The notes: generated from the sequence alone by a model not told the origin. Positions 1-64,000 are shown, counted from the stretch's first letter. The stretch is 64,000 nt of DNA from Candidatus Cloacimonadota bacterium (GCA_012516855.1 JAAYWB010000066.1:1-64000); one strand, 5' to 3'. Translations and numbers: made by a program.

Positions 1-480
1 CATGATTATGGAACTGGATATACAATATATTGGTGTATATATACTTATATATAATATATACTAATTTAGTAGGTATTAGTAGTTAGTAGGTTTAATAGTA
101 TGTAACACAGTATGTTGATGTGTCTCTGAGTCCAGGATGCCAAACAACTGCCGGGCGCCGGTGTGAGACGTGCTAATTTGCTAATTTCGCTAATTTGCCC
201 GGTAACAAATTCCGCAAATTCACAGCCCCCCGGTCTTGACCCCGGGATTTCTCCACTTTCGCCCATCCCGGACTTTTGAGTCAATCGGATCGCTCAATAG
301 GCAAGCTATCAGATGGACAAAATCCCCCTTCCTGATCCCGGCATTTCGTCCTGATCCCGTTATCCCGGCCATAAAGCCCCTACGGGCTTGTTTAACCGGA
401 TTACCAACTCGGTTTGAAAGTGAGCCGGAAATAATGACCCTTTCTCTTAAACTTGGAGGGCGTTGAGGCTGAAATGGTGT
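1..480. other. Non-coding left edge
   Basis: No convincing gene is visible. Bases 1-120 are very AT-rich with runs of TATATA. Around 172-197 the unit GCTAATTT is repeated three times nearly back to back. Around 374-389 there is a small hairpin (AAGCCC/GGGCTT) that could weakly terminate the minus-strand PHP gene, but it lacks a proper T run. Short reading frames here have no recognisable product or ribosome binding site. Confidence 0.6.
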
Positions 481-1233
481 TCAGAGGGGAAATTCCATCT
501 CGCCGGAGAACAGCCAGGGGGGAAGCTGTTCATAGTTGAGGTCGAAATGTTCCAGCAGGTGGGCGTCGCTGCCGATGCTGAACAGCTTTCCGCCCAGGGA
601 GCGGTAGAGCTCGATTTGCCAGAGGTCGGGCAGGAGCCGGGCGTAGGGTTTGCGCAGGCTGGAAAAGTTGATTTCCAGCGCGATGCGGCGCTCGACCATC
701 ACCTGGAATATGTCTGTGAGCAGCCCCCGGCAATGGCTCTCGTCGGGCTGCTCTTCCAGATATCGCTTGTGAACGCCCAGATGGGCCAGAACATCAATGT
801 CGCAGCCCGTCACCAGGGCGAGGTTTTGCCGGTAATAATCCTCATGGTCGGCGGCGGTGAGCTGCCTCTTCAAGGGGATCGCCACGTTGGTGTGGTCGGA
901 AAGGAAATGCACAGCGCCCAGCCTCAGCTCGAACTCCACTTGGGCCAGAAACTCATCTGCAAAGGGTTTGACGCGCTGGAAATCGCCAACCTCGACGCCG
1001 CAGATTATCCGGAGCGGGGCAGAGGCGAATTGTTCCTTCAGGGCGTCAACTTGTTTGATGTAGCGCGAAAAAGAGGGCAAGCCGTAGCGGGCAAGTTCCC
1101 AGGGAAAGAGGTCGAGATGTTCCGTGATGGCAATCTTATCATATTTAAGCTCAATGGCTCTATCGATAAGATCCAAAGCTTTAAGCCTGCTATCGTAACT
1201 ATACTCTGTATGAATGTGATAATCTATCTTCAT
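481..1233 (-). CDS. PHP-domain phosphoesterase, histidinol-phosphatase-like
   Basis: A 250-residue protein of the PHP (polymerase and histidinol phosphatase) metallo-phosphoesterase fold. Visible motifs are DYHIHTEYS at residues 4-12, TEH at 37-39, a central DVLAHLG, and GSDAH at about 221-225. Together these supply the His/Asp/Glu ligands of the usual trinuclear metal site. The length matches HisJ-type histidinol phosphatases, but no other histidine genes are nearby, so the true substrate is open. The start is the ATG at 1233, which overlaps the stop of the upstream activase as ATGA. A longer reading frame upstream is just the activase gene read in another frame. It is the last gene of the minus-strand run. 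Confidence 0.8.
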   Translation of the reverse strand: MKIDYHIHTEYSYDSRLKALDLIDRAIELKYDKIAITEHLDLFPWELARYGLPSFSRYIKQVDALKEQFASAPLRIICGVEVGDFQRVKPFADEFLAQVEFELRLGAVHFLSDHTNVAIPLKRQLTAADHEDYYRQNLALVTGCDIDVLAHLGVHKRYLEEQPDESHCRGLLTDIFQVMVERRIALEINFSSLRKPYARLLPDLWQIELYRSLGGKLFSIGSDAHLLEHFDLNYEQLPPWLFSGEMEFPL

Positions 1234-1991
1234 GTTGCCGCCAGAATGGCCGCGCCAAGGGCGCCGGTTATTTCCGGAGAGGGGGGGACGCTCACCGGGG
1301 TTTGCAGTTGTTGGGCCAGGCACCGCACCAGGTCTGAATTGAGGGCGACGCCGCCGGTGAAGGAAACAGGTGGTTCGAACGCAAGTGCGCTGATCTGGGT
1401 GAGGACGCGGCTGGCGATGGAATTGTGGACCGCGCGTGCGATATCGGCAGGAGCGGCGTTTTCGGAAATCATGCCCACGATTTCGGATTCGGCAAAGACC
1501 ACGCAGGTGGAGGAGATGTCCAGCGCCCGGGTGGAAAGAGAAGCGAGGCGGGAAAGCTCGTCCAGGGTGCAATCCAGGCGCAGCGCGGTCATTTCCAGAA
1601 AGCGTCCGGTGCCGGCGGCGCATTTGTCGTTCATCACAAAATCGCGAACCTTGCCGTCCGCCGCGAGGGTTATGATTTTGGAGTCCTGCCCGCCGATGTC
1701 GATGACTGTTCTGGCCTCGGGATGGAAATGGCGCACCCCGGCGGCGTGGCAGGATATTTCAGAAAGCACCCTGCCGCGTTTCCAGAGTTTGCGGCCGTAT
1801 CCGGTGCAGGCTGCCACGGCGGGAGTTTCCAAAGCGGTTTCAGCCCTTGCCTGAGCCAGCAGGTTTTCCACGGACAAAAGGGGGTTCACGTCGGTTGAAA
1901 CCCATCTGGCAAAGAGGATGGAGCGTTTTTCCGCATCGTAAATGACAAGCTTGGTGTTGCGGGAACCGATGTCGAGTCCGAGGGTGATCAT
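1230..1991 (-). CDS. BadF/BadG/HgdC-type ATPase, acyl-CoA dehydratase activase
   Basis: A 253-residue ASKHA-fold ATPase of the family that activates 2-hydroxyacyl-CoA dehydratases or benzoyl-CoA reductases by ATP-driven electron transfer. Phosphate-binding motifs DIGSRNTK (7-14) and IDIGGQDSK (97-105) are clear, as is FTGG at 211-214. Two cysteines, C124 in NDKC and C163 in SSTC, fit the pair each subunit gives to the shared [4Fe-4S] cluster of the homodimer. The ATG at 1991 is chosen because it overlaps the M16 peptidase stop as ATGA and starts the conserved LGLDIGS strand. The dehydratase subunits it should activate are not in this window, so its target is unknown. Confidence 0.85.
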   Translation of the reverse strand: MITLGLDIGSRNTKLVIYDAEKRSILFARWVSTDVNPLLSVENLLAQARAETALETPAVAACTGYGRKLWKRGRVLSEISCHAAGVRHFHPEARTVIDIGGQDSKIITLAADGKVRDFVMNDKCAAGTGRFLEMTALRLDCTLDELSRLASLSTRALDISSTCVVFAESEIVGMISENAAPADIARAVHNSIASRVLTQISALAFEPPVSFTGGVALNSDLVRCLAQQLQTPVSVPPSPEITGALGAAILAAT

Positions 1992-4618
1992 GTGAGGATG
2001 TGGGCCCATTGGTTGTCCGGACGCAGCCAATCCTGGGCGACGCGGTTCACGGTTTCCAGATCAACTGACCTGATGCGCCGCTCGCGGTTGAGATAAAAGC
2101 CTGGTTCATAGCCGAGGGCGCTGAGGCTGGACAACAATACGGCCTGGAGGGCGGCGCTTTCGGCTTCGAAACGGTTCATGCCGCAGAGATAGTTCTGGGC
2201 GTGCAGAAGTTCATCGGCGCCAACGCCATCGGCGCATACAGCGGCCAGAACCTCACGCATGAGGCGGAGGCAGGGTTTGCGGTCATCGGGATCGCAATAG
2301 GAATAGGTGAACCAGTATCCCAGTTCGTTGGTGCTGCTGAATTCCATCCCGGTCTGGTATGCGTAGCCGTATTTTTCACGCACCAGGTTGAAAAGGCGTG
2401 AATCCATGTCTCCGCCGATGATTTGGGCGAGTAGGTGGAAAGCGGTGGTGGAGGTTCTGTCGCTTGCCGGAGTAGCGAATCCGCCCAGATGGATGATGGC
2501 CTGGCCGGAATCCAGTTTTTGGGTCCGCAACCGCACGTGACTGGGCTGGGGCAGGGGCGCTTTGAAACCGGGAGAGGGAGGGGCAGGGCATTCGCCTTCA
2601 AAGAGCGAAGCGGCCAGGTCCAATGCCTTTCGAGGCTCAACGGAGCTAACTATGGACAGGCTGAACCGGTCCGGCCGGTAATAATCCCGATACCAGGCGC
2701 GGATGGCTTCGCGGCCGTGGGAGCGCAAATCGCTGATGGTGCCGGAATAGCGGCCGTAAGGGCTGTTGACGCCAAAGAGCAGCCGGAACCAGCGCAGCCA
2801 GGCCAGGCTGGAGGGATTCTGGTTGTCACGGCGCAGGAGATCGATGGATGTGCTCTTTAGCAGGCGGATATGGTTTTCCTCAAAGGCAGGCTGCCAGAAG
2901 ATTTCAGCCAGCATGGAAAGCGCGGTGGGCAGGGCGGAGTGAAAGCATTTGCCCCGGAAAACCGTGGTGTCCGGATGCGGCTCCACGTTTAGGCTGATAC
3001 CCAGTTCGCGGCAGGTCTTGAGCATCTCGGCGTAGCTGCGGGACTGAGTGGAATGCAGCATCGCCGCCGAGCAGAGGTAATTCAAGCCCCTCTGGCCAGG
3101 CTCTTCCGCCAGTTGGCAAAGGTCCGTGGAAAGCGCGAAACCGCTGATGGGGCGCTGGGGCTGCCAGCGGTAGATGAATTTGAGGCCGTTGGCAAGGGTG
3201 GCGGTGAAAACATCTTCGGAATACTGTTCCAGGCAGGCTTTCGCCCTCCCAGGGGCAGGAACGGCCGGCGCCACGGAAGTTTTGCTTTTAGCAGGGCTTT
3301 TCTTTGAGTTTTTTATTATGGGGACGGACAGGGATAAATCCGCCGCTTGGGGGGATTGATGGATGATTTGCAGACTGGAGGGCTGCCAGTATTTCCGGAC
3401 GGCTTTCAGCACGTCTTCCAGACCGAGGGACAGGATTTGCCTGTCGTATTTATACAGCTCTTCGTAGCCGGAGATGAATTCCTCGGCTCCCAGCATTCCG
3501 GCGAGGTTTTCCACGCCGTCAAAGCCATAGCGCCAGGTGTTGATGATGTCCTGCTTCACCAGGGCGATTTCGCCTGGATCGACGTTCCCTTCAAGCAAAG
3601 CCCGGTATTCCTGCTGAAAGACCGACTGGATCCTGTCCACGTTGTTTTTGCCCATGGGGGAGACCACGATGGCTGAAACACCGCTCATCACTCCGCTGAG
3701 AGATGAAACCTTCACCGAAGAGGCCAGTTTGTCTTCCTCCACAAGGCGTTTGAACAGCCGCGAGGGACGGCCCACGGCCAGATAGCGCAAGGCGATCAGC
3801 AGGGAATCGCTGTCGGGATGGGTGTCACAGAGTTCGGGCAATATGTATGTGAGGAATTTCTGCTTGTGTTCGCGCCAGACCACAGGCTGGTCCGGTGTTT
3901 CTGGCTCTGAAAAGCTCCCGTCATAAGTGCGGGGAAGCGAAGCTGTGTTCTGCCAGGGGCCGAAGCATTCCCCCAAAGCCTGTTCCGCCGTGGAGCGGTC
4001 GAAATCACCCACGACCACCAGAAAGGAGTTCGCAGGCTGGTAGTATTTACGGTGAAAGGCTTTTAAATCAGCGAGGCGGGCTTTTTTCAAAGAGGCCGCT
4101 CTGCCCATCACGGGAAGGCGCAAAGGGTTGCGCTTAAAGGCGGAGGCCTGGATGAAATCGAGAAAATCAATCTCCGGATCGTTCCTGTTCTGCTCCATCT
4201 CCTCGATGATGATGTCTTTTTCCATGGCCAGGTCTTCCGCAGTGAAAGTTGGATGCATGGCCAATTCAGACAGGACTTTCAAACCTTCAGCCAAATACTC
4301 CGAGGGCAGCAGCAGATAGTAGCAGGTGCAGTCAAAATCCGTGTAGGCGTTGATGGAGCCGCCCAGGCCGTTCACGAAGCTTGTTATCTGGTTGTAGCCG
4401 AAATCTCGGGTGGATTTGAAGGCCAGGTGTTCCATGAAATGGGAATAGCCGGCTTCGCGCTCCGTCTCCCAGGCACTGCCGACCCGGATGTAGAGTTGCA
4501 GGCAGAGCACGGGGTTGGAAGCATCCGAACTCAGGATGTACTTCAGCCGATTGGGAAGAAAACCCGAAACAGCAGGCTGAAAATGAAAATCAGGCAAAAT
4601 CGGCGGGACCGGTCTCAA
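1988..4618 (-). CDS. M16-family zinc peptidase, two-domain
   Basis: An 876-residue insulinase-like peptidase. The inverted zinc motif HFMEH lies at residues 60-64 in the first M16 domain, and the downstream glutamates of DIIIEEMEQ supply the third ligand. The second half (from about residue 470) is a second M16-type domain without the zinc motif, as in many single-chain members. No signal peptide is evident, so a cytoplasmic role in peptide or processed-protein turnover is likely. It starts at a TTG (4618) that overlaps the folE2 stop as TTGA, with a GGGG-type ribosome binding site just upstream. Its own stop overlaps the activase ATG, so it is translationally coupled on both sides. Confidence 0.85.
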   Translation of the reverse strand: MRPVPPILPDFHFQPAVSGFLPNRLKYILSSDASNPVLCLQLYIRVGSAWETEREAGYSHFMEHLAFKSTRDFGYNQITSFVNGLGGSINAYTDFDCTCYYLLLPSEYLAEGLKVLSELAMHPTFTAEDLAMEKDIIIEEMEQNRNDPEIDFLDFIQASAFKRNPLRLPVMGRAASLKKARLADLKAFHRKYYQPANSFLVVVGDFDRSTAEQALGECFGPWQNTASLPRTYDGSFSEPETPDQPVVWREHKQKFLTYILPELCDTHPDSDSLLIALRYLAVGRPSRLFKRLVEEDKLASSVKVSSLSGVMSGVSAIVVSPMGKNNVDRIQSVFQQEYRALLEGNVDPGEIALVKQDIINTWRYGFDGVENLAGMLGAEEFISGYEELYKYDRQILSLGLEDVLKAVRKYWQPSSLQIIHQSPQAADLSLSVPIIKNSKKSPAKSKTSVAPAVPAPGRAKACLEQYSEDVFTATLANGLKFIYRWQPQRPISGFALSTDLCQLAEEPGQRGLNYLCSAAMLHSTQSRSYAEMLKTCRELGISLNVEPHPDTTVFRGKCFHSALPTALSMLAEIFWQPAFEENHIRLLKSTSIDLLRRDNQNPSSLAWLRWFRLLFGVNSPYGRYSGTISDLRSHGREAIRAWYRDYYRPDRFSLSIVSSVEPRKALDLAASLFEGECPAPPSPGFKAPLPQPSHVRLRTQKLDSGQAIIHLGGFATPASDRTSTTAFHLLAQIIGGDMDSRLFNLVREKYGYAYQTGMEFSSTNELGYWFTYSYCDPDDRKPCLRLMREVLAAVCADGVGADELLHAQNYLCGMNRFEAESAALQAVLLSSLSALGYEPGFYLNRERRIRSVDLETVNRVAQDWLRPDNQWAHILT

Positions 4619-5394
4619 TCACGCCCCGGGCGGTAAACCATCGCGTAGGCGTTGTGGTTGTGGATGGATTCAAAACTATCCGCTTCCACGTAAAACTCAA
4701 GCACGCGGGGGTCATCTTCCAGCTTTTGGGTGACCTCGCGCACGATGTCTTCCACGAAGCGGGGCCTGGAGTAGGCGGTTTCAGTGACGAACTTTTCGTC
4801 GGGGCGCTTCAGCAGGGGATAGACCTGGCAACTGGAAGCCTCCTCGGCGATGCAAATCAACTCTTCCAGCCAAACTAAGCCAGTATAGCGCACCTTAATG
4901 GTCACCAGGGAGCGCTGGTTGTGTGCTCCGGCTTCCGAAATCTCCTTAGAGCAGGGACAGAGCGCTGTCACCGGCACCACGGCCCCGATCCAAAGCTTGT
5001 AGTCTTTCGCGAAGGAAGCGTTGAAAAAGCATTGGTAATCCATCAGGGAACTGATTCCGGAGACCGGGGCGCGCTTTTGGAGGAAATATGGGAAAACGAT
5101 GTCGATGTAGGCGGCGTCGGCCTTGAGAAGGGATTTCAGCTCCAGCAGGAGTTTATCGAGCTGGCCGATGATGGCGTCGCGGTGATAGCGGTTCAGCACC
5201 TCCAGAAAGCGGGACATATGGGTGCCACGCTTGCTGTGGTGAAGGTCCACATAGATGTTGAATTCGCCAATGGTGGATTGGGTTTTGTTGTCTCGGTCAT
5301 CCACCATGATGGGGTAGCGGATGCCCTTCACGCCCACCTTGTCGATGCCAATGTGACGTAGGTCTGTTTGAGACTGGAGGTCAGGGATGTTCAT
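4615..5394 (-). CDS. folE2: GTP cyclohydrolase I type IB (FolE2)
   Basis: A 259-residue member of the FolE2 (COG1469) family. It converts GTP to 7,8-dihydroneopterin triphosphate, the precursor of tetrahydrofolate and of queuosine. The metal-site cysteine region CPCSKE is at residues 146-151, followed by GAHNQRS, both typical of type IB enzymes, which can use metals other than zinc. The start is the ATG at 5394, overlapping the ApbE stop as ATGA. The longer upstream frame is a shadow of ApbE. The tRNA enzyme QueA is encoded elsewhere in the window, consistent with a queuosine route, but no queCDE genes are seen here. Confidence 0.92.
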   Translation of the reverse strand: MNIPDLQSQTDLRHIGIDKVGVKGIRYPIMVDDRDNKTQSTIGEFNIYVDLHHSKRGTHMSRFLEVLNRYHRDAIIGQLDKLLLELKSLLKADAAYIDIVFPYFLQKRAPVSGISSLMDYQCFFNASFAKDYKLWIGAVVPVTALCPCSKEISEAGAHNQRSLVTIKVRYTGLVWLEELICIAEEASSCQVYPLLKRPDEKFVTETAYSRPRFVEDIVREVTQKLEDDPRVLEFYVEADSFESIHNHNAYAMVYRPGRD

Positions 5395-6422
5395 CCTTCG
5401 TCGTGCCACTCCAATTCTTTCATGCCAAGGCTCTTCAGGGAAACGATCTGGCCGTTGGACTGGTAAAAGATGACAGCGTTGCTTTCGGGATAGCGCTTGA
5501 GCCTTTCTATCGCTGTCTCGGGCGGCAGCAGGAAAAGAGCCGTGGAGAGACCGTCCGCCCAAGCCGCGGAAGGATGGATGACAGTCACGGAAAAGACATT
5601 CTCCACCGGATAACCTGTCTCGGGGTCCAAGATGTGGTGATAGCGGCGGTTTTCATACTCAAAAAATTGCTGGTAATCCCCGGAAGTGCTCAGGGAACCG
5701 TTTTGGATCTTGAAGTTACCAATGGTTTGCTGCTGCTGGTTCGCCCGGGGATGGCGCACACTGACGATCTGGCCAAGTGGCTGGCCGAAAAAGGTCATGC
5801 CACTGGTGCAGTCGATCTGACCGCTGATGAATTTATCATTTTCCATGAACTCACGCGCCTTGTCCAGCACATAACCCTTGGCCAGCGCGCCGAAAGTTAT
5901 CTGCATGCCGCGGGGCATGATGATCCGTTTTTGGTTGAAGCGCACCCGGTTGAAACCCACTTTTTTCAAGGTTTCCTTAATCGCCAGCGAATCCGGCGGC
6001 ATCAGGGGCAGCGAATCTCCCTGCACCACGGGACGGCTGAATCCCCATAGGTCGTAAAGGGGTTTTATGGTGATGTCGAAAGCGCCGTCGGTAAGCTGGT
6101 AAAGGCTGTCAGCCAGACAGAGAAGCTCGTAGGCGTCAGGATCCATCGGCACCGCTTTACCATTGGCGGAATTGACCTTCGAGACCCAACTGGCGGGGTC
6201 GTAATCGTTGAATTTGGCTTCCAGGGTGTGCATGTAGGCGAAAACAGAGTCGATTTGCGAGCCCACATTCTTGCTTTTGGATTTAGCCGAGATGGTCACC
6301 ACGGTGTCCATTAAATCCTGGTCCAGCCTGGTGTCGCGGTAGGAACGGTGGAACCAGGTCCATGCCCCGTAAGCGATCACGGCCAGAAGCAGAATCAGGG
6401 AAGTGATTTCCTTTTTGGTCAA
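5391..6422 (-). CDS. apbE: ApbE-family FAD:protein FMN transferase
   Basis: A 343-residue, membrane-anchored ApbE protein. It covalently attaches FMN to a threonine of target redox proteins such as Rnf or Nqr subunits. An uncleaved hydrophobic anchor covers about residues 7-23. Family motifs are DGAFDIT (112-118), GALAKGY (178-184), STSGDYQ (245-251), a HHILDPETGYP stretch (262-272) and ADGLSTA (289-295). The stretch that usually reads like LxNxGGN is divergent here (QIDCTSGMTF, 202-211), so nucleotide binding may differ. The TTG start at 6422 is supported by a GGGGG ribosome binding site 6 bases upstream. The likely targets (Rnf/Nqr) are not in the window. Confidence 0.85.
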   Translation of the reverse strand: MTKKEITSLILLLAVIAYGAWTWFHRSYRDTRLDQDLMDTVVTISAKSKSKNVGSQIDSVFAYMHTLEAKFNDYDPASWVSKVNSANGKAVPMDPDAYELLCLADSLYQLTDGAFDITIKPLYDLWGFSRPVVQGDSLPLMPPDSLAIKETLKKVGFNRVRFNQKRIIMPRGMQITFGALAKGYVLDKAREFMENDKFISGQIDCTSGMTFFGQPLGQIVSVRHPRANQQQQTIGNFKIQNGSLSTSGDYQQFFEYENRRYHHILDPETGYPVENVFSVTVIHPSAAWADGLSTALFLLPPETAIERLKRYPESNAVIFYQSNGQIVSLKSLGMKELEWHDEG

Positions 6423-6431
6423 AACTGCCCC

Positions 6432-7229
6432 CTATTTGTATTCCCGGATTATTTCATATTCCAGCAGGAGATCCACGTAATCCCGCACAGCGAACCAGGA
6501 AAGTGGCAGTGTGATTATCAATGGCACCAAGACCAGCGCGGTGGCAACAAGGTTCATCAGCACCAGGATAAGGCCCAGAAGATAGAGCTGCCAGCGCACA
6601 ACGTGGAACTTCCGGTAAGACAGCTTGGCAGCTTGCCAGGAGTTCAGGTTGAGGCGCTGCATCAGCACAGGCACGGGCAGGAACACAGCCAGGAAGTAAT
6701 TTACCAGAACTATCCAGACCAGGCGCAGGATGGGATCACTACTGAACTGGGGCAGGCCAAAGCAAATCAGGTGGATGATCACGAAAAACAGGGCAGATAT
6801 AAGAACCAGGACCAGATAACGGGGATACTGCCTCATTCCAGCCAGCATATCCTTGAGAGTTATTGTGTATCCCGGTTCCGCACAAGCCGGTTTGTAGGGG
6901 ATCAAGAGGATGGGAAGAAAGATGGATAGGCCTGCAGATGTGATAAACAGGTTTAACAGCATACTGCCAGTTGCTTGATTCTGAGAGAGGTTAAGGCGTC
7001 CGAAGGCGTTGAGCGCGAACAGCAGGGCGAGGCAGGGAAGCACTCCGGCAAGCACCGGAAAAGCGGCGGCGGGGATGTTCAATCCTTTGAGGGGATTGTA
7101 TTTGCTCCAGGTCCTTGTCAGGCTGTTCCAAGAGGAAAGATCCTGAGTTACCACCTTGGTCTGTTTGCCGCAGTTGGCGCACCAAAAGTCATGGGCGGCC
7201 AGGCGGGCGTCACAGTGTTTACAGCGCAT
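6432..7229 (-). CDS. Zinc-ribbon integral membrane protein, unknown function
   Basis: A 265-residue protein with an N-terminal zinc ribbon (CKHC at residues 3-6 and CANC near 17-20) followed by about five or six hydrophobic segments. The C-terminal half is rich in long aliphatic runs. This resembles the broad class of zinc-ribbon membrane proteins of unknown function. I recognise no catalytic motif. The ATG at 7229 is preferred over a GTG two codons upstream because an AGGGAG ribosome binding site sits 5 bases before it. It is packed between nrdJ and apbE with 34 and 9 base gaps, so it is probably co-transcribed with them. Confidence 0.7.
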   Translation of the reverse strand: MRCKHCDARLAAHDFWCANCGKQTKVVTQDLSSWNSLTRTWSKYNPLKGLNIPAAAFPVLAGVLPCLALLFALNAFGRLNLSQNQATGSMLLNLFITSAGLSIFLPILLIPYKPACAEPGYTITLKDMLAGMRQYPRYLVLVLISALFFVIIHLICFGLPQFSSDPILRLVWIVLVNYFLAVFLPVPVLMQRLNLNSWQAAKLSYRKFHVVRWQLYLLGLILVLMNLVATALVLVPLIITLPLSWFAVRDYVDLLLEYEIIREYK

Positions 7230-7263
7230 TTTCACTCCCTAGTGTATAAGGTTAAAGAGTTGG

Positions 7264-9506
7264 TCAGCATTTGGTCCATCCGCAGGAAGGGCACTTCAGG
7301 CAACCCTCAGTGTGTTCGATGGAAGAACCGCAATCCGGGCAAAGCGCTATCGAGGTCTTGGCACCGGCCTCAAGAATTTCTGGTTCGCCTCCGACGATAT
7401 GGACGGCTTTCAGGCTGCTGCCATTCCAAGTGGCAAGGAAGGTCTCCAAGGCATGGCCCACAGCGTCTCCGCAGGATGTTATCATCCTGCCTTTGTTCCA
7501 CATGGGCGATTGGCAGCGGATGCCTTTCAACTGGCGGATGATGGCTTCCAGCTTAATATCCGAGCGCAGGGCCAGGGAGGAAAGCCGGGCGATTGCCTCC
7601 AGTTGAGCGGAGGCGCAGCCTCCCACTTTGCCCATTTGCACGAACACTTCACAGGCTCCGTATTCATCGGTGTTGATGGTCACATACATATGCCCGCAAC
7701 CAGTTTCCAGTCGCTGCGTGACTCCATGTGTAACCTCGGGCCGGCTACGAGGAGCCACCTTGCGTTCACTGGACTGGGGACTGCTTCCACTGCACAACAC
7801 CTGGTTTTCACGGCTGCCGTCCCGATAGACCGTCAGGCCCTTGCAGCCAAGCTGATAAGCCAGTTCGTAGGCGATGCGGATGTCCTCCACGGTTGCGGAG
7901 TTGGGGAAATTGATGGTTTTGCTTACGGCGTTGTCCGTGTATTGCTGAAAAGCAGCCTGCATGCGGATGTGCCACTCGGGACTGATGTCGTGGGCAGTGA
8001 GGAAGATATCGCGAATGGCGGCAGGGACTTCTTCGATGTCAGCGATGCTGCCAGCCTGCGCCACTTTCTCCAGCAGTTCCTGGCTATGCATGCCTGCTTC
8101 CTCCAAGGCCTTGCGGAACCATTTGTTCACGTAGAGCAGTTTGTCACCATCCATCACATTTTTTACATAGACCAGAGAGAATTGGGGTTCGATGCCGCTG
8201 GAAGTATCCAGGATCATGCTGATGGTGCCGGTGGGAGCGATGGTGGTGAGGGTTGCGTTGCGGATGCCCTTTTCGGCGATATCCTTGCCCAGCGCGTCCC
8301 AATCCTTCAGCTTGGTTTTACGGCTCAGGTGTCGGGTGGAATAGATGGAACCAGGGAAGTTGGGAAAACTGCCTTTTTCCTCGGCCAGTTCGACAGAGCG
8401 CTGCTTGGCTTCAAAATCGATGAATTCCATCAGTTCGCCAGCCAGGTTCACCGCCTGGTCGCTGGAGTAGGGGATATTCAACTGATAGAGAAGGTCAGCC
8501 CAGCCCATGACGCCCAACCCGATCTTGCGGTTGGCCTTAACCATTTCGTCGATCTGGTCCAGAGGAAATTTCGAGCGGTCAATCACGTCATCCAGAAAAT
8601 CCACACTCAGCCGCGTGACTTCCCTTAGCAGCTCCCAATCGACCTTGCCGTCCTTGATCAGCGCAGCCAGGTTAATGGAGCCCAGGTTGCAGGCCTCATT
8701 GGGCAGTAGTGGCTGTTCGCCGCAGGGATTGGTGGATTCGATGCTGCCTATGTGGGGTGTGGGGTTGGCGGCGTTTATCCTGTCCAAAAAAACGATGCCC
8801 GGTTCGCCGTTCTTGTGGGCCATGTCCACTATCAGGCTGAAGACGTCACGCGCTTTCAACCGTCCCACTGCCTTCCCGTTTCGGGGGGAGACCAGGTCGT
8901 ATTCAGCGTCGTCAACCACAGCCCGCATGAAGGTTTCCGTGATGCCAACGCTGAGGTTGAAATTGGTGAGTTCGCTAGTATCTGCTTTGCATTTGATGAA
9001 ATCCAGGATTTGGGGATGGTCCACATTGAGGATGGCCATGTTGGCCCCGCGCCGGGTTCCGCCTTGCTTCACGGCATCCGTGGCGGCGTTGAAGACTTTC
9101 ATGAAAGAAATAGGGCCGCTGGAAACGCCGTTGGTGGAACGAACCCGGGCATTTGCTTCGCGCAGCCGGCTGAAGGAAAAGCCGGTTCCACCGCCGCTTT
9201 TGTGGATAAGGGCGGCGTTTTTCACCGTTTCGAAGATGCTTTCCATGCTGTCTTCGATGGGAAGCACAAAACAGGCGGAAAGTTGTTGCAGATCATTGCC
9301 AGCGTTCATCAAAGTGGGGGAGTTGGGTAGAAAGTAACCTGAATCAAGCAGTTCCTTATAGGCTTTTTCTTTCTCCACGTCTCCACCGGCGATATTCTTT
9401 GCCACGCGACTGATCAGGGCGTTCCAGTCTTCAATGGTCTCGCCGGCTTCGTTCTTGCGGAAATATCGCCGCTCCAAAACCACTTTGGCATTATCGCTTA
9501 TGACCA

Positions 9507-9507
<1 letters not shown>
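7264..9507 (-). CDS. nrdJ: Vitamin B12-dependent (class II) ribonucleotide reductase
   Basis: A 747-residue adenosylcobalamin-dependent reductase that makes deoxynucleotides independently of oxygen. The disulfide cysteine C79 sits in SACFVLP, and the NPCGEQP loop (about 260-266) carries the active-site asparagine, the radical cysteine and the catalytic glutamate. A C-terminal zinc-ribbon pair (CPDCG and CPSCG) ends the protein, as in long NrdJ forms where it carries the redox-active tail. The ATG at 9507 is preferred over a GTG one codon earlier because GGAG lies 6 bases upstream. It overlaps the kce stop as TGATG. It indicates an anaerobic or B12-dependent lifestyle. Confidence 0.95.
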
Positions 9508-11159
<1,652 letters not shown>

Positions 11160-11163
<4 letters not shown>

Positions 11164-13454
11164 CTCTTTCTCTTGCGCTTTTTTGATGTTCTAACCATCT
11201 TTTTGCGCCCGCCATTATAGTCAATGGCATTTCTTTGCCGGGATCTATCTTTTTGTCCTAAGCATTTGTCGGAGGATGCGGTGGCGATTTTTGGCAATGC
11301 CATGGCAATATGTTGATGGGAGTTTGGCACATTCTGTAATTCCAAATATATATCGTCACTAACATCCATTATCTGAACCAATACTTTATCCATTAGCTGG
11401 AAGTAGTTATTGCTGGAAGTGCTTACAAAGCGCATTTCCCTGTCACGGTATTGCCATCTGCCGCCAGGAAGATCAGCTGCTCTCAGGATGGCGCTGATGG
11501 GGATTTCGTTAAGCCGGATGATAAGGCCGGCGGATTTGGCGGAAACCACTATGCCGCTGAAACGTTCGCCGACTTGTTTCTTCATGTAGGCCATGCTGTA
11601 GTTGCGTTCTATGTCCCGTTCAGCCTGGTCAGCCCTCAGTTCCTGCTCTGATGCCACATAGGCATAATGACGCAGGGTTTCAGCAGAGAATTGCGCTGAG
11701 CTGGATTTGAGGATATAGGTTTTGCAGAGGTGGTGAATGAGCAGGTCGCAGAGACGGCGAATGGGGCTGGTGAAGTGGGTGTAGGTTTCCATGCCCAGGC
11801 CAAAGTGACGGATGTGCTGGGTAGAGTATTTGGCCTTTTTCATGCTACGCAGGATAATGTGGTCGAAAACCCTGTGGTAGTCAGGTCCAGGTAGGGTGGT
11901 TAGCAGATATTGCAGCGAGGAGTTCATTGAGCCACGATCATAATAGGTAATGCCGTAATGAGCCAGGAGTTCAGCCAGTTTTTCGATCTTTTCAGTGTCA
12001 GGGTCCTCGTGGATGCGGTACAGGGTGGTGGGGGAGAGCTGCGTGAGTTTTTTTGCCGTATATTCGTTGGCTATCAACATGAAGTTCTCGATCAGTTTGT
12101 GCGATTCTGTTTCCTCCGCTAGGTTGAACCTGCGAATCAGGCCTTCGTCGTCATATTCATACTCAAGTTCAGGCAGGTCAAAGAAAATGTAGCCCTCATC
12201 CAGGCGTTTTTGGGTAAGTAAAGCTGAAAGCTTGCGCGCTTCCATAAGGACATTAGTTAGTTCAGCAGGCAAGTCGGTCTGACCATCATCAAAAAGGCTA
12301 TCCACCTGTTCGTAGCAGAGGCGGTGGTTGCTGCGGATAACAGTCTCAGCCATTTTCTGGTCCAGAATTCTGCCATTACTGTCGAACTCCGTGATCACCG
12401 TGAGGGTTAGTTTCTCCTCGTCCGGGCGCAAGCTGCAAACCTTGTTGGAAAGCAATTCCGGCAGCATCGGTATAACTTTTTTGGGAAAGTAAAAGCTGTT
12501 GCCGCGAGCTGCCGATTCGGTGAAGATGGCGCTGCCTGGCTTCACGTAGTGGGCAACGTCAGCGATATGAACATAAAGCCGCCAGCCCCTGGAAGTTGTT
12601 TCCAGCGAGATGGCATCATCATAATCTTTCGCGGAGGATGGATCGATGGTGAACGTGAATAGCTCGCGCAGGTCAAGCCTTTTACGGTATTCTTCGGCAG
12701 GGATTTCAACTTCGATTTTCTGAGCCTCGGCAATCACTTCCTCAGAAAACTGTAGCGGTAGTTGGTATTGGCGGATCACAGCCATCAACTCCACCTGCGG
12801 ATTACCGGCTGGACCCAAAACCTCAATCACATTGCCCACCGGAATCTTGCCCAGCACCGGATTTCCCCAGTTGCTTACCTGCAATACCACTTTCTCGCCT
12901 TCTTTGGCGTCGCCTGCATCGCTTACCTCAAACCAGTTGTGGATCTTTAGGTTGCTGCTGATAAAGATAAGTCGCTGTCCGCTGAAGCGGAGGTCACCTG
13001 CCAGGATGTCGTTTGCCCGTTTCACTATCTTGCGAACGAAAGCGCGGTCTGCCTTTCCCTTGCGTAAAATCGGTTCGATGTTGACCACATCGCCGTGATA
13101 GGCATTAAGTGTGTCTTCAGCGCTGATGAAATAATCCCCCTTTTCCGTGCGCACAAAGGCGAAGGATAGGTTCTTTGCCAGCGGGGTTGCGTCGAAAACG
13201 CCCTCAATCAATTTGGGATTTAGGGGTTTTGATTCAGGAGCCACCCGTGTCTTTTTACTAATGATTAGGCTGAATTTGCGGCTCTTCTTGGCAACTGTTC
13301 CTTCAGACACCATCTCCTGCAGGGTCTCAGAGAGCAGTGATTTCTCTTTTTTATTGAGCTTAAGCTCTCCAACTATTTCGTTGTATGACAATGGCTTATT
13401 ATAGTTTCGGGAGAACAGCTCGGTCAACCGTTCGTAAATAATCATGTTTTTCAA
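11160..13454 (-). CDS. rnr: Ribonuclease R
   Basis: A 764-residue 3'-5' exoribonuclease of the RNB family. The order is an N-terminal winged-helix-like segment, OB/cold-shock domains, a central RNB domain with the catalytic aspartates in DPSSAKDYDDA, an S1 domain (GERFSGIVVSA...) near residues 640-710, and a lysine/arginine-rich tail ending KKRKRKR. It degrades structured RNA, including defective rRNA and tRNA. The TTG at 13454 is chosen because AGGGG sits 6 bases upstream. An ATG three codons later (13445) is the alternative but lies too far from that site. Its neighbours are other housekeeping genes, and the stop overlaps murI. Confidence 0.93.
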
Positions 13455-13463
13455 TCTGTACCC

Positions 13464-13901
13464 CTAATACTGTTTGCCAATCTTGCGGGTAAGGATCTCT
13501 ATGAGTTGCTCCTTCTCCTTCCGGTTTTTGGAAAAACGCAATGACTGACCTCTGAAGGCATCCAGGCGCCGGGGCAGCTTGAAAGTGCTGAGCATAATGC
13601 CACGCTTGTCGCAGTAAAAACAGCCGAAATCCTCGTAACGGCGCGCGATCTTTAGAAACAGATAGTAGATAACTATCTCATATTCAAACAGATAATAGGT
13701 AGTTGGAATGAAGTAGGGGAGAAGGTTGCCCAAAACAAGCAACATCCCCAGAAAATAGAACCAAGGCTGTTGCCATTGTTTTACAGCCAGATTCCAGAGA
13801 AACCAAGCCAGAAATATGAGAAAGGCCAGCAACAGGACAGAAGCCTTCGGTCGCTCCACAAATGGCCAGGAGCGCCATGTTAATAATGGTTCAGGCGACA
13901 T
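13464..13901 (-). CDS. Small two-helix membrane protein, unknown function
   Basis: A 145-residue protein with two hydrophobic segments (roughly residues 22-40 and 49-75) followed by a basic cytoplasmic-looking tail containing CFYC and several Lys/Arg clusters. I do not recognise the family. The ATG at 13901 overlaps the end of the yicC gene by 11 bases. Only 9 bases separate its stop from the rnr start, so it is part of the same transcription unit. Function cannot be inferred beyond association with the membrane. Confidence 0.6.
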   Translation of the reverse strand: MSPEPLLTWRSWPFVERPKASVLLLAFLIFLAWFLWNLAVKQWQQPWFYFLGMLLVLGNLLPYFIPTTYYLFEYEIVIYYLFLKIARRYEDFGCFYCDKRGIMLSTFKLPRRLDAFRGQSLRFSKNRKEKEQLIEILTRKIGKQY

Positions 13902-14766
13902 TCTGCACAATCTCCCGGCATTTTTCCACCTCTTCTTTGAGGATGAGGATATGGGTGTAGGTTTTGGTTGTAGAGAACTTCGAACCTAAGGTATTTGCTT
14001 CACGCTGCATTTCTTGCAGAATGAAATTCAAAGTCTTGCCGTTATCCTCGTCCTTTTCAATTGCGCTTAGCAGGGTGGAGATATGGCTGCGCAAGCGGGA
14101 AATCTCTTCCTGAATGTCATATCTGTCTATATAGATAGCCAGTTCCTGAATCAGCCTCTGCTCCAGATTTTCTGTACAGAAAGAATTAAGCAGTTCAGCA
14201 GTTCGTGTTTTCATGCTCTCGAACAGTTCTTCCTTATATGGTTTTATCAGTGCCTCGATAGCAGATAGGGCTTCCAGCATATGTTCACAGGAATCGCTAA
14301 GCACCTGGGTGATGTTATCTGCTTCGGCTGAAAGGGACTTTACGAGGTTCGCCAACGCTTTGTCCAAGGTATTGTGAAGCATTTCATTAAGTACCCTGTC
14401 CTCATCAAGGTTATTGGCGTTTTCAATGATCCCTGGTTCATTCAACAGAAATTCAAGGGATACCTGTCCAGTCATGCCCAAGACGGAGGCTGCCTCTTCA
14501 ACAATCGCATGATATTTTTCAAGCTTTGCTTTGTTAAGCAGGAGACGAGGTTCGCGATGGTCGGTGAAATTGATCCTGGCTTCGACGGTTCCCCGTTTAA
14601 GAGTAGCTGCTATTTGTTTGCGAAGGATGTGTTCGAAAAAACTAATTTCACGCGGTAGGTAGAGCCTCAGGTCCAGATATCTTCCGTTGACGGATTTCAG
14701 TTCGATTTCCAGATCGATGTCATTGGAATGAACCTTGGCAACTCCATAGCCTGTCATGCTTTTCAT
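13891..14766 (-). CDS. yicC: YicC-family endoribonuclease
   Basis: A 291-residue YicC protein with the diagnostic N-terminus MKSMTGYG and the SVNGRYLDLR stretch near residue 25, plus the conserved C-terminal DUF1732 region (NFILQEMQREANTLGSK). YicC proteins are hexameric endoribonucleases implicated in small-RNA and mRNA turnover. The ATG at 14766 is preceded by AAGGAA. It sits upstream of RNase R in the same orientation, making a plausible RNA-decay grouping. Regulation is not evident; 117 bases separate it from the upstream miaB. Confidence 0.92.
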   Translation of the reverse strand: MKSMTGYGVAKVHSNDIDLEIELKSVNGRYLDLRLYLPREISFFEHILRKQIAATLKRGTVEARINFTDHREPRLLLNKAKLEKYHAIVEEAASVLGMTGQVSLEFLLNEPGIIENANNLDEDRVLNEMLHNTLDKALANLVKSLSAEADNITQVLSDSCEHMLEALSAIEALIKPYKEELFESMKTRTAELLNSFCTENLEQRLIQELAIYIDRYDIQEEISRLRSHISTLLSAIEKDEDNGKTLNFILQEMQREANTLGSKFSTTKTYTHILILKEEVEKCREIVQNVA

Positions 14767-14883
14767 ATTACATTCCTTATCAATATCGTGGGGGAGAGTA
14801 TGCTGAATCTCAACGAATTAACCTCTCTGCATGCAAGTTTACATAACATGTCTTATCAGTATGTTCATATAGGCCGTGGGTCA

Positions 14884-16158
14884 TTAGCATATCAGAGTCC
14901 CTGGCGTGGCTTTGATCACTTTGGCCGTTTTGAGTTTGCCGATGTCATTGACGCTCCCGCTCAGAACGGCGATCTTGTAATCGCGGGTTTTGCCGGAAAC
15001 CATTTTATCAGATTTTTTGCTGATGCTTTCCACATAGACCTCCACAGTTTTGCCAACTTGGGCGGAAAACTTAGCCAGGGTGATTTTGCGTTGTAGCTCG
15101 ATCATCTTTTGCAGGCGTTTCAGTCGTTCCGTTTCCGGTATTTGGCCTGGCAAACTGCAGGCGGATGTGCCTTCGCGTTCGCTGTATTTGAAACAAAAGG
15201 CATAGTCAAAATTTACTTCACTCATAACATCCAGAGTATCAGCGAAATCAGCTTCGCTTTCACCGGGAAAGCCGGCTATCAGGTCTGTGGTAAGGGCAAT
15301 TCCGGGTATGGAAGTTCTCAGTTTGTCCACCAGCTTCAAGTATTTCTCGATCGTGTACTTGCGGTTCATGGCTTTCAGAACAGAGTTGTTGCCGCTCTGC
15401 AGAGGAAGATGGAGATGCTCGCAAACCTTATCGCTGCAGGCCATAGTCTCAATTAGAGAATCTGAAAGGTCTTTGGGATTGGAAGTGATGAAACGGAGCC
15501 TATATATGGAATCAATATTGTTCAGATCCTTCAGCAAACGTGGAAAGTCGAAATCACCCCAACTGTAGGAATTGACATTCTGTCCAAGTAAAGTAACGTC
15601 TTTCAATCCCTTGTTACCGCATTCACGAACTTCTGAAGTGATTTGCTGGAAATCCACGCTTCGTTCACGTCCCCGTACGTGTGGCACGATGCAGTAGGAA
15701 CAGAAATTGTCGCAGCCTCGCATGATGGTAACGAAAGCGCAGGTTTTGTCACCATGCAGGGGACGCAGACCGGGATAGATCTGCTGATAGTTGAATTCCG
15801 TTTCCACTCCGCTGTCTTGACTCAACAAAGCAGGAAGCTCTTGATATTGGTCCACCCCAACCACAAAGTCCACTCCGATATCGTTTTCCAGCAGCCTCTG
15901 CCCCATTCTTTGAGCCATGCAACCGATCACGGCGATTTTCAGTTCTGGGTTTTGTGATTTGCGGTGCAATTCATTGGAAATACGCCCCAACACCCTGTCT
16001 TCGGCGTGTTTGCGCACAGAGCAGGTATTGAAGAGGATGAGGTTGGCAGTGTCAATACTGGAGGCAATCTCCCATCCGGCGCCAATCAGTATGGAACTGA
16101 CCAATTCGCTGTCCGATACGTTCATCTGGCAGCCATAGGTTTCAATGTAAAACTTCAT
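14884..16158 (-). CDS. miaB: tRNA-2-methylthio-N6-dimethylallyladenosine synthase (MiaB)
   Basis: A 424-residue radical SAM methylthiotransferase that adds 2-methylthio to i6A37 of tRNAs reading U-starting codons. The N-terminal cluster cysteines are C10, C46 and C80, and the radical-SAM CxxxCxxC is C149/C153/C156 (CDNFCSYC). The C-terminal TRAM domain (about residues 365-424) binds tRNA. The ATG at 16158 gives the canonical MKFYIETYGCQMN start. The gene begins 17 bases inside the end of the upstream fusion gene. The alternative RimO is excluded by overall motif layout, with moderate certainty. Confidence 0.93.
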   Translation of the reverse strand: MKFYIETYGCQMNVSDSELVSSILIGAGWEIASSIDTANLILFNTCSVRKHAEDRVLGRISNELHRKSQNPELKIAVIGCMAQRMGQRLLENDIGVDFVVGVDQYQELPALLSQDSGVETEFNYQQIYPGLRPLHGDKTCAFVTIMRGCDNFCSYCIVPHVRGRERSVDFQQITSEVRECGNKGLKDVTLLGQNVNSYSWGDFDFPRLLKDLNNIDSIYRLRFITSNPKDLSDSLIETMACSDKVCEHLHLPLQSGNNSVLKAMNRKYTIEKYLKLVDKLRTSIPGIALTTDLIAGFPGESEADFADTLDVMSEVNFDYAFCFKYSEREGTSACSLPGQIPETERLKRLQKMIELQRKITLAKFSAQVGKTVEVYVESISKKSDKMVSGKTRDYKIAVLSGSVNDIGKLKTAKVIKATPGTLIC

Positions 16159-18127
16159 TCCTTTGGCGCTTGTGTTTCTTCCAAAGATTGTATCCGCTAG
16201 ATATTCCATGATGGCAAACAATAAATTCCGAAGCGCAGAATTTGTCCAGCAGAAGCGTGTAAAAGAGGGCGCTGAGTCTTAGAAAAGGAAGGGATTGCTT
16301 TTCCACAGACCAGCGTTGTATTTCGTCTGTTTCGTCCCCAGCGGCAAGATTTATGAACTCCTCCAGTTCCTGTCTGGAAATGGTCAAGCCGTGGATTTTC
16401 TCAGGTTGGTATTTGGGTATCTGTTTGATTATCTTGGCAAGGAAAACGGCAGACAGCCCCACGCAAATCACGAGGTCCGGTTTGGTATCCGGAACCTCTT
16501 TCAAGTGGCGCCGAATCAGCTTCTTAACGTCAACTCCTTCTTGCTGGGCTTGGTTGAGAGTAAGCAATCCAATCGGCAAGCTTGTCATCGGTGGTTTATT
16601 ATTGTCACCCTTGGAAACTATCTCGGTTGAAAAACCACCAATATCGATAATGACAGCCTGCCTGTCCTGTGGAATTAAATCCAGGGCTGCCAGGGCTGCC
16701 AGTTCAGCTTCTTCCCAGCCGTTGAGCACTTTGTAGGGTGCGTTCCAACGCTTTTGAAACCAGGCAGCAAGGTCATCTCTGAAATCACCCCGGCGGTGGA
16801 TTCCTGTTGCGAGCACCTGTTTTCTGGAGGCAATATCACGATCAAAACGCATAAAAGCAGAAACCGAGCGCTTGAACTCTGCAATTTGCCTGGCAGGAAT
16901 TATCACACGTCCGTCCTGCATCTCATGATACTTTTGCCCCAGACCGGTTTTTATCTGCGCTGTATGGATGGGCACCGCCTGCCCGGATTCGCAGAGCGCG
17001 TAGTTTAGATTGTTGGACCCCACATCAAAGACCGAAATCAGCTTCTTGCCGCCATGCTTTTGTTCCATGAAGCGTTGGATGATCAGCGATGCGATGGCAG
17101 CATTGGCATTGGGAACCTTTTTTGCCGGCTTCTGGTCTCGAATTGTTCCAAAAACGCTTTTCCACTCAGCTTTGGAAAGCAGCAAATGCGGCAATTCAGT
17201 TTTGGCTGGATAGCTGGCGATGCCTCGGATCAGGACATCCTCCTCGGGATAGTTGGTGCGGGGGCTGAAGATGAGGTGTTTTCCGTTTTGAATGGCTTCC
17301 GCGAAGCTGCCATAACCGGGTTTGGTCAGCAGTATGTCCGCCACGGAAATCAGGGCGGAAAAATCATCATCCTGGCTGACCCGGAAATGGTTAGGTCCCC
17401 CAGTCTGGTCCAAGGTGCTGGCAACGGTTCCATCAAAAGCGGCGCAAAGCTTCTTCAGTTCGATCTCCATCTCCCCCGCCCCTCCAAAGGAACATACCAA
17501 AAGGGGCTTCTCTGAATCAATGCCAATATCCTTTTTCAAATCAGGGTTTGGCTTACTTTTGCGAGCCAACAGCCCGGTTTTTTCTATTTTGCGAAAACTC
17601 CCCATGCTCTGAGGCGAGCTCAGCGGCAGCCGAAAAGCGCGGTCCACCCTCTGATAGAGACCAAAGATGGTGTTCAGTACCGGCCTCATATCCTTGAGAC
17701 CATGGAACAGGCGCTCGTAAATAAACAGCCAGTCGAAATTGGAAATGGCGAAAACCGGGACATCTGCGTAGGTGCCAGCTTCCACAGACAGCCAGGGAAT
17801 GTCGGCAATTATCAGGTCGATCTTTTCCCTGCGCAGAAAATCCACCTCTTCTTCCACAATTTCCAGCCTTCTCCCCATCAAGTCCAACAGAGCGGTCCGG
17901 GTTGCCTCCAGATCGATGCCGAGGTTTTTTCCGTGCTTAACACCAACATCACAGGCCTGGGGGTGGATTTCGCTGTAATTTGGGTCAAGAGTGCGCCAGA
18001 GGAATTCCGGCCTGGCGCTGCGGATGTGCGTGAAGATGCCGAAGCGGATAAATTCCTCCGCCAGAGCGGCCATCCGGGTTGCATGTCCAAAGCCGTGGTC
18101 GGAAACGTAAATGGCGAAATTGAGCAT
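16142..18127 (-). CDS. Glycosyltransferase-like domain fused to Ppx/GppA phosphatase domain
   Basis: A 661-residue two-domain protein. Residues 1 to about 350 look like a GT-B glycosyltransferase. The opening HGFGHATRM and the later SNFDWLFIYERL and TKPGYGSFAEAI stretches resemble the glycosyltransferase-like half of plant L-arabinokinase and bacterial relatives. Residues from about 360 form a Ppx/GppA (exopolyphosphatase/pppGpp phosphatase) ASKHA domain, with phosphate loops FDVGSNNLNYAL and IDIGGFSTEIVS. The typical Ppx motif is DIGSNS, so the first loop is slightly altered. Both halves read in one uninterrupted frame. The substrate is unknown; a nucleotide-sugar-linked or polyphosphate-sensing role is a guess. 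It is followed directly by miaB. Confidence 0.8.
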   Translation of the reverse strand: MLNFAIYVSDHGFGHATRMAALAEEFIRFGIFTHIRSARPEFLWRTLDPNYSEIHPQACDVGVKHGKNLGIDLEATRTALLDLMGRRLEIVEEEVDFLRREKIDLIIADIPWLSVEAGTYADVPVFAISNFDWLFIYERLFHGLKDMRPVLNTIFGLYQRVDRAFRLPLSSPQSMGSFRKIEKTGLLARKSKPNPDLKKDIGIDSEKPLLVCSFGGAGEMEIELKKLCAAFDGTVASTLDQTGGPNHFRVSQDDDFSALISVADILLTKPGYGSFAEAIQNGKHLIFSPRTNYPEEDVLIRGIASYPAKTELPHLLLSKAEWKSVFGTIRDQKPAKKVPNANAAIASLIIQRFMEQKHGGKKLISVFDVGSNNLNYALCESGQAVPIHTAQIKTGLGQKYHEMQDGRVIIPARQIAEFKRSVSAFMRFDRDIASRKQVLATGIHRRGDFRDDLAAWFQKRWNAPYKVLNGWEEAELAALAALDLIPQDRQAVIIDIGGFSTEIVSKGDNNKPPMTSLPIGLLTLNQAQQEGVDVKKLIRRHLKEVPDTKPDLVICVGLSAVFLAKIIKQIPKYQPEKIHGLTISRQELEEFINLAAGDETDEIQRWSVEKQSLPFLRLSALFYTLLLDKFCASEFIVCHHGISSGYNLWKKHKRQRNEVLH

Positions 18128-18137
18128 TAAGTATGCC

Positions 18138-18503
18138 TCACTGGACTATCAGGCCGCGCTCAGCGCTCCGGGAGCGGATTTCCACCACCACCCGGTTTGG
18201 CAGGCAAACAATCGGAAGCACGTCTCCAGCTCCCTGTTTTACGCAGCGATGGTCAGGGCAATCTGCTGACAGCATCCGCACTTTGCTGTTTTTGATCTCC
18301 ACCGTGTTATGCTCGTCTATGCGGACAACGCGGTCCTGGTTCAGAGGATAGGAGCCAAAGGCCAAGTTATCCTTATATATGTAAACCCGTCGCTGATCCT
18401 CTTTCTTTATGAAAATGAAGGCACTGGCAATGATGGCTGCCAGAACGGCCAGGATCAGCAGAAAATCTGCGAGGCTCATATATTCCCGCAGGCGACGTAA
18501 CAT
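18138..18503 (-). CDS. NusG domain II-like membrane-anchored protein
   Basis: A 121-residue protein with one N-terminal transmembrane helix (about residues 10-32) and an extracytoplasmic domain of the NusG_II type. SADCPDHRC and IVCLPNRVVVEI are the family signature, with the cysteines well placed for a disulfide. Such proteins often neighbour isoprenoid or quinone genes or Gx-type transporters, but here the neighbour is an AmrS-like radical SAM gene. The ATG at 18503 overlaps that gene's stop as TGATG. Function is unknown; the domain assignment is fairly secure. Confidence 0.8.
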   Translation of the reverse strand: MLRRLREYMSLADFLLILAVLAAIIASAFIFIKKEDQRRVYIYKDNLAFGSYPLNQDRVVRIDEHNTVEIKNSKVRMLSADCPDHRCVKQGAGDVLPIVCLPNRVVVEIRSRSAERGLIVQ

Positions 18504-19501
18504 CAAAACACCCCATAGATCGGCTGGGAGCAGTGGGAACAGCATCTGCCGGCTTTCAGGGCAAGCGGCTGTCTGCGCGCGGAAATAACTTCCGAAGAGC
18601 ATTTCGGGCAAAGGGTGGCGTGGAACTCCGCGGAAAGGATGTTGCCGGCATAAACATAATCCAGCTTGCCTGAGGCGATCCGGCAAGCCTGAAGAACCGT
18701 GCTTTCCGGGGTTGACGGGATTTGAGACCTGAAAGCGGGATGATAAGCTGAAAAATGCAGCGGTATCCTCCTGTCCAGGCCTGCCACATAATCCACCAGT
18801 TCTTTGATCTCGGCTTCTGAATCGTTCAACCCGGGAATCAGCAGATTGGTCAGTTCCAGATGCACGCCCTCCCCCATCACCCTCTCAATGCTCTTCAGAA
18901 CAGGCCCCAGGCGTGCTTCACAGTGTTTTTCGTAAAAATCCGGGCGAATCGATTTGAGGTCTATATTCATCGCTTTGATATGGGGCAACAGTTCATCCAG
19001 GGGTTTCGGATTGATGAAACCGTTGGTCACCAGCACGATGTCAACCTCTGGCGCCTGGCGCGCGAAATCGTAAACATATTCATACCAGGTAAGCGGTTCT
19101 GTATAGGTGAACGCAACCTGCAGTGGCCCGTCCCCGCATTTCCTCAGCACCAGTTCCTTCAGTTCCATCGGGCTAATAATAATGGTTGGGCATCCTTGCT
19201 GGCTGCTTTCGGAGTTCTGGCAGAAAAAGCAGCTTAGGTTGCAGGAATTTGAACCCAAGGATACGATTTTCGAACCGGGGCGGAAATGATAGAGAGGCTT
19301 CTTTTCGATGGGATCGAGCGCCATTCCGATGCTGCGGGCATAATTGACCGCTATCAGCTTGCCGTCGATGTTCTTGCGCCCGCGGCAAAGCCCACTCTCC
19401 CCCACCTCCAGATGGCAGCAATGCGGGCAAAGCAAACAGCGCACAGCCTGGCCTTCCATTTTTTGGAAATGCATGCACTCGTGTTCGTTTGTCTCTCTCA
19501 T
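18503..19501 (-). CDS. amrS: AmmeMemoRadiSam system radical SAM enzyme (AmrS-like)
   Basis: A 332-residue radical SAM protein. An N-terminal cysteine cluster (CLLCPHCC at 22-29 and C39) precedes the radical-SAM CxxxCxxC at C87, C91 and C94 (CNLSCFFC), and extra cysteine pairs (CPKC, CSHC) form a C-terminal zinc-ribbon-like end. The family is AmrS/PflA-like COG1180. The partners AmrA and MEMO are not in this window. The ATG at 19501 has GGGAG about 9 bases upstream; the ATG at 19474 is an alternative giving a start closer to other members. Reading further upstream in this frame only translates the tRNA-Asp gene and its terminator. Confidence 0.85.
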   Translation of the reverse strand: MRETNEHECMHFQKMEGQAVRCLLCPHCCHLEVGESGLCRGRKNIDGKLIAVNYARSIGMALDPIEKKPLYHFRPGSKIVSLGSNSCNLSCFFCQNSESSQQGCPTIIISPMELKELVLRKCGDGPLQVAFTYTEPLTWYEYVYDFARQAPEVDIVLVTNGFINPKPLDELLPHIKAMNIDLKSIRPDFYEKHCEARLGPVLKSIERVMGEGVHLELTNLLIPGLNDSEAEIKELVDYVAGLDRRIPLHFSAYHPAFRSQIPSTPESTVLQACRIASGKLDYVYAGNILSAEFHATLCPKCSSEVISARRQPLALKAGRCCSHCSQPIYGVF

Positions 19502-19540
19502 TCGTTCAGGTCTCCCGGTCAGGAGGGATCCGCTCTCCCT

Positions 19541-19568
19541 CAAAAAAAAAGATGCCGTTTCCGGCATC
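19541..19568 (-). terminator. Rho-independent terminator after tRNA-Asp
   Basis: On the minus strand a perfect 7-bp stem (GATGCCG/CGGCATC, 19551-19568) with a 4-base loop is followed by nine T (19542-19550). It lies 10 bases beyond the tRNA 3' end and before amrS, so amrS is read through or starts from its own promoter. Confidence 0.85.
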
Positions 19569-19577
19569 CGAGTATTA

Positions 19578-19655
19578 TGGCGGGAGCGACGAGACTCGAA
19601 CTCGCGGCCTTCTGCGTGACAGGCAGACGTTCTAACCAAACTGAACTACGCCCCC
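19578..19655 (-). tRNA. tRNA-Asp (GTC)
   Basis: A 78-base cloverleaf with encoded CCA end. The acceptor stem GGGGGCG pairs with CGCTCCC with one G-U pair. The anticodon stem TCTGC/GCAGA closes the loop CTGTCAC with anticodon GTC, and the T arm is GCGAG TTCGAGT CTCGT. The minus strand is the coding strand. It is a single tRNA gene with its own terminator. Confidence 0.95.
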
Positions 19656-19685
19656 GGCGCTGTTCATTAACTTATCAAGTTTAGG

Positions 19686-19715
19686 CAGACTTTTTGAGGC
19701 CGCTTTTTCTGTCAA
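19686..19715 (-). promoter_or_regulatory. Candidate promoter of tRNA-Asp
   Basis: A perfect TTGACA (-35) lies at 19710-19715 on the minus strand, 55 bases ahead of the tRNA. No good TATAAT-like -10 is found at standard spacing; AAAGTCTG follows at about 17 bases. Confidence 0.35.
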
Positions 19716-19903
19716 GCGAAAAATCCCGCTCACATACCCCTGTTTTTTGAACAGGGTATCATCATTTGGGTTTTCCCGTTCACATCTCTGTGTATGGATT
19801 GATTTTCTTCACAAACCACACTCTGGATTCGAGCTAATCAAAGAAAATGGTGAAGGCCTATTTTCCCTGCTCCTTGTTATCGCTCCCTGATTTGGACATT
19901 GGG

Positions 19904-19954
19904 AGCCACCCGCCCAATCCCCGCATCGGGTGCGGGCATCTTCCGGGAGGCGGA
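19904..19954 (+). repeat. Dispersed structured intergenic repeat, copy C (partial)
   Basis: Nested inverted repeat with an outer stem GCCACCCG/CGGGAGGC and an inner stem CCCGCA/TGCGGG. About 49 bases align without gaps to the copy at 51824-51911 (minus), with about 10 mismatches. The GC-rich AGGCCGTTAAGGCCC module of the other copies is missing here. Confidence 0.65.
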
Positions 19955-20261
19955 CAAGCGGCGGATGCACGCGCGTTAAGGAGGAACCGGATTGAAGTGG
20001 AAATCATGTCAAAGAAAAACCGTCTTACTCTTTTAGACGTTGGTTTCAGCCCATTGATGCAAACTCAGCTTAACTGAAATACGTGTATTGGGCCTGACGC
20101 GCTCCTAACAGCTCCCAAAACTGATTTCGGGGCGGGGAATAATATTTTGTCTTGACCGAAACTGAGCTTCTCTCAGAATTGCACAAAAGCTCGCAGCAGC
20201 GTGATTTGGGTCGGACGATCGGACAATTTGCTGCTGCCAAAATAATGATATGGTGTAATAT

Positions 20262-21809
20262 ATGCTCATAGCTGCCGTGGTGTTGCTGACTCTGGTATTG
20301 ATGGCCAGCGTGTTTCACAAAGTGAATGTGCCGGTCATCATTCTATCGTTGTTCATCGGCATTGTCTTTGGCAGCGACGTAACCGGGCTCATCTATCTTG
20401 ACAACGCGCGCTTCGTGAAAGAGGTGGCAAACGTGGCGTTGATGTTCATCCTGTTCATTGGTGGTTTCAGCACCAAGAAGCAACATTTCCGCCAAGTGTT
20501 CAAGCCCGTGCTGTTGATGTCCACGGTGGGGGTGATATTGACCGCCCTGGTGACAGGATTGCTCTTTCACCTGATAACGGGATGGCCTTTTCTGAGGGCT
20601 CTGCTGGTGGGCTCAATTATCTCTTCCACAGACGCCGCGGCGGTGTATGCCATCTTCAAGGGCCACTCTGTCGATAACAAAGTTCGCACCCTCACAGAGC
20701 TGGAATCGGTATCCAACGACCCCATGGCGGTGGTTTTGACCACGTTTATGGTCAGTCTGGTTGCGGGGTATGAGGCCAGTACGCTGAAGGCGGTGTTGAG
20801 TTTTGTATGGATGTTGGTAGGAGGAGCGGGAATCGGGGTGCTGATCGGCTTTGCGGCGGTGTATGTCTTCAAAAAAATCCGCCACATCGAGGCGGAGTAT
20901 TTCTATATCTATCTGCTCTCCATCGTGTTGCTAAGTTACAGCCTGGCAGAAGTGTTCAAGGCCAGCGGGATGCTTTCAGCCTTCTTTGCCGGATTTGTGA
21001 TGGGTAACCGGCAGATCCCTTACAAAAAGGGCTTGCTCGCCTTCAACAACATCCTTTCCTTCATCACAAACGTGGGGCTGTTTATCCTGCTGGGGCTGCT
21101 GGCTTTTCCGCGCGACTTTTCGAAAATCTGGCATTCAGGTGTGATCGTGTTTCTTATCCTCACCCTGGTGTCGAGGCCATTGATGGTTTGGCTGCTCACC
21201 CTGTTCACCAATTTGAAGCCCAAGGAGAAGTTCTTTGTTTCAGCGGTGGGCTTGAGGGGCGCGGTCCCGATCGTGCTGGCCACTTATCCGGCTGCGGCGG
21301 GGCTGGACAGCGGACACGTGATCTTTAACATCGTGTTCTTCAATGTGGCGCTCTCCATGCTGCTCCAGGGGACGACGCTGTTGCCTCTGGCGCGCAAATT
21401 GGGGCTCACCACCAAAGACCGCAACAAGGTGCCCAAGATGTTGGAACTTGTGACCGTGCAGGACACCAACTATGAGATCATCGAGGTCTTTATCGACGCT
21501 GAATTCTATGAGGGTTCCTGTCTGGTGAAGGATCTGAATCTGCCGCCGGGCACCCTGATCACCTTTATCAACCGCCAGGACAAGGTCATAGCCCCCTCCG
21601 GCTCGGTTGAGATAAGACCCAATGACACGCTCACCGTGCTGGTGGAAAAAAGAAATATCGACATGATCCCCATAGAGATCAAGCGCGGTTTTATGCACAA
21701 AGGCAGGGGCGGGCAGGAGGCACATCCGGAACAGACCGAAATTGATGCCGTGGTTGAGGCTGACGAGGAAGGGGTTGGGCAACAAGGCACCCCAAAAGTA
21801 TCTGATTAA
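20262..21809 (+). CDS. K+/H+ or Na+/H+ antiporter, NhaP2/CvrA-like (CPA1)
   Basis: A 515-residue cation/proton antiporter with about 12 transmembrane segments in residues 1-390, followed by a cytoplasmic TrkA_C/RCK-C domain (about 405-485) ending in an acidic tail. The ion-site region shows STDAAAV with D124 and SNDPMAV with N152/D153, the signature of the NhaP branch. The TrkA_C domain favours a potassium/proton role, as in NhaP2, in pH and osmotic balance. The ATG at 20262 has only a weak ribosome binding site. It stands alone on the plus strand between minus-strand blocks. Confidence 0.88.
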   Translation: MLIAAVVLLTLVLMASVFHKVNVPVIILSLFIGIVFGSDVTGLIYLDNARFVKEVANVALMFILFIGGFSTKKQHFRQVFKPVLLMSTVGVILTALVTGLLFHLITGWPFLRALLVGSIISSTDAAAVYAIFKGHSVDNKVRTLTELESVSNDPMAVVLTTFMVSLVAGYEASTLKAVLSFVWMLVGGAGIGVLIGFAAVYVFKKIRHIEAEYFYIYLLSIVLLSYSLAEVFKASGMLSAFFAGFVMGNRQIPYKKGLLAFNNILSFITNVGLFILLGLLAFPRDFSKIWHSGVIVFLILTLVSRPLMVWLLTLFTNLKPKEKFFVSAVGLRGAVPIVLATYPAAAGLDSGHVIFNIVFFNVALSMLLQGTTLLPLARKLGLTTKDRNKVPKMLELVTVQDTNYEIIEVFIDAEFYEGSCLVKDLNLPPGTLITFINRQDKVIAPSGSVEIRPNDTLTVLVEKRNIDMIPIEIKRGFMHKGRGGQEAHPEQTEIDAVVEADEEGVGQQGTPKVSD

Positions 21810-21910
21810 TAAAGAATCGTTTTCGTTTTTCGCGGGTAAATATCCCTGGCAGGGTTGATTTGGATAGTGTTTCTACGATAGCTTTTGTATATTTCCTGTT
21901 CTGATGAGGC

Positions 21911-22858
21911 TCAGGCGGAGATGTTTCTGGCCCGGGTGAGGGTGGTGAGTTTTAGTCCCATGCCCTTGATTTGGGCGATGAATTTTTGCAGGGCAGCTAG
22001 TTTATCCCTATTGTGGCAGTGAGTTATTATCACGATGGGCTCACGGCGACCCTTGAAGTTGCCGAGGGAATTGATCTTGGCAGCCAGGGTGGCATCGGAA
22101 CTGTCGGGCACATCCAAAAACATGTCACGCTTGAGGGCGGGATAGCCCAGGGTGCGAGCCAGGGAAGGGCCTTTGCTGGAGCCGGAGGTATAGCTGTCCA
22201 GGAAAAAGAGATTGTGGGCATGCAGCTCATTGAGAACGATTTCCATCACATCGCGGTTGGCGGTCACCGCGCTGCCCATGTGATTGTTGGCTCCGATGGC
22301 CATGGGCAGCTGGCTTTTGAAGGCTGTGAGCAACTCCGCTATCTCTGCCTGGGTGGAACTTGTTTTGATGTAGCGCTTTCCGGGATTTCCGCCGCCTTCA
22401 GCCTGCATCGGCACATGGATGATAACTTCATGGCCGTTTTGGGAAGCCACCTGGCCAGATTTTTGTGTAACTGGAAGATCGGGCAACACGGCAAAAACCA
22501 CCTCGGAAGGAAGCTGGGCATAGTCGTCAAGCAGGGCAGTGCTATTGCCAAAATCGTCCACAACGATTACGATGTCTGGAATTCCGGAAGCATCTGACCA
22601 GTTGTATTCAAACTTCGCCAGAGGCGATGAACCTGAGTTCGTCTTTTCCGCTTTCTGAGCGTTTTTCAGGCTGTCTCGGGAACTCAGGTTTCCGATTCCA
22701 ATCTCTTCATCCTGCCTGTCCCTATCACGGGACGTTTTCCGTTCCAGCACGGTGCCTTGTTCGGATTCGAAATCCTGTTCCCTGTCACAGGAAAAAAACA
22801 GGCTTAAAGCCAGAAGGCTGAGCAGCAATACCATTGTTCTTACTAATCTGTTGTCCAT
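21911..22858 (-). CDS. Divergent polysaccharide deacetylase-like lipoprotein (YibQ family)
   Basis: A 315-residue lipoprotein; LSLFFSC near residue 24 is the lipobox. A charged linker follows, then a YibQ (DUF610) domain related to polysaccharide deacetylases. It begins IVIVVDDFGNS near residue 95 and includes NHMGSAVT, LDSYTSG and a terminal VIITHCHNRD. The paired aspartates and histidines fit the family metal site, but activity has not been shown for most members. The gene overlaps the DUF192 gene by 16 bases and is the last gene of this minus-strand group. Confidence 0.82.
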   Translation of the reverse strand: MDNRLVRTMVLLLSLLALSLFFSCDREQDFESEQGTVLERKTSRDRDRQDEEIGIGNLSSRDSLKNAQKAEKTNSGSSPLAKFEYNWSDASGIPDIVIVVDDFGNSTALLDDYAQLPSEVVFAVLPDLPVTQKSGQVASQNGHEVIIHVPMQAEGGGNPGKRYIKTSSTQAEIAELLTAFKSQLPMAIGANNHMGSAVTANRDVMEIVLNELHAHNLFFLDSYTSGSSKGPSLARTLGYPALKRDMFLDVPDSSDATLAAKINSLGNFKGRREPIVIITHCHNRDKLAALQKFIAQIKGMGLKLTTLTRARNISA

Positions 22859-23340
22859 TCTATCTTGTCTCCGACGTCTATGTCGTGTTTTTGGGCGAGG
22901 CCGGCATTGATCTCCAAAACATATCTGTAAATGCCGTCCGGCTTTATCTGTTCGGTGCTGAAAGGCACTGTGTCACGCGCGATGTTCAGAACACGCTGAT
23001 CCGCGTCAATAAAAATGATATCCAGCGGCATGTAGGTGTTCTTCATCCAGAAATAGGTGTTTGAAAGTCCTTCCGGATCAAAGAGCATGCCGTGGTCCGG
23101 GGCCATTTCCTCACGGTACATCAGCCCCTGCATGGTGGCTTCCGGAGTGGCGGCTATCTCCACTTCAAACCTGGCTTTGACGCTGCCGTTCGGGGCTGAA
23201 ACCGTCAGGGTTGCGTCATGGCGGAATTCTGTGCCGGGCATGGTTTCGGGCACGGATTCTTTCTCCTTGTGCTTGCAGGCGCTCAGAACCAAGCAAAGAA
23301 GCAAAGCAAGGGATATAATAAGGATCTTGCGTACCATCAT
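22843..23340 (-). CDS. DUF192 lipoprotein
   Basis: A 165-residue lipoprotein with lipobox LSAC near residues 19-22 and a complete DUF192 domain. Visible landmarks are TMQGLMYRE, MLFDPEG, YFWMKNTYMPLDIIFID and VLEINAG. DUF192 proteins are small envelope or cytoplasmic proteins of unknown function. The ATG at 23340 overlaps the M14 carboxypeptidase stop as ATGA, so it is coupled to that gene. Confidence 0.88.
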   Translation of the reverse strand: MMVRKILIISLALLLCLVLSACKHKEKESVPETMPGTEFRHDATLTVSAPNGSVKARFEVEIAATPEATMQGLMYREEMAPDHGMLFDPEGLSNTYFWMKNTYMPLDIIFIDADQRVLNIARDTVPFSTEQIKPDGIYRYVLEINAGLAQKHDIDVGDKIEWTTD

Positions 23341-26252
23341 TTCATCAGGATCATTTTACGGACCTGGCTTTTGCCGCCACTTACAAGTTTGCAGAGGTAA
23401 ATGCCGCTAGCCACAGGCAGGCCATTGTCGTCCAGTCCATTCCAGACTGTTTGATGGCTGCCCTTGGCCGTCTGTCCATTAAGCAATGTTTTCATTAACT
23501 GCCCGCGGGTGTTGTAGATACCCAGCCAGGCCTCTTGGTCTTTAGGCAGGGAAAATTCGATCCGGGTGCTCGGATTGAAGGGATTGGGATAATTCTGCTG
23601 AAGGACAAAAACAGCCGGAGGCTCTACCAAGTCTTCATTAGCCACGCTGGATGGCAAATTCAGCACATCGGACTGGCCGTTGACGCTGTAAGCAAGGTTT
23701 ATTCCAGGCAGGGAAGTGTTGTAAGCAAAAGCGAAACTCAGGTTTCCGCTGCCTCCAAGCTGCGCATGGGCGTATTTCAACAGATGGGGGTTGAACGCTG
23801 AAATACCGTCGAAAATGTCCCCGCTTGGGGTGACCTCCGAATTCGTAACGCCATCCTGGGGAAGCAGTTGCCAGTCTATGCAATAAAACTCTCCTGCCGG
23901 AGTTCCACTCACCACATAATATATGAAACTTGGGTCGTCGATATGCTCTGCATTCAGCGATACGGACGGCAAAACAGCCTCTTCCCCACTCTGGGCTTGA
24001 AAGCGGAACTCTGGGTCATACAAATACTGACCTATCAACCAGGCGTCCTTGGAATCCAAAACCAGGCTCAGGTCAACATCCGCAGCGGTTACCCGTTCCG
24101 TTGACCAAGGCAGGGAGTCGATATCGGGCAGGGGATCAAAACCAACAGTGTAATCGATCACGGCCTGGGCGTCCTTCACACTGATCAGCCCGTCGCTGTC
24201 CACGTCGCCAAAAACAATCTGGTCTGCCCCAATGCCAGCCACGGTTATATCATCGAGGTAGATGCCATCGCCGTTCACGCTCCAGTCAGAATCCAAAGCA
24301 AAGCGGATGTAAACATTCTGACCTGAGAATTGCTGCAGGGAATAGCTGAAATCCTGCCAGTCAGCCTGGGTGCCGGTAATCCGGCCCAGCTCCGTCCAGT
24401 TGGAGGTAGTGGTCGAAGCCTGCACCAGCACGAAATCGTAGCCGTTTTCAAGATCGTAAACAGCCTTGAAGCTAAGCGTTGGTTCAATTATATTTTGCAA
24501 GGAGATAGGATTAGTGATGCGAAGTATTCTTAGAGTATTATTGGCGTAATTACCAGAGGGTGAATCTGTTATCACGCTCTCACCCATGTGGGTCACCGCT
24601 GCCCAAGGGCCGTTGGCGGTCCAGTTGGTGATGCTTTCGCAGGAGTCGTAAAAGCTTTGCTGCGGTTCGATTTGCACAAAAACAAGACGGTTGTTAAACA
24701 TCGTGAGCAGGATGTCCTGTTCGTGCACCAACTGGTTTCCAGACCTAAAAGTTATATGATACTGCCCCTCGGGGATGCCGCTGAAAACGAAGCAGCCCAG
24801 GGCATCGGCGGTTGCGTTGCTGGCTGGCACAGTATCAATGCTCACACTCACTCCGGGTATTCCAAAGCCGTCTATGTCCCTAAGCTGACCTATGAGGTCA
24901 ACTGCCTGGGCTTCGTCAAGCACAAAGTTGTATTCAACAGAACCTGAGACAGGCACAGTGATATCCACAGTTTGAGGCAGGTAGCCCGGAGCGGAGGCCG
25001 TAACAGTATAAGTCCCAGGCAATAACAAGCGGTGAAAGTCTCCCACAGCGGGATCGGTGTGCATCACCTTGGCGTTGCCCTGAACCGTGATTGTGGCGCT
25101 CAGCGGGCTTCCAGACTGCGAAGTAACAAGGCCGTGAATGCCGCGTTGGGCGAACTCCATAAAGCTCAGCATCGATTCCTGATTTTGCGCCCAGAAAGTT
25201 GGCAGTTGCGATGCTGGCGGCCATTTGTTGTTGCTAATCTCCAAGGTTATGTCCATGCAGTCGGTGAAGCCATAGTTCCAATCCTGCATGGAGCCGGTGA
25301 TGACATACCATTCAGCTCCGTTAGTGATGCCCTGGTTAAATTCCGTGCTGTTGTACATGGGCAGGTTGTGGCGGGCGTAGGTAAGCGCGGCTTCGATCAG
25401 CAGAGCGTTGTCGGGGGCAAGTGCGAAGGTGTAATCCCAAGGGTAGTTCGCCACCAGCGCTCCGCCGTGATAATTTGCTGAAAGCACGAAGTTGTGCAGG
25501 TTGCCAAAGTCCATCACGGCTATGGTTTCATGCGCCCAGGGGTTGCCGTCGGGATGCTGGTTCCCTCCGAAAGGCATGGGAAAATTGCGGTTAAGGTCGA
25601 TCCCCGTTGCGTTGAAGCGTTGCCCCAGCACGAATCCGTCTGGATTCAGCATCGGGCAAATCCAGATCTCGGTGTTGTTCACTAGATTTGAGATTCTGGT
25701 ATTATTGCCGTATTCGGAGGTGAGCAGTTGGATCAGGCGGATGCACATATCGTAGCCCACAACTTCATCGCCGTGGATGGAAGAGATGAATTTGAACTCT
25801 GGCTCAGCTTCCTCGAGGGAGGGATTGTCCGTAATCTTCATAAAGTAAAGCGGCCTGCCCTGCACAGAGGTTCCTATCTGGCTCAGGGAGCAGATGTTGG
25901 GATACTGCGCGGCGGTATCCAGCATGAACTGATTGTATTGGGTGATGGTGTAATAATCATCTTTGGGTGCGTCTTTGGAGCTGTTCTGATGCAGGCGGGC
26001 GGCGTTTTCCCGCGCCAAATCTGGAAGTTTCTCAGCCGAGAAACCCTCATCCAACAACAGTGCCATTTCGCTGTCGTCCCTTAAATAGACAACGATGGTC
26101 CCGGTGGCACGGTTCACATTGTCCACGTTGATATTATGCGCGTTGAGGGTCTTTAGGTCCCTGTCAACATTCCAGCTATTGATCCGGGCTGGAAAGGCAA
26201 TGGCCAGCGCGCTCTGCAACACCAGAAAGAGGATGAGTGAGTGTTTTTTCAT
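23337..26252 (-). CDS. Secreted M14 zinc carboxypeptidase with dockerin-like module and T9SS sorting domain
   Basis: A 971-residue exported protein. A signal peptide covers residues 1-20. The M14 peptidase domain spans about 100-370, with zinc ligands H160, E163 (HGDE) and H262 (NYHGG), the substrate-binding N221-R222 (LNRNF) and catalytic E338. Next come two carboxypeptidase-regulatory-like beta domains (about 370-530), a jelly-roll domain (about 535-670) and a dockerin-like pair of DxDxDG calcium loops (about 678-745). The Por/T9SS type A C-terminal domain starts near 882 (NYPNPFNPST) and ends RKMILMK. The ATG at 26252 has AAGGAG upstream. It probably reaches the cell surface through the SprA system encoded downstream. 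Confidence 0.92.
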   Translation of the reverse strand: MKKHSLILFLVLQSALAIAFPARINSWNVDRDLKTLNAHNINVDNVNRATGTIVVYLRDDSEMALLLDEGFSAEKLPDLARENAARLHQNSSKDAPKDDYYTITQYNQFMLDTAAQYPNICSLSQIGTSVQGRPLYFMKITDNPSLEEAEPEFKFISSIHGDEVVGYDMCIRLIQLLTSEYGNNTRISNLVNNTEIWICPMLNPDGFVLGQRFNATGIDLNRNFPMPFGGNQHPDGNPWAHETIAVMDFGNLHNFVLSANYHGGALVANYPWDYTFALAPDNALLIEAALTYARHNLPMYNSTEFNQGITNGAEWYVITGSMQDWNYGFTDCMDITLEISNNKWPPASQLPTFWAQNQESMLSFMEFAQRGIHGLVTSQSGSPLSATITVQGNAKVMHTDPAVGDFHRLLLPGTYTVTASAPGYLPQTVDITVPVSGSVEYNFVLDEAQAVDLIGQLRDIDGFGIPGVSVSIDTVPASNATADALGCFVFSGIPEGQYHITFRSGNQLVHEQDILLTMFNNRLVFVQIEPQQSFYDSCESITNWTANGPWAAVTHMGESVITDSPSGNYANNTLRILRITNPISLQNIIEPTLSFKAVYDLENGYDFVLVQASTTTSNWTELGRITGTQADWQDFSYSLQQFSGQNVYIRFALDSDWSVNGDGIYLDDITVAGIGADQIVFGDVDSDGLISVKDAQAVIDYTVGFDPLPDIDSLPWSTERVTAADVDLSLVLDSKDAWLIGQYLYDPEFRFQAQSGEEAVLPSVSLNAEHIDDPSFIYYVVSGTPAGEFYCIDWQLLPQDGVTNSEVTPSGDIFDGISAFNPHLLKYAHAQLGGSGNLSFAFAYNTSLPGINLAYSVNGQSDVLNLPSSVANEDLVEPPAVFVLQQNYPNPFNPSTRIEFSLPKDQEAWLGIYNTRGQLMKTLLNGQTAKGSHQTVWNGLDDNGLPVASGIYLCKLVSGGKSQVRKMILMK

Positions 26253-26509
26253 CTATAAACTCCTTGATTAACCAAACAATAATGCAAAAATCAAGCCATA
26301 ACCAGCCTTGTAAAAAGCCAGGCTGACAGCGACACACGACTCGCGTTGCTTAATGCTGCTTCATTCCTGATCTGACATGGTTCACAAGCTGCCGTTGCAC
26401 TGCGCCTGGCCAAGCCACAATTTCCCTCCCGCCTCTTTTGTCAACTGATTTCCAACTTTTTCCTTGTCAAAATAACCATGCCTTAAAAGTGGCATCAGGA
26501 GCAATAACA
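26253..26509. other. Divergent intergenic region
   Basis: This separates the minus-strand carboxypeptidase from the plus-strand SBBP gene. No coding potential is seen. Both starts have good ribosome binding sites (AAGGAG on the minus strand, AGGAG on the plus strand). TTGTCA boxes lie near 26440 and 26465 on the plus strand, but no convincing -10 element can be assigned. Confidence 0.5.
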
Positions 26510-28126
26510 ATGAAAACATATACCAGTCTGATAATCTTACTGCTGCTTACAGCATATCTGAGTGCCGGCGCTTGGCAAATGGCCACCGGATTCGGCTCGC
26601 CAGCCAAAGAATCCGCCTGGGACCTTGCTGTTCAGCCCAACAGCTTCAACCCCCAGTATTTTTGGGTATGCGGGGAATTCACAGATTCTCTAAGCATCGG
26701 CGGCGTGAATTACCTTTCCAATGGCCTTTCGGACTGCTTTGTGGCAAAGATTGGCGTTGACGGCGAACCGCATTGGGTGAGGACTTTCGGCTCCAACGAC
26801 GGGGATGTGGCCCTCTCAGTCGCGGCAGACATGGACGGCAACTGCTATTTTACAGGCTTTTGCACAGGTCCGGTGGTTTTCAACGGCCAAACCTATCCCC
26901 ACTCCGGAATGTGGGATGTTTTCTACGGCAAACTCAATCCAGCGGGTGATTTGCTCTGGTTTAAGACCTTCGGCGGCTCACTCAATGACATCGGCTACGG
27001 CATCGAAACCTCAAGGGACGGAAGCATCTATCTCACTGGCTGGTTCGCGGACACCATTGTGTTTTCAGACGACATAAGCATCAGCAGTTATGGCGGCAGC
27101 GACATCTTTTTACTGCGCTGCGATACAGACGGAAATCCCCTTTGGGCTCGTCATGCCGGCGGCCCAGGAGTAGAATATGGCTACAAAGTGGATACTTTTT
27201 CCACCAACACCTGGTCCGTTGCCTACATCACAGGCAGCGCCAGCCCGGGCAGTGTTTTCGGGGATATTGTCACAGACGCCAACGGCATGTTCGTGGCCTG
27301 CTACAACAGCGATGGCTCAACCGTCTGGGTTCTACCCTCCCACGGGGTTGGCGCGATAAACATCGCCGCTGATGAGCACCTCACCCCCACCATCAATGCC
27401 GTTATCGGCAGAGTGACCGGCACTGGCAGCATCGGCGGGACCACCCTCAACAGCGTGAACGGTTCCGATGACATTTATATCGCCCATTTCGACGCAGCCG
27501 GTAACTGGCTGGATGTTGAGCATTATGGCGGCACAGGCTCCGACAAGGGTCGCGCGGTGGATATCGTTGGCGTGAACAAAGAAATATCCCTCCTCTCCTT
27601 TGAGGAAGAGATTTCTTTCGGAAATTGGACATTGGTTTCCAATGGCGCCTGGGACATAGCGCTGAAGGATGAATTTCATCCTCCGGTGAGCGCCGGCAGC
27701 ATGTATTCGGATGTGGGATCCGATGTCAAATGGCTGGGCGACGATAAATTCGTTGTCGCTGGCTGGTTCAGTGGCGTGATGCGCTTTGGCAATCATGTTC
27801 TGGACAGCGGCTCGGAAACCAACCAAGACTGCTTTGTGGCAATTTACGACTACACTGCTACAGACGTAAACGATCCGGCCCTGGTGCCCTCGCCAAGTCT
27901 TAACTGCCATCCCAATCCAGGCAGCAGCTTTCAAATCAAGGCCCAAAACGCAACCGAAGCCAGAATTTACAACTCCCGCGGGCAACTGGTCCGCAATCTG
28001 AGAAGCGTGTCTGATGGAGCTTTCTGCTGGGATGCCAACAATGAAACTGGCAAGCGCTGTCCTTCCGGCGTCTATCTGATCAAAGCCGGCAACCAAACAG
28101 GAAAAGTTCTGTTGGTGGATGAATGA
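26510..28126 (+). CDS. Secreted SBBP-repeat protein with T9SS sorting domain
   Basis: A 538-residue exported protein. The signal peptide covers residues 1-19. Residues about 20-450 are SBBP-type beta-propeller repeats, recognisable from recurring patterns such as W.(R/K)TFG, SVAADMDGNCYFTG and GSDIFLL. The last about 80 residues form a T9SS type A C-terminal domain (CHPNPGSSFQI, ARIYNSRGQLVR, GVYLIKAG). The ATG at 26510 has AGGAG 9 bases upstream and gives a clean signal peptide; an earlier in-frame start would not. Its stop overlaps the next gene as ATGA, so it belongs to one unit with the SGNH/MBOAT genes. Confidence 0.85.
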   Translation: MKTYTSLIILLLLTAYLSAGAWQMATGFGSPAKESAWDLAVQPNSFNPQYFWVCGEFTDSLSIGGVNYLSNGLSDCFVAKIGVDGEPHWVRTFGSNDGDVALSVAADMDGNCYFTGFCTGPVVFNGQTYPHSGMWDVFYGKLNPAGDLLWFKTFGGSLNDIGYGIETSRDGSIYLTGWFADTIVFSDDISISSYGGSDIFLLRCDTDGNPLWARHAGGPGVEYGYKVDTFSTNTWSVAYITGSASPGSVFGDIVTDANGMFVACYNSDGSTVWVLPSHGVGAINIAADEHLTPTINAVIGRVTGTGSIGGTTLNSVNGSDDIYIAHFDAAGNWLDVEHYGGTGSDKGRAVDIVGVNKEISLLSFEEEISFGNWTLVSNGAWDIALKDEFHPPVSAGSMYSDVGSDVKWLGDDKFVVAGWFSGVMRFGNHVLDSGSETNQDCFVAIYDYTATDVNDPALVPSPSLNCHPNPGSSFQIKAQNATEARIYNSRGQLVRNLRSVSDGAFCWDANNETGKRCPSGVYLIKAGNQTGKVLLVDE

Positions 28127-29550
28127 ACAAATCTTTCTGGCGTCCTTTTCTGATAACAGCCGGGGCCATTGTGCTCGTGGCTGTTCTGGCTCCGCTGGTT
28201 CCCGCCCGCGAAAGCAAGGTGTTTTCCATCAAGAAGCTCGATCCCATTAAAACCCTGATGGCCCCACCCGAGGTTGCTTCTGCCGCTGATTCCCTCTCTG
28301 AGAAAGCGAAACAGATGCACATCGCCAGCGAGTTGCAGCAGCTTGAGCCCTTCCTCCAAAAGCTCCAGCAGCAGGGCCAGAACCGATCCGGAAACCTGCG
28401 TATCGCCTTTTTTGGCGATTCCATCATCGAGGGAGACCTCCTCACCGGAAAGCTGCGTGAACTGCTCCAGGCCCAATATGGAGGCCACGGGGTCGGCCTG
28501 GTGCCCATCACATCCATCGTTCACGGCTTTCGCCAGACCATCAGGCACGAATTTTCCCGCAACTGGGAAACCGTTTCCTTCATGAAACGCGGATCTGACA
28601 AATATCCCCTCGGCATGGTGGGCTACACTTTCATTCCCCGCACCTGGGGTTACGAAGAATCCGTTATCGAGACCGAAGCCATCCCGGAAGTGCTTGATTC
28701 CCTTGGCAATGTGATCTCTACCGGCCAGGAAGCCAGTTCGCGCAAAGAAACCCGCCGCTTCAACGTTAGCGGCCCGGCCTGGGTGGAATATTCCGGTGTC
28801 AAAACCCCTGGCGGAGCTTCAGAATTCCGCCGTATCCGCCTTTTCTATTCCCGGGCCTCGGCCAATTCCACCGTTCGGGTTTCCCTCAACGGAGGCGAGC
28901 AGACCACCCACGCCCTCACGCCGGGCGAAGGTGTTCAAATGCTGGATTTAAGTCCAGCCACTCCCGTTACCAGGATCAGGCTAACTTTCAGCCCCACAGA
29001 TCCCATTCACGTTTTCGGCGTTTCCTTCGATGACCTTAGCGGCGTCTATGTGGACAATTTTGCCGTGCGCGGTTTTTCCGGAATGTATTTCAACGCCATC
29101 CCCACCGAATACATGGGCGCTTTCCAGCGTTACCTGGATTACGATCTGGTGGTCCTTCAATACGGCGGAAACGTTTCCAGCCCCAAGGTCCGGGATTATT
29201 CACGCTACAAAAAGGGAATGACGGAATCCATCCGCCACATCCAGAGCGCCATGCCAGGCGTTCCCATCCTGGTGATCGGGGTTCAGGACCGCAGCAGCAA
29301 GCAGAACGGCTCTTACCAGACCTCGCCGGACATTCCCATCCTGGTGCAAACCCAAAGCCAGCTCGCAGCTGAGACCGGCTCCGCTTTCTGGAACTTATAT
29401 GAAGCCATGGGCGGCTACAATTCCATGATAGGATACGTGAACGCAAGTCCCAGGCTTGCCGCCAAGGATTACACCCACTTCACCAGGGCCGGTGCCGACA
29501 AACTGGCCCGGATGCTCCACAAGGTGCTCACCACCGGCAAAAATGACTGA
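28123..29550 (+). CDS. SGNH/GDSL hydrolase-like protein, membrane-anchored
   Basis: A 475-residue protein with an N-terminal signal-anchor (about 8-27). It has an SGNH core with nucleophile S100 in FFGDSIIEGD and a C-terminal DYTHFTRAG placing D449 and H452. A carbohydrate-binding-like beta insertion lies between about 200 and 320. In a unit with an MBOAT acyltransferase, such proteins usually complete periplasmic O-acetylation (as in the AlgX/AlgJ or PatB roles) or remove acetyl groups. The ATG overlaps the SBBP stop as ATGA. Confidence 0.8.
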   Translation: MNKSFWRPFLITAGAIVLVAVLAPLVPARESKVFSIKKLDPIKTLMAPPEVASAADSLSEKAKQMHIASELQQLEPFLQKLQQQGQNRSGNLRIAFFGDSIIEGDLLTGKLRELLQAQYGGHGVGLVPITSIVHGFRQTIRHEFSRNWETVSFMKRGSDKYPLGMVGYTFIPRTWGYEESVIETEAIPEVLDSLGNVISTGQEASSRKETRRFNVSGPAWVEYSGVKTPGGASEFRRIRLFYSRASANSTVRVSLNGGEQTTHALTPGEGVQMLDLSPATPVTRIRLTFSPTDPIHVFGVSFDDLSGVYVDNFAVRGFSGMYFNAIPTEYMGAFQRYLDYDLVVLQYGGNVSSPKVRDYSRYKKGMTESIRHIQSAMPGVPILVIGVQDRSSKQNGSYQTSPDIPILVQTQSQLAAETGSAFWNLYEAMGGYNSMIGYVNASPRLAAKDYTHFTRAGADKLARMLHKVLTTGKND

Positions 29551-30511
29551 GCTTGGGCGCAAATTGCTGTTGCTGCTTCTTCTCTGCCTAATTTTTACAA
29601 CCTTGGTTTGGGCTGACGAATCTGATGACCCAGATTCCCAGTCAACGTCTGCCTCAGATGAGTTTACAGAGGATATGCCGGAATATCCGGAAGCCTGGCC
29701 AAGCGAGGAACTGCCGGAGGGAATTGACCCCCTGGACGAGTACATCCACAGCCATTTTGCCCTGCGAGCCGTTGAAGGTTATTTCCACGGCTGGAACTTC
29801 CTGAAAAGGGACGCCAACCTCATCCCTGCCACGGATACCCTTCTGGCGCCATTTCTCGAGAAGCTGATGGAACTGCGTTCAGGACGTAGGAAACAGGTCA
29901 CCCTCTTCCAGTTTGGCGGCTCCCACATCAAGCCAGGCTGGTTCGCCGGGGCCACGGAAAAGGAGTTCAACCGGTGGCTGGCGGAATCAGCGGAAGAGGG
30001 CTTCTCCCCCACTCTAAAGTTCCATTACAAGGGCATCAACGGAGCCTCCTTCCGCAACCAGCTCAACAATCAGGAAATCTTTGACCTCTGCCGGAACCTC
30101 AAACCCGACCTCATAGTCATTTCCATGGGCACCAACGACGCCCAGGGAACTTACAGCGCCACCCGTTTTCGCACAGCCATAGACAATTTCATGACCAAAC
30201 TCTACAAATACAGCGGCGACGCCCTCATCCTCTTCACCCTGCCCCCGGATTCCTATAAAAACGGAGTCCCAAACGCCGATGTGGCCAAGGTTGGGGCAGA
30301 AATCGCCGCTTATGCCAAAGCCCACGGCCATGTTTGCTGGGATCTCCAGACGGTGATGGGCGGCCAGGGCTCCATGAGCAAATGGCGCTCCGGCGGAATT
30401 GCCGGCAAAGACATGGTGCATTTCAGCGCCCCGGGCTACCGTCTGCAGGGGCAGCTTTTTTTTGAAGCCCTCATGCGGGCTTACAAACATTACGCGGAGA
30501 ACCGTCCTTGA
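29543..30511 (+). CDS. Second SGNH hydrolase-like exported protein
   Basis: A 322-residue protein with a hydrophobic signal sequence (about 7-24) and an acidic, low-complexity segment (about 25-65). The SGNH fold has FGGSHIKPG with S127 as nucleophile, MGTND at 195-199 and DMVHFSAPG with D290 and H293. The first block reads GGSH rather than GDSH. The ATG at 29543 overlaps the previous stop by 8 bases. It pairs with the preceding SGNH gene and the following MBOAT gene, probably as the periplasmic half of an O-acetylation pathway. The polymer acted on is unknown. Confidence 0.8.
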   Translation: MTELGRKLLLLLLLCLIFTTLVWADESDDPDSQSTSASDEFTEDMPEYPEAWPSEELPEGIDPLDEYIHSHFALRAVEGYFHGWNFLKRDANLIPATDTLLAPFLEKLMELRSGRRKQVTLFQFGGSHIKPGWFAGATEKEFNRWLAESAEEGFSPTLKFHYKGINGASFRNQLNNQEIFDLCRNLKPDLIVISMGTNDAQGTYSATRFRTAIDNFMTKLYKYSGDALILFTLPPDSYKNGVPNADVAKVGAEIAAYAKAHGHVCWDLQTVMGGQGSMSKWRSGGIAGKDMVHFSAPGYRLQGQLFFEALMRAYKHYAENRP

Positions 30512-31998
30512 TCCTCGAAAGAATATTGCAAAGCCTGGTTTACGACCCCAAGAATCCGTTGATCTTCAACAGTAGCTTCTTCCTCTTTTTCTTTGCCGTC
30601 GTGATGCTCTTCTACCCCTTTGTGGTGAAGAAAATCAAGGTTCGCACCTGGTATTTGATGCTGGCCTCGCTCTACTTCTATTACAAGACCAGCGGCGTCT
30701 TTGTGCTGCTGCTTGTGATCACCGCCGGCATCAACTACCTCATCGGTTTTGGCCTGGAAAACTCCAAAAGCCAGGGCCGGCGAAGGCTGCTGATCGCACT
30801 CAGCGTGATTTGGAACCTCGGTTCCCTGGGCTATTACAAGTATTCCAATTTCCTCATCGATACGATAAACGGCCTTTTCGGAGGCAATCTGCCCGCCCTG
30901 GATATTTTCCTGCCCGTGGGGATATCCTTCTTCACCTTCCAAACGATGAGCTACACCCTGGACATATTCTACCGGAAACTGAAGCCTGTAAACAGCTTTG
31001 CCGATTTCCTCTTCTTCGTGTCCTTCTTCCCCCAGTTGGTGGCGGGGCCGATTCTCCGCGCTTCCTGGTTCATTCCCCAGATTAACAAACAACTCTCCCT
31101 GAACAAGGAACAGGTTGCCAAGGCCCTGCTGCTCATCTTCACCGGACTGGTGAAAAAAGGTGTCATTGCCGATTATATCAGCATTAACTTCGTTGACCGC
31201 GTTTTCGACAACCCTGCCCTTTATTCCGGACTGGAGAACCTTCTGGCCCTCTATGGCTATTCCCTGCAGGTCTATTGCGATTTCAGCGGATATTCGGATA
31301 TCGCCATCGGCCTGGCCACAATGATGGGTTTCGAGCTTCAGCCAAACTTCAATTCACCCTACCGCGCCTCATCCCTGGGCGATTTTTGGCGCCGCTGGCA
31401 TATATCTCTCAGCACCTGGCTGCGCGATTACCTCTATATCCCCCTTGGAGGCAGCCGCAAAGGGAAAGTGCGAACCTATGTGAACCTCATGATCACCATG
31501 GTGCTGGGCGGCCTCTGGCACGGCGCTTCCTGGAATTTCGTGCTTTGGGGCGCGCTCAACGGAGTTGGCCTCTGCATGGACAGATTCGTGCACAACATCT
31601 TCTGGCCCCGCTCCAAAGACAAAAGCGCCCCGCCGCGCCAAACCCCGCTTCTGCTCAAGATCCTGGGCATTCTCTTCACTTTTAACTTCATCACCTTCAC
31701 CCGGATATTCTTCCGCAGCCGCACTTTTGACGACGCCCTCACCATGATGGAGCGCATTTTTACAAACCTCAATCCGCGCTTGTTGTTCATCTGGCTTCAG
31801 GAGTACCAGGTGGTGGCAGCCCTCATCGCCATTGGCTATCTGCTCCACTGGCTGCCCAAGAAGTTCAAAACAGGCGTTGAAGGCTTTCTGCAAAAGAGCC
31901 CGGTGCCAGCCCAGGCCTTCTATCTGGCCGTGGTGATATGGGTTCTCTTCCAGTTCCGCTCCGCCGACATCCAGCCCTTCATCTATTTCCAGTTCTAA
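30508..31998 (+). CDS. MBOAT-family O-acyltransferase (AlgI-like)
   Basis: A 496-residue polytopic membrane protein of the MBOAT family, close in layout to AlgI and DltB. H298 in RRWHIS and the catalytic H338 in GLWHGASW are present, with the typical FPQLVAGPI and CDFSGYSDIAIG segments. It would pass acyl (probably acetyl) groups across the membrane to the SGNH partners. A TTG start at 30508 overlaps the previous stop as TTGA. It ends the plus-strand unit and faces SprA, which is convergent. Confidence 0.9.
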   Translation: MILERILQSLVYDPKNPLIFNSSFFLFFFAVVMLFYPFVVKKIKVRTWYLMLASLYFYYKTSGVFVLLLVITAGINYLIGFGLENSKSQGRRRLLIALSVIWNLGSLGYYKYSNFLIDTINGLFGGNLPALDIFLPVGISFFTFQTMSYTLDIFYRKLKPVNSFADFLFFVSFFPQLVAGPILRASWFIPQINKQLSLNKEQVAKALLLIFTGLVKKGVIADYISINFVDRVFDNPALYSGLENLLALYGYSLQVYCDFSGYSDIAIGLATMMGFELQPNFNSPYRASSLGDFWRRWHISLSTWLRDYLYIPLGGSRKGKVRTYVNLMITMVLGGLWHGASWNFVLWGALNGVGLCMDRFVHNIFWPRSKDKSAPPRQTPLLLKILGILFTFNFITFTRIFFRSRTFDDALTMMERIFTNLNPRLLFIWLQEYQVVAALIAIGYLLHWLPKKFKTGVEGFLQKSPVPAQAFYLAVVIWVLFQFRSADIQPFIYFQF

Positions 31999-32032
31999 GC
32001 CTTCTCCCTGCTAAAGATCGAGGCTTGACCTT

Positions 32033-32112
32033 CAGGCCGTTAAGGCCCTTTCTTTGGGCCCATAAACGCCTCACGCATGATACCCGCATTTGATGCGAGT
32101 ATTATACGAGGG
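32033..32112 (+). repeat. Dispersed structured intergenic repeat, copy A
   Basis: It starts with AGGCCGTTAAGGCCCTTT and continues to an inner hairpin CCCGCATTTGATGCGAG and a degenerate outer stem. The first module is identical over 18 bases to the minus strand of 51892-51909, and the hairpin part also aligns. It sits between convergent genes, so it may also help end transcription. Confidence 0.65.
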
Positions 32113-32184
32113 GTGTGAAAGTGGGATAGAATTGGGCGCTAAGGGTGAATCTGACAGGACAACAAAGGCCCGTGTCCGCTGGCT

Positions 32185-35100
32185 CTACAGATTGACTTCC
32201 ACCCAGACGCCGATGCGGAAAGTGCGCAGCCCGGTATCGCGTTTGTTGTCGGCTGTTTTTTCCCAGGCGCCGGTTAGTCCGCCCCGGATGTTGGCATCGA
32301 ACTGGTAGGTGGCGCTGGGGGTTATGGCGATGCGGGTGTTGTCCTGGTCAATCTGGGAGAGGGATTCGCGGCCGAAGGTCTCGTCGTATTTCTTTTCCCA
32401 GAGGAAGTTCAGGCTGGAGGTCAGTTCGTTTTTGATGTGGATCTTCTTCTTGGTGAAGGGCACTGTAAAGCCTCGACCGCTGCGGAAAGAATAGGACAGG
32501 TCGCCGTTTAGAGAATGCGTGAGGGAGGTTTTGATGATTTCGTAGGTATCCATGTCGGTGGTGTTTTCGCCGGTGGAGAGTGAATAGCTGAGGTTGGTGC
32601 TGAGGCTCTTTATGAAAGTGCCGGTGAAGCCCACCAAAGGATTGAGGGCGAGGGTGGCGGTTTCCTGTTTGGGTTTGTCCCAATCCAGATCGCCGTTGGC
32701 GCGGGTTGTGTATTGGAATCCGCTGTTGAGGCGGGCGTTGGTGAGTATCTTTCCCAGTCCGATCCAGTTCTGGAAATCCAGCAGGGAGACGGTAAAATCG
32801 GGGAAAGTGACGGCCACGGCCTGGTTGGATGCGTTGGAGCGGGTTTGGTCGAAGGACAGGGAATAGCGGAACACGCTGTCTATGGCGCGGGAAAAAGTGA
32901 CGCCGCTGGTCAGGGAAAGGGTGTTGTTGTCAGCCACGGAATCAAGGGAATCCTGGGGAACGCTGTTGGGAACGCCGAGCTGGAAGAGGAACGGGGGTGT
33001 TTCCTGCTTGCGGGAATAGCTTTGCACATAGGAATTCTGATAGGTGGCGGCCACGTTTTTTATTTTGGACAGGAAGTTAAGCGCGGCGTAAGGTAAATAG
33101 AACTTTTCGCGAGGCTTTTTTCCACCGCCGCCGGGTTTGTCGCCTTCCTTGGGTTTGTCTCCCTCGCCAATTTTATCCAAGTATTCCTGCTCTTTTAGTT
33201 TGTCATAGTATTCTTGTTCTTTCAGCTTGTCCAGGTATTCCTGCTCTTTCAGTTTGTCCAAGTAAGCTTGCTCATCGTCTTTCTTGCGCTGTTCTTCCTC
33301 CAGCAACTTCATCTTTTCCTCATCGCTGAGGCCTTCACTTTCCATTTCCTTTAGCTTGTCCAGGTAAGCCTGTTCTTCGTCTTTCTTTCGTTGCTCTTCC
33401 TCCAGCCGCTTCCTGTCTTCTTCGCTGAGGTCTTCCTTGGGTTCGTCTTTGGGCTTATCACCGATCCCTTCGCCAGGTTTGGATTCGCCGGAAGGAGGTT
33501 GGCTGGCCACTTTGGCATCGTGGGCTGATTTTACTTTGCCTGCCCATCTGGACAGGAGGTTGGAATTCATAAGGGTGAAATTGGCCCTTACGGTGCGGTT
33601 GGAACTGCCGTCGCTTTCGAAATAAGCTATCTGTCCGCTGGGGGTGTTCTGATAGTATTTGCGCTGCTGTTCATTAAAGCGGGAGGTGCCGCTCACGGTG
33701 AAGCTTAAAATATCCCGCAGGTAGGTGGGATTGTAGTTCAGGCCGAGGTCCTGAACGTATTTGGTGAGTTTTCCGATATTGAAGTTCTGCCAGAGCACCT
33801 CCTGGATGAGGTCTCGTTCTGAATTTAGGCGCAGGTTCAGGGCAATATCTGATGTGAGGCCCCAACTCACGTTGCTGTCGGTGGTGAAAACCCGGGTGGG
33901 CACTGTCTGGGCGCGGGGATGCCAGCCGTAAACTCCGTCACGGCGTTCCCAGTTCCAGCTAAGGGGATCGGTATTGTTAATGGTGAAGCTGTTGTTGAAA
34001 GTGGTAGGAAACCAACCCAAGCGGTAATCACGGAAGAGGCGGAAGCTGACCTTGTCGCTGGGCAGGCTGAGATTGTAGTTCAGGGTCCCGCGCCAGGTTA
34101 GGGTTGTGTCAGCCGCTGTGGGCGTGAAGCGGTAGGCTTTTTCGATGCGTCCGCTGAGGGATGTGCGGTAGATGGTATATTGGAGTATTTTGGACTTGGG
34201 CACCGTGCGCTGGCTGAAGCCGAAATCCGCTGAATAGAGCAGGGATTCGTTGCGCTGGCGGTTTTTATCGTTGGGATCGTCTATGTTTTCACGCAGGAGG
34301 TCTGAGTTGGCCTGGAACCGGGGTATTCCCAGAGTGTAATTGCGGGTTAGGCTGATAGGAATGTCCAGGCCCCAGGAGGCGGGAAACAGCTTGTTCAGGA
34401 AATAGCGGTTGTTGATGTTCAGGGTTTTTGCGCTGGTAAAGGTATTGGCGCGTCCGCGCTGTATGACTGTGTTGAAATTCTCGCTCTTGTCCTCATAATC
34501 TATGTCCAGTGAACTGAGGTCCGCGAATACTGAATTCAGTGACACGCGTTTGGCAATGCCGATATCTTCATAGGGCTCGGCTACCCTGAGGTCGTTGATG
34601 TAGAGGATACCTGTATAAGGTTGGGGCGCATGAACATCTAGAGGTGAATAAACTCCAAAATAGATGTCCCGGGCGTTGGTGAGCGTGGGCGCGCCGCGGA
34701 AGCTGTAAATTGTGTTTCCTTCAATTCTCTGGCCTGAGGTTTCTTCAGGGAATTCCTCCTTGAGGGAGGTCATGGCCTGGAGGTCGTAAACCAGCTCGAT
34801 CCAGGCATCGCGCTCCATCTTGGTGAGGTAAGGAAGCACCGGCACACGCTGGCGGATCTGGTAATAGTGCAGGCTGTCAGCACCAACGCGGAAAACCACA
34901 TCCAGTGAATCAGGATAGAAAGTGGCACCTTCGCGGGCCTCGGGATAGACCCAGAACTTAACTTTATTGTAGGAAAGCAGGTTGTAAGGATCGAAAAGCC
35001 TCTGGCGGAGCAGCACCTGATGGCCGGGCTGAAGGTTTTCCACTGCCAGGGTGAGCGCGGATTCGCTGGATTCGCGGCGCAGATCTATATAGAAGCTGCC

Positions 35101-38100
35101 TTCCGGGGAAACGTAGTGGGAGCTGTTCTTCTGGTTGTTCACTATGCCGGAGAGGTAGCTGGTGTTGTAGTTGTTGACCTGCACATCCGGGATGATCTGG
35201 CCTTCAAGGTTGCGCACGTAGAAATCCTCCCACTTGTTTCCAACTATGTTGAAGTCATAAATAAGCACCTTGGCTGGAAGGTTGGTTTCCATTATCAGAC
35301 GGCCGTAGGAAACCTTTTTAAGGGTGGGCGGAACACCGGCGGATGAGTTGTTCACCACTTCATAGATATTCGGATCTGTCAGTGGTACGCGGTAAAGCCG
35401 CCAGCCGTCCTCGTTCACGTTTTGGAGAAAGGTGGAATCGGAAAGGGCGAAGGAATAGCTGAAATAGCGGTCCAGGGTGTTCAGAACGCCGTTTCCGTCT
35501 AGGTCCTCAGTATCCAGCACCCGGTTGCCTTCGGTTCCGTTGATCTGGGGATAATCGCCATATTGGTCTATCTCGTTGCTGGCCAAGTCGTTGGGGTCAG
35601 CTCCCGGCTCACCGTGGAAGATGCCGTCAAGTCCGGTGTCCTCTTCCAGAGTGAGAACACCGTCGTTGTTTTTGTCCTCTGTGTTGAGCACATTTAAGCC
35701 GCCGAACTCGGTGTAGAAATCCTCATTGATGTCGCCCAGGTCAATTCGCAGAATGGGATTGGGCTGGGGGCCGCTGTCGCTTCCCACCAACTTAACCATC
35801 AGTTCGATGTATTTCTTCTGCGAGAAATCCAACTGATTGCCCAGGTATTTCATCACGCCGCCCCAACTCCAGAGGTCGGAATTGGGCACACCCAGATTGG
35901 CGGGAAAGACCTTCATTGCAAGCACGGTCACGTTTTCGCGTTTTTCTGCGTCTGTGAGCGTAGATGGGTCTTCCACTTGTTCGCGGCGGATGTTTTTGGG
36001 GTTATACCAGTTGGTGCGTCCTCGGGCCAGGGAGCTGTTGTAGGGCTTGCTGGCCTGGCTCCAGGAACCGATGGTGACGCCCATGGGATAGAAATCCATA
36101 ATGGATTCCATGTCATCCAGATAGGCTTCCTTACGCTTTTCGTTGGGGTCGCCGTAGATATTGGGAATGGTGTAGGCAATCTCGCCGGAGAAGGTGATGC
36201 GGCTTTCCGCTGTGGTGTTGATCAGCGGCAGGGCGTTCAGCCATCTGGTGATGAAAGCCGGCTTGAAGGTTAAAGTGCCATCGAGGTCTGCCATGTACAT
36301 TTCTATGTTTTCGCTGCCCACACGGGGACGGCGGTCGGCAACGTTTTCCGAGCGGTAGATGAAGGTGCCGCCAAGCTTTGCCCAGTCGGTTATGTTCCAG
36401 TCGGCCCTCACCCCGGCAAGTGATTTGCTGGACACCTCAAAAGCGCTGCGGTATTCATAATCGATCTCGATCTTGGCATCCGGGTCCTTGCCTGCCGTGG
36501 TGAGGAAGGTGATCCGGCCAAAATCGTAATCCACGATGTAGTCAACATTCTCCTTTTGCTCAAAGCCATTAACCTTGACTATCACGCTGCCCTTGAGGAT
36601 GCCGCCTTGGGCCAGGTCAACCGATTCGCGGCCGATCTTTCCTTTCACAGACATATAAAGACCGATGTCCAGATAGCTGACGCTTTCACCCTCTTCGGTA
36701 TAGACAATCCCGTCTCCCAAGGGTCGGAAAGGTTCCAAAAAAGGTATCACCACAAGGCCTGTGGTAAGGTTGACGGTGTTGTCGTCGCCATTGATGAGGC
36801 CGTCGCCGGTGCTGTCCATGCGCAAATAATCTGTATAGGTAACAATGTTAGGCGTGGCCAGCGAATCCGGCACCAGATAGTTGCGCGTGAGGTCCACGTT
36901 CATGGTATAGACGTTCAGGGTGAAGCCGTCGTTCTTGATGTTGGTCTTGTTCATGTTATAAACGTTTCGCATCTGGTAATGCCAAACGTTGTTGGGGTCG
37001 CCCGGATCGTATTCCTGATTGCGGCGGCGGATGACCTTGGCGTGCAGGATGCCGTCCTCGGCATCGCTGTTCAAAGGCACAGGAATCCCATCGCGGCGAA
37101 CATATTTCACTGCAATGGTATAGCGCCTGTCAATGGTCTTGTTCAGGCGGATTATCCCTGAATTGTAGTCTGTAACGTAGTCTGTGCCCTCGATCAGTTC
37201 ATCATAGTAAGGCGTGTAAAAGTCAGATTCGCTGAAATAGATGGGTTCGCCCTCGGCTGCCGCCACGTTGTTGGTGGTATTGGCGTCATCCAGATAAACC
37301 CTCACGCTGCCATTTTCGGGCAGGAGATTGGGGTTTTTAATGATCCACGCACCGGTGGGATCGGTCTTCACGGCGTTGTTCACCCAGCCCTGGGGCACGG
37401 TGTTGGATACCTCTGCCTGGGTGTAAAGGTCGTAAAGCTCGTAAGGGTCTTCCAGATAATACATAGTGCGGGGGGCGTAATCCCTGCTGCGGAAGACAGT
37501 GGAGTCAGCCTGGCTGGTCCCAACGTAGTTCTGGGTGTTTTTCTGGCCTTCCTCGGTGCTGGCGATGAGGGTTAAATCGAGGTCCTTGTATTTGAGCTTG
37601 GAAGTTACGCCAAAGAGGCCTTTGGAAGCGGTTGAATAGCTGATGTAGCGGGAGCCGGAGAGGGCGAGGGTGATGTTTCCGCCTTCGATGCTCTGGATAA
37701 GCTCGTCCTCGTTGCCAGTGTATTTGATGCTGATGTTGTTGGGATCAAATAGCTGTTCGTCCTGCTTGCTGTTGTATTTGAGGTTGACGCCGATCTTGTC
37801 ACCAATGGTGCCTGTAAGCCTCAGGTTGGTTTCCTGCTCCATCTTGATGTCCAGCTGCCCAGTATTCTCGGTCTCGTAGATGGCAACGTTCTTGCGTTTG
37901 GTGCTTCCCACCTCGATGGTGACTTTCTCTGTGCCATCCAGGTTAAGTTTTCCAGCCGAGGAGCCGAACACCTTCTGCACACTTTTGGGCACGGCGATGC
38001 TGGGGAGTTCCAGAACGTATTCCTTGATGAGGCCGGTGCTGGTGATCTGGGTTTGGGTAGATTGGGTACGGTAATTTTCGAACAGCGATTTGCGGAAGGC

Positions 38101-38418
38101 TTTGCTCTTGAGGTTGGCGAAATAACGGTCAAAGCTCAGGGTGTAGCCTGGCACCAGCTCATAGTTGCCGGCTTTGGTGGTGATCACCACCTTGCCCTGT
38201 TCAAAGTCGATAATCTCATCCTGGCTGGGCGCGAAGCTGCTGATGAACCAGGGGTTTTGTTTCAGGTAATTGTTGCCCCTGTATAGCTTGTAGATATCCA
38301 CCGTATTGTAAACCAGTGGATTGTAACCCTCGATCCAAAGGCGGGGATAGAACTCCGGGCTGGCGAAAAGCCCGGATACAGTTAAAAGGAGGCAGATCAG
38401 GACGAGGGGTTTTTTCAT
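32185..38418 (-). CDS. sprA: SprA-family T9SS outer-membrane translocon
   Basis: A 2077-residue protein with an N-terminal signal peptide (about 1-19). It matches the SprA/SOV family: a SprA N-terminal domain (TQTQITSTGLIKEY... through LRLTGTIGDKIGVNLKYNSKQDEQ near 150-220), a long barrel of alternating strands, calcium-loop-like segments (DKNNDGVLTLEED and DLDGNGVLNTLD near 920-980), and a final strand ending EVNL. SprA is the channel that exports T9SS cargo; the two sorted proteins upstream are likely cargo. Residues about 1647-1770 are a Glu/Lys-rich insertion with repeated EQEYLDKLK-type units. Length is a little below the 2400 of Flavobacterium SprA. PorV, PorU and GldKLMN are not in the window. 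Confidence 0.93.
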   Translation of the reverse strand: MKKPLVLICLLLTVSGLFASPEFYPRLWIEGYNPLVYNTVDIYKLYRGNNYLKQNPWFISSFAPSQDEIIDFEQGKVVITTKAGNYELVPGYTLSFDRYFANLKSKAFRKSLFENYRTQSTQTQITSTGLIKEYVLELPSIAVPKSVQKVFGSSAGKLNLDGTEKVTIEVGSTKRKNVAIYETENTGQLDIKMEQETNLRLTGTIGDKIGVNLKYNSKQDEQLFDPNNISIKYTGNEDELIQSIEGGNITLALSGSRYISYSTASKGLFGVTSKLKYKDLDLTLIASTEEGQKNTQNYVGTSQADSTVFRSRDYAPRTMYYLEDPYELYDLYTQAEVSNTVPQGWVNNAVKTDPTGAWIIKNPNLLPENGSVRVYLDDANTTNNVAAAEGEPIYFSESDFYTPYYDELIEGTDYVTDYNSGIIRLNKTIDRRYTIAVKYVRRDGIPVPLNSDAEDGILHAKVIRRRNQEYDPGDPNNVWHYQMRNVYNMNKTNIKNDGFTLNVYTMNVDLTRNYLVPDSLATPNIVTYTDYLRMDSTGDGLINGDDNTVNLTTGLVVIPFLEPFRPLGDGIVYTEEGESVSYLDIGLYMSVKGKIGRESVDLAQGGILKGSVIVKVNGFEQKENVDYIVDYDFGRITFLTTAGKDPDAKIEIDYEYRSAFEVSSKSLAGVRADWNITDWAKLGGTFIYRSENVADRRPRVGSENIEMYMADLDGTLTFKPAFITRWLNALPLINTTAESRITFSGEIAYTIPNIYGDPNEKRKEAYLDDMESIMDFYPMGVTIGSWSQASKPYNSSLARGRTNWYNPKNIRREQVEDPSTLTDAEKRENVTVLAMKVFPANLGVPNSDLWSWGGVMKYLGNQLDFSQKKYIELMVKLVGSDSGPQPNPILRIDLGDINEDFYTEFGGLNVLNTEDKNNDGVLTLEEDTGLDGIFHGEPGADPNDLASNEIDQYGDYPQINGTEGNRVLDTEDLDGNGVLNTLDRYFSYSFALSDSTFLQNVNEDGWRLYRVPLTDPNIYEVVNNSSAGVPPTLKKVSYGRLIMETNLPAKVLIYDFNIVGNKWEDFYVRNLEGQIIPDVQVNNYNTSYLSGIVNNQKNSSHYVSPEGSFYIDLRRESSESALTLAVENLQPGHQVLLRQRLFDPYNLLSYNKVKFWVYPEAREGATFYPDSLDVVFRVGADSLHYYQIRQRVPVLPYLTKMERDAWIELVYDLQAMTSLKEEFPEETSGQRIEGNTIYSFRGAPTLTNARDIYFGVYSPLDVHAPQPYTGILYINDLRVAEPYEDIGIAKRVSLNSVFADLSSLDIDYEDKSENFNTVIQRGRANTFTSAKTLNINNRYFLNKLFPASWGLDIPISLTRNYTLGIPRFQANSDLLRENIDDPNDKNRQRNESLLYSADFGFSQRTVPKSKILQYTIYRTSLSGRIEKAYRFTPTAADTTLTWRGTLNYNLSLPSDKVSFRLFRDYRLGWFPTTFNNSFTINNTDPLSWNWERRDGVYGWHPRAQTVPTRVFTTDSNVSWGLTSDIALNLRLNSERDLIQEVLWQNFNIGKLTKYVQDLGLNYNPTYLRDILSFTVSGTSRFNEQQRKYYQNTPSGQIAYFESDGSSNRTVRANFTLMNSNLLSRWAGKVKSAHDAKVASQPPSGESKPGEGIGDKPKDEPKEDLSEEDRKRLEEEQRKKDEEQAYLDKLKEMESEGLSDEEKMKLLEEEQRKKDDEQAYLDKLKEQEYLDKLKEQEYYDKLKEQEYLDKIGEGDKPKEGDKPGGGGKKPREKFYLPYAALNFLSKIKNVAATYQNSYVQSYSRKQETPPFLFQLGVPNSVPQDSLDSVADNNTLSLTSGVTFSRAIDSVFRYSLSFDQTRSNASNQAVAVTFPDFTVSLLDFQNWIGLGKILTNARLNSGFQYTTRANGDLDWDKPKQETATLALNPLVGFTGTFIKSLSTNLSYSLSTGENTTDMDTYEIIKTSLTHSLNGDLSYSFRSGRGFTVPFTKKKIHIKNELTSSLNFLWEKKYDETFGRESLSQIDQDNTRIAITPSATYQFDANIRGGLTGAWEKTADNKRDTGLRTFRIGVWVEVNL
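33180..33400 (-). repeat. Internal near-tandem repeats in sprA
   Basis: DNA encoding the Glu/Lys-rich segment contains several near-identical units of about 27-36 bases (coding DKLKEQEYL and EEEQRKKDEEQAYLDKLKE). The best-conserved units are at about 33180-33270, and a longer unit of the EEEQRKKD type occurs twice (about 33260-33310 and 33365-33415). This is a region likely to vary in copy number between strains. Confidence 0.7.
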
Positions 38419-38428
38419 GCGGTGTAAA

Positions 38429-39217
38429 TCAGTGACTGTTCTTCCAGGCCAGATGGATGCCGTCCAGGGTAAGTGTTTTGTCCACGATGTCTGCAGAGGG
38501 CACCAGCGGCTTTACCAAATCAGCAATTCCGCCGGTAAGGATCACGCGGATGTCCTTGTAATCGAAGTAGTGGAGTTTAACCTGCCTGACATAGTTTTCC
38601 AGCATGAAGGCGTGGCCATGAACTATCCCCGAAAGCAGGGCGTCACGGGTGTTTGTTCCCAGCAGCACTGCAGGCGCTGTGATCTCGATCGGGGATAGCA
38701 GGGCCGCTTTTTCAAAGAGTTGGGACGCTCCGGTTTTAAGCCCCGGCGCGATGGCGGTGCCCTCAAAACAGCCTTCCGCTGAGACCAACTGCACCTTGGT
38801 GGCTGTGCCAAGGTCCAGGATGAGGCAGGAAGATTGGTATTTCTGCCAGGCCCCGTAGGCATTGGCGATAAGGTCGGCGCCAACAAAGGAGGGATCCAGC
38901 ACCTTGTAGCTTAGCCCGGGAACGCTGAGAGCGTTTAGTTCCCAAACAGAGGCTTTCAGATATTTCTGAAAGAGGTGCTGCCAGATTCGGCTCAGTTCCG
39001 GAACCACGCTGGCAAGGGCGATCGAGCCGATGTATTCTTCACTGACGTCCGGCAACAGCGGCTTTAGCAACGCAAAATATTCATCTGCGGTGCGGCTACA
39101 AGTGCTGTGGAATCTAGCGAACCAAGTCATTTGGTCGCGTTGGTAGATACCACAGGTGATGTTCGTATTTCCGATGTCCACTACCAGAGTGGCTTTCTCG
39201 TCTCTGTTTGAGTGCAT
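38429..39217 (-). CDS. coaX: Type III pantothenate kinase
   Basis: A 262-residue ASKHA-fold kinase that phosphorylates pantothenate, the first step of CoA synthesis. DIGNTN (14-19), GADLIANAYGA, LDLGTATKV and the final TGGIADLV are the type III signatures, with the catalytic aspartate in VGAD. The ATG at 39217 is chosen over a GTG three codons upstream because GGAGA lies just before it. coaBC, acting two steps later, is elsewhere in the window. SprA begins 10 bases after its end. Confidence 0.93.
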   Translation of the reverse strand: MHSNRDEKATLVVDIGNTNITCGIYQRDQMTWFARFHSTCSRTADEYFALLKPLLPDVSEEYIGSIALASVVPELSRIWQHLFQKYLKASVWELNALSVPGLSYKVLDPSFVGADLIANAYGAWQKYQSSCLILDLGTATKVQLVSAEGCFEGTAIAPGLKTGASQLFEKAALLSPIEITAPAVLLGTNTRDALLSGIVHGHAFMLENYVRQVKLHYFDYKDIRVILTGGIADLVKPLVPSADIVDKTLTLDGIHLAWKNSH

Positions 39218-39279
39218 ATTCTCCACGCGTTGTATAGGTTTGGAAAAACAAAAAACAAGGACTGGTTCGCTTGGGAGAC

Positions 39280-39308
39280 TAGAATTGGCGTGGCTTGATT
39301 TGTGTCAA
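39280..39308 (-). promoter_or_regulatory. Candidate promoter of coaX
   Basis: TTGACA at 39303-39308 (minus strand), with AATTCTA about 16-17 bases downstream and about 60 bases before the coaX start. The -10 match is weak. Confidence 0.4.
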
Positions 39309-39331
39309 TATAATTTCAGCCCCCTGCTTCC

Positions 39332-40219
39332 TCAATCAAAACCCAATTCCTTCAAAGCTGTGGATTTTTTTCGCCAACCCGGCTTGATTTTCACCCAAAG
39401 ATGCACTTGCACTTCGGTTTCCAGCCAAGCCGAGAGCTGTGTTTCAGAGTATTTGCGTATCTTGGCCAGGTTTTCACCCTTTTTGCCAATGATGATGGGC
39501 TTCTGGCTTTGCCGCTCAAGCCAGATCACAGCGTCAATCACCACCCTGTCCGGCTTCTCAGTGTATTTTTCGATCAGCACAGCCGTGGCGTAGGGAATCT
39601 CCTGGGCAAAATGATGGAAGATGGCCTCCCGAATCACTTCCTGCGCGAAAAAGCGTAGCGGCAGATCGGATAGCTGGTCCTCCATATAATAAGGCGCATG
39701 ATAGGGTATGTGTTGAATCAGCGAATCCAGCAGCTCCGGAATGCCTTCGCCGGTGTAGGCTGAGATGAAATGAGCCGTATCGAATGAATCGGGAAGCTGG
39801 TTCAAAAAAAAGTCCCGGTTCACGTTGGGCTCGAGGTCAAGCTTATTGAATGCAGCGATCTGCGGGGTGCGCAAATCCTTCAGATGCTCAAGGACTTCGG
39901 TGTCGTATTGGGTTGGAAACCTTTTCACATCGCTCATGAACAGCACCAGGTCCACGTCCTTGAAGGCGTCGCTCCAGATTTTCTGCATCCTTTCCTGAAG
40001 CTCATAGCGCGGTTTGAGGTAGCCCGGGGTGTCGATGAAGATTATCTGGCAGTCGTCGCGGTTGAGGATGCCCTTGATGGCGTAGCGCGTGGTTTGTGGT
40101 TTGGGGGAGGTGATGGATATCTTTTCTCCCAGGATGCGGTTCATCAGGGTTGATTTACCCGTGTTTGGCTTGCCGATGATGGCCACGAAGCCGCTGCGGA
40201 AATCAGGTCTGTCGTTCAT
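39332..40219 (-). CDS. era: GTPase Era
   Basis: A 295-residue Era GTPase that binds 16S rRNA in 30S maturation. The G1 loop GKPNTGKS (16-23), the G3 DTPG, the G4 NKLD and the C-terminal KH domain with IIGKKGENLAKI are all clear, and the length is standard. The start codon follows directly on the T run of an upstream intrinsic terminator (40220-40252). The ribosome binding site (AGG) is at the foot of that hairpin, so expression may depend on read-through or hairpin folding. Confidence 0.95.
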   Translation of the reverse strand: MNDRPDFRSGFVAIIGKPNTGKSTLMNRILGEKISITSPKPQTTRYAIKGILNRDDCQIIFIDTPGYLKPRYELQERMQKIWSDAFKDVDLVLFMSDVKRFPTQYDTEVLEHLKDLRTPQIAAFNKLDLEPNVNRDFFLNQLPDSFDTAHFISAYTGEGIPELLDSLIQHIPYHAPYYMEDQLSDLPLRFFAQEVIREAIFHHFAQEIPYATAVLIEKYTEKPDRVVIDAVIWLERQSQKPIIIGKKGENLAKIRKYSETQLSAWLETEVQVHLWVKIKPGWRKKSTALKELGFD

Positions 40220-40252
40220 AAAAACCTGAGGGCGGAGCTGATGTCCGCCCTC
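40220..40252 (-). terminator. Rho-independent terminator after rocD
   Basis: A perfect 9-bp stem (GAGGGCGGA/TCCGCCCTC) with a 7-base loop, followed by AGG and five T on the minus strand, directly abutting the era ATG. Confidence 0.85.
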
Positions 40253-40270
40253 TTTGGCAGTTGCATTGTT

Positions 40271-41512
40271 TTAGATTGAGTTAAACACTTCTTCAATGAT
40301 CTTCGCCACTTCGTCAAGCTGTTCTTCGGTGATGACAAGCGGTGGTGCCAGACGGATTATGTGGCGGTGGGTGGGTTTGCAGAGCACGCCTCTTTCCTTC
40401 AGTTTTATGCAAACGTCCCAGGCCTCGTAGCCATTCTTGGGTTCCACAACGATGGCGTTCAGCAGGCCTTTGCCCCGCACCAGTTTGATCATGGGGTTCT
40501 TGATGGCTTTCAGGGCTTTGCGAAATTTCTCACCCAGTTCAAAGGCGCGCGCGGCCAGGTTTTCTTCTTTCACCACTTCCAGCGCTGCTTTGGCCACAAC
40601 GCAGGCGAGCGGGAAGCCGCCGAAGGTGGAACCGTGCTGTCCGGGCTTGATGGTGAGCATGATCTCGCGGTCGGCCAAAACGGCTGAAACCGGCAGCACA
40701 CCGCCAGCCAGGGCCTTGCCCAGGATCAGGATGTCGGGGCGCACATCCTCATAATCGCAAGCCAGCAGCTTGCCGGTGCGGGCGATGCCTGTCTGGATCT
40801 CGTCGGCGATGAACAGCACGTTGTGCTCTTTGCAGAGGTCAAAGCAGGATTTCAGGTAGCCTTCGTCCGGAACGAAGACGCCAGCTTCACCCTGTATCGG
40901 TTCAACGATGAAGGCGGCTACGTTCTTGCCGTGCTTTTCCAGATACTCTTTGAGGGCATCCACTGAGTTGTAGGGAATTGTGACGATGCCGGGCAGGAAG
41001 GGGCCGAATCCTTCGTAGCAGTCGGGATCGGTGGAAGCGGAAACTATTGCGATGGTGCGTCCGTGGAAGTTATTGGCGGCAAAGATGATGATCGCGCCGT
41101 CTTTTTCCACGCCCTTCACCTCATAAGCCCATTTGCGGGCCAGCTTGAGGGCAGTTTCCACTCCTTCCGCACCGGTGTTCATTGGCAGCACCATATCGTA
41201 GCCAAAATACTCTGTGATAAACTTTTCGTAGTCACCCAGCTTGTTGTTGAAAAAAGCCCGGGAGGTAAGGGTCAGTTCCTTGGCCTGGTCAATGAGGGCC
41301 TGGATGATCTTGGGATGGCAGTGTCCCTGGTTCACGGCTGAATATGCCGACAGGAAATCGTAGTATTTGTTTCCCTCCGGGTCCCAGAGAAAGACTCCCT
41401 CGCCCTTGGCCAGCACCACTGGCAGCGGATGGTAGTTATGCGCTCCGTACTTCTCTTCAAGCTCCATAGATTCTTTAGAGCTGATAGTTCCGTATTTGAG
41501 TTTCTCGGACAT
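40271..41512 (-). CDS. rocD: Ornithine-oxo-acid transaminase
   Basis: A 413-residue class III PLP aminotransferase that moves the delta-amino group of ornithine to 2-oxoglutarate. The PLP lysine is K266 ([10 protein letters not shown]), with D237 in ADEIQTG. The N-terminal block [12 protein letters not shown] and the [12 protein letters not shown] segment are characteristic of RocD rather than of acetylornithine transaminase. The ATG at 41512 has a perfect GGAGG ribosome binding site, so in-frame codons further upstream are not used. It fits amino-acid fermentation. It is divergent from an iron-sulfur aldo/keto reductase. Confidence 0.92.
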
Positions 41513-41551
41513 TTTTTCCTCCATTAAGGTATTTTTTTTCTTTGCCATAAG

Positions 41552-41580
41552 CCAAATCCTATAACTCATCTTTGTGTCAA
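41552..41580 (-). promoter_or_regulatory. Candidate promoter of rocD
   Basis: TTGACA at 41575-41580 on the minus strand with GGATTTGG 16 bases downstream. The leader to the rocD ATG would be about 35 bases. The -10 is not canonical. Confidence 0.4.
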
Positions 41581-41665
41581 GGCATTCTTTTCCCGGCAAG
41601 CCCGGATCTGAGTTCGGAGGCTCGCGAGAAACCAGCCGGCATTTATGTGGCAGCGTGAAATTCCA

Positions 41666-41696
41666 TTGACAGGATTTTCCCTGCCCCCAGTATGGT
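41666..41696 (+). promoter_or_regulatory. Candidate promoter of the aldo/keto reductase gene
   Basis: TTGACA at 41666-41671 with TATGGT at 41691-41696 (19-base spacing), close to an AAAGGA ribosome binding site and the ATG at 41714. Confidence 0.45.
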
Positions 41697-41713
41697 AATT
41701 AAAGGAATTGATT

Positions 41714-42844
41714 ATGCAATACAGAACCATGCCCAAATCCAAAGACAGGCTTTCTGCCCTCGGTTTCGGCCTGATGCGCCTGCCCCAGACCAAAGCCGGC
41801 AAGATAGATGAAGATAAGGCCCTCGCCATGTTGCATTTCGCGCTGGATAACGGAGTGAATTATTTTGACACTGCCTGGGGTTACCACGGCGGCGCCAGCG
41901 AACCCCTATTGGGTGAATTTGTGACCCAAACCGACCGCTCCAAATTGTTCATCGCCACCAAACTCCCCTGCTGGCTGGTGAAAACCCGCGCTGACATGGA
42001 TTCTTACCTGAATCAACAGCTTGAACGTCTGAAGACGGATCATATAGACTATTACCTGCTCCACGCCCTCAACGCGCATTCCTGGAAAGAGATGCTGCGC
42101 CTCGGCGTGCTGGACTGGCTTGACAACTCCCGCGCCGACGGCAGGATTCGCCACATCGGCTTTTCCTTCCATGATGAGTATTCCGTCTTCAAGCAAATAG
42201 TGGAATGCTACGACTGGGATTTCTGCCAGTTCATGCTCAACTTTCTGGACACCCAATACCAGGCCGGGATGAAAGGCTACAAGCTCGCCTCAGCCAAGGG
42301 CTTGGGCATCATAGCCATGGAGCCTCTGCGCGGAGGGAAACTTGTGGACCATGTGCCGGATTCCGTGCAGGCTGTCTGGGCAAAGAGCAAAAACGACTGG
42401 AGCCCCGTCCAGCGCGCCCTTAATTGGGTTTGGAATCTGGAATCCCTTTCGGTGCTCCTGTCCGGAATGAGCAACATGGACCAGCTTAAGGAGAACATCA
42501 GCCTCGCCAATGCCTTCAAAACCGGGCAGATAGACGAGAAAGAGATGAAGCTCTTTAATGAAGCCCGTTTGGAATACCTTCACAGGATCACCATCCCCTG
42601 CTCCGAATGCCGCTATTGCCTGCCCTGCCCCCACGGGGTGTCCATCCCCTCGGTGTTTGGATATTACAACGAATCCATGATGTTCGGCGAGAAAGAGAGA
42701 CACCAAAAGGAATACCGGAACTGGATTCCAACCAAGTCGCGCGCAAGCAAATGCGTGGGCTGCGGTGAATGCCTCAGCAAATGCCCTCAACACATCCCCA
42801 TCCCGGATTGGATGAAGACAATAGCTGATTATTTCGGGGACTGA
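41714..42844 (+). CDS. Aldo/keto reductase with C-terminal iron-sulfur domain
   Basis: A 376-residue oxidoreductase. The AKR catalytic tetrad is D52, Y57 (FDTAWGY), K83 (ATKL) and H117 (LLHALN). The C-terminus adds cysteines C296/C299/C302/C305 and a ferredoxin-type CVGCGECLSKCP (C347, C350, C353, C357), so it can exchange electrons with iron-sulfur carriers, a layout common in anaerobes. The substrate is unknown. The ATG at 41714 has AAAGGA 7 bases upstream; a TTG two codons earlier is less likely. It is a single-gene unit, divergent from rocD. Confidence 0.9.
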   Translation: MQYRTMPKSKDRLSALGFGLMRLPQTKAGKIDEDKALAMLHFALDNGVNYFDTAWGYHGGASEPLLGEFVTQTDRSKLFIATKLPCWLVKTRADMDSYLNQQLERLKTDHIDYYLLHALNAHSWKEMLRLGVLDWLDNSRADGRIRHIGFSFHDEYSVFKQIVECYDWDFCQFMLNFLDTQYQAGMKGYKLASAKGLGIIAMEPLRGGKLVDHVPDSVQAVWAKSKNDWSPVQRALNWVWNLESLSVLLSGMSNMDQLKENISLANAFKTGQIDEKEMKLFNEARLEYLHRITIPCSECRYCLPCPHGVSIPSVFGYYNESMMFGEKERHQKEYRNWIPTKSRASKCVGCGECLSKCPQHIPIPDWMKTIADYFGD

Positions 42845-43065
42845 GCCCTCCCCCATTCCCAGTGGAAGTTTCGCCTCTGATTCCTCCTTTGCCCCTTCTC
42901 ATCCACATCCCATTCACTTCCCGCTGAGTTCCCGCCTTTCAAACGGGAAGTCCGCGGGAGGCGAAAAGGAGGCGAGTGGGAAGGGGCAAAGGTCGAACAG
43001 ACAATGAAACACCAGGGTTGGGTCGTTCGCTTGAGGGAATCTCTGTGATGAAGGGGAAGGCGTCT
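42845..43065. other. Intergenic region with nested inverted repeats
   Basis: Convergent space between the aldo/keto reductase and the kinase-like gene. Outer arms CCTTTGCCCCTTC (42886-42898) and GAAGGGGCAAAGG (42980-42992) enclose inner arms CTTCCCG (42917-42923) and CGGGAAG (42944-42950). There is no T run, so it is not a simple terminator. No gene is seen. Confidence 0.65.
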
Positions 43066-44472
43066 CTAATCCCGCCCTTTCAGGCTTTCCAGCACCCGTT
43101 CGAATATGTAGCCCACGTGGATGCGGTTGGTTAAATCCAGCTTTTCCACGTCGATGTCCAGAATGGGGCCGTCGTGAAAACCGAACTTAACCACATTCTG
43201 CCCGTAGGACTTGTACCAGTGATTGAGATTGTTTATCTCAGAGAATTGCCAGCCCCCCTCCACTTCCATTTCCCGTCCGCGTTGCTGGATTCTTTCCCAG
43301 GCCAGGGAAGGGCTTCCGTGTAGCAGGATTATCAGGTCTGATGAGGGGAGTTCCCTGTTCACTGTTTGGAATTGGGTTACGAGGTTGTCAAGTTCGTCGT
43401 CGGTGAGCAGGCCGTCGGCGTGGAATTGGTTGCAAAAGACCAGCAGGTCCTCTGGCAGGGAGCGGTCCTTTACGTAGCTTCCGGAACCGCTTTTGCCCAT
43501 CTGGCGCTGCCTCGCCCTCATTTCCAGAAAATGCTTCTGAAGAGCATAGCAATGGGCTTTCTTGTCACCAAGAAACTTTTCCAGCAGCGGATTTTCCTCC
43601 GGCTTTTCATAAAGCGTGTTGATTTTCAGGCTGCGTTCCATGATGGCCGCGAGGGTGGTTTTGCCCAGACCGACGTTGCCGGCGATGGTTATCAGCTTGG
43701 GATGCTCGGCCAGATATTCTTCCAGTTGGCGCTCGACGTCTATTGCCCTGAGGGTGGCTTCTGTTTGGGGCAGTTTCACCCATTCACTTATTCCGGGGCT
43801 CGAAACACGAAGCTTCAGGCTTTTCACTTGTTCCGCGATAAGGTTTGCGGTGCGGCGCTGCCACTCCATCTTGTCCACTGACTTGTCCGCGTTGATCACC
43901 AACACGGGGCACTTGACATGGTTGGCTACGAAATCCTCATACAGGTTGTTCAAAAGCTGGAGGTAGTCGGCGGAAATGGCCAGTTCGCTTTCCCGGCCCC
44001 GCTCCCTGATCCTTTCCAAAAGGACCGGAACTTCCGCCCTGAAATACACCAGCAGGTCAGGCTCCTTGATCTGTTCTGTCATCAGCCTATAGGTGCGCTG
44101 GTAGGCCATGAATTCAGGTTCGGACATGTTTTTGAGGATGCGCTGGGCCTTCCCGAAAATATGATAGTCCTCCGCCAGGGTCCTGTCTTCCAGCACGATT
44201 CCCCTGCAGGCATGGATCAACTTCTGGCGGTCCAGCCGGCCGTTGAAGAACTCAATTTGGGCCATGAAGGCGTTGGCGACGGGGTCTTTGTAAAAAGCAT
44301 CCAGCACGAGGGGATTGAATTTCTCCGGAAAGGCGAAAACTCCCTCCGTGCCGTTGGGCTTTGGATAAAGGGAAGTGAGCACCTTGTTGAGGGGCGCGGA
44401 ACTGGCCGCTTCAATGAAAGTGGATTTGCCCACTCCGATGTTTCCGACAATGCCAATTCGGATGTTCTCCAT
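43066..44472 (-). CDS. Tandem deoxynucleoside kinase-like fusion protein
   Basis: A 468-residue protein made of two deoxynucleoside-kinase-like P-loop domains in one chain. Half one (about 1-220) has the P-loop GNIGVGKS (10-17), EDR at 95-97 and the lid ERIRERGRESE (153-163). Half two (about 258-468) has GNVGLGKT (265-272), KDR at 335-337 and ERIQQRGREME (393-403). Deoxynucleoside kinases phosphorylate salvaged deoxynucleosides; two different halves may have different base preference, as in lactobacillus heterodimers. The arginine of the substrate motif is kept in both. The ATG at 44472 has a GGGAG site 9 bases upstream. It stands alone, downstream of the ugd terminator. Confidence 0.8.
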   Translation of the reverse strand: MENIRIGIVGNIGVGKSTFIEAASSAPLNKVLTSLYPKPNGTEGVFAFPEKFNPLVLDAFYKDPVANAFMAQIEFFNGRLDRQKLIHACRGIVLEDRTLAEDYHIFGKAQRILKNMSEPEFMAYQRTYRLMTEQIKEPDLLVYFRAEVPVLLERIRERGRESELAISADYLQLLNNLYEDFVANHVKCPVLVINADKSVDKMEWQRRTANLIAEQVKSLKLRVSSPGISEWVKLPQTEATLRAIDVERQLEEYLAEHPKLITIAGNVGLGKTTLAAIMERSLKINTLYEKPEENPLLEKFLGDKKAHCYALQKHFLEMRARQRQMGKSGSGSYVKDRSLPEDLLVFCNQFHADGLLTDDELDNLVTQFQTVNRELPSSDLIILLHGSPSLAWERIQQRGREMEVEGGWQFSEINNLNHWYKSYGQNVVKFGFHDGPILDIDVEKLDLTNRIHVGYIFERVLESLKGRD

Positions 44473-44649
44473 TAAAGATCTCCCAAATAAAAATTAGTGC
44501 ATCCCTTGCCATTCACGCCCGTTTGTTTTGCTGTAATTATATGAGGCCGTTTCATCTTGGAAACACGCATCTGACTGCCCAAATATTCAGCGGAGCGGTA
44601 ACAGTCAAGACATTATTTCAAGGTCATCATAATTATGGTTGGAGGGCGC

Positions 44650-44675
44650 AAAAAAGCCCCCGCAAAACGGAGGCT
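44650..44675 (-). terminator. Rho-independent terminator after ugd
   Basis: On the minus strand a stem AGCCTCCG/CGGGGGCT (one G-U pair) with loop TTTTG is followed by TTTTTT. It lies 23 bases after the ugd stop and closes the polysaccharide-precursor operon. Confidence 0.85.
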
Positions 44676-44697
44676 GCCAAACAGGATGGACGGGTTT

Positions 44698-46020
44698 TTA
44701 TTCGCGCCCGATGGAGATATGGGTGAAACCTTGTTCGCGCATGTTCTTGGGCTCGAACTGGTTGCGCCCGTCAAAGAAGACGGGGGATTTGAGGGCTTGC
44801 TTGACCCGTTCCAAATCCGGATGGCGGAACTGGTGCCATTCGGTGACCAGGATGAGGGCGTCGGCGCCTTCCAGAATGGAATACTGGTCCTCGCCATAGC
44901 TGATGCCGTCCCTGTCACCGAAGATTCTTCTGGCTTCGGTCATGGCGGCGGGATCGTATGCCCGGATTTGTGCCCCGGCCTTGAGGAGGCTGTTGATGAT
45001 CACAACGGATGGAGCTTCCCGCATATCGTCGGTTTTGGGTTTGAAGGCCAGGCCCCAGACAGCAAAGGTCTTTCCAGCAAGGTTTTCGCCGAACATCCGC
45101 TTGACCTTTTGTGCCAGAACGAGTTTCTGCCCTTGGTTGATCTCTTCCACGGCTTCTGTAATGAGGGGTTGCAGACCGGCCTGGCGCTGCATCTGGATGA
45201 GGGCGCGGATGTCCTTGGGAAAGCAGGAGCCGCCGTAGCCGACGCCGGGATAGATGAATTTATAGCCGATGCGGCTGTCCGAACCGATGCCGTTGCGCAC
45301 TTCGCCGATGTCGGCGCCAAGGGCTTCGCAGAGGCGGGAGATTTCGTTCATGAAAGATATCTTGGTGGCCAGCATGGCGTTGGCGGCGTATTTTGTCATT
45401 TCAGCGGAGCGGACGCTCATGATTATGATACGTTCGCGGGTGCGGTTGAAGGGCAGATAAAGCTCGCGCAGCACTTCCCCGGCTTTGCGGTCGTCAGCGC
45501 CGATCACAACTCTATCAGGGCCCATAAAATCTGCAATGGCAGCCCCTTCCTTCAAGAATTCGGGATTGGAGACCACCGCGAAGGGGATTTCCACCCCTCG
45601 TTCGGCTTGAACTTCCCTGATGGTTTTGGCCACGAGGTCGGCGGTACCAACCGGGACAGTGGATTTATTAACCACGATCTTGTACTCTTTCATGCTGCGC
45701 GCGATGTCCCGGGCCACAGCCAAAACGTATTGCAGGTCTGCTGAGCCATCCTGGTCCGGAGGGGTGCCCACGGCAATGAAGATCACGCTGGAGGCCGCAA
45801 CTGCCTCAGCGATGTTCGTGGTGAAAGACAGACGTCCAGCGGCACTGTTAGTCTCCACCAGCTCCTGCAACCCAGGCTCATAGATGGGTATTTCATTTTT
45901 TTGCAGTCTGGCTATCTTGGCAGTGTCGTTGTCAACGCAGACCACCTGATTTCCCATGTCAGCGAAGCAAGCCCCGCTCACCAGGCCCACATAACCTGAA
46001 CCTACCATTGCCACTTTCAT
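44698..46020 (-). CDS. ugd: UDP-glucose 6-dehydrogenase
   Basis: A 440-residue enzyme oxidising UDP-glucose to UDP-glucuronate with two NAD+. The N-terminal Rossmann motif GSGYVGL (7-13), K210 in EMTKYAANA and the catalytic C266 in GVGYGGSCFPKD are all present. It supplies a precursor for surface polysaccharide. Its ATG overlaps the epimerase stop as ATGA, and a strong terminator follows, so it closes the operon NusG paralogue - epimerase - ugd. Confidence 0.95.
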   Translation of the reverse strand: MKVAMVGSGYVGLVSGACFADMGNQVVCVDNDTAKIARLQKNEIPIYEPGLQELVETNSAAGRLSFTTNIAEAVAASSVIFIAVGTPPDQDGSADLQYVLAVARDIARSMKEYKIVVNKSTVPVGTADLVAKTIREVQAERGVEIPFAVVSNPEFLKEGAAIADFMGPDRVVIGADDRKAGEVLRELYLPFNRTRERIIIMSVRSAEMTKYAANAMLATKISFMNEISRLCEALGADIGEVRNGIGSDSRIGYKFIYPGVGYGGSCFPKDIRALIQMQRQAGLQPLITEAVEEINQGQKLVLAQKVKRMFGENLAGKTFAVWGLAFKPKTDDMREAPSVVIINSLLKAGAQIRAYDPAAMTEARRIFGDRDGISYGEDQYSILEGADALILVTEWHQFRHPDLERVKQALKSPVFFDGRNQFEPKNMREQGFTHISIGRE

Positions 46021-46958
46021 GATTTCTCCTTTCTGGCCTTGAACCAGGTCACGGTTTCCCTTATCCCGTCCTCAAGGGAGTAGATAGGGCTCCAGCCAAG
46101 CTCTTTGAAGGCTTTGGAATTGTCCAGCATGGAGCGGCGCAGATCACCCTTGCGGGCGGGGCCCTTCAGAGGCTGGATTTTTTTACCCAACTGCCAGAGA
46201 ATGGTTTTATAAAGTTGCGAAGTGGTGGTCTCCTCGCAGGTGCCGATGTTGAAGACTTCATTGCTTCCGCGGTCCAGCACTGCCAGATTTGCGCGAACCA
46301 CGTCTTTCACATAAACATAGTCGCGGATCATTCCTTCCGGGTCGTCCGGATAGGCATAAATGGTGGGGGCGGAATCCTGTAGCAGCTTTTCTACAAAGAT
46401 GGAAACCACACCCGCTTCCCCCTGGGCAATCTGACGCGGTCCAAACACATTGGCATAGCGCAAAACGGTGTACTCCAGTCCGTACTGGTGCCGGTAAAAG
46501 CGAAGGTAGTTTTCCCCGGCGAATTTGTTGATGGCATAAACGGACAGGGGCTGGGGCGGGTAATCTTCTGTGGTGGGATACTCTTCCGCCTCGCCGTAAA
46601 TGGCTCCGCCGGAGGAGATAAATATCACTTTCTTAATGTGATGCTTTACGCAGTTTTCCAGCACGTTAACCAGACCCAGGATGTTGATCTGGGCATCCAG
46701 CAGGGGCTCCGTGACGGAGTGGGGAACGCTTATCTGGGCGGCGTGATGGTTCACAACATCCGGTTTTTCAGTGGCAAAAACCTCCTCCAGGGCGGGATCG
46801 CGGATATCGAGTTGGTAAAACTTCACCGCGGGATTGAGGTTGGCGAAGTTTCCGCTGGAAAGGTCATCCACCACCACAACCTGATGCCCCGCTTCCAGGC
46901 AGGCATCGGCCACATGGGAGCCAATGAATCCCGCCCCTCCAGTGATCAGGATCTTCAT
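46017..46958 (-). CDS. NAD-dependent sugar epimerase/dehydratase (GalE-like)
   Basis: A 313-residue extended-SDR enzyme. GGAGFIG at 7-13 binds NAD; Y141 and K145 (YAINK) with the preceding SSGGAIYG supply the catalytic Ser/Tyr/Lys. The RYANVFGPRQ segment is typical of UDP-glucose 4-epimerase-like proteins. The exact nucleotide sugar (UDP-glucose, UDP-glucuronate or UDP-GlcNAc) is not decidable from sequence reading. The neighbour Ugd makes UDP-glucuronate, so a UDP-glucuronate 4-epimerase role is possible. It is coupled by ATGA overlaps on both sides. Confidence 0.88.
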   Translation of the reverse strand: MKILITGGAGFIGSHVADACLEAGHQVVVVDDLSSGNFANLNPAVKFYQLDIRDPALEEVFATEKPDVVNHHAAQISVPHSVTEPLLDAQINILGLVNVLENCVKHHIKKVIFISSGGAIYGEAEEYPTTEDYPPQPLSVYAINKFAGENYLRFYRHQYGLEYTVLRYANVFGPRQIAQGEAGVVSIFVEKLLQDSAPTIYAYPDDPEGMIRDYVYVKDVVRANLAVLDRGSNEVFNIGTCEETTTSQLYKTILWQLGKKIQPLKGPARKGDLRRSMLDNSKAFKELGWSPIYSLEDGIRETVTWFKARKEKS

Positions 46959-47530
46959 CTTTCTTTCTCCACAATCGTATATTCGCCCAGGATTTTAACG
47001 TTGCGCGGATCAATCTTCACCAGCACGGCTCGCCTGAGGATTTGCACCTGCAAACGCACCTCATCCAGCTTGTCGTGGCTTTCCACAACACCTGTCACCC
47101 CTTTCAGCGGCCCCTGCATGATCTCGACCTGGAGTCCTTCCGAAAGCCAGATGGTGTTTTGCAGCTCGATCTCGGGCAGTCGGCTGAGCTTGATGTTCCG
47201 CAGTTCCTGCAGAAGTTGCTCCTGCTGGTGGACGCGGATGAAGGACACCGTGTAGCCGGAAATGAGCAGGGTCTGGCGGCTACGGGGGCCCAGCACGCAG
47301 AAAAGGTAGCTGGGGAACATGGGTTTGGTGAAACTCACCACCCGGCGCTGGTAAACGCGTTTGCTGTCCATCTGGGGCAGATAGTAGGTAATGCCGTTGC
47401 GCCGGGCGTATTCAGCCAGTTTCTTCTCGCAGCGCGGTTTGGTGTGGATCACTTCCCAACGCTGTCCTTCCGGTGCGGGAGCCAGCTCTCCGAAAAGCTC
47501 GTCAATCAGAACCGGGCTGTGGGTGGCCAT
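46955..47530 (-). CDS. NusG paralogue, operon-specific transcription antiterminator
   Basis: A 191-residue protein with a NusG N-terminal (NGN) domain (WEVIHTKPRCEKKLAEY near 24-40, MFPSYLFC near 80) and a C-terminal KOW segment (GLQVEIMQGPLKGVTGVV near 131-148). It is like RfaH/LoaP/UpxY rather than core NusG. Such proteins let RNA polymerase traverse long polysaccharide operons. Its position just before the epimerase and ugd genes, with an ATGA overlap, fits that role. Its start lies 5 bases after the ahcY stop, so it may also be read from the ahcY promoter. Confidence 0.87.
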   Translation of the reverse strand: MATHSPVLIDELFGELAPAPEGQRWEVIHTKPRCEKKLAEYARRNGITYYLPQMDSKRVYQRRVVSFTKPMFPSYLFCVLGPRSRQTLLISGYTVSFIRVHQQEQLLQELRNIKLSRLPEIELQNTIWLSEGLQVEIMQGPLKGVTGVVESHDKLDEVRLQVQILRRAVLVKIDPRNVKILGEYTIVEKER

Positions 47531-47535
47531 CCGGG

Positions 47536-48939
47536 TCAGTATCTGTAAAAGTCAGGCTTGTAAGGGCCTTCGATCGGAACGTTGATATATTCGGCCTGAT
47601 GCCTGCTCAGATGGGTAAGCTGAACCCCAAGTTTGTTCAAGTGCAATCTGGCCACTTCTTCATCGAGGGTCTTGGGCAGTGTGTAAACCCCGATCTTATG
47701 TTTGTTTTGCCAGAGTTCCAGTTGCGCCAGCACCTGATTGGTGAAGGAGCAGCTCATCACGAATGAGGGATGGCCGGTGGCGTTGCCAAGATTGACCAGC
47801 CGGCCCTCGGAAAGCAGGATTATCGATTTGCCGTTGGGCAGGTGGATCTTGTCAACTTGGGGCTTAACTGTTTCGCGCGTCACCCCTTCCAGGGAAAACA
47901 GCTTGTCCACCTGGATCTCGTTGTCGAAATGGCCGATATTGCAAACGATGGCGTGGTCTTTCATCTTGAGCATGTGGTCAACGCGGATCACGTCACAATT
48001 CCCGGTGGCGGTCACAAAGATGTCCGCCTCTTCCAGCATGTTATCCACGGTGTTCACTTCAAAGCCCTCCATGGCAGCCTGAAGCGCGCAGATGGGATCG
48101 ATCTCGCTTATCACAACCCTGGCGCCAAAGCCGCGCATCGACTGAGCGCAGCCTTTGCCGACGTCGCCATAACCGCAAACCATCACCACCTTTCCAGCCA
48201 CCATCACGTCGGTGCCACGCTTGATGCCGTCAGCCAGGGATTCACGGCAGCCGTAAAGGTTGTCGAACTTGGATTTGGTGACCGAATCGTTCACATTGAA
48301 AGCCGGAAAGAGCAATTCGCCGGCAGCCAGCTTCTGGTAAAGCCGATTAACGCCGGTGGTGGTCTCTTCGCTTACGCCTTTCAGGTTCTCAGACACCCTG
48401 TGCCATTTCTGGGGATCGTCCTCAAGGCCAGAGATGAGAAGTTCCTGCACGATCCTGAATTCGGCGGTTTCAGCGTTTGCCTTGGGCAGAACACCGGAAG
48501 CCGCGAATTCTTGTTCAAGTTTGTATCCTTCATGCACCATCAGGGTCGCGTCTCCCCCATCGTCCACAATGAGGTCAGGCCCGCCATCCGGCCAGGACAG
48601 CGCTTTCAGGGTGCATTGCCAGTATTCCTGAAGAGTTTCTCCCTTCCAGGCGAAAACGGGCACTCCGCCGGCAGCAATGGCCGCCGCCGCGTGGTCTTGG
48701 GTGGAAAAGATATTGCAGCTGGCCCAGCGGACTTTCGCACCGAGTTCCACAAGGGTCTCTATGAGAACCGCTGTCTGCACGGTCATGTGCAGGCTGCCGG
48801 TGATCCTGGCGCCCTGGAGCGGCTTCTTTCCATTGAACTTCCGGCGCAGAGCCATCAATCCGGGCATTTCGATCTCAGCCAGCTTGATCTCTTTGCGGCC
48901 AAAATCGGCCAAAGTGATATCGGCCACTGAATATTCCAT
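47536..48939 (-). CDS. ahcY: Adenosylhomocysteinase
   Basis: A 467-residue S-adenosylhomocysteine hydrolase that splits SAH to adenosine and homocysteine and so relieves product inhibition of methyltransferases. The NAD site GYGDVGKG follows [20 protein letters not shown], and the protein ends in DFYRY, like the family's usual K/R-Y end. The length of about 467 indicates the long bacterial form with the 40-residue insertion. The ATG at 48939 is preferred over the one at 48948 because AGGA lies 8 bases upstream of it. It follows the pnp terminator; no riboswitch was recognised in the short leader. Confidence 0.94.
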
Positions 48940-48955
48940 GTTTTCCATCCTGTGA

Positions 48956-48995
48956 AAAAGTTAAGTGCCGGACCCAATGACTATGGCTCCGGCAC
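48956..48995 (-). terminator. Terminator after pnp
   Basis: A perfect 8-bp stem (GTGCCGGA/TCCGGCAC) with a 15-base loop, followed by TTAACTTTTT on the minus strand, between the pnp stop and ahcY. The large loop makes it only moderately convincing, so partial read-through into ahcY is possible. Confidence 0.65.
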
Positions 48996-49006
48996 GGTTT
49001 AATCAG

Positions 49007-51217
49007 TTATCTTCTGTGGGACCCGCCGCCGCGTCCGGAATTGCGGCGGTTGCCGCCCCTGTCATCACGCCTTGGGGGACGTTCATGCTTGGGAGCGTTG
49101 GGATCGGGCTCGGGATTGCCTTCAACGCCTTTCATGGTGAGCGCCAGCTTGCCTTTGTCCATTCCCAGGCTCTTCACATGGACGATATCTCCCAATTTGA
49201 CCATGTCTTCCGGATGCCCGATACGTGTGTGGTGCATCTGGGAAACGTGGACCATGCCTTCTTTGGCGCCGCCAAGTATCTTCACAAACACGCCGTAAGG
49301 CTCGATCCGGGTGACGGGACCTTCAAATTCTTCTCCAACTTCTGGATCGATGGCGATGCCTTTGATGATCTCCTTGGCTTTCATGATCGAATCCTTGTTC
49401 GGGGAAAGGATACGCACGGTGCCGTCGTCGTTGATGTCGATCTCCGCCTGGCAAGCTTCGATGATCGATTTGATCATCTTTCCGCTCGGCCCGATGATTT
49501 CGCCAATCTTGTCCACGGGGACCTTGAAAGCTTCAATGCGTGGAGCTGTCGGGGCAAGGTCTTCTCTGGGCTCGGGTATGCATTCGCCCATGATGTCCAG
49601 AATGCGGAAACGCGCTGTATGCGCTTTTTCCAAAGCGATGCGCATGATGTCTCGGGTGATGCCTTCCACTTTGATGTCCATTTGCATGGCGGTGATGCCT
49701 TTGCGGGTGCCGGCGCACTTGAAGTCCATGTCGCCCAGATGGTCTTCCAGGCCCATGATGTCGGTGAGGATCACGTATTTGTCGCCATCCATGATCAGAC
49801 CGTTGGCAATTCCCGCCACCGGTGCCTTGATGGGAACGCCCGCGGCCATCATTGCCAGGCAGCCGCTGCATATTGAAGCCTGGGACGAGGAACCGTTTGA
49901 TTCCAGGGTGTCAGCCACGATCCGTATCGTGTATGGAAAAGTCTCGCGGTCCGGCAAAACGGCTTTCAGGGCGCGTTCAGCCAGGTTTCCGTGCCCCAGT
50001 TCGCGGCGTCCAACGGGACCCATTCTGCCAGCTTCGCCCACGCTGAAGGGCGGGAAGTTGTAATGCAGGTAAAAGTGTTTCTTATACTCGACCTCGAGGC
50101 CATCGATAACCTGTTCGTCGCTGCCGCCGCCGAGGGTGACGGTGCCCAGGGACTGGGTTTCGCCCCTGGTGAACAGCGCGGAGCCATGCACGATAGGCAG
50201 AACGTCGATTTCGCAGGTGATGTCGCGGATGTCATCCAGGCTGCGTCCATCAACGCGGTGGTGTTTTTCCAGAATGGATTCACGCACGTAGCGGCGGATC
50301 AGCTCTTCAAAGGCAGCTTTGTACCATTTTTCATTCTCTTCGAAGCCTTCGGGGTCCTCTTCCAGAGCCTTTTCGAGCAACTCCGCTTCTGCGGCGTCGA
50401 AGGCGTCCTGGCGTTCCTGTTTGCCAAAGATGACGGCGGCTTCGGCGATGCGGCTTCCGTAGCCGGCTTCCACTTTGTCCATAATCTCGGCCGGTATCTC
50501 CAGCAAAGTCACTTCCACTTTTTCTTTGCCGATTTCGGCGGCCATATCCAGTTGCAGGGCGCAGAGCTTTTTAATCTCTTCGTGCCCGGTGTAAACTGCA
50601 TCCAGGATGGTCTCTTCACTCAGTTCCAGAGCCGAGGATTCCACCATCACCACCGAGGTGGCTGAAGCGGCCACGTCCAGGTCCAGCCTGGAATTTTCGT
50701 CCATCTGGCTCTTGTAGGGGTTAACAACAATCTGCCCGTCGATGTGGCCGACTTTCACGCCCGCGATGGGGCCGTGGAAAGGAATGTCGGAAAGGGTGAG
50801 GGCCAAAGAAGCGCCGAAAACGCCAAGGACAGAGGCGTCGTTCTCCCCGTCGTAAGCGAGGACGTTCAGAACAACGTGCACCTGGTTGCGGAATCCCTCA
50901 GGAAACAACGGCCTGATGCTGCGGTCAATGACCCTGGCAGAAAGGGTTGCGTCGGTTGTGGGACGGGCTTCGCGTTTGAAAAAGCCGCCGGGGATCTTGC
51001 CGCTGGCGTACATTTTTTCGATGTAATCAACCGTGAGCGGGAAGAAATCCTGGTTTTCAGCAGGCTCTTTGCTCATGGTGGCGGTAACGAGGACAGCGGT
51101 GCCCCCGTAACGGATGAAAACGCTTCCGTTGGCTTGTTTGGCCATTCTGCCGGTTTCCACGTAGAGCGGACGTCCGCAGAAATCGAGTTCGCGTTTGACA
51201 ATGTTGAAGTTATGCAT
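49007..51217 (-). CDS. pnp: Polyribonucleotide nucleotidyltransferase (PNPase)
   Basis: A 736-residue phosphorolytic 3'-5' exoribonuclease. Two RNase PH-type domains flank an all-helical linker, followed by a KH domain (IIGPSGKMIKSI near 575) and an S1 domain (GEEFEGPVTRIEPYGVFVKI near 640), and a Gly/Arg-rich tail. The ATG at 51217 has AGGAGA upstream. It lies 193 bases after rpsO, the same order as in E. coli. The leader holds a long hairpin 33 bases before the start (51250-51289), a feature that in E. coli is used for RNase III/PNPase autoregulation; whether this is so here is inference. Confidence 0.96.
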   Translation of the reverse strand: MHNFNIVKRELDFCGRPLYVETGRMAKQANGSVFIRYGGTAVLVTATMSKEPAENQDFFPLTVDYIEKMYASGKIPGGFFKREARPTTDATLSARVIDRSIRPLFPEGFRNQVHVVLNVLAYDGENDASVLGVFGASLALTLSDIPFHGPIAGVKVGHIDGQIVVNPYKSQMDENSRLDLDVAASATSVVMVESSALELSEETILDAVYTGHEEIKKLCALQLDMAAEIGKEKVEVTLLEIPAEIMDKVEAGYGSRIAEAAVIFGKQERQDAFDAAEAELLEKALEEDPEGFEENEKWYKAAFEELIRRYVRESILEKHHRVDGRSLDDIRDITCEIDVLPIVHGSALFTRGETQSLGTVTLGGGSDEQVIDGLEVEYKKHFYLHYNFPPFSVGEAGRMGPVGRRELGHGNLAERALKAVLPDRETFPYTIRIVADTLESNGSSSQASICSGCLAMMAAGVPIKAPVAGIANGLIMDGDKYVILTDIMGLEDHLGDMDFKCAGTRKGITAMQMDIKVEGITRDIMRIALEKAHTARFRILDIMGECIPEPREDLAPTAPRIEAFKVPVDKIGEIIGPSGKMIKSIIEACQAEIDINDDGTVRILSPNKDSIMKAKEIIKGIAIDPEVGEEFEGPVTRIEPYGVFVKILGGAKEGMVHVSQMHHTRIGHPEDMVKLGDIVHVKSLGMDKGKLALTMKGVEGNPEPDPNAPKHERPPRRDDRGGNRRNSGRGGGSHRR

Positions 51218-51249
51218 ATATTTCTCCTGGTTGTTCCGAGGGAGAAGAA

Positions 51250-51289
51250 GCAATAGGCTGAATTCCCGGAGTGGCTTTCAGCTTATTGC
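51250..51289 (-). promoter_or_regulatory. Hairpin in the pnp leader
   Basis: Arms GCAATAGGCTGAA (51250-51262) and TTCAGCTTATTGC (51277-51289) form a 13-bp stem with one mismatch or wobble pair and a 14-base loop, ending 33 bases upstream of the pnp ATG. A second perfect 8-bp hairpin, GTCCGGAA/TTCCGGAC, lies at 51319-51337. The arrangement resembles a PNPase leader control site. Confidence 0.55.
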
Positions 51290-51353
51290 TCGTACTCCCC
51301 TGGAGGTTGAAGTCTCGTGTCCGGAACCGTTCCGGACGTTTAGATAAGAGAAA

Positions 51354-51407
51354 GGTGGATCCCGCCAAAACAATTTAGTGAGAATCCACCTCGTCCTATT
51401 TTGGCGG
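51354..51407 (-). promoter_or_regulatory. Interleaved stems after rpsO (possible pseudoknot)
   Basis: In minus-strand order: CCGCCAAAA (51407-51399), GGTGGAT (51390-51384), TTTTGGCGG (51370-51362), ATCCACC (51360-51354). The first pairs with the third (9 bp) and the second with the fourth (7 bp), an H-type pseudoknot order or two exclusive folds. It begins 4 bases after the rpsO stop. Confidence 0.5.
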
Positions 51408-51410
51408 AAT

Positions 51411-51680
51411 TTATCTGCGGATTTTAAGCGCTTTGATCAGCTCGCGGTAGCGGTTGATGTCTTTCCGCATGAGGTAGTCAAGCAAGCGCCTTCTCTGCCC
51501 GATCAGTTTCAACAGCCCGCGTCTGGTGCTGAAGTCTTTGGAATGCTCTTTCAGGTGGGTCGTTATGTCATTGATCCGCCGGGTGAGAAGAGCAACCTGA
51601 ACTTCAGGCGAGCCGGTGTCTGATTCATGGAGTTTAAACTCTGCCATGATAGCCGTTTTGGCCTCAGGTTTAAGTGCCAT
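51411..51680 (-). CDS. rpsO: 30S ribosomal protein S15
   Basis: An 89-residue S15 protein of the small-subunit platform, of standard length. The core [20 protein letters not shown] and the earlier [13 protein letters not shown] are diagnostic. The ATG at 51680 has GGAGA 6 bases upstream. In E. coli S15 controls its own translation through a pseudoknot in its leader; here an interleaved pair of stems lies after, not before, the gene. The upstream region carries a TATATTTG element near 51760-51767 on the minus strand, reminiscent of Bacteroidetes -7 boxes. Confidence 0.97.
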
Positions 51681-52063
51681 TTCATTCTCCTATGGAATTT
51701 TGTGTCAGCTTTTTGGATGCAGGCGATTTGTCCAGTTCTTTTTTCCGCCCCCTTGCAAATATAATGTTTACCCATCACGATATCCTGACGGTCAGACCCT
51801 TAGCGCTTGATTCCATCCCTCTCCCCCGCCTCCCGGTAAATCCTCGCATCGGATGCGGATATCGGGCGGGAGGCCCTTCTGTATCCAGATAAAGGGCCTT
51901 AACGGCCTGAGGATATCGATTCTCCCGACCACGGGCTGTCGTCGAGCGAAGGATGAGCTTCGACGGCAGCAATGAATGAACCTTTTGATACTTCCTTTCA
52001 TCCATGCCGACTGCGTTCGCTGTACGCCAAGGCCAGCATCGAAATAGGGACTTTACCCGTCCA
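51681..52063. other. Non-coding region between rpsO and the TPR gene
   Basis: It contains the rpsO upstream sequence with a TATATTTG element, the second full copy of the dispersed repeat (51824-51911) and no credible gene. Two overlapping short frames near 51775-52005 only translate the repeat. Confidence 0.6.
51824..51911 (-). repeat. Dispersed structured intergenic repeat, copy B
   Basis: Minus-strand reading begins CAGGCCGTTAAGGCCCTTT, then a nested structure: outer stem GCCTCCCG/CGGGAGGC and inner stem TCCGCATC/GATGCGAG. It is the most complete copy, matching copy A in the first module and copies A and C in the hairpin part. Confidence 0.7.
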
Positions 52064-52094
52064 TAAAAAAAGAACGCCCGGAAAACCCGGGCGT
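52064..52094 (-). terminator. Rho-independent terminator after the TPR gene
   Basis: A perfect 8-bp stem (ACGCCCGG/CCGGGCGT) with a 5-base loop is followed on the minus strand by TTCTTTTTTT, 24 bases after the stop. Confidence 0.9.
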
Positions 52095-52117
52095 CTTTAC
52101 AATCATAACTATTATAT

Positions 52118-53722
52118 TTATTGCAACTTGCCGATGAGTTCGTTAACCCGGCCGAGCCGGTTGTTGATGTCGTTTATAGCGGACGATTCGCTGGCTCTGT
52201 TTCTGGCGCTGTTCAGGTGATCCCTTGATTTGCCAAGCAACGATTGGGCGTTGCCTTTGGCCGCGTCGCGCTTCTTTCTGAGGTCGGTGGCTTTTTTGCC
52301 GACCGCGGCTGAGGCCTGGCGGTCCAAATCCAGATAGGTGTTGTAGGCGTCGGTGCCGCGAGACTGGAAGACCGAAGCCAGGATCACGTAAGGCTGATAC
52401 AGGCTGGAGTCTTTGGAAAGGGTGAGGTTAGCGTTGGTTTCCGCGTCGTTGTATTTATTCTGGGAGAGGTAGATGGCGGCCAGGTTCAGGTAAACGTAAG
52501 GATTGTTGGGGTCAACCTTCTTGAGGGCATTGACGGTTTCGATCGCCTTGGAATCCTTGTTGTCCGTGCGGTAGAGGTTCACCAGGTTCAGATAGGCGTT
52601 CACGTTGTTGGGATCGTTTTTGATCAGGCCTTCGTATTTGGCGATGGCGTCCTGGATGCGTCCGCTCTTCTGATAGGCAGTTGCCAGGCGGCTGCTGACG
52701 AGATCGTTGTCCGGGGCCAGTTCAAAGGCTTCTTCGAGGAGGGGAATCGATTCGGCATAGCTACCCTCATCGTAAAGCATGAAAGCCAGGCGAACGTTGG
52801 CCGCCGAATATTCCGGATCGATGGCAAGGGCTTTCTGGAATGAGGCTTTGGCCTTGGCGGAATTGCCCTGCTGGACATACAGGTTGCCCACGGCCAGCCA
52901 GGTTTCGGCATCTTTGGAGGCTTCTGCGTAACCTTCCAACAGGGCGATGCGCTTGGCGGTCTGATTGGTTTTTTCATAGATGTCATTCAGCGCGCGCATG
53001 ATGGTGATGTTCTTAGGATCGATTTCGTCGCCTTTCACGAAGGTGGCTTCGGCCAGATCGATACGGTCGGTTTTAAGGTAGGTGTTACCAAGGATGATAT
53101 AGGCTTCCACCTTGTCCGGCTTCAGCGCCACGACCTGCTTGAGCGATTTTTCGGCCTCCACGTAGTTGCCGTTGTTGTAATAGCTGGTGGCGATGTTGAA
53201 GATCTTGTCCATCTCGCCGGAGATGAACCCGTCAAGTTCTTTCATCATGCCGTTGTCCAAAGCCTGCCAGCGGGAGGTTTTTTCCTTGCCAACGTTGAAG
53301 CTGATCTGTTTGAGTTCTCCGGAAAGGGTGCTGTACATACGCATTGTGATGTTATAAAGGCCGCGGCTTTCGCTCACATTGCCTATCAGGATCACATCGG
53401 AAGCGAGGGTTTTGGATATTTCCACCAACTCTTCCTTCTCGAGGTCTTCCACGTCCCTGTATCCGGATTCGCGGAAGTGCGCTGCCGTTTCGTCCATGTC
53501 CAGAAGAACGTAATTGGCATATTTGTCGAAAGTGAGGTCAAGATCTCTCACAGTGAGGATCTTGGTGATATAACGGCTGGAACTGTCCAGCGCCTTCAAG
53601 GGCAGGATCGCCACTTTGGTGGTGATTTCAGCCTTGGGCACGGCCTCGGTGACGGTTTTGGTGCCGGCACAGGCATAGAGGCCAAGCATAACGGCGAGGA
53701 CGATTACTATCCATTTGTTCAT
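52118..53722 (-). CDS. TPR-repeat lipoprotein
   Basis: A 534-residue lipoprotein. LYAC near residues 15-18 is the lipobox. Residues about 35-170 look like a CsgG/TolB-N-like envelope domain (VAILPLKALDSS, ASDVILIGNVSE). About residues 180-430 are seven or eight tetratricopeptide repeats (for example AEKSLKQVVALKPDK and AKASFQKALAIDPEY). A lysine/arginine-rich helical tail ends the protein. The TPRs indicate a scaffold for an envelope complex; no enzyme motif is seen. The ATG at 53722 has GGGAGG upstream. A terminator follows directly, so it is a single-gene unit. Confidence 0.82.
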   Translation of the reverse strand: MNKWIVIVLAVMLGLYACAGTKTVTEAVPKAEITTKVAILPLKALDSSSRYITKILTVRDLDLTFDKYANYVLLDMDETAAHFRESGYRDVEDLEKEELVEISKTLASDVILIGNVSESRGLYNITMRMYSTLSGELKQISFNVGKEKTSRWQALDNGMMKELDGFISGEMDKIFNIATSYYNNGNYVEAEKSLKQVVALKPDKVEAYIILGNTYLKTDRIDLAEATFVKGDEIDPKNITIMRALNDIYEKTNQTAKRIALLEGYAEASKDAETWLAVGNLYVQQGNSAKAKASFQKALAIDPEYSAANVRLAFMLYDEGSYAESIPLLEEAFELAPDNDLVSSRLATAYQKSGRIQDAIAKYEGLIKNDPNNVNAYLNLVNLYRTDNKDSKAIETVNALKKVDPNNPYVYLNLAAIYLSQNKYNDAETNANLTLSKDSSLYQPYVILASVFQSRGTDAYNTYLDLDRQASAAVGKKATDLRKKRDAAKGNAQSLLGKSRDHLNSARNRASESSAINDINNRLGRVNELIGKLQ

Positions 53723-53760
53723 TAATTCCTCCCGGAAATTATATTTCTCTTCTATTGTCG

Positions 53761-53790
53761 CAAAGCATTTCCAACGGCCTTATCTGTCAA
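53761..53790 (-). promoter_or_regulatory. Candidate promoter of the TPR gene
   Basis: TTGACA at 53785-53790 with AAATGCTTTG 14-23 bases downstream, about 60 bases before the start. It is flanked by an imperfect inverted repeat, GGCTTATC/GATAAGGCC. Confidence 0.4.
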
Positions 53791-53812
53791 GAAAAAGCTG
53801 CCGGATAAGCCG

Positions 53813-54520
53813 TCAGATTGTTCTCAAACTGCCGTGGGTGATCGTTTCAATCCTGCCTTCATTGTCTCTCAAAAGCAGGAAACCTTCGTCTGAAAGCCCA
53901 GATATCCTCCCCCTCAGCATTGAGCCGCCGGATTCAAGCTCCGCCTCCCGCCCCAAGCCATACAGGTGTTTGCCGCAATAGTCAAGATACACCTCCGGCG
54001 TGGCAAGCATGGCGGAATGGTTGCGAATACTTTGAACCACCAAGCTGGCAAGACAGTTGTTGGATACAGGCATCTTCATGTAGGAGGATAGATTGGCCGC
54101 ATTCAGTTCAAGTAATACATCATCCATTTCGCAGTTGCTGTTCAAGCCCAGGCTGACCAGGTAACGGGAGGGATTTTGCCGATGCTGGCAGAGGATCCCG
54201 GCCAGTTTTTTATCCTCCAGATAGAGGTCATTGGGCCACTTCACGCTGAGCTTATCAAGCCCGAATGACCGGGAAAGCACGTTGTGAAGACAATAACCCA
54301 CATAGAGAGGAAAAGAAGGCACAGCCCGGGGATAATGGAAATCAAAACTGAGCCAGAGGCCGCCCCGGGGAGAATGCCAGGTGTTTTCGTTGCGCCCGAC
54401 CCCGGCGGTTTGGCGTTTGGCGCGGACAATCCAGCGGTCGGAGGCTGAACCGATGGAGGCCAGCCTGTCATATTCCAGAATGCTGTTGTCCAAAGTATCG
54501 TATAAAAGCCTTGTGATCAT
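53813..54520 (-). CDS. birA: Biotin-[acetyl-CoA carboxylase] ligase, monofunctional
   Basis: A 235-residue biotin protein ligase without the N-terminal DNA-binding domain of E. coli BirA, so it should only attach biotin and not act as repressor. Key segments are the adenylate loop RQTAGVGRNENTW, SPRGGLWLSF, KWPNDLYLEDKKLAGIL and a small C-terminal SH3-like domain. The usual GRGR of the first loop is altered (GVGR), a modest departure. The ATG overlaps the queA stop as ATGA. Biotin-dependent enzymes are not in the window. Confidence 0.88.
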   Translation of the reverse strand: MITRLLYDTLDNSILEYDRLASIGSASDRWIVRAKRQTAGVGRNENTWHSPRGGLWLSFDFHYPRAVPSFPLYVGYCLHNVLSRSFGLDKLSVKWPNDLYLEDKKLAGILCQHRQNPSRYLVSLGLNSNCEMDDVLLELNAANLSSYMKMPVSNNCLASLVVQSIRNHSAMLATPEVYLDYCGKHLYGLGREAELESGGSMLRGRISGLSDEGFLLLRDNEGRIETITHGSLRTI

Positions 54521-55590
54521 GAGATATACATCGCGTCGCCGTAGCTGAAGAAGCGGTATTTTTCGTCAACCGCGAGCTGATATGCCCGGCGCACCAGTTC
54601 ATGGCCCGCAAAGGCGGAAACCATCATCAGCAGGGTCGATTTGGGCAGATGGAAATTCGTGATGAGGGCATCGGCGACCTTGATCTCACGGCCGGGATAG
54701 ATGAAAATGTCAGTCCAAAGCGAGCCGCTTTTGAGGCTTTTGCCATTCCAGAAACTTTCCAGGGTGCGCACGGAAGTGCTGCCCACGGCGATAACGCGCC
54801 GCCCTTCAGCTTTGGCGGAGTTGATTTCCGCGGCCGTTTCCTCCGGCATGGTGCAAAACTCGCTGTGCATCTTGTGGGCGTCAACGCGCTGGCTTTTCAC
54901 CGGCAAAAAGGTTCCCATCCCCACATGGAGGATCACCTCCACCACCAGCACCCCTTTTTGCTTCAGCGCTTCCAGCAATTCAGAGCTGAAGTGAAGTCCG
55001 GCGGTGGGAGCAGCCACGGAGCCAGGTGATTTCGCATAAACGGTTTGATAGTCGCCGCGGTCGGATGAATTGTCCGGACGCTTGATGTAAGGCGGCAGGG
55101 GAACGTGTCCAATCCTTTCTATTTCTTGCCAGTAAGTATCCGGCTCCCCGAATTCGATTTCCCGCAATCCGTCTTCGTCAGCCAGAGACAGCCAGCCTTT
55201 CAAGGTTGGTGAGAATCGCAGCCACTGCTCGGTTTTGAGCCTTTTGCCGGGATGGACCATGCATTTCCAGCGCGCTTCATCCAGCTTGTGCAAAAGCAGC
55301 ACCTCTATCCTGGTGCCGGTGGATTTTTCCCCGAAGAGGCGGGCGGGAATCACCTTGCTGGAATTCAAAACCAGCACCTCACCGGGAGCGAGGAGACCCA
55401 AAACATCCGAAAACCTGCGGTGGACAATGTTTCCCGTGGACATTTCCACACACATCAGGCGGGAACTTTCCCGCCGCGCAAGGGGATGCTGGGCAATAAG
55501 CTCCGGCGGCAATTCATAGTTGTAGCTTTCGACGTCAAGAAGGTCCGGCACGGCCTGAAAGTCCTGGTGGGAGATTGGATTTGGCTTCAA
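54517..55590 (-). CDS. queA: S-adenosylmethionine:tRNA ribosyltransferase-isomerase
   Basis: A 357-residue QueA that transfers the ribosyl part of SAM to 7-aminomethyl-7-deazaguanine in tRNA, giving epoxyqueuosine. Recognisable blocks are YELPPELIAQHPL near 25-37, VLVLNSSKVIPARL near 72-85, the AAPTAGLHFS stretch, LHVGMGTFLPV and the final YRFFSYGDAM. The start is a TTG at 55590 overlapping the SDR stop as TTGA; no better start is seen near. It fits with FolE2, encoded at the left of the window, in queuosine synthesis. Confidence 0.94.
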   Translation of the reverse strand: MKPNPISHQDFQAVPDLLDVESYNYELPPELIAQHPLARRESSRLMCVEMSTGNIVHRRFSDVLGLLAPGEVLVLNSSKVIPARLFGEKSTGTRIEVLLLHKLDEARWKCMVHPGKRLKTEQWLRFSPTLKGWLSLADEDGLREIEFGEPDTYWQEIERIGHVPLPPYIKRPDNSSDRGDYQTVYAKSPGSVAAPTAGLHFSSELLEALKQKGVLVVEVILHVGMGTFLPVKSQRVDAHKMHSEFCTMPEETAAEINSAKAEGRRVIAVGSTSVRTLESFWNGKSLKSGSLWTDIFIYPGREIKVADALITNFHLPKSTLLMMVSAFAGHELVRRAYQLAVDEKYRFFSYGDAMYIS

Positions 55591-56366
55591 TTGCCGGTTT
55601 CGGGCGAAGCGGGCAGGGGCGCTGAGGCGCCTCCGTCGATCACCAGGTTCTGGCCGGTGAGGTTGGCCAGTTCTTCACTCAACAGCAGTTCCGCCACGCG
55701 CTTCAGTTCCTGCATGGAGACGAGTTTTCCGGTGGGGCTGGCCGCCCGGTACGCAGCGAAATAGCGTTGGCGGAAAGCCAGGTATTCACCCTCGTAGTCG
55801 CTTTCAAGGTCAGTTTCCACCGGGGCCGGAGAAATGGAGTTGATCAAAACGTTGTCCGGGGCAGCCTCCAAAGCCACGCTGCGGACCAGATTCACGATCG
55901 CGGCTTTCGCTGCCGCGTAGGCAGAACCGCTGTGCAGGCCGGTTTGGACCACGTTCGAAGCGAACATCACGATCCGGCCAAATCTACCACTCAACATACC
56001 CGGCAGACAAGCCTTGAGGACATTATAGGCCATGCTCACGTTGGCGTTAAATATTTCACTCCAAATAAGGGGCTCGCCCTTAGCCAGAGTTCTGGCGTCG
56101 TAGCTGCGTATCGCGGCTGTGTGCACAAGCCTGGCCGGAACGGCGTCCAAGGCCCGGCAAGCTTCATCCAGGGCGGCTTTGAAAGAGGCAAGGTCGCGCA
56201 AGTCGCAGGCTTTGATCATTATCTCCGGCCGGGAACTCAGCTTTTCCAAACGCCGGCCATCGGAATGTATCAACAAGAGCATCGGCAAACGCGTTTCCGC
56301 CCAGGCCTGGGCGAGGTAAGACCCCACCTGGCCGTTGGCGCCGGTGATGATCAGCAACTGCTTCAT
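55587..56366 (-). CDS. Short-chain dehydrogenase/reductase
   Basis: A 259-residue classical SDR. TGANGQVG (8-15) binds the dinucleotide, and the catalytic Ser/Tyr/Lys are in SNVVQTG...SAYAAAK. The C-terminal NLTGQNLVIDGG is typical of FabG-like reductases, but the substrate is unknown. The usual NNAG motif after strand four reads HTAAI here, so it is not a standard FabG. It is coupled by ATGA/TTGA overlaps between coaBC and queA. Confidence 0.85.
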   Translation of the reverse strand: MKQLLIITGANGQVGSYLAQAWAETRLPMLLLIHSDGRRLEKLSSRPEIMIKACDLRDLASFKAALDEACRALDAVPARLVHTAAIRSYDARTLAKGEPLIWSEIFNANVSMAYNVLKACLPGMLSGRFGRIVMFASNVVQTGLHSGSAYAAAKAAIVNLVRSVALEAAPDNVLINSISPAPVETDLESDYEGEYLAFRQRYFAAYRAASPTGKLVSMQELKRVAELLLSEELANLTGQNLVIDGGASAPLPASPETGN

Positions 56367-57538
56367 GGCTTTACGATCCGCTCCACAAGACGTAGTGCGA
56401 CTTCAAACTTGTCGCCGCTCAGTTGCAGGGTTTTTTTGTTTTTGTTGTCACCGGCACTGATGACAGAAAGCGTGGTCTGGTCAGCCCCCGCGGTGTCCAG
56501 ATGATTCACGCAGATGAGGTCCAGGTTCTTTTTCTGAAGCTTTTCCCTGGCGTTGGCGATCAGATTGTCGGTCTCCGCGGCAAAGCCCACCAGCTTCTGT
56601 TTCTTGGTTTTCTGTTTTCCGAGTTGGGCAAGGATATCCGGCGTGGGCGCCAGTTCCAGGTTGAGGCTGCCGCCTTTCTTGATCTTGTGGGAAGATGCTT
56701 TGAGCGGCTTGAAATCAGATACGGCGGCACATTTCACGATAATTCGGCAGCCTTTGGCAGCCTTGATAACGGCGTCATACATCAGTTGCACCGTGGGTGC
56801 GAAGATGGCCTGATGCAGATAGTAGGGAGGGGTTTCTTCCATCAAACCGTGGACCAGAGTGACCTTGGCGCCCCTGAGGGCGAAAGCCCTGGCGATAGCC
56901 AGGCCCATCCTGCCGCTGGATTTGTTGGTGATCAGGCGCATGGGATCTATCGGCTCTGCTGTGGCGCCTGCGGTGACCAGAACGCTGATCCCGTCAAGGT
57001 CTTCAGGATATTCCAAATAGCAGCGGATGGCATTTGCGACCTCCGCGTTGGGAGGATACTTTCCCTTGCCCTCATATCCGCAGGCGAGCAGCCCTGTATT
57101 CGGCTCCAGAACATGGTTTCCCCGCACTCGCAGGATGTTAAGGTTGGCCTGTGTGGCCTGACTCTGATACATGTTCACATTCATCGCCGGAACGTAAAGA
57201 ACAGGCTCGGCATGAGCCAGCAGAGTGGTGGAAAGCAGATCGTCGGCAAAGCCCTGGGCCGCTTTGGCAAGGATGTTGGCTGTGGCGGGAGCCACCACGA
57301 TCAGGTCCGCCCAGTCCGCCAAAGTGATATGCGGAATGGGATCGGCGTCCTCGAAAAGCTGGCTGTGCACGCTGCCGTGGGTGATGGCGGCGAAGTTGAT
57401 CCCCGCCACAAAGCGCGAGGCATTTTCAGTCAGGATGGTCTTCACGCTGTAACCCGCCTTGCTCAGCTTGCTAGCCAGGTCGATAGCTTTGTAAGCGGCG
57501 ATGCCGCCGCTCACGCCAAGTAGTATGTTTTTGTCCAT
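56363..57538 (-). CDS. coaBC: Phosphopantothenoylcysteine synthetase/decarboxylase
   Basis: A 391-residue bifunctional CoaBC. The N-terminal flavoprotein decarboxylase half has the catalytic H70 (PHITLADWAD), PAMN at 117-120 and flap cysteine C153 in ACGYEGKG. The C-terminal CTP-dependent ligase half starts near 185 (SVLVTAGATAEPIDPMR). It makes 4'-phosphopantetheine for CoA; CoaX is encoded elsewhere in the window. The ATG at 57538 is preceded by a well-formed promoter at 57565-57593, so it heads the operon coaBC - SDR - queA - birA. Confidence 0.95.
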   Translation of the reverse strand: MDKNILLGVSGGIAAYKAIDLASKLSKAGYSVKTILTENASRFVAGINFAAITHGSVHSQLFEDADPIPHITLADWADLIVVAPATANILAKAAQGFADDLLSTTLLAHAEPVLYVPAMNVNMYQSQATQANLNILRVRGNHVLEPNTGLLACGYEGKGKYPPNAEVANAIRCYLEYPEDLDGISVLVTAGATAEPIDPMRLITNKSSGRMGLAIARAFALRGAKVTLVHGLMEETPPYYLHQAIFAPTVQLMYDAVIKAAKGCRIIVKCAAVSDFKPLKASSHKIKKGGSLNLELAPTPDILAQLGKQKTKKQKLVGFAAETDNLIANAREKLQKKNLDLICVNHLDTAGADQTTLSVISAGDNKNKKTLQLSGDKFEVALRLVERIVKP

Positions 57539-57564
57539 GAACCGCTCTTTAGATGTTTGACGCC

Positions 57565-57593
57565 ATAATTTTGTCCTCTCCGCATTGTGTCAA
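57565..57593 (-). promoter_or_regulatory. Promoter of the coaBC operon
   Basis: A perfect TTGACA at 57588-57593, a 17-base spacer and AATTAT at 57565-57570 (4 of 6 match to TATAAT) on the minus strand. Transcription would start near 57558, giving a leader of about 20 bases. Confidence 0.6.
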
Positions 57594-57619
57594 TCCAAAA
57601 CATCGGCCTCTGCCCCACT

Positions 57620-59806
57620 TCAATGCTCCAGATGCCAGACCACGGCTGCTCCGGGCTTCAGATGCCAGACCGAATCCTCCTCTCCCAGCCCGCCCAAGCT
57701 GAAAATTCGCTCCGCGCCATGCTCCGGGCGATACTCCCGGGTCACGGTAGAAAGGTTCAGCACCACTTTTACGCTTGCCGATGAATCATATCGTTCCCAG
57801 GCCAGCATGCCGTCAGGAACTTCCAAAAACGCGAATTCCCCCTCCGTGAAAAGCTGGCAGGATTTGCGGAGGCGGATAAGTTCCTGATAGAATCCCCGCA
57901 GTTCAACAGCCTTATTATTCCGCTCCCAGTTCCAGTTGAACGGCCTGCGGTTGTCCGGATCCCGGCCTCCTGCCATGGCTATTTCGTCACCGTAATAGAT
58001 GTGGGGAGCGCCCACGAAGGTCATCTGGAAAAGCAAAGCCCGTTTCAGGCGTTCAATGTCGCCTCGGGCCAATTCAAGGATTCGCACGGTGTCGTGGCTG
58101 CCAAGCAGGTTCATCATCGCGCCAGCGGCCTGGGTAGGGTATTCTGCCAGCCCCGCTGAGACGCGGTCACAAAAGCTTTTGCGGTCTGTGATGCCCAGGA
58201 TGAAAAACTCAATGACGGGGTCCTTGAAATGGGCATAGTTCATCACGGAGTCGAAATAGCGGTGATTCACCCAGCCCCGGGCGCTTTGCCAGATCTCGCC
58301 AACGATCCAGGCCTCCGGCTTCAGCTCTTTCACGTGGCGGCGGAAAAGCTCCCAAAACCAGTAGGGAACTTCATTCGGCACATCCAGGCGGAAGCCGTCC
58401 ATCCCCATTTCCAGAAGCCACCAACGCGCGCAATCCAGCAGATGCTCCACCAGCGGCTGATTGGGAACGGCCTGGTTGATGTCTTTCACATAGTTCTCTG
58501 CAGGATGGCCGCGGCTGAGGTCAAAATTGAGGTCCGGCATGTCCTTGATGCCCCACCAGCTCTGGTAATACTCCTTGGGCTGGAAATCCGGCGGCAACGG
58601 CTCCGGCAATGGCCATTTGTGCCAGTCATACCAATTCCAGTAGTCTGAATCTAGGCCCTTTTCTACGCAGTCGCGAAAGGCCCAAAAATCCTCTCCGGTG
58701 TGATTGAAAGCAACATCCAGAATCACCCTGATTCCTTCTTCATGGGCGGCTTTCACCAAGTCCCGCAGCTCAGAGCCCGTGCCGAAATGAGGATCGACCC
58801 TCTTGAAATCGGCGGCATCGTATTTGTGGTTAGACCTGGCCTGCCAGAGCGGGTTGAAATAGATAACGTTGATGCCCAGTTCTTTCAGATAGGGCAATTT
58901 CTGCCTCACTCCGCGGAGGTCGCCGCCGTAGAAAGACCACCAGTCCGGCTTTCCTTCCGGAAGCCAGGGGCTTTGCTTCAGGCCGCTGATGTTGTCCCAG
59001 TCCCGCACCAGATGGAAGTATTCGCGCTGCGGCGGCAGCAATTCGCCTTCCGGTGGCGGGGTCCGGCAATCCGTGTAGTAATCTTCGCTGAAGTCGGAAT
59101 CGTTGCCGGGATCGCCGTTGCAAAAACGGTCGGGAAAGATCTGGTAGATAACGGCGGAGCGCACCCAGTCCGGAACCGCGAACACCGGCAGGCTGGCAGT
59201 CTCTAACTGCCTGGGTGAAAGGCTGTCCGGATCGAAGGAAAATCCTTCCGCGCCGTAGCCGAGGGAAAGCCCGTCTGTTTCAACCCGGATCAGCATCCCC
59301 ACCCTGGGCAGGGAAGTTTGGAAAAAGCAGTGCCAGACTGCATTTTTGCCGCTAACACCCAGGGGATGGAGTTTGTATTCCACGCCCTCAATAACTGCCG
59401 TCATATCAGCTTCCAGCCCGGGATGCCAGATGAAGCGCAGCTCAAAATCCCCTTCCGAAATGCGGTTTAGCTCCAGATAGCGGTCCCGGCGTGAGTGCAG
59501 CAGGGAAAGGTCCTCCCGCAACTGGTTCCAGCTAAGGCGTGATGGCCCCTCAGGATCAACTACCAGCAGGGAATTCTCGCCTCCAAAGGGGTCCGGCTCT
59601 CGCAAAGGATTGGCCGGGTCCGGCATCCAGATTCCGTCCACTATCAGTTTGTATCGGTGGCGTCCCGGCCCCACCGGCAATTTGAGGACGTAGATGCCGC
59701 CGTGGTCAATCAGGTCGAGAATTGCCCAGCCGGTGAAATCTCCGGCCAGTCCGACCAGATGCTTGCCCGCCGTGGGAGCCTGGTATTGAAATCTGATTTC
59801 GGGCAT
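57620..59806 (-). CDS. GH13 alpha-amylase-family glycosidase with N-terminal CBM48-like domains
   Basis: A 728-residue cytoplasmic glycosidase; no signal peptide is visible. Residues 1-85 are an AMPK/CBM48-like starch-binding domain (GDFTGW, GRHRYKLIVDG), followed by a second beta domain to about 210. The GH13 barrel has VIYQIFPDRF, DVAFNHTG, the nucleophile in DGFRLDV (about D475), the acid/base in VGEIW (about E504) and the third acid in LGSHDT (about D571). The profile is neopullulanase- or maltogenic-amylase-like, so glycogen or maltodextrin breakdown is likely. It lies 22 bases after uvrA and 80 before coaBC. Confidence 0.9.
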   Translation of the reverse strand: MPEIRFQYQAPTAGKHLVGLAGDFTGWAILDLIDHGGIYVLKLPVGPGRHRYKLIVDGIWMPDPANPLREPDPFGGENSLLVVDPEGPSRLSWNQLREDLSLLHSRRDRYLELNRISEGDFELRFIWHPGLEADMTAVIEGVEYKLHPLGVSGKNAVWHCFFQTSLPRVGMLIRVETDGLSLGYGAEGFSFDPDSLSPRQLETASLPVFAVPDWVRSAVIYQIFPDRFCNGDPGNDSDFSEDYYTDCRTPPPEGELLPPQREYFHLVRDWDNISGLKQSPWLPEGKPDWWSFYGGDLRGVRQKLPYLKELGINVIYFNPLWQARSNHKYDAADFKRVDPHFGTGSELRDLVKAAHEEGIRVILDVAFNHTGEDFWAFRDCVEKGLDSDYWNWYDWHKWPLPEPLPPDFQPKEYYQSWWGIKDMPDLNFDLSRGHPAENYVKDINQAVPNQPLVEHLLDCARWWLLEMGMDGFRLDVPNEVPYWFWELFRRHVKELKPEAWIVGEIWQSARGWVNHRYFDSVMNYAHFKDPVIEFFILGITDRKSFCDRVSAGLAEYPTQAAGAMMNLLGSHDTVRILELARGDIERLKRALLFQMTFVGAPHIYYGDEIAMAGGRDPDNRRPFNWNWERNNKAVELRGFYQELIRLRKSCQLFTEGEFAFLEVPDGMLAWERYDSSASVKVVLNLSTVTREYRPEHGAERIFSLGGLGEEDSVWHLKPGAAVVWHLEH

Positions 59807-59828
59807 GCTGGAAAGTTCCGCGCCGTTT

Positions 59829-62723
59829 TCAGGCCATGCTTTTTATGCCGCTGGCTTTGCGCGGGGCACGTTTCGGCTTGGATTCAGGCTGGGTTTGGCG
59901 CTGGCAGAGGGCTTTGAGATACTGTCCCGTGAAGGACTCCGGATTTTGCATCACCTCTTCCGGGGTTCCCGTAGCCACAATGTAGCCGCCCTCCTCTCCG
60001 CCTTCGGGGCCCAGGTCGATGATCCAGTCGGCGGTTTTGATCACGTCCAGGTTGTGCTCTATCACCACCACCGTATTGCCCATCCGCACCAGTTTGGTGA
60101 GCACTTTCAGCAGCCTGTTGATATCGTCGAAATGCAGGCCGGTGGTCGGTTCGTCCAGCAGGTAAAGAGTGCTGCCGGTGCTCACTTTGCTCAGTTCGCG
60201 GGCCAGCTTGATGCGCTGCGCTTCGCCGCCGGAGAGGGTGGTGGAGGGCTGGCCGAGTTTCATGTAGTCCAGCCCCACCTCCATCAGGGTGGCAAGTTTA
60301 GGCTGGATGGAAGGCACGTTCTCGAAAAACTCGTAAGCCTCCTGCACGTCCATGTCCAGCACCTCGGCAATGTTTTTCCCTTTGAAGCGGATGGAGAGCG
60401 TTTCCTGATTGTAGCGTTTGCCTTTGCAGACATCGCAGGTAACATAGATATCAGCCATGAAATGCATCTCTATCTGGTTCACTCCCGCGCCCTGGCAGGC
60501 TTCGCAGCGTCCGCCGCGCACGTTGAAGGAAAACCGCCCGGCGTTGTAGCCGCGGACTTTGGAGCCCGGCAGCTTGCTGTATAGCTGGCGGATGGGGTCG
60601 AAAAGCTTGATGTAGGTGCTGGGATTGGAGCGCGGGGTGCGGCCGATGGGGTCCTGGTCAATGCAGATAACCTTGTCGATGTGCTCCAGTCCCTTGATGG
60701 AAGAAACTTTCCCCACCTTGTTGGTGCTGCGGTAGAAATGGTTTTGCAGAAAGGGATATAGGGTCTGGTTGATGAGCGAGCTCTTGCCGCTGCCGGAAAC
60801 ACCGGTCACGCAGACAAACATCCCCAGAGGGATATCCACATCTATGTTTTTCAGGTTATTATGGCTTGCCCCGCGGATGGCTATCATCCTGGAATCGGCT
60901 TTCACACGCTTTTCCGGGATGGGGATGCTCATCCTGCCGCTCAGGTAGGCGCCGGTGATGGAATGCGGGTTCTTCACCACGTCCTCCACGCTTCCCGAAA
61001 CGACTATCTCGCCGCCGTGGATGCCGGCCCTGGGACCGAAATCCACCACCCTGTCGGCCCTGCGGATGGTGTCCTCATCGTGTTCCACAACGATCACGGT
61101 GTTGCCCAGGTCCCGCAGTCGCAAAAGCATCTGGATGAGCTTGTTGTTGTCCCGCTGATGCAGGCCGATGCTGGGTTCGTCCAGGATGTACATCACCCCT
61201 ACAAGCTGGCTGCCGATCTGGCTTGCCAGGCGGATGCGCTGGCTTTCTCCGCCGGAGAGGCTTGGCGAACGCCTGTCCAGATTGAGGTAGTGCAGGCCCA
61301 CGCTTTCCAGGAAGCCCAGGCGGTTTTTTATTTCCTTGAGGATTTCCTCCGCGATGAGAAGCTGGTTGCCCTCCAGCCGGAGCCGGTTGAAAAAGTCTAT
61401 GGCCTCGCGCACGCTGAATGCCGTCACCTCGCCGATGTTCATCCCCCCCACCTTTACGGCCAGGGAACTGGGTTTCAGCTTCTTGCCCCCGCATTCCGGG
61501 CAGGGTTTGTCGCTGATGTATTGCATGTAATGGCGCCGCATCTCTTCGGAGCTGGTTTCGTGCATGCGCCGCCCCAAAGTCGGGATAACGCCCTCGTGGC
61601 GCATCATGAAGCTGCCGGAGCCGCGTGCATTGGACCAGGCGTTCTTGAACTTCTTGCCTTTGGAACCGTAAAGGATGAGCTGCTTAATTATCTCAGGCAG
61701 TTTATACCAGGGCGTTGTGAGTGAAAAATCGTAGGCTTTGGCCAGATTGCGCACGATGTTCATGGTCCAGCTGTCCTGTTTGGCTTCCAGCCTGCCCCAG
61801 GGGGCCACAGCGCCTTCCATGATGGTAAGTTCGGGGTCCGGCACAACGAGGTCCGGATCGAATTCCAGCTTGTAGCCGAGGCCGTTGCAAACCGGGCAGG
61901 CGCCGATGGGGCTGTTGAAGGAAAAATGCTGGGGCGAAAGCTCTTCGAAACCGATGTTGCAGCGTGCGCAGGAATTGGTGGAGGATAGCAACTGGACCTC
62001 GCTTTCCTCCAAAAAGTCTATCTTCACCAGGCCGTCGGTGAGCTTCAGAGCCAGTTCCAGCGAATCGGCGAGACGGGATTCGACCCCCGGTTTGATGACC
62101 ACGCGGTCGATCACGACGTCGATGTTGTGCTTGCTTTTCTTGTCCAGAGCTATCTCTTCGTCAAGGCTGCGCGTCTGGCCGTTGATCAGCACCCGCGCGA
62201 AACCTTGCTGGCGCAGTTCCTCAAGCTGTTCCTTGTGTTCGCCTTTTCTTGCCTGGGCCAGCGGAGCCAGTATCTGAAGCTTGGTGCCGGAGGGTTTCCG
62301 CGTCAGGTGTTCAATCATCTGGTCAACGGTCTGCGAACCCACCGGATCGCCGCAAACATGGCAATGCTGCCTGCCCACCCGCGCGTAAAGGACTCTCAGG
62401 TAATCGTATATTTCGGTGACGGTTCCAACCGTTGAGCGTGGGTTTTTGCTGGCGGATTTCTGTTCGATGGCGATGGCCGGGGAAAGCCCCTCGATGTAGT
62501 CCACGCGGGGTTTTTCCATCTGCCCCAGGAACTGGCGTGCGTAGGCGGAAAGCGATTCCACATAGCGGCGCTGACCCTCAGCGTAGAGCGTGTCAAAGGC
62601 CAGGGAGGATTTGCCGGAGCCGGAAACTCCGGTGAACACCACCAGCCTGTCGCGGGGAAATTCCAGGTCGATGTTCTTGAGATTGTGCTCTGATGCGCCT
62701 TTTATCACTATGTTGGTCTTCAA
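59829..62723 (-). CDS. uvrA: UvrABC system protein A
   Basis: A 964-residue DNA-damage-recognition ATPase of nucleotide excision repair. Two ABC modules each have a Walker A (GVSGSGKSS, near 33 and near 650) and the signature LSGGE in LSGGESQRI and LSGGEAQRI. Zinc-finger cysteine pairs occur in each half (CHVCG..., CARC..CPVC, CEACQG..CDVC). The TTG start at 62723 has GAGGA about 6 bases upstream. UvrB and UvrC are not in the window. A TTGACA box upstream is a candidate promoter; no LexA box is evident. Confidence 0.97.
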
Positions 62724-62745
62724 GTTTCGTTCCTCATGTCCGAGC

Positions 62746-62774
62746 AGTGAATTTCAGAGGCAGGGATTTGTCAA
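62746..62774 (-). promoter_or_regulatory. Candidate promoter of uvrA
   Basis: TTGACA at 62769-62774 on the minus strand with ATTCACT about 16 bases downstream. The -10 is weak. Confidence 0.4.
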
Positions 62775-62884
62775 ATGAAATGTATGGACTCAAAAGATGC
62801 GGCGGAAAACGGAACGTAATTTGCTACAAAACAAGCCATAGCGCTTTCACCTGCGCCCGGCTTTGAGAATAAGCTTGATTTAAC

Positions 62885-62913
62885 TTGACAATATATCAAG
62901 CGGATACAAATTG
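62885..62913 (+). promoter_or_regulatory. Candidate promoter of the OB-fold gene
   Basis: TTGACA at 62885-62890 with AAATTG 17 bases downstream. The box sits in the small palindrome CTTGA...TCAAG (62884-62900), which could be an operator. The start codon is at 62930, so the leader would be very short. Confidence 0.4.
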
Positions 62914-62929
62914 GCGAACAGAGGTCAAA

Positions 62930-63643
62930 ATGAAAAGAATTATCTGGCTGACGTGCCTGTTACTCAGCCTCTGCCTGGGGGCTGCGGCCCTCACCATATA
63001 CGATGTCCAGTACACCGCCTCCCGGGGCGTGGACGGCTCCTATCCCTCACCCTGGCTGGGCAAGCAGGTTACCCTGGAAGGGATCGTCACCGCCACCGGC
63101 TACCGCGGCGCGGGATTCTTTCTCTCTGAAAAGGTCAGCGGCGCCTGGCGGGGCATCTATGTTCTGGACAGCCGCCACCATCCGGCCGTGGGAAGCTATG
63201 TCCGCCTCACCGGTGAAGTCGCTGAAAACTACGGCATGACCTGCCTGCGCGACCTCAGCTCCCTGAAGGTGCTGGATAGGAACCGCACCCTTCCCAGTCC
63301 CGTCGTGATCAGCACAGGCCAGCTTGCCAACGCCATGGAAGCCGAAGCCTATGAAGGGGTTTACGTCCGTCTGGTGAACGCCTCCGTCACCGGCGTCAAA
63401 TCCAGGAATGCAAGCTTCACCGTGAACGACGGCAGCGGCCAGTGCGGCGTAACCCTGCAAAGCTTTGGCGACAAGGCCTCCGCCCCGGCCGTGGGCACGC
63501 AATTCGCCCAGATAGTCGGCCTGGTCACTTTCAGCTATGGTGAATACCAGCTCAATCCCGTGTCCGCCGGAGGCATGCAGGTCCAGCAGCCCGTTTCCGT
63601 GCAGAACCGGAGCTGGGGAAAGATCAAATCAATTTATAAATAA
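62930..63643 (+). CDS. Small exported OB-fold protein
   Basis: A 237-residue protein with a signal peptide (about 1-21) and two OB-fold-like halves. QVTLEGIVTATGY...GFFLSE resembles the exported OB domains (YhcR-like nucleic-acid-binding/endonuclease accessory folds) found alone or fused to nucleases. The second half (VYVRLVNASVTGV, SFTVNDGSG) repeats the pattern. No nuclease motif is visible, so a binding role is more likely. The ATG at 62930 has GAGG 6 bases upstream. The next gene starts 21 bases later and is probably co-transcribed. Confidence 0.75.
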   Translation: MKRIIWLTCLLLSLCLGAAALTIYDVQYTASRGVDGSYPSPWLGKQVTLEGIVTATGYRGAGFFLSEKVSGAWRGIYVLDSRHHPAVGSYVRLTGEVAENYGMTCLRDLSSLKVLDRNRTLPSPVVISTGQLANAMEAEAYEGVYVRLVNASVTGVKSRNASFTVNDGSGQCGVTLQSFGDKASAPAVGTQFAQIVGLVTFSYGEYQLNPVSAGGMQVQQPVSVQNRSWGKIKSIYK

Positions 63644-63664
63644 AGCAGCTTAGGAGAGACGACC

Positions 63665-64000
63665 ATGAAGAAAATCTTTAAAAAGGCTTTGATTGTCGGT
63701 GGCGTGGCCCTTGCCGCCCACTTCGGCTTAAAAGCTTACAAACGCATCAGCGGACTTGGCAAACTGTCCAAATCCCTGCCTGAATTCCTCAACAACGTTT
63801 ACGGCGAAAAACCCGCGATGAACATCAACCAGACCCTGAACATGCTGAACATCAGGATCGGCTTCAAACAGGAAATTCTGGACAAGCACGCGGACATCGA
63901 AACGACAGTGCGTGAATACATCGACGATTTCTACCCCGAAATGGGCAAATGCGCCATCACCATCGACATCTACGCCAAAACCGAAGAGGAAGGCGAGGAA
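63665..64000 (+). CDS. Unknown protein with N-terminal hydrophobic segment (partial, runs off the end)
   Basis: The frame is open for 112 codons from the ATG at 63665 to the window edge. AGGAGAG lies 8 bases upstream. It begins MKKIFKKALIVGGVALAAHF, a likely signal anchor, then a basic stretch and a soluble domain with regular alternation that ends in an acidic run (KTEEEGEE). I do not recognise the family, and the C-terminus is missing. Confidence 0.65.
   Translation, partial: MKKIFKKALIVGGVALAAHFGLKAYKRISGLGKLSKSLPEFLNNVYGEKPAMNINQTLNMLNIRIGFKQEILDKHADIETTVREYIDDFYPEMGKCAITIDIYAKTEEEGEE

Follow-up and report, generated by a model that had tools for sequence, protein, structure and literature searches.

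What might a single protein do that carries both a glycosyltransferase-like domain and a phosphatase-like domain? The question is raised by one gene in the window, by which we mean the whole 64,000-nucleotide stretch of DNA from a Candidatus Cloacimonadota bacterium that was analysed. A sequence-only reading had proposed that one uninterrupted frame joins a GT-B domain, resembling the front half of plant L-arabinokinase, to a Ppx/GppA domain of the ASKHA fold, and had suggested a tie to polyphosphate or alarmone turnover. It gave no strand for the gene. The frame lies on the minus strand, where it starts with ATG and encodes 661 amino acids with zero internal stops; a reading on the plus strand is interrupted by stops and was ruled out. 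The features of the locus are listed in Table 1. An AlphaFold2 model of the whole protein, built from 22 sequences, predicts it as one unit (pLDDT 91.4, pTM 0.92), and a Foldseek search with this model retrieved both Ppx/GppA structures (1t6c, 7e-20) and GT1 glycosyltransferases. The proposed joining of the two domains is thus borne out by the profile matches, the models and the Foldseek searches alike. Each part is small and predicted to be soluble.

Table 1. Coordinates of the fusion gene, its parts and its neighbours in the window
Feature	Coordinates	Strand	Evidence or remark
GT-B/Ppx fusion gene	16142..18127	minus	661 aa; stop codon 16142-16144
GT-B half, aa 1-357	17057..18127	minus	TIGR00661 in 20/22 members; model; Foldseek to GT1 enzymes
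HGFGHATR motif, aa 11-18, with His15	18074..18097	minus	residue conservation
TKPGYGSFAEA, aa 268-278, with E277; putative NDP-sugar donor site	17294..17326	minus	conservation
Ppx/GppA-like ASKHA half, aa 362-646	16190..17044	minus	PF02541, TIGR03706; 1t6c top Foldseek match
PHOSPHATE-1 motif DVGSNN, aa 368-373	17009..17026	minus	last residue Asn here
Glu473	16709..16711	minus	catalytic Glu114 of DrPPX / Glu121 of E. coli Ppx, numbered by motif
PHOSPHATE-2 motif DIGGFSTE, aa 495-502, with D495, S500, E502	16622..16645	minus	alignment
miaB (tRNA methylthiotransferase), directly downstream of the fusion	14884..16221	minus	Radical_SAM, UPF0004, TRAM; conserved synteny
NusG domain II protein, directly upstream of the fusion	18138..18686	minus	PF07009 2.5e-22; conserved synteny
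AmmeMemoRadiSam-system radical SAM enzyme amrS, upstream, same operon	18503..19639	minus	TIGR04337 273.9 bits, above cut-off

The front half is too divergent for the single-sequence cut-offs of Pfam, where the window protein gave only a sub-threshold match to PF04101 (E 0.2). Pfam alone being too weak, the assignment was settled by the family profile, the model and Foldseek. The MJ1255/VC2487 glycosyltransferase model (TIGR00661) matches 20 of the 22 family members, with a best E-value of 1.1e-11. The half modelled alone reached a pLDDT of 95.3, and its nearest structures are GT-B/GT1 enzymes, several of them with UDP bound, including the best match (9ksz, 2.8e-14). The models contain the two Rossmann-like domains of a GT-B enzyme, a histidine lies near the N terminus and a glutamate lies in the donor site, so that the N-terminal half does not belong to an unrelated fold. 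The half includes most of a C-terminal helix (residues 342-358), which leads into the Ppx half.

The residues of this half are conserved well beyond the phylum. His15 is present in all 40 aligned Cloacimonadota rows and in all 39 rows from outside, and by likeness to MurG and the GT1 enzymes it would correspond to the catalytic base of GT-B enzymes. Lys269, Gly271, Tyr272 and Glu277 are likewise conserved inside and outside the Cloacimonadota, and residues 268-278, compared with MurG-type GT-B enzymes, form the putative donor site. The invariant residues H11, H15, D60, D109, W133, K269, E277 and E295 are common to the stand-alone cyanobacterial and proteobacterial relatives. We infer that the half uses a nucleotide-sugar donor. 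It shares the GT-B fold, the HGxGH start and the donor-site motif with MJ1255/VC2487, with MurG/GT28-like enzymes and with the stand-alone ARA1-N-like glycosyltransferases of Pseudanabaena and proteobacteria; those proteins, however, stand alone and are mostly about 355-390 amino acids long, whereas here a Ppx half is attached.

How close is the front half to plant L-arabinokinase? A BLASTP comparison with the corresponding half of Arabidopsis ARA1, for which a provisional sequence stood in for the database entry, gave 25% identity over 378 amino acids (E 1e-30). We compared the positions conserved both in the Cloacimonadota fusions and in the stand-alone relatives outside the phylum, and nearly all match the provisional ARA1 sequence: H11, H15, R18, D60, G62, D109, N130, W133, Y137, K269, G271, Y272, E277, R290 and E295. 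The HGFGHATR start, the SNFxWxFIY, K-x-GYG-[ST] and EE motifs and the similarity over the whole half, as judged from that same provisional sequence, place it in the ARA1-N family, and the proposed resemblance therefore holds. The protein is not an L-arabinokinase, since its C-terminal half is a Ppx/GppA domain and not a GHMP kinase.

In ARA1/CAP1, as here, a GT-B domain of the same kind stands in front and a phosphoryl-transfer domain behind, and by analogy a logic common to plants and these bacteria is possible. Under such a logic, the GT-like half would bind or release a sugar, and the ASKHA half would phosphorylate or dephosphorylate that same sugar. The ASKHA fold includes sugar kinases, and DAHP synthase, a long-standing neighbour discussed below, is a sugar-phosphate enzyme. 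Set against this, the back half of ARA1/CAP1 is a GHMP sugar kinase and the one here an ASKHA Ppx/GppA hydrolase, two partners of unrelated folds; the residues of the Ppx-type hydrolysis are kept; and the front half of the plant enzyme has itself been given no more than a "putative" function (PMC12281597). We consider this account unlikely.

The membership of the back half in the Ppx/GppA family is clear. PF02541 matches residues 435-642 of the window protein (7.6e-15; 55.5 bits, as compared with a gathering cut-off of 27) and all 22 family members, and the NCBIfam model TIGR03706 matches residues 364-646 (1.5e-26). The equivalog cut-off of TIGR03706 is missed (93.4 bits versus 307), a strict threshold that only one of the ten control genomes having a match passes. 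The search with the family profile reached the Aquifex Ppx/GppA structures at about 1e-43. The roles of the individual residues were taken from DrPPX (PMC11234463) and mapped by motif, DrPPX itself lying outside the alignment. The DrPPX residues D7, N11, R86, E114 and D136 correspond to D368, N372, R445, E473 and D495, which are kept in all 36 fusions, and Glu473 is invariant in all of the aligned rows. Ser500, the equivalent of S141, is kept in 35 of the 36, and Glu502, the equivalent of E143, is Glu in 32, the remainder having Gln (three) or Asp (one). In addition, T441 (Ser in one case) and G498 are conserved throughout the 36 fusions. The catalytic Glu, the conserved Arg and the Mg-binding Asp/Glu of the Ppx/GppA family are all present, and in DrPPX the mutants D7A, E114A, D136A and E143A lose most of the activity (PMC11234463).

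The residues that hold the polyphosphate chain present the opposite picture, in that the GSNS serine, the basic residue two positions after it, the loop arginine and the REG motif are not retained. At the last position of PHOSPHATE-1, which corresponds to Ser12 of DrPPX, 35 of the 36 fusions have Asn, while all 15 canonical Ppx proteins have Ser, Thr or (once) Ala. The His14 position is basic in none of the 60 group members and in 15 of the 15 canonical proteins. The loop Arg, counted as the conserved Arg of the canonical proteins and not paired one to one with K35/R37 of DrPPX, occurs in three of the 60 members as compared with 14 of the 15 canonical proteins, and in place of the REG arginine there is mostly Ser, Ala or Gln. 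Judged by its residues, the Ppx half belongs to a subfamily of its own, in which the hydrolytic machinery is kept and the grip on the polyphosphate chain is gone. It has the fold, the two-domain size and the catalytic residues of the short-form Ppx/GppA proteins (TIGR03706; Aquifex 1t6c/2j4r; Rv1026 of Mycobacterium tuberculosis), and differs from them by GSNN in place of GSNS, by the lack of the basic chain-binding positions and REG, and by the N-terminal GT-B domain.

When did this change occur? The stand-alone relatives of family f13 keep the Ser12 equivalent (GTNS) and already lack the basic positions, and the change of substrate is therefore probably older than the fusion, as far as the sequence comparison goes. 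In the window's family the Ppx half has changed further, from DIGGG to DIGG[A/F/M] and from GGT to GLT or GLS. These changes suggest that the half may be losing or changing its activity there, and its activity appears less certain in this family than in the others.

Could the fusion nevertheless serve polyphosphate or alarmone turnover? We searched the window's genome together with 40 relatives, 27 of these 41 genomes being near complete. PPK1 and PPK2 were each found in none of the 41, while the same searches were positive in seven and eight of 14 control genomes, respectively. A RelA/SpoT domain is present in seven of the 41 and absent from 34; within the window's family the window's genome alone has it, in a short frame of 343 amino acids. 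With the polyphosphate kinases absent and RelA/SpoT rare, a polyphosphate or alarmone role for the fusion is unlikely, and this part of the sequence-only reading is not supported. Its specific suggestion, an exopolyphosphatase or pppGpp phosphatase, agrees with the family membership and the intact hydrolytic core; the gene content just described, the missing chain-gripping positions and a separate canonical Ppx paralogue in the same genome (contig 70) make it highly improbable.

What, then, does the back half hydrolyse? As the hydrolytic core is kept and the grip on the chain is lost, a small phosphoanhydride is the most likely substrate. The M. tuberculosis homologue Rv1026 is an ATPase and ADPase and has no activity on polyphosphate or pppGpp (PMC3411833), so that nucleotide hydrolysis lies within the reach of the Ppx/GppA family. 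The explanation that we tentatively prefer, as a possible rather than a probable one, is a glycosyltransferase that uses NDP-sugars and carries, in the same chain, a hydrolase for a small phosphoanhydride, most simply for the NDP that the transfer releases. The protein would be a bifunctional cytosolic enzyme of the Cloacimonadota.

The proposed enzyme would work as follows. The front half, a GT-B glycosyltransferase of the ARA1-N family, would take a nucleotide-sugar donor. The back half, derived from Ppx/GppA, appears from the comparison to have its water-activating and metal-binding residues intact and to have lost most of the polyphosphate-holding residues already in its unfused relatives; it would most likely cleave the terminal phosphate from some small phosphoanhydride. 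In the simplest coupling, this would be the NDP, for example UDP, released by the front half, and its hydrolysis would remove product inhibition and make the transfer irreversible. In the Golgi, the nucleoside diphosphatases GDA1/CD39, which have the ASKHA fold, clear NDP for the glycosyltransferases. The likeness lies in the fold and in the NDP removal that we propose here as a hypothesis only; GDA1/CD39 are a different family, are lumenal and are separate proteins. The full form of this arrangement, a self-clearing glycosyltransferase in which a transferase and a polyphosphate-blind ASKHA hydrolase act in series and the hydrolase destroys the NDP product, is a doubtful proposal that we put forward with reserve.

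The distribution of the gene bears on how tightly the two halves are coupled. The sequence-only reading had called for a survey of fused and split versions and had allowed that the fusion might be a sequencing artefact. The fusion is open in more than 40 Cloacimonadota genomes from independent assemblies, among them that of Candidatus Syntrophosphaera thermopropionivorans W5 (RefSeq contig NZ_SMOG01000024), and a sequencing or assembly artefact is therefore ruled out. Besides the window's family, other genera and several more families of the order contain fused homologues. Across the phylum, 48 of 104 genomes carry the GT half. Outside the phylum, among the best 80 of 179 relatives, the Ppx half is absent from all 39 that were examined; these come from Pseudanabaena and other cyanobacteria, proteobacteria, Nitrospiraceae and others. 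A search of the plasmid collection with the GT half gave zero matches.

The Cloacimonadota GT halves form one clade (100/100), which is consistent with a single fusion event. The tree of the Ppx halves is ambiguous, because the window's family stands apart on long branches. Two independent fusions were considered and rejected: a single clade of all of the fusions stands the AU test (p-AU 0.43), and the GT-half tree has one clade.

Split versions exist as well. Genome G013 has the GT half alone (362 amino acids) in the same operon (loci L020/L048), genome G029 has a 437-amino-acid protein with a truncated GT remnant ahead of the Ppx half (locus L191), and in families f9 and f10 the Ppx protein occurs without a GT half. 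Since the halves part in some genomes, their coupling is not obligatory, and this separability speaks against the coupling through NDP, as does the possible loss or change of activity of the Ppx half in the window's family. Both observations would suit a sensor-effector protein, in which the GT-B half senses a nucleotide sugar or glycan, by binding but not transferring it, and thereby controls how active the Ppx-like hydrolase is, or in which these roles are swapped; regulatory proteins with the Ppx fold exist, as in Rtg2p signalling (PMC5417653). A pure sensor would have no need of the catalytic and donor-site residues of the GT half or of the catalytic Glu, Arg and Asp of the Ppx half, all of which are near-invariant, and we do not expect this explanation to be correct.

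The gene neighbourhood provides a further view. In the window's family the operon order is amrS, the NusG domain II gene, the fusion, miaB, yicC and further genes, and it is conserved across genera. In the window, the NusG gene and the fusion lie 10 bases apart, and miaB, with its likely ATG at 16158, shares its first 17 bases with the end of the fusion. At 17 of the 41 Cloacimonadota GT-half loci (some of which are incomplete), belonging to other families and to some genera, the next gene encodes DAHP synthase, above the TIGR01361 cut-off in those scanned; the two genes mostly overlap slightly or lie no more than about 50 bases apart. In families f9 and f10, DAHP synthase is immediately preceded at 18 loci by the stand-alone Ppx protein, with GTNN (once GTNK). 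These loci were chosen for holding a PF00793 protein and thus give no unbiased rate; several other DAHP synthase loci of these families lack the Ppx gene. The Ppx half of the fusion descends from this stand-alone protein found upstream of DAHP synthase in other families. The stand-alone GT relatives outside the phylum have no common neighbour beyond a Pseudanabaena-specific cluster.

Is the Ppx-like half simply a housekeeping partner of DAHP synthase and the aromatic pathway, as a regulator or salvage phosphatase, with the GT half added later for an unrelated step? In 35 loci from several families, the gene immediately before DAHP synthase, on the same strand, is a Ppx-like one, either fused or alone, mostly with near-zero gaps or overlaps, and in one locus (L161) chorismate synthase is nearby. 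On the other side, no PF00793 protein was found in the window's genome, so that the fusion can do without DAHP synthase; in most genera of the window's family that keep the fusion, DAHP synthase is not next to it; and the nearest stand-alone relative, in f13, adjoins ispG instead. This makes the aromatic-partner explanation quite improbable. The link to DAHP synthase also exists without any glycosyltransferase, which NDP removal, the coupling that we prefer, leaves unexplained.

Both folds are already known, while the domain architecture, like the Ppx subfamily with GSNN, seems to be new: neither a description of the fusion nor a link between Ppx and DAHP synthase was found in the literature searched, in which subscription journals are thinly covered. 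The subfamily keeps the chemistry and loses the grip on polyphosphate, in organisms without a known polyphosphate kinase, and its "exopolyphosphatase" annotations are therefore probably wrong. The recurrent pair of a Ppx-like gene and DAHP synthase is an unexplained link to aromatic synthesis. Moreover, for the GT-like half of plant arabinokinase, to which so far only a putative role is assigned, the fusion supplies an independent partner. If the hydrolase does destroy the NDP product, the protein would do in cis, in bacteria, what nucleoside diphosphatases do in the Golgi, and would have been built from an ancestral, DAHP-synthase-linked Ppx relative.

The fusion of the glycosyltransferase-like (GT-B) and Ppx/GppA-like halves also occurs in separated or degraded form. 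In one locus from another Cloacimonadota genome (L191), the 437-aa protein listed in the table is a decaying form of the fusion. At a second locus (L020), the gene for the GT half is flanked by the NusG domain II gene and miaB, which is the usual operon of the window's family.

Features described in this part, with their coordinates
Feature	Length (aa)	Coordinates	Remarks
Ppx half preceded by truncated GT-B remnant	437	L191:3640-4950	motif GTNN
GT half, without Ppx half	362	L020:1044-2132	
RelA_SpoT-domain short frame	343	G000:C14:9529-9927	window's genome
Protein between yicC and 764-aa gene	148	window 13464-13910	
Large secreted carboxypeptidase-like protein		window 23337-26252	translation, by eye

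The RelA_SpoT domain had no match in the searched genomes of the window's family other than the window's own. The 148-aa protein has no Pfam match and keeps its place across this family. The carboxypeptidase-like protein carries, as read by eye from the translation, a C-terminal sorting-type domain (NYPNPFNPST).

A DAHP synthase gene lies directly downstream of a stand-alone Ppx-like gene at L159-L164, L166, L168-L170, L172-L175, L177, L183, L184, and L197. The phosphate-1 motif of these Ppx-like proteins, from loci picked for holding a PF00793 protein, is GTNN (GTNK once), and in family f9, which lacks the GT half, BamA-like and NYN-domain genes typically precede the Ppx-like gene. This gene pair is recurrent. 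One or two PF00793 proteins are present in most of the phylum, whereas the window's whole genome has none, so that no DAHP synthase and no KDO8P synthase of this type was found there.

At L190 and L228, canonical-type Ppx paralogues adjoin a protein of about 216 aa and a permease-like protein, which at L190 matches a sulfate permease model with a score below the cut-off. These neighbourhoods possibly serve phosphate or sulfate uptake.
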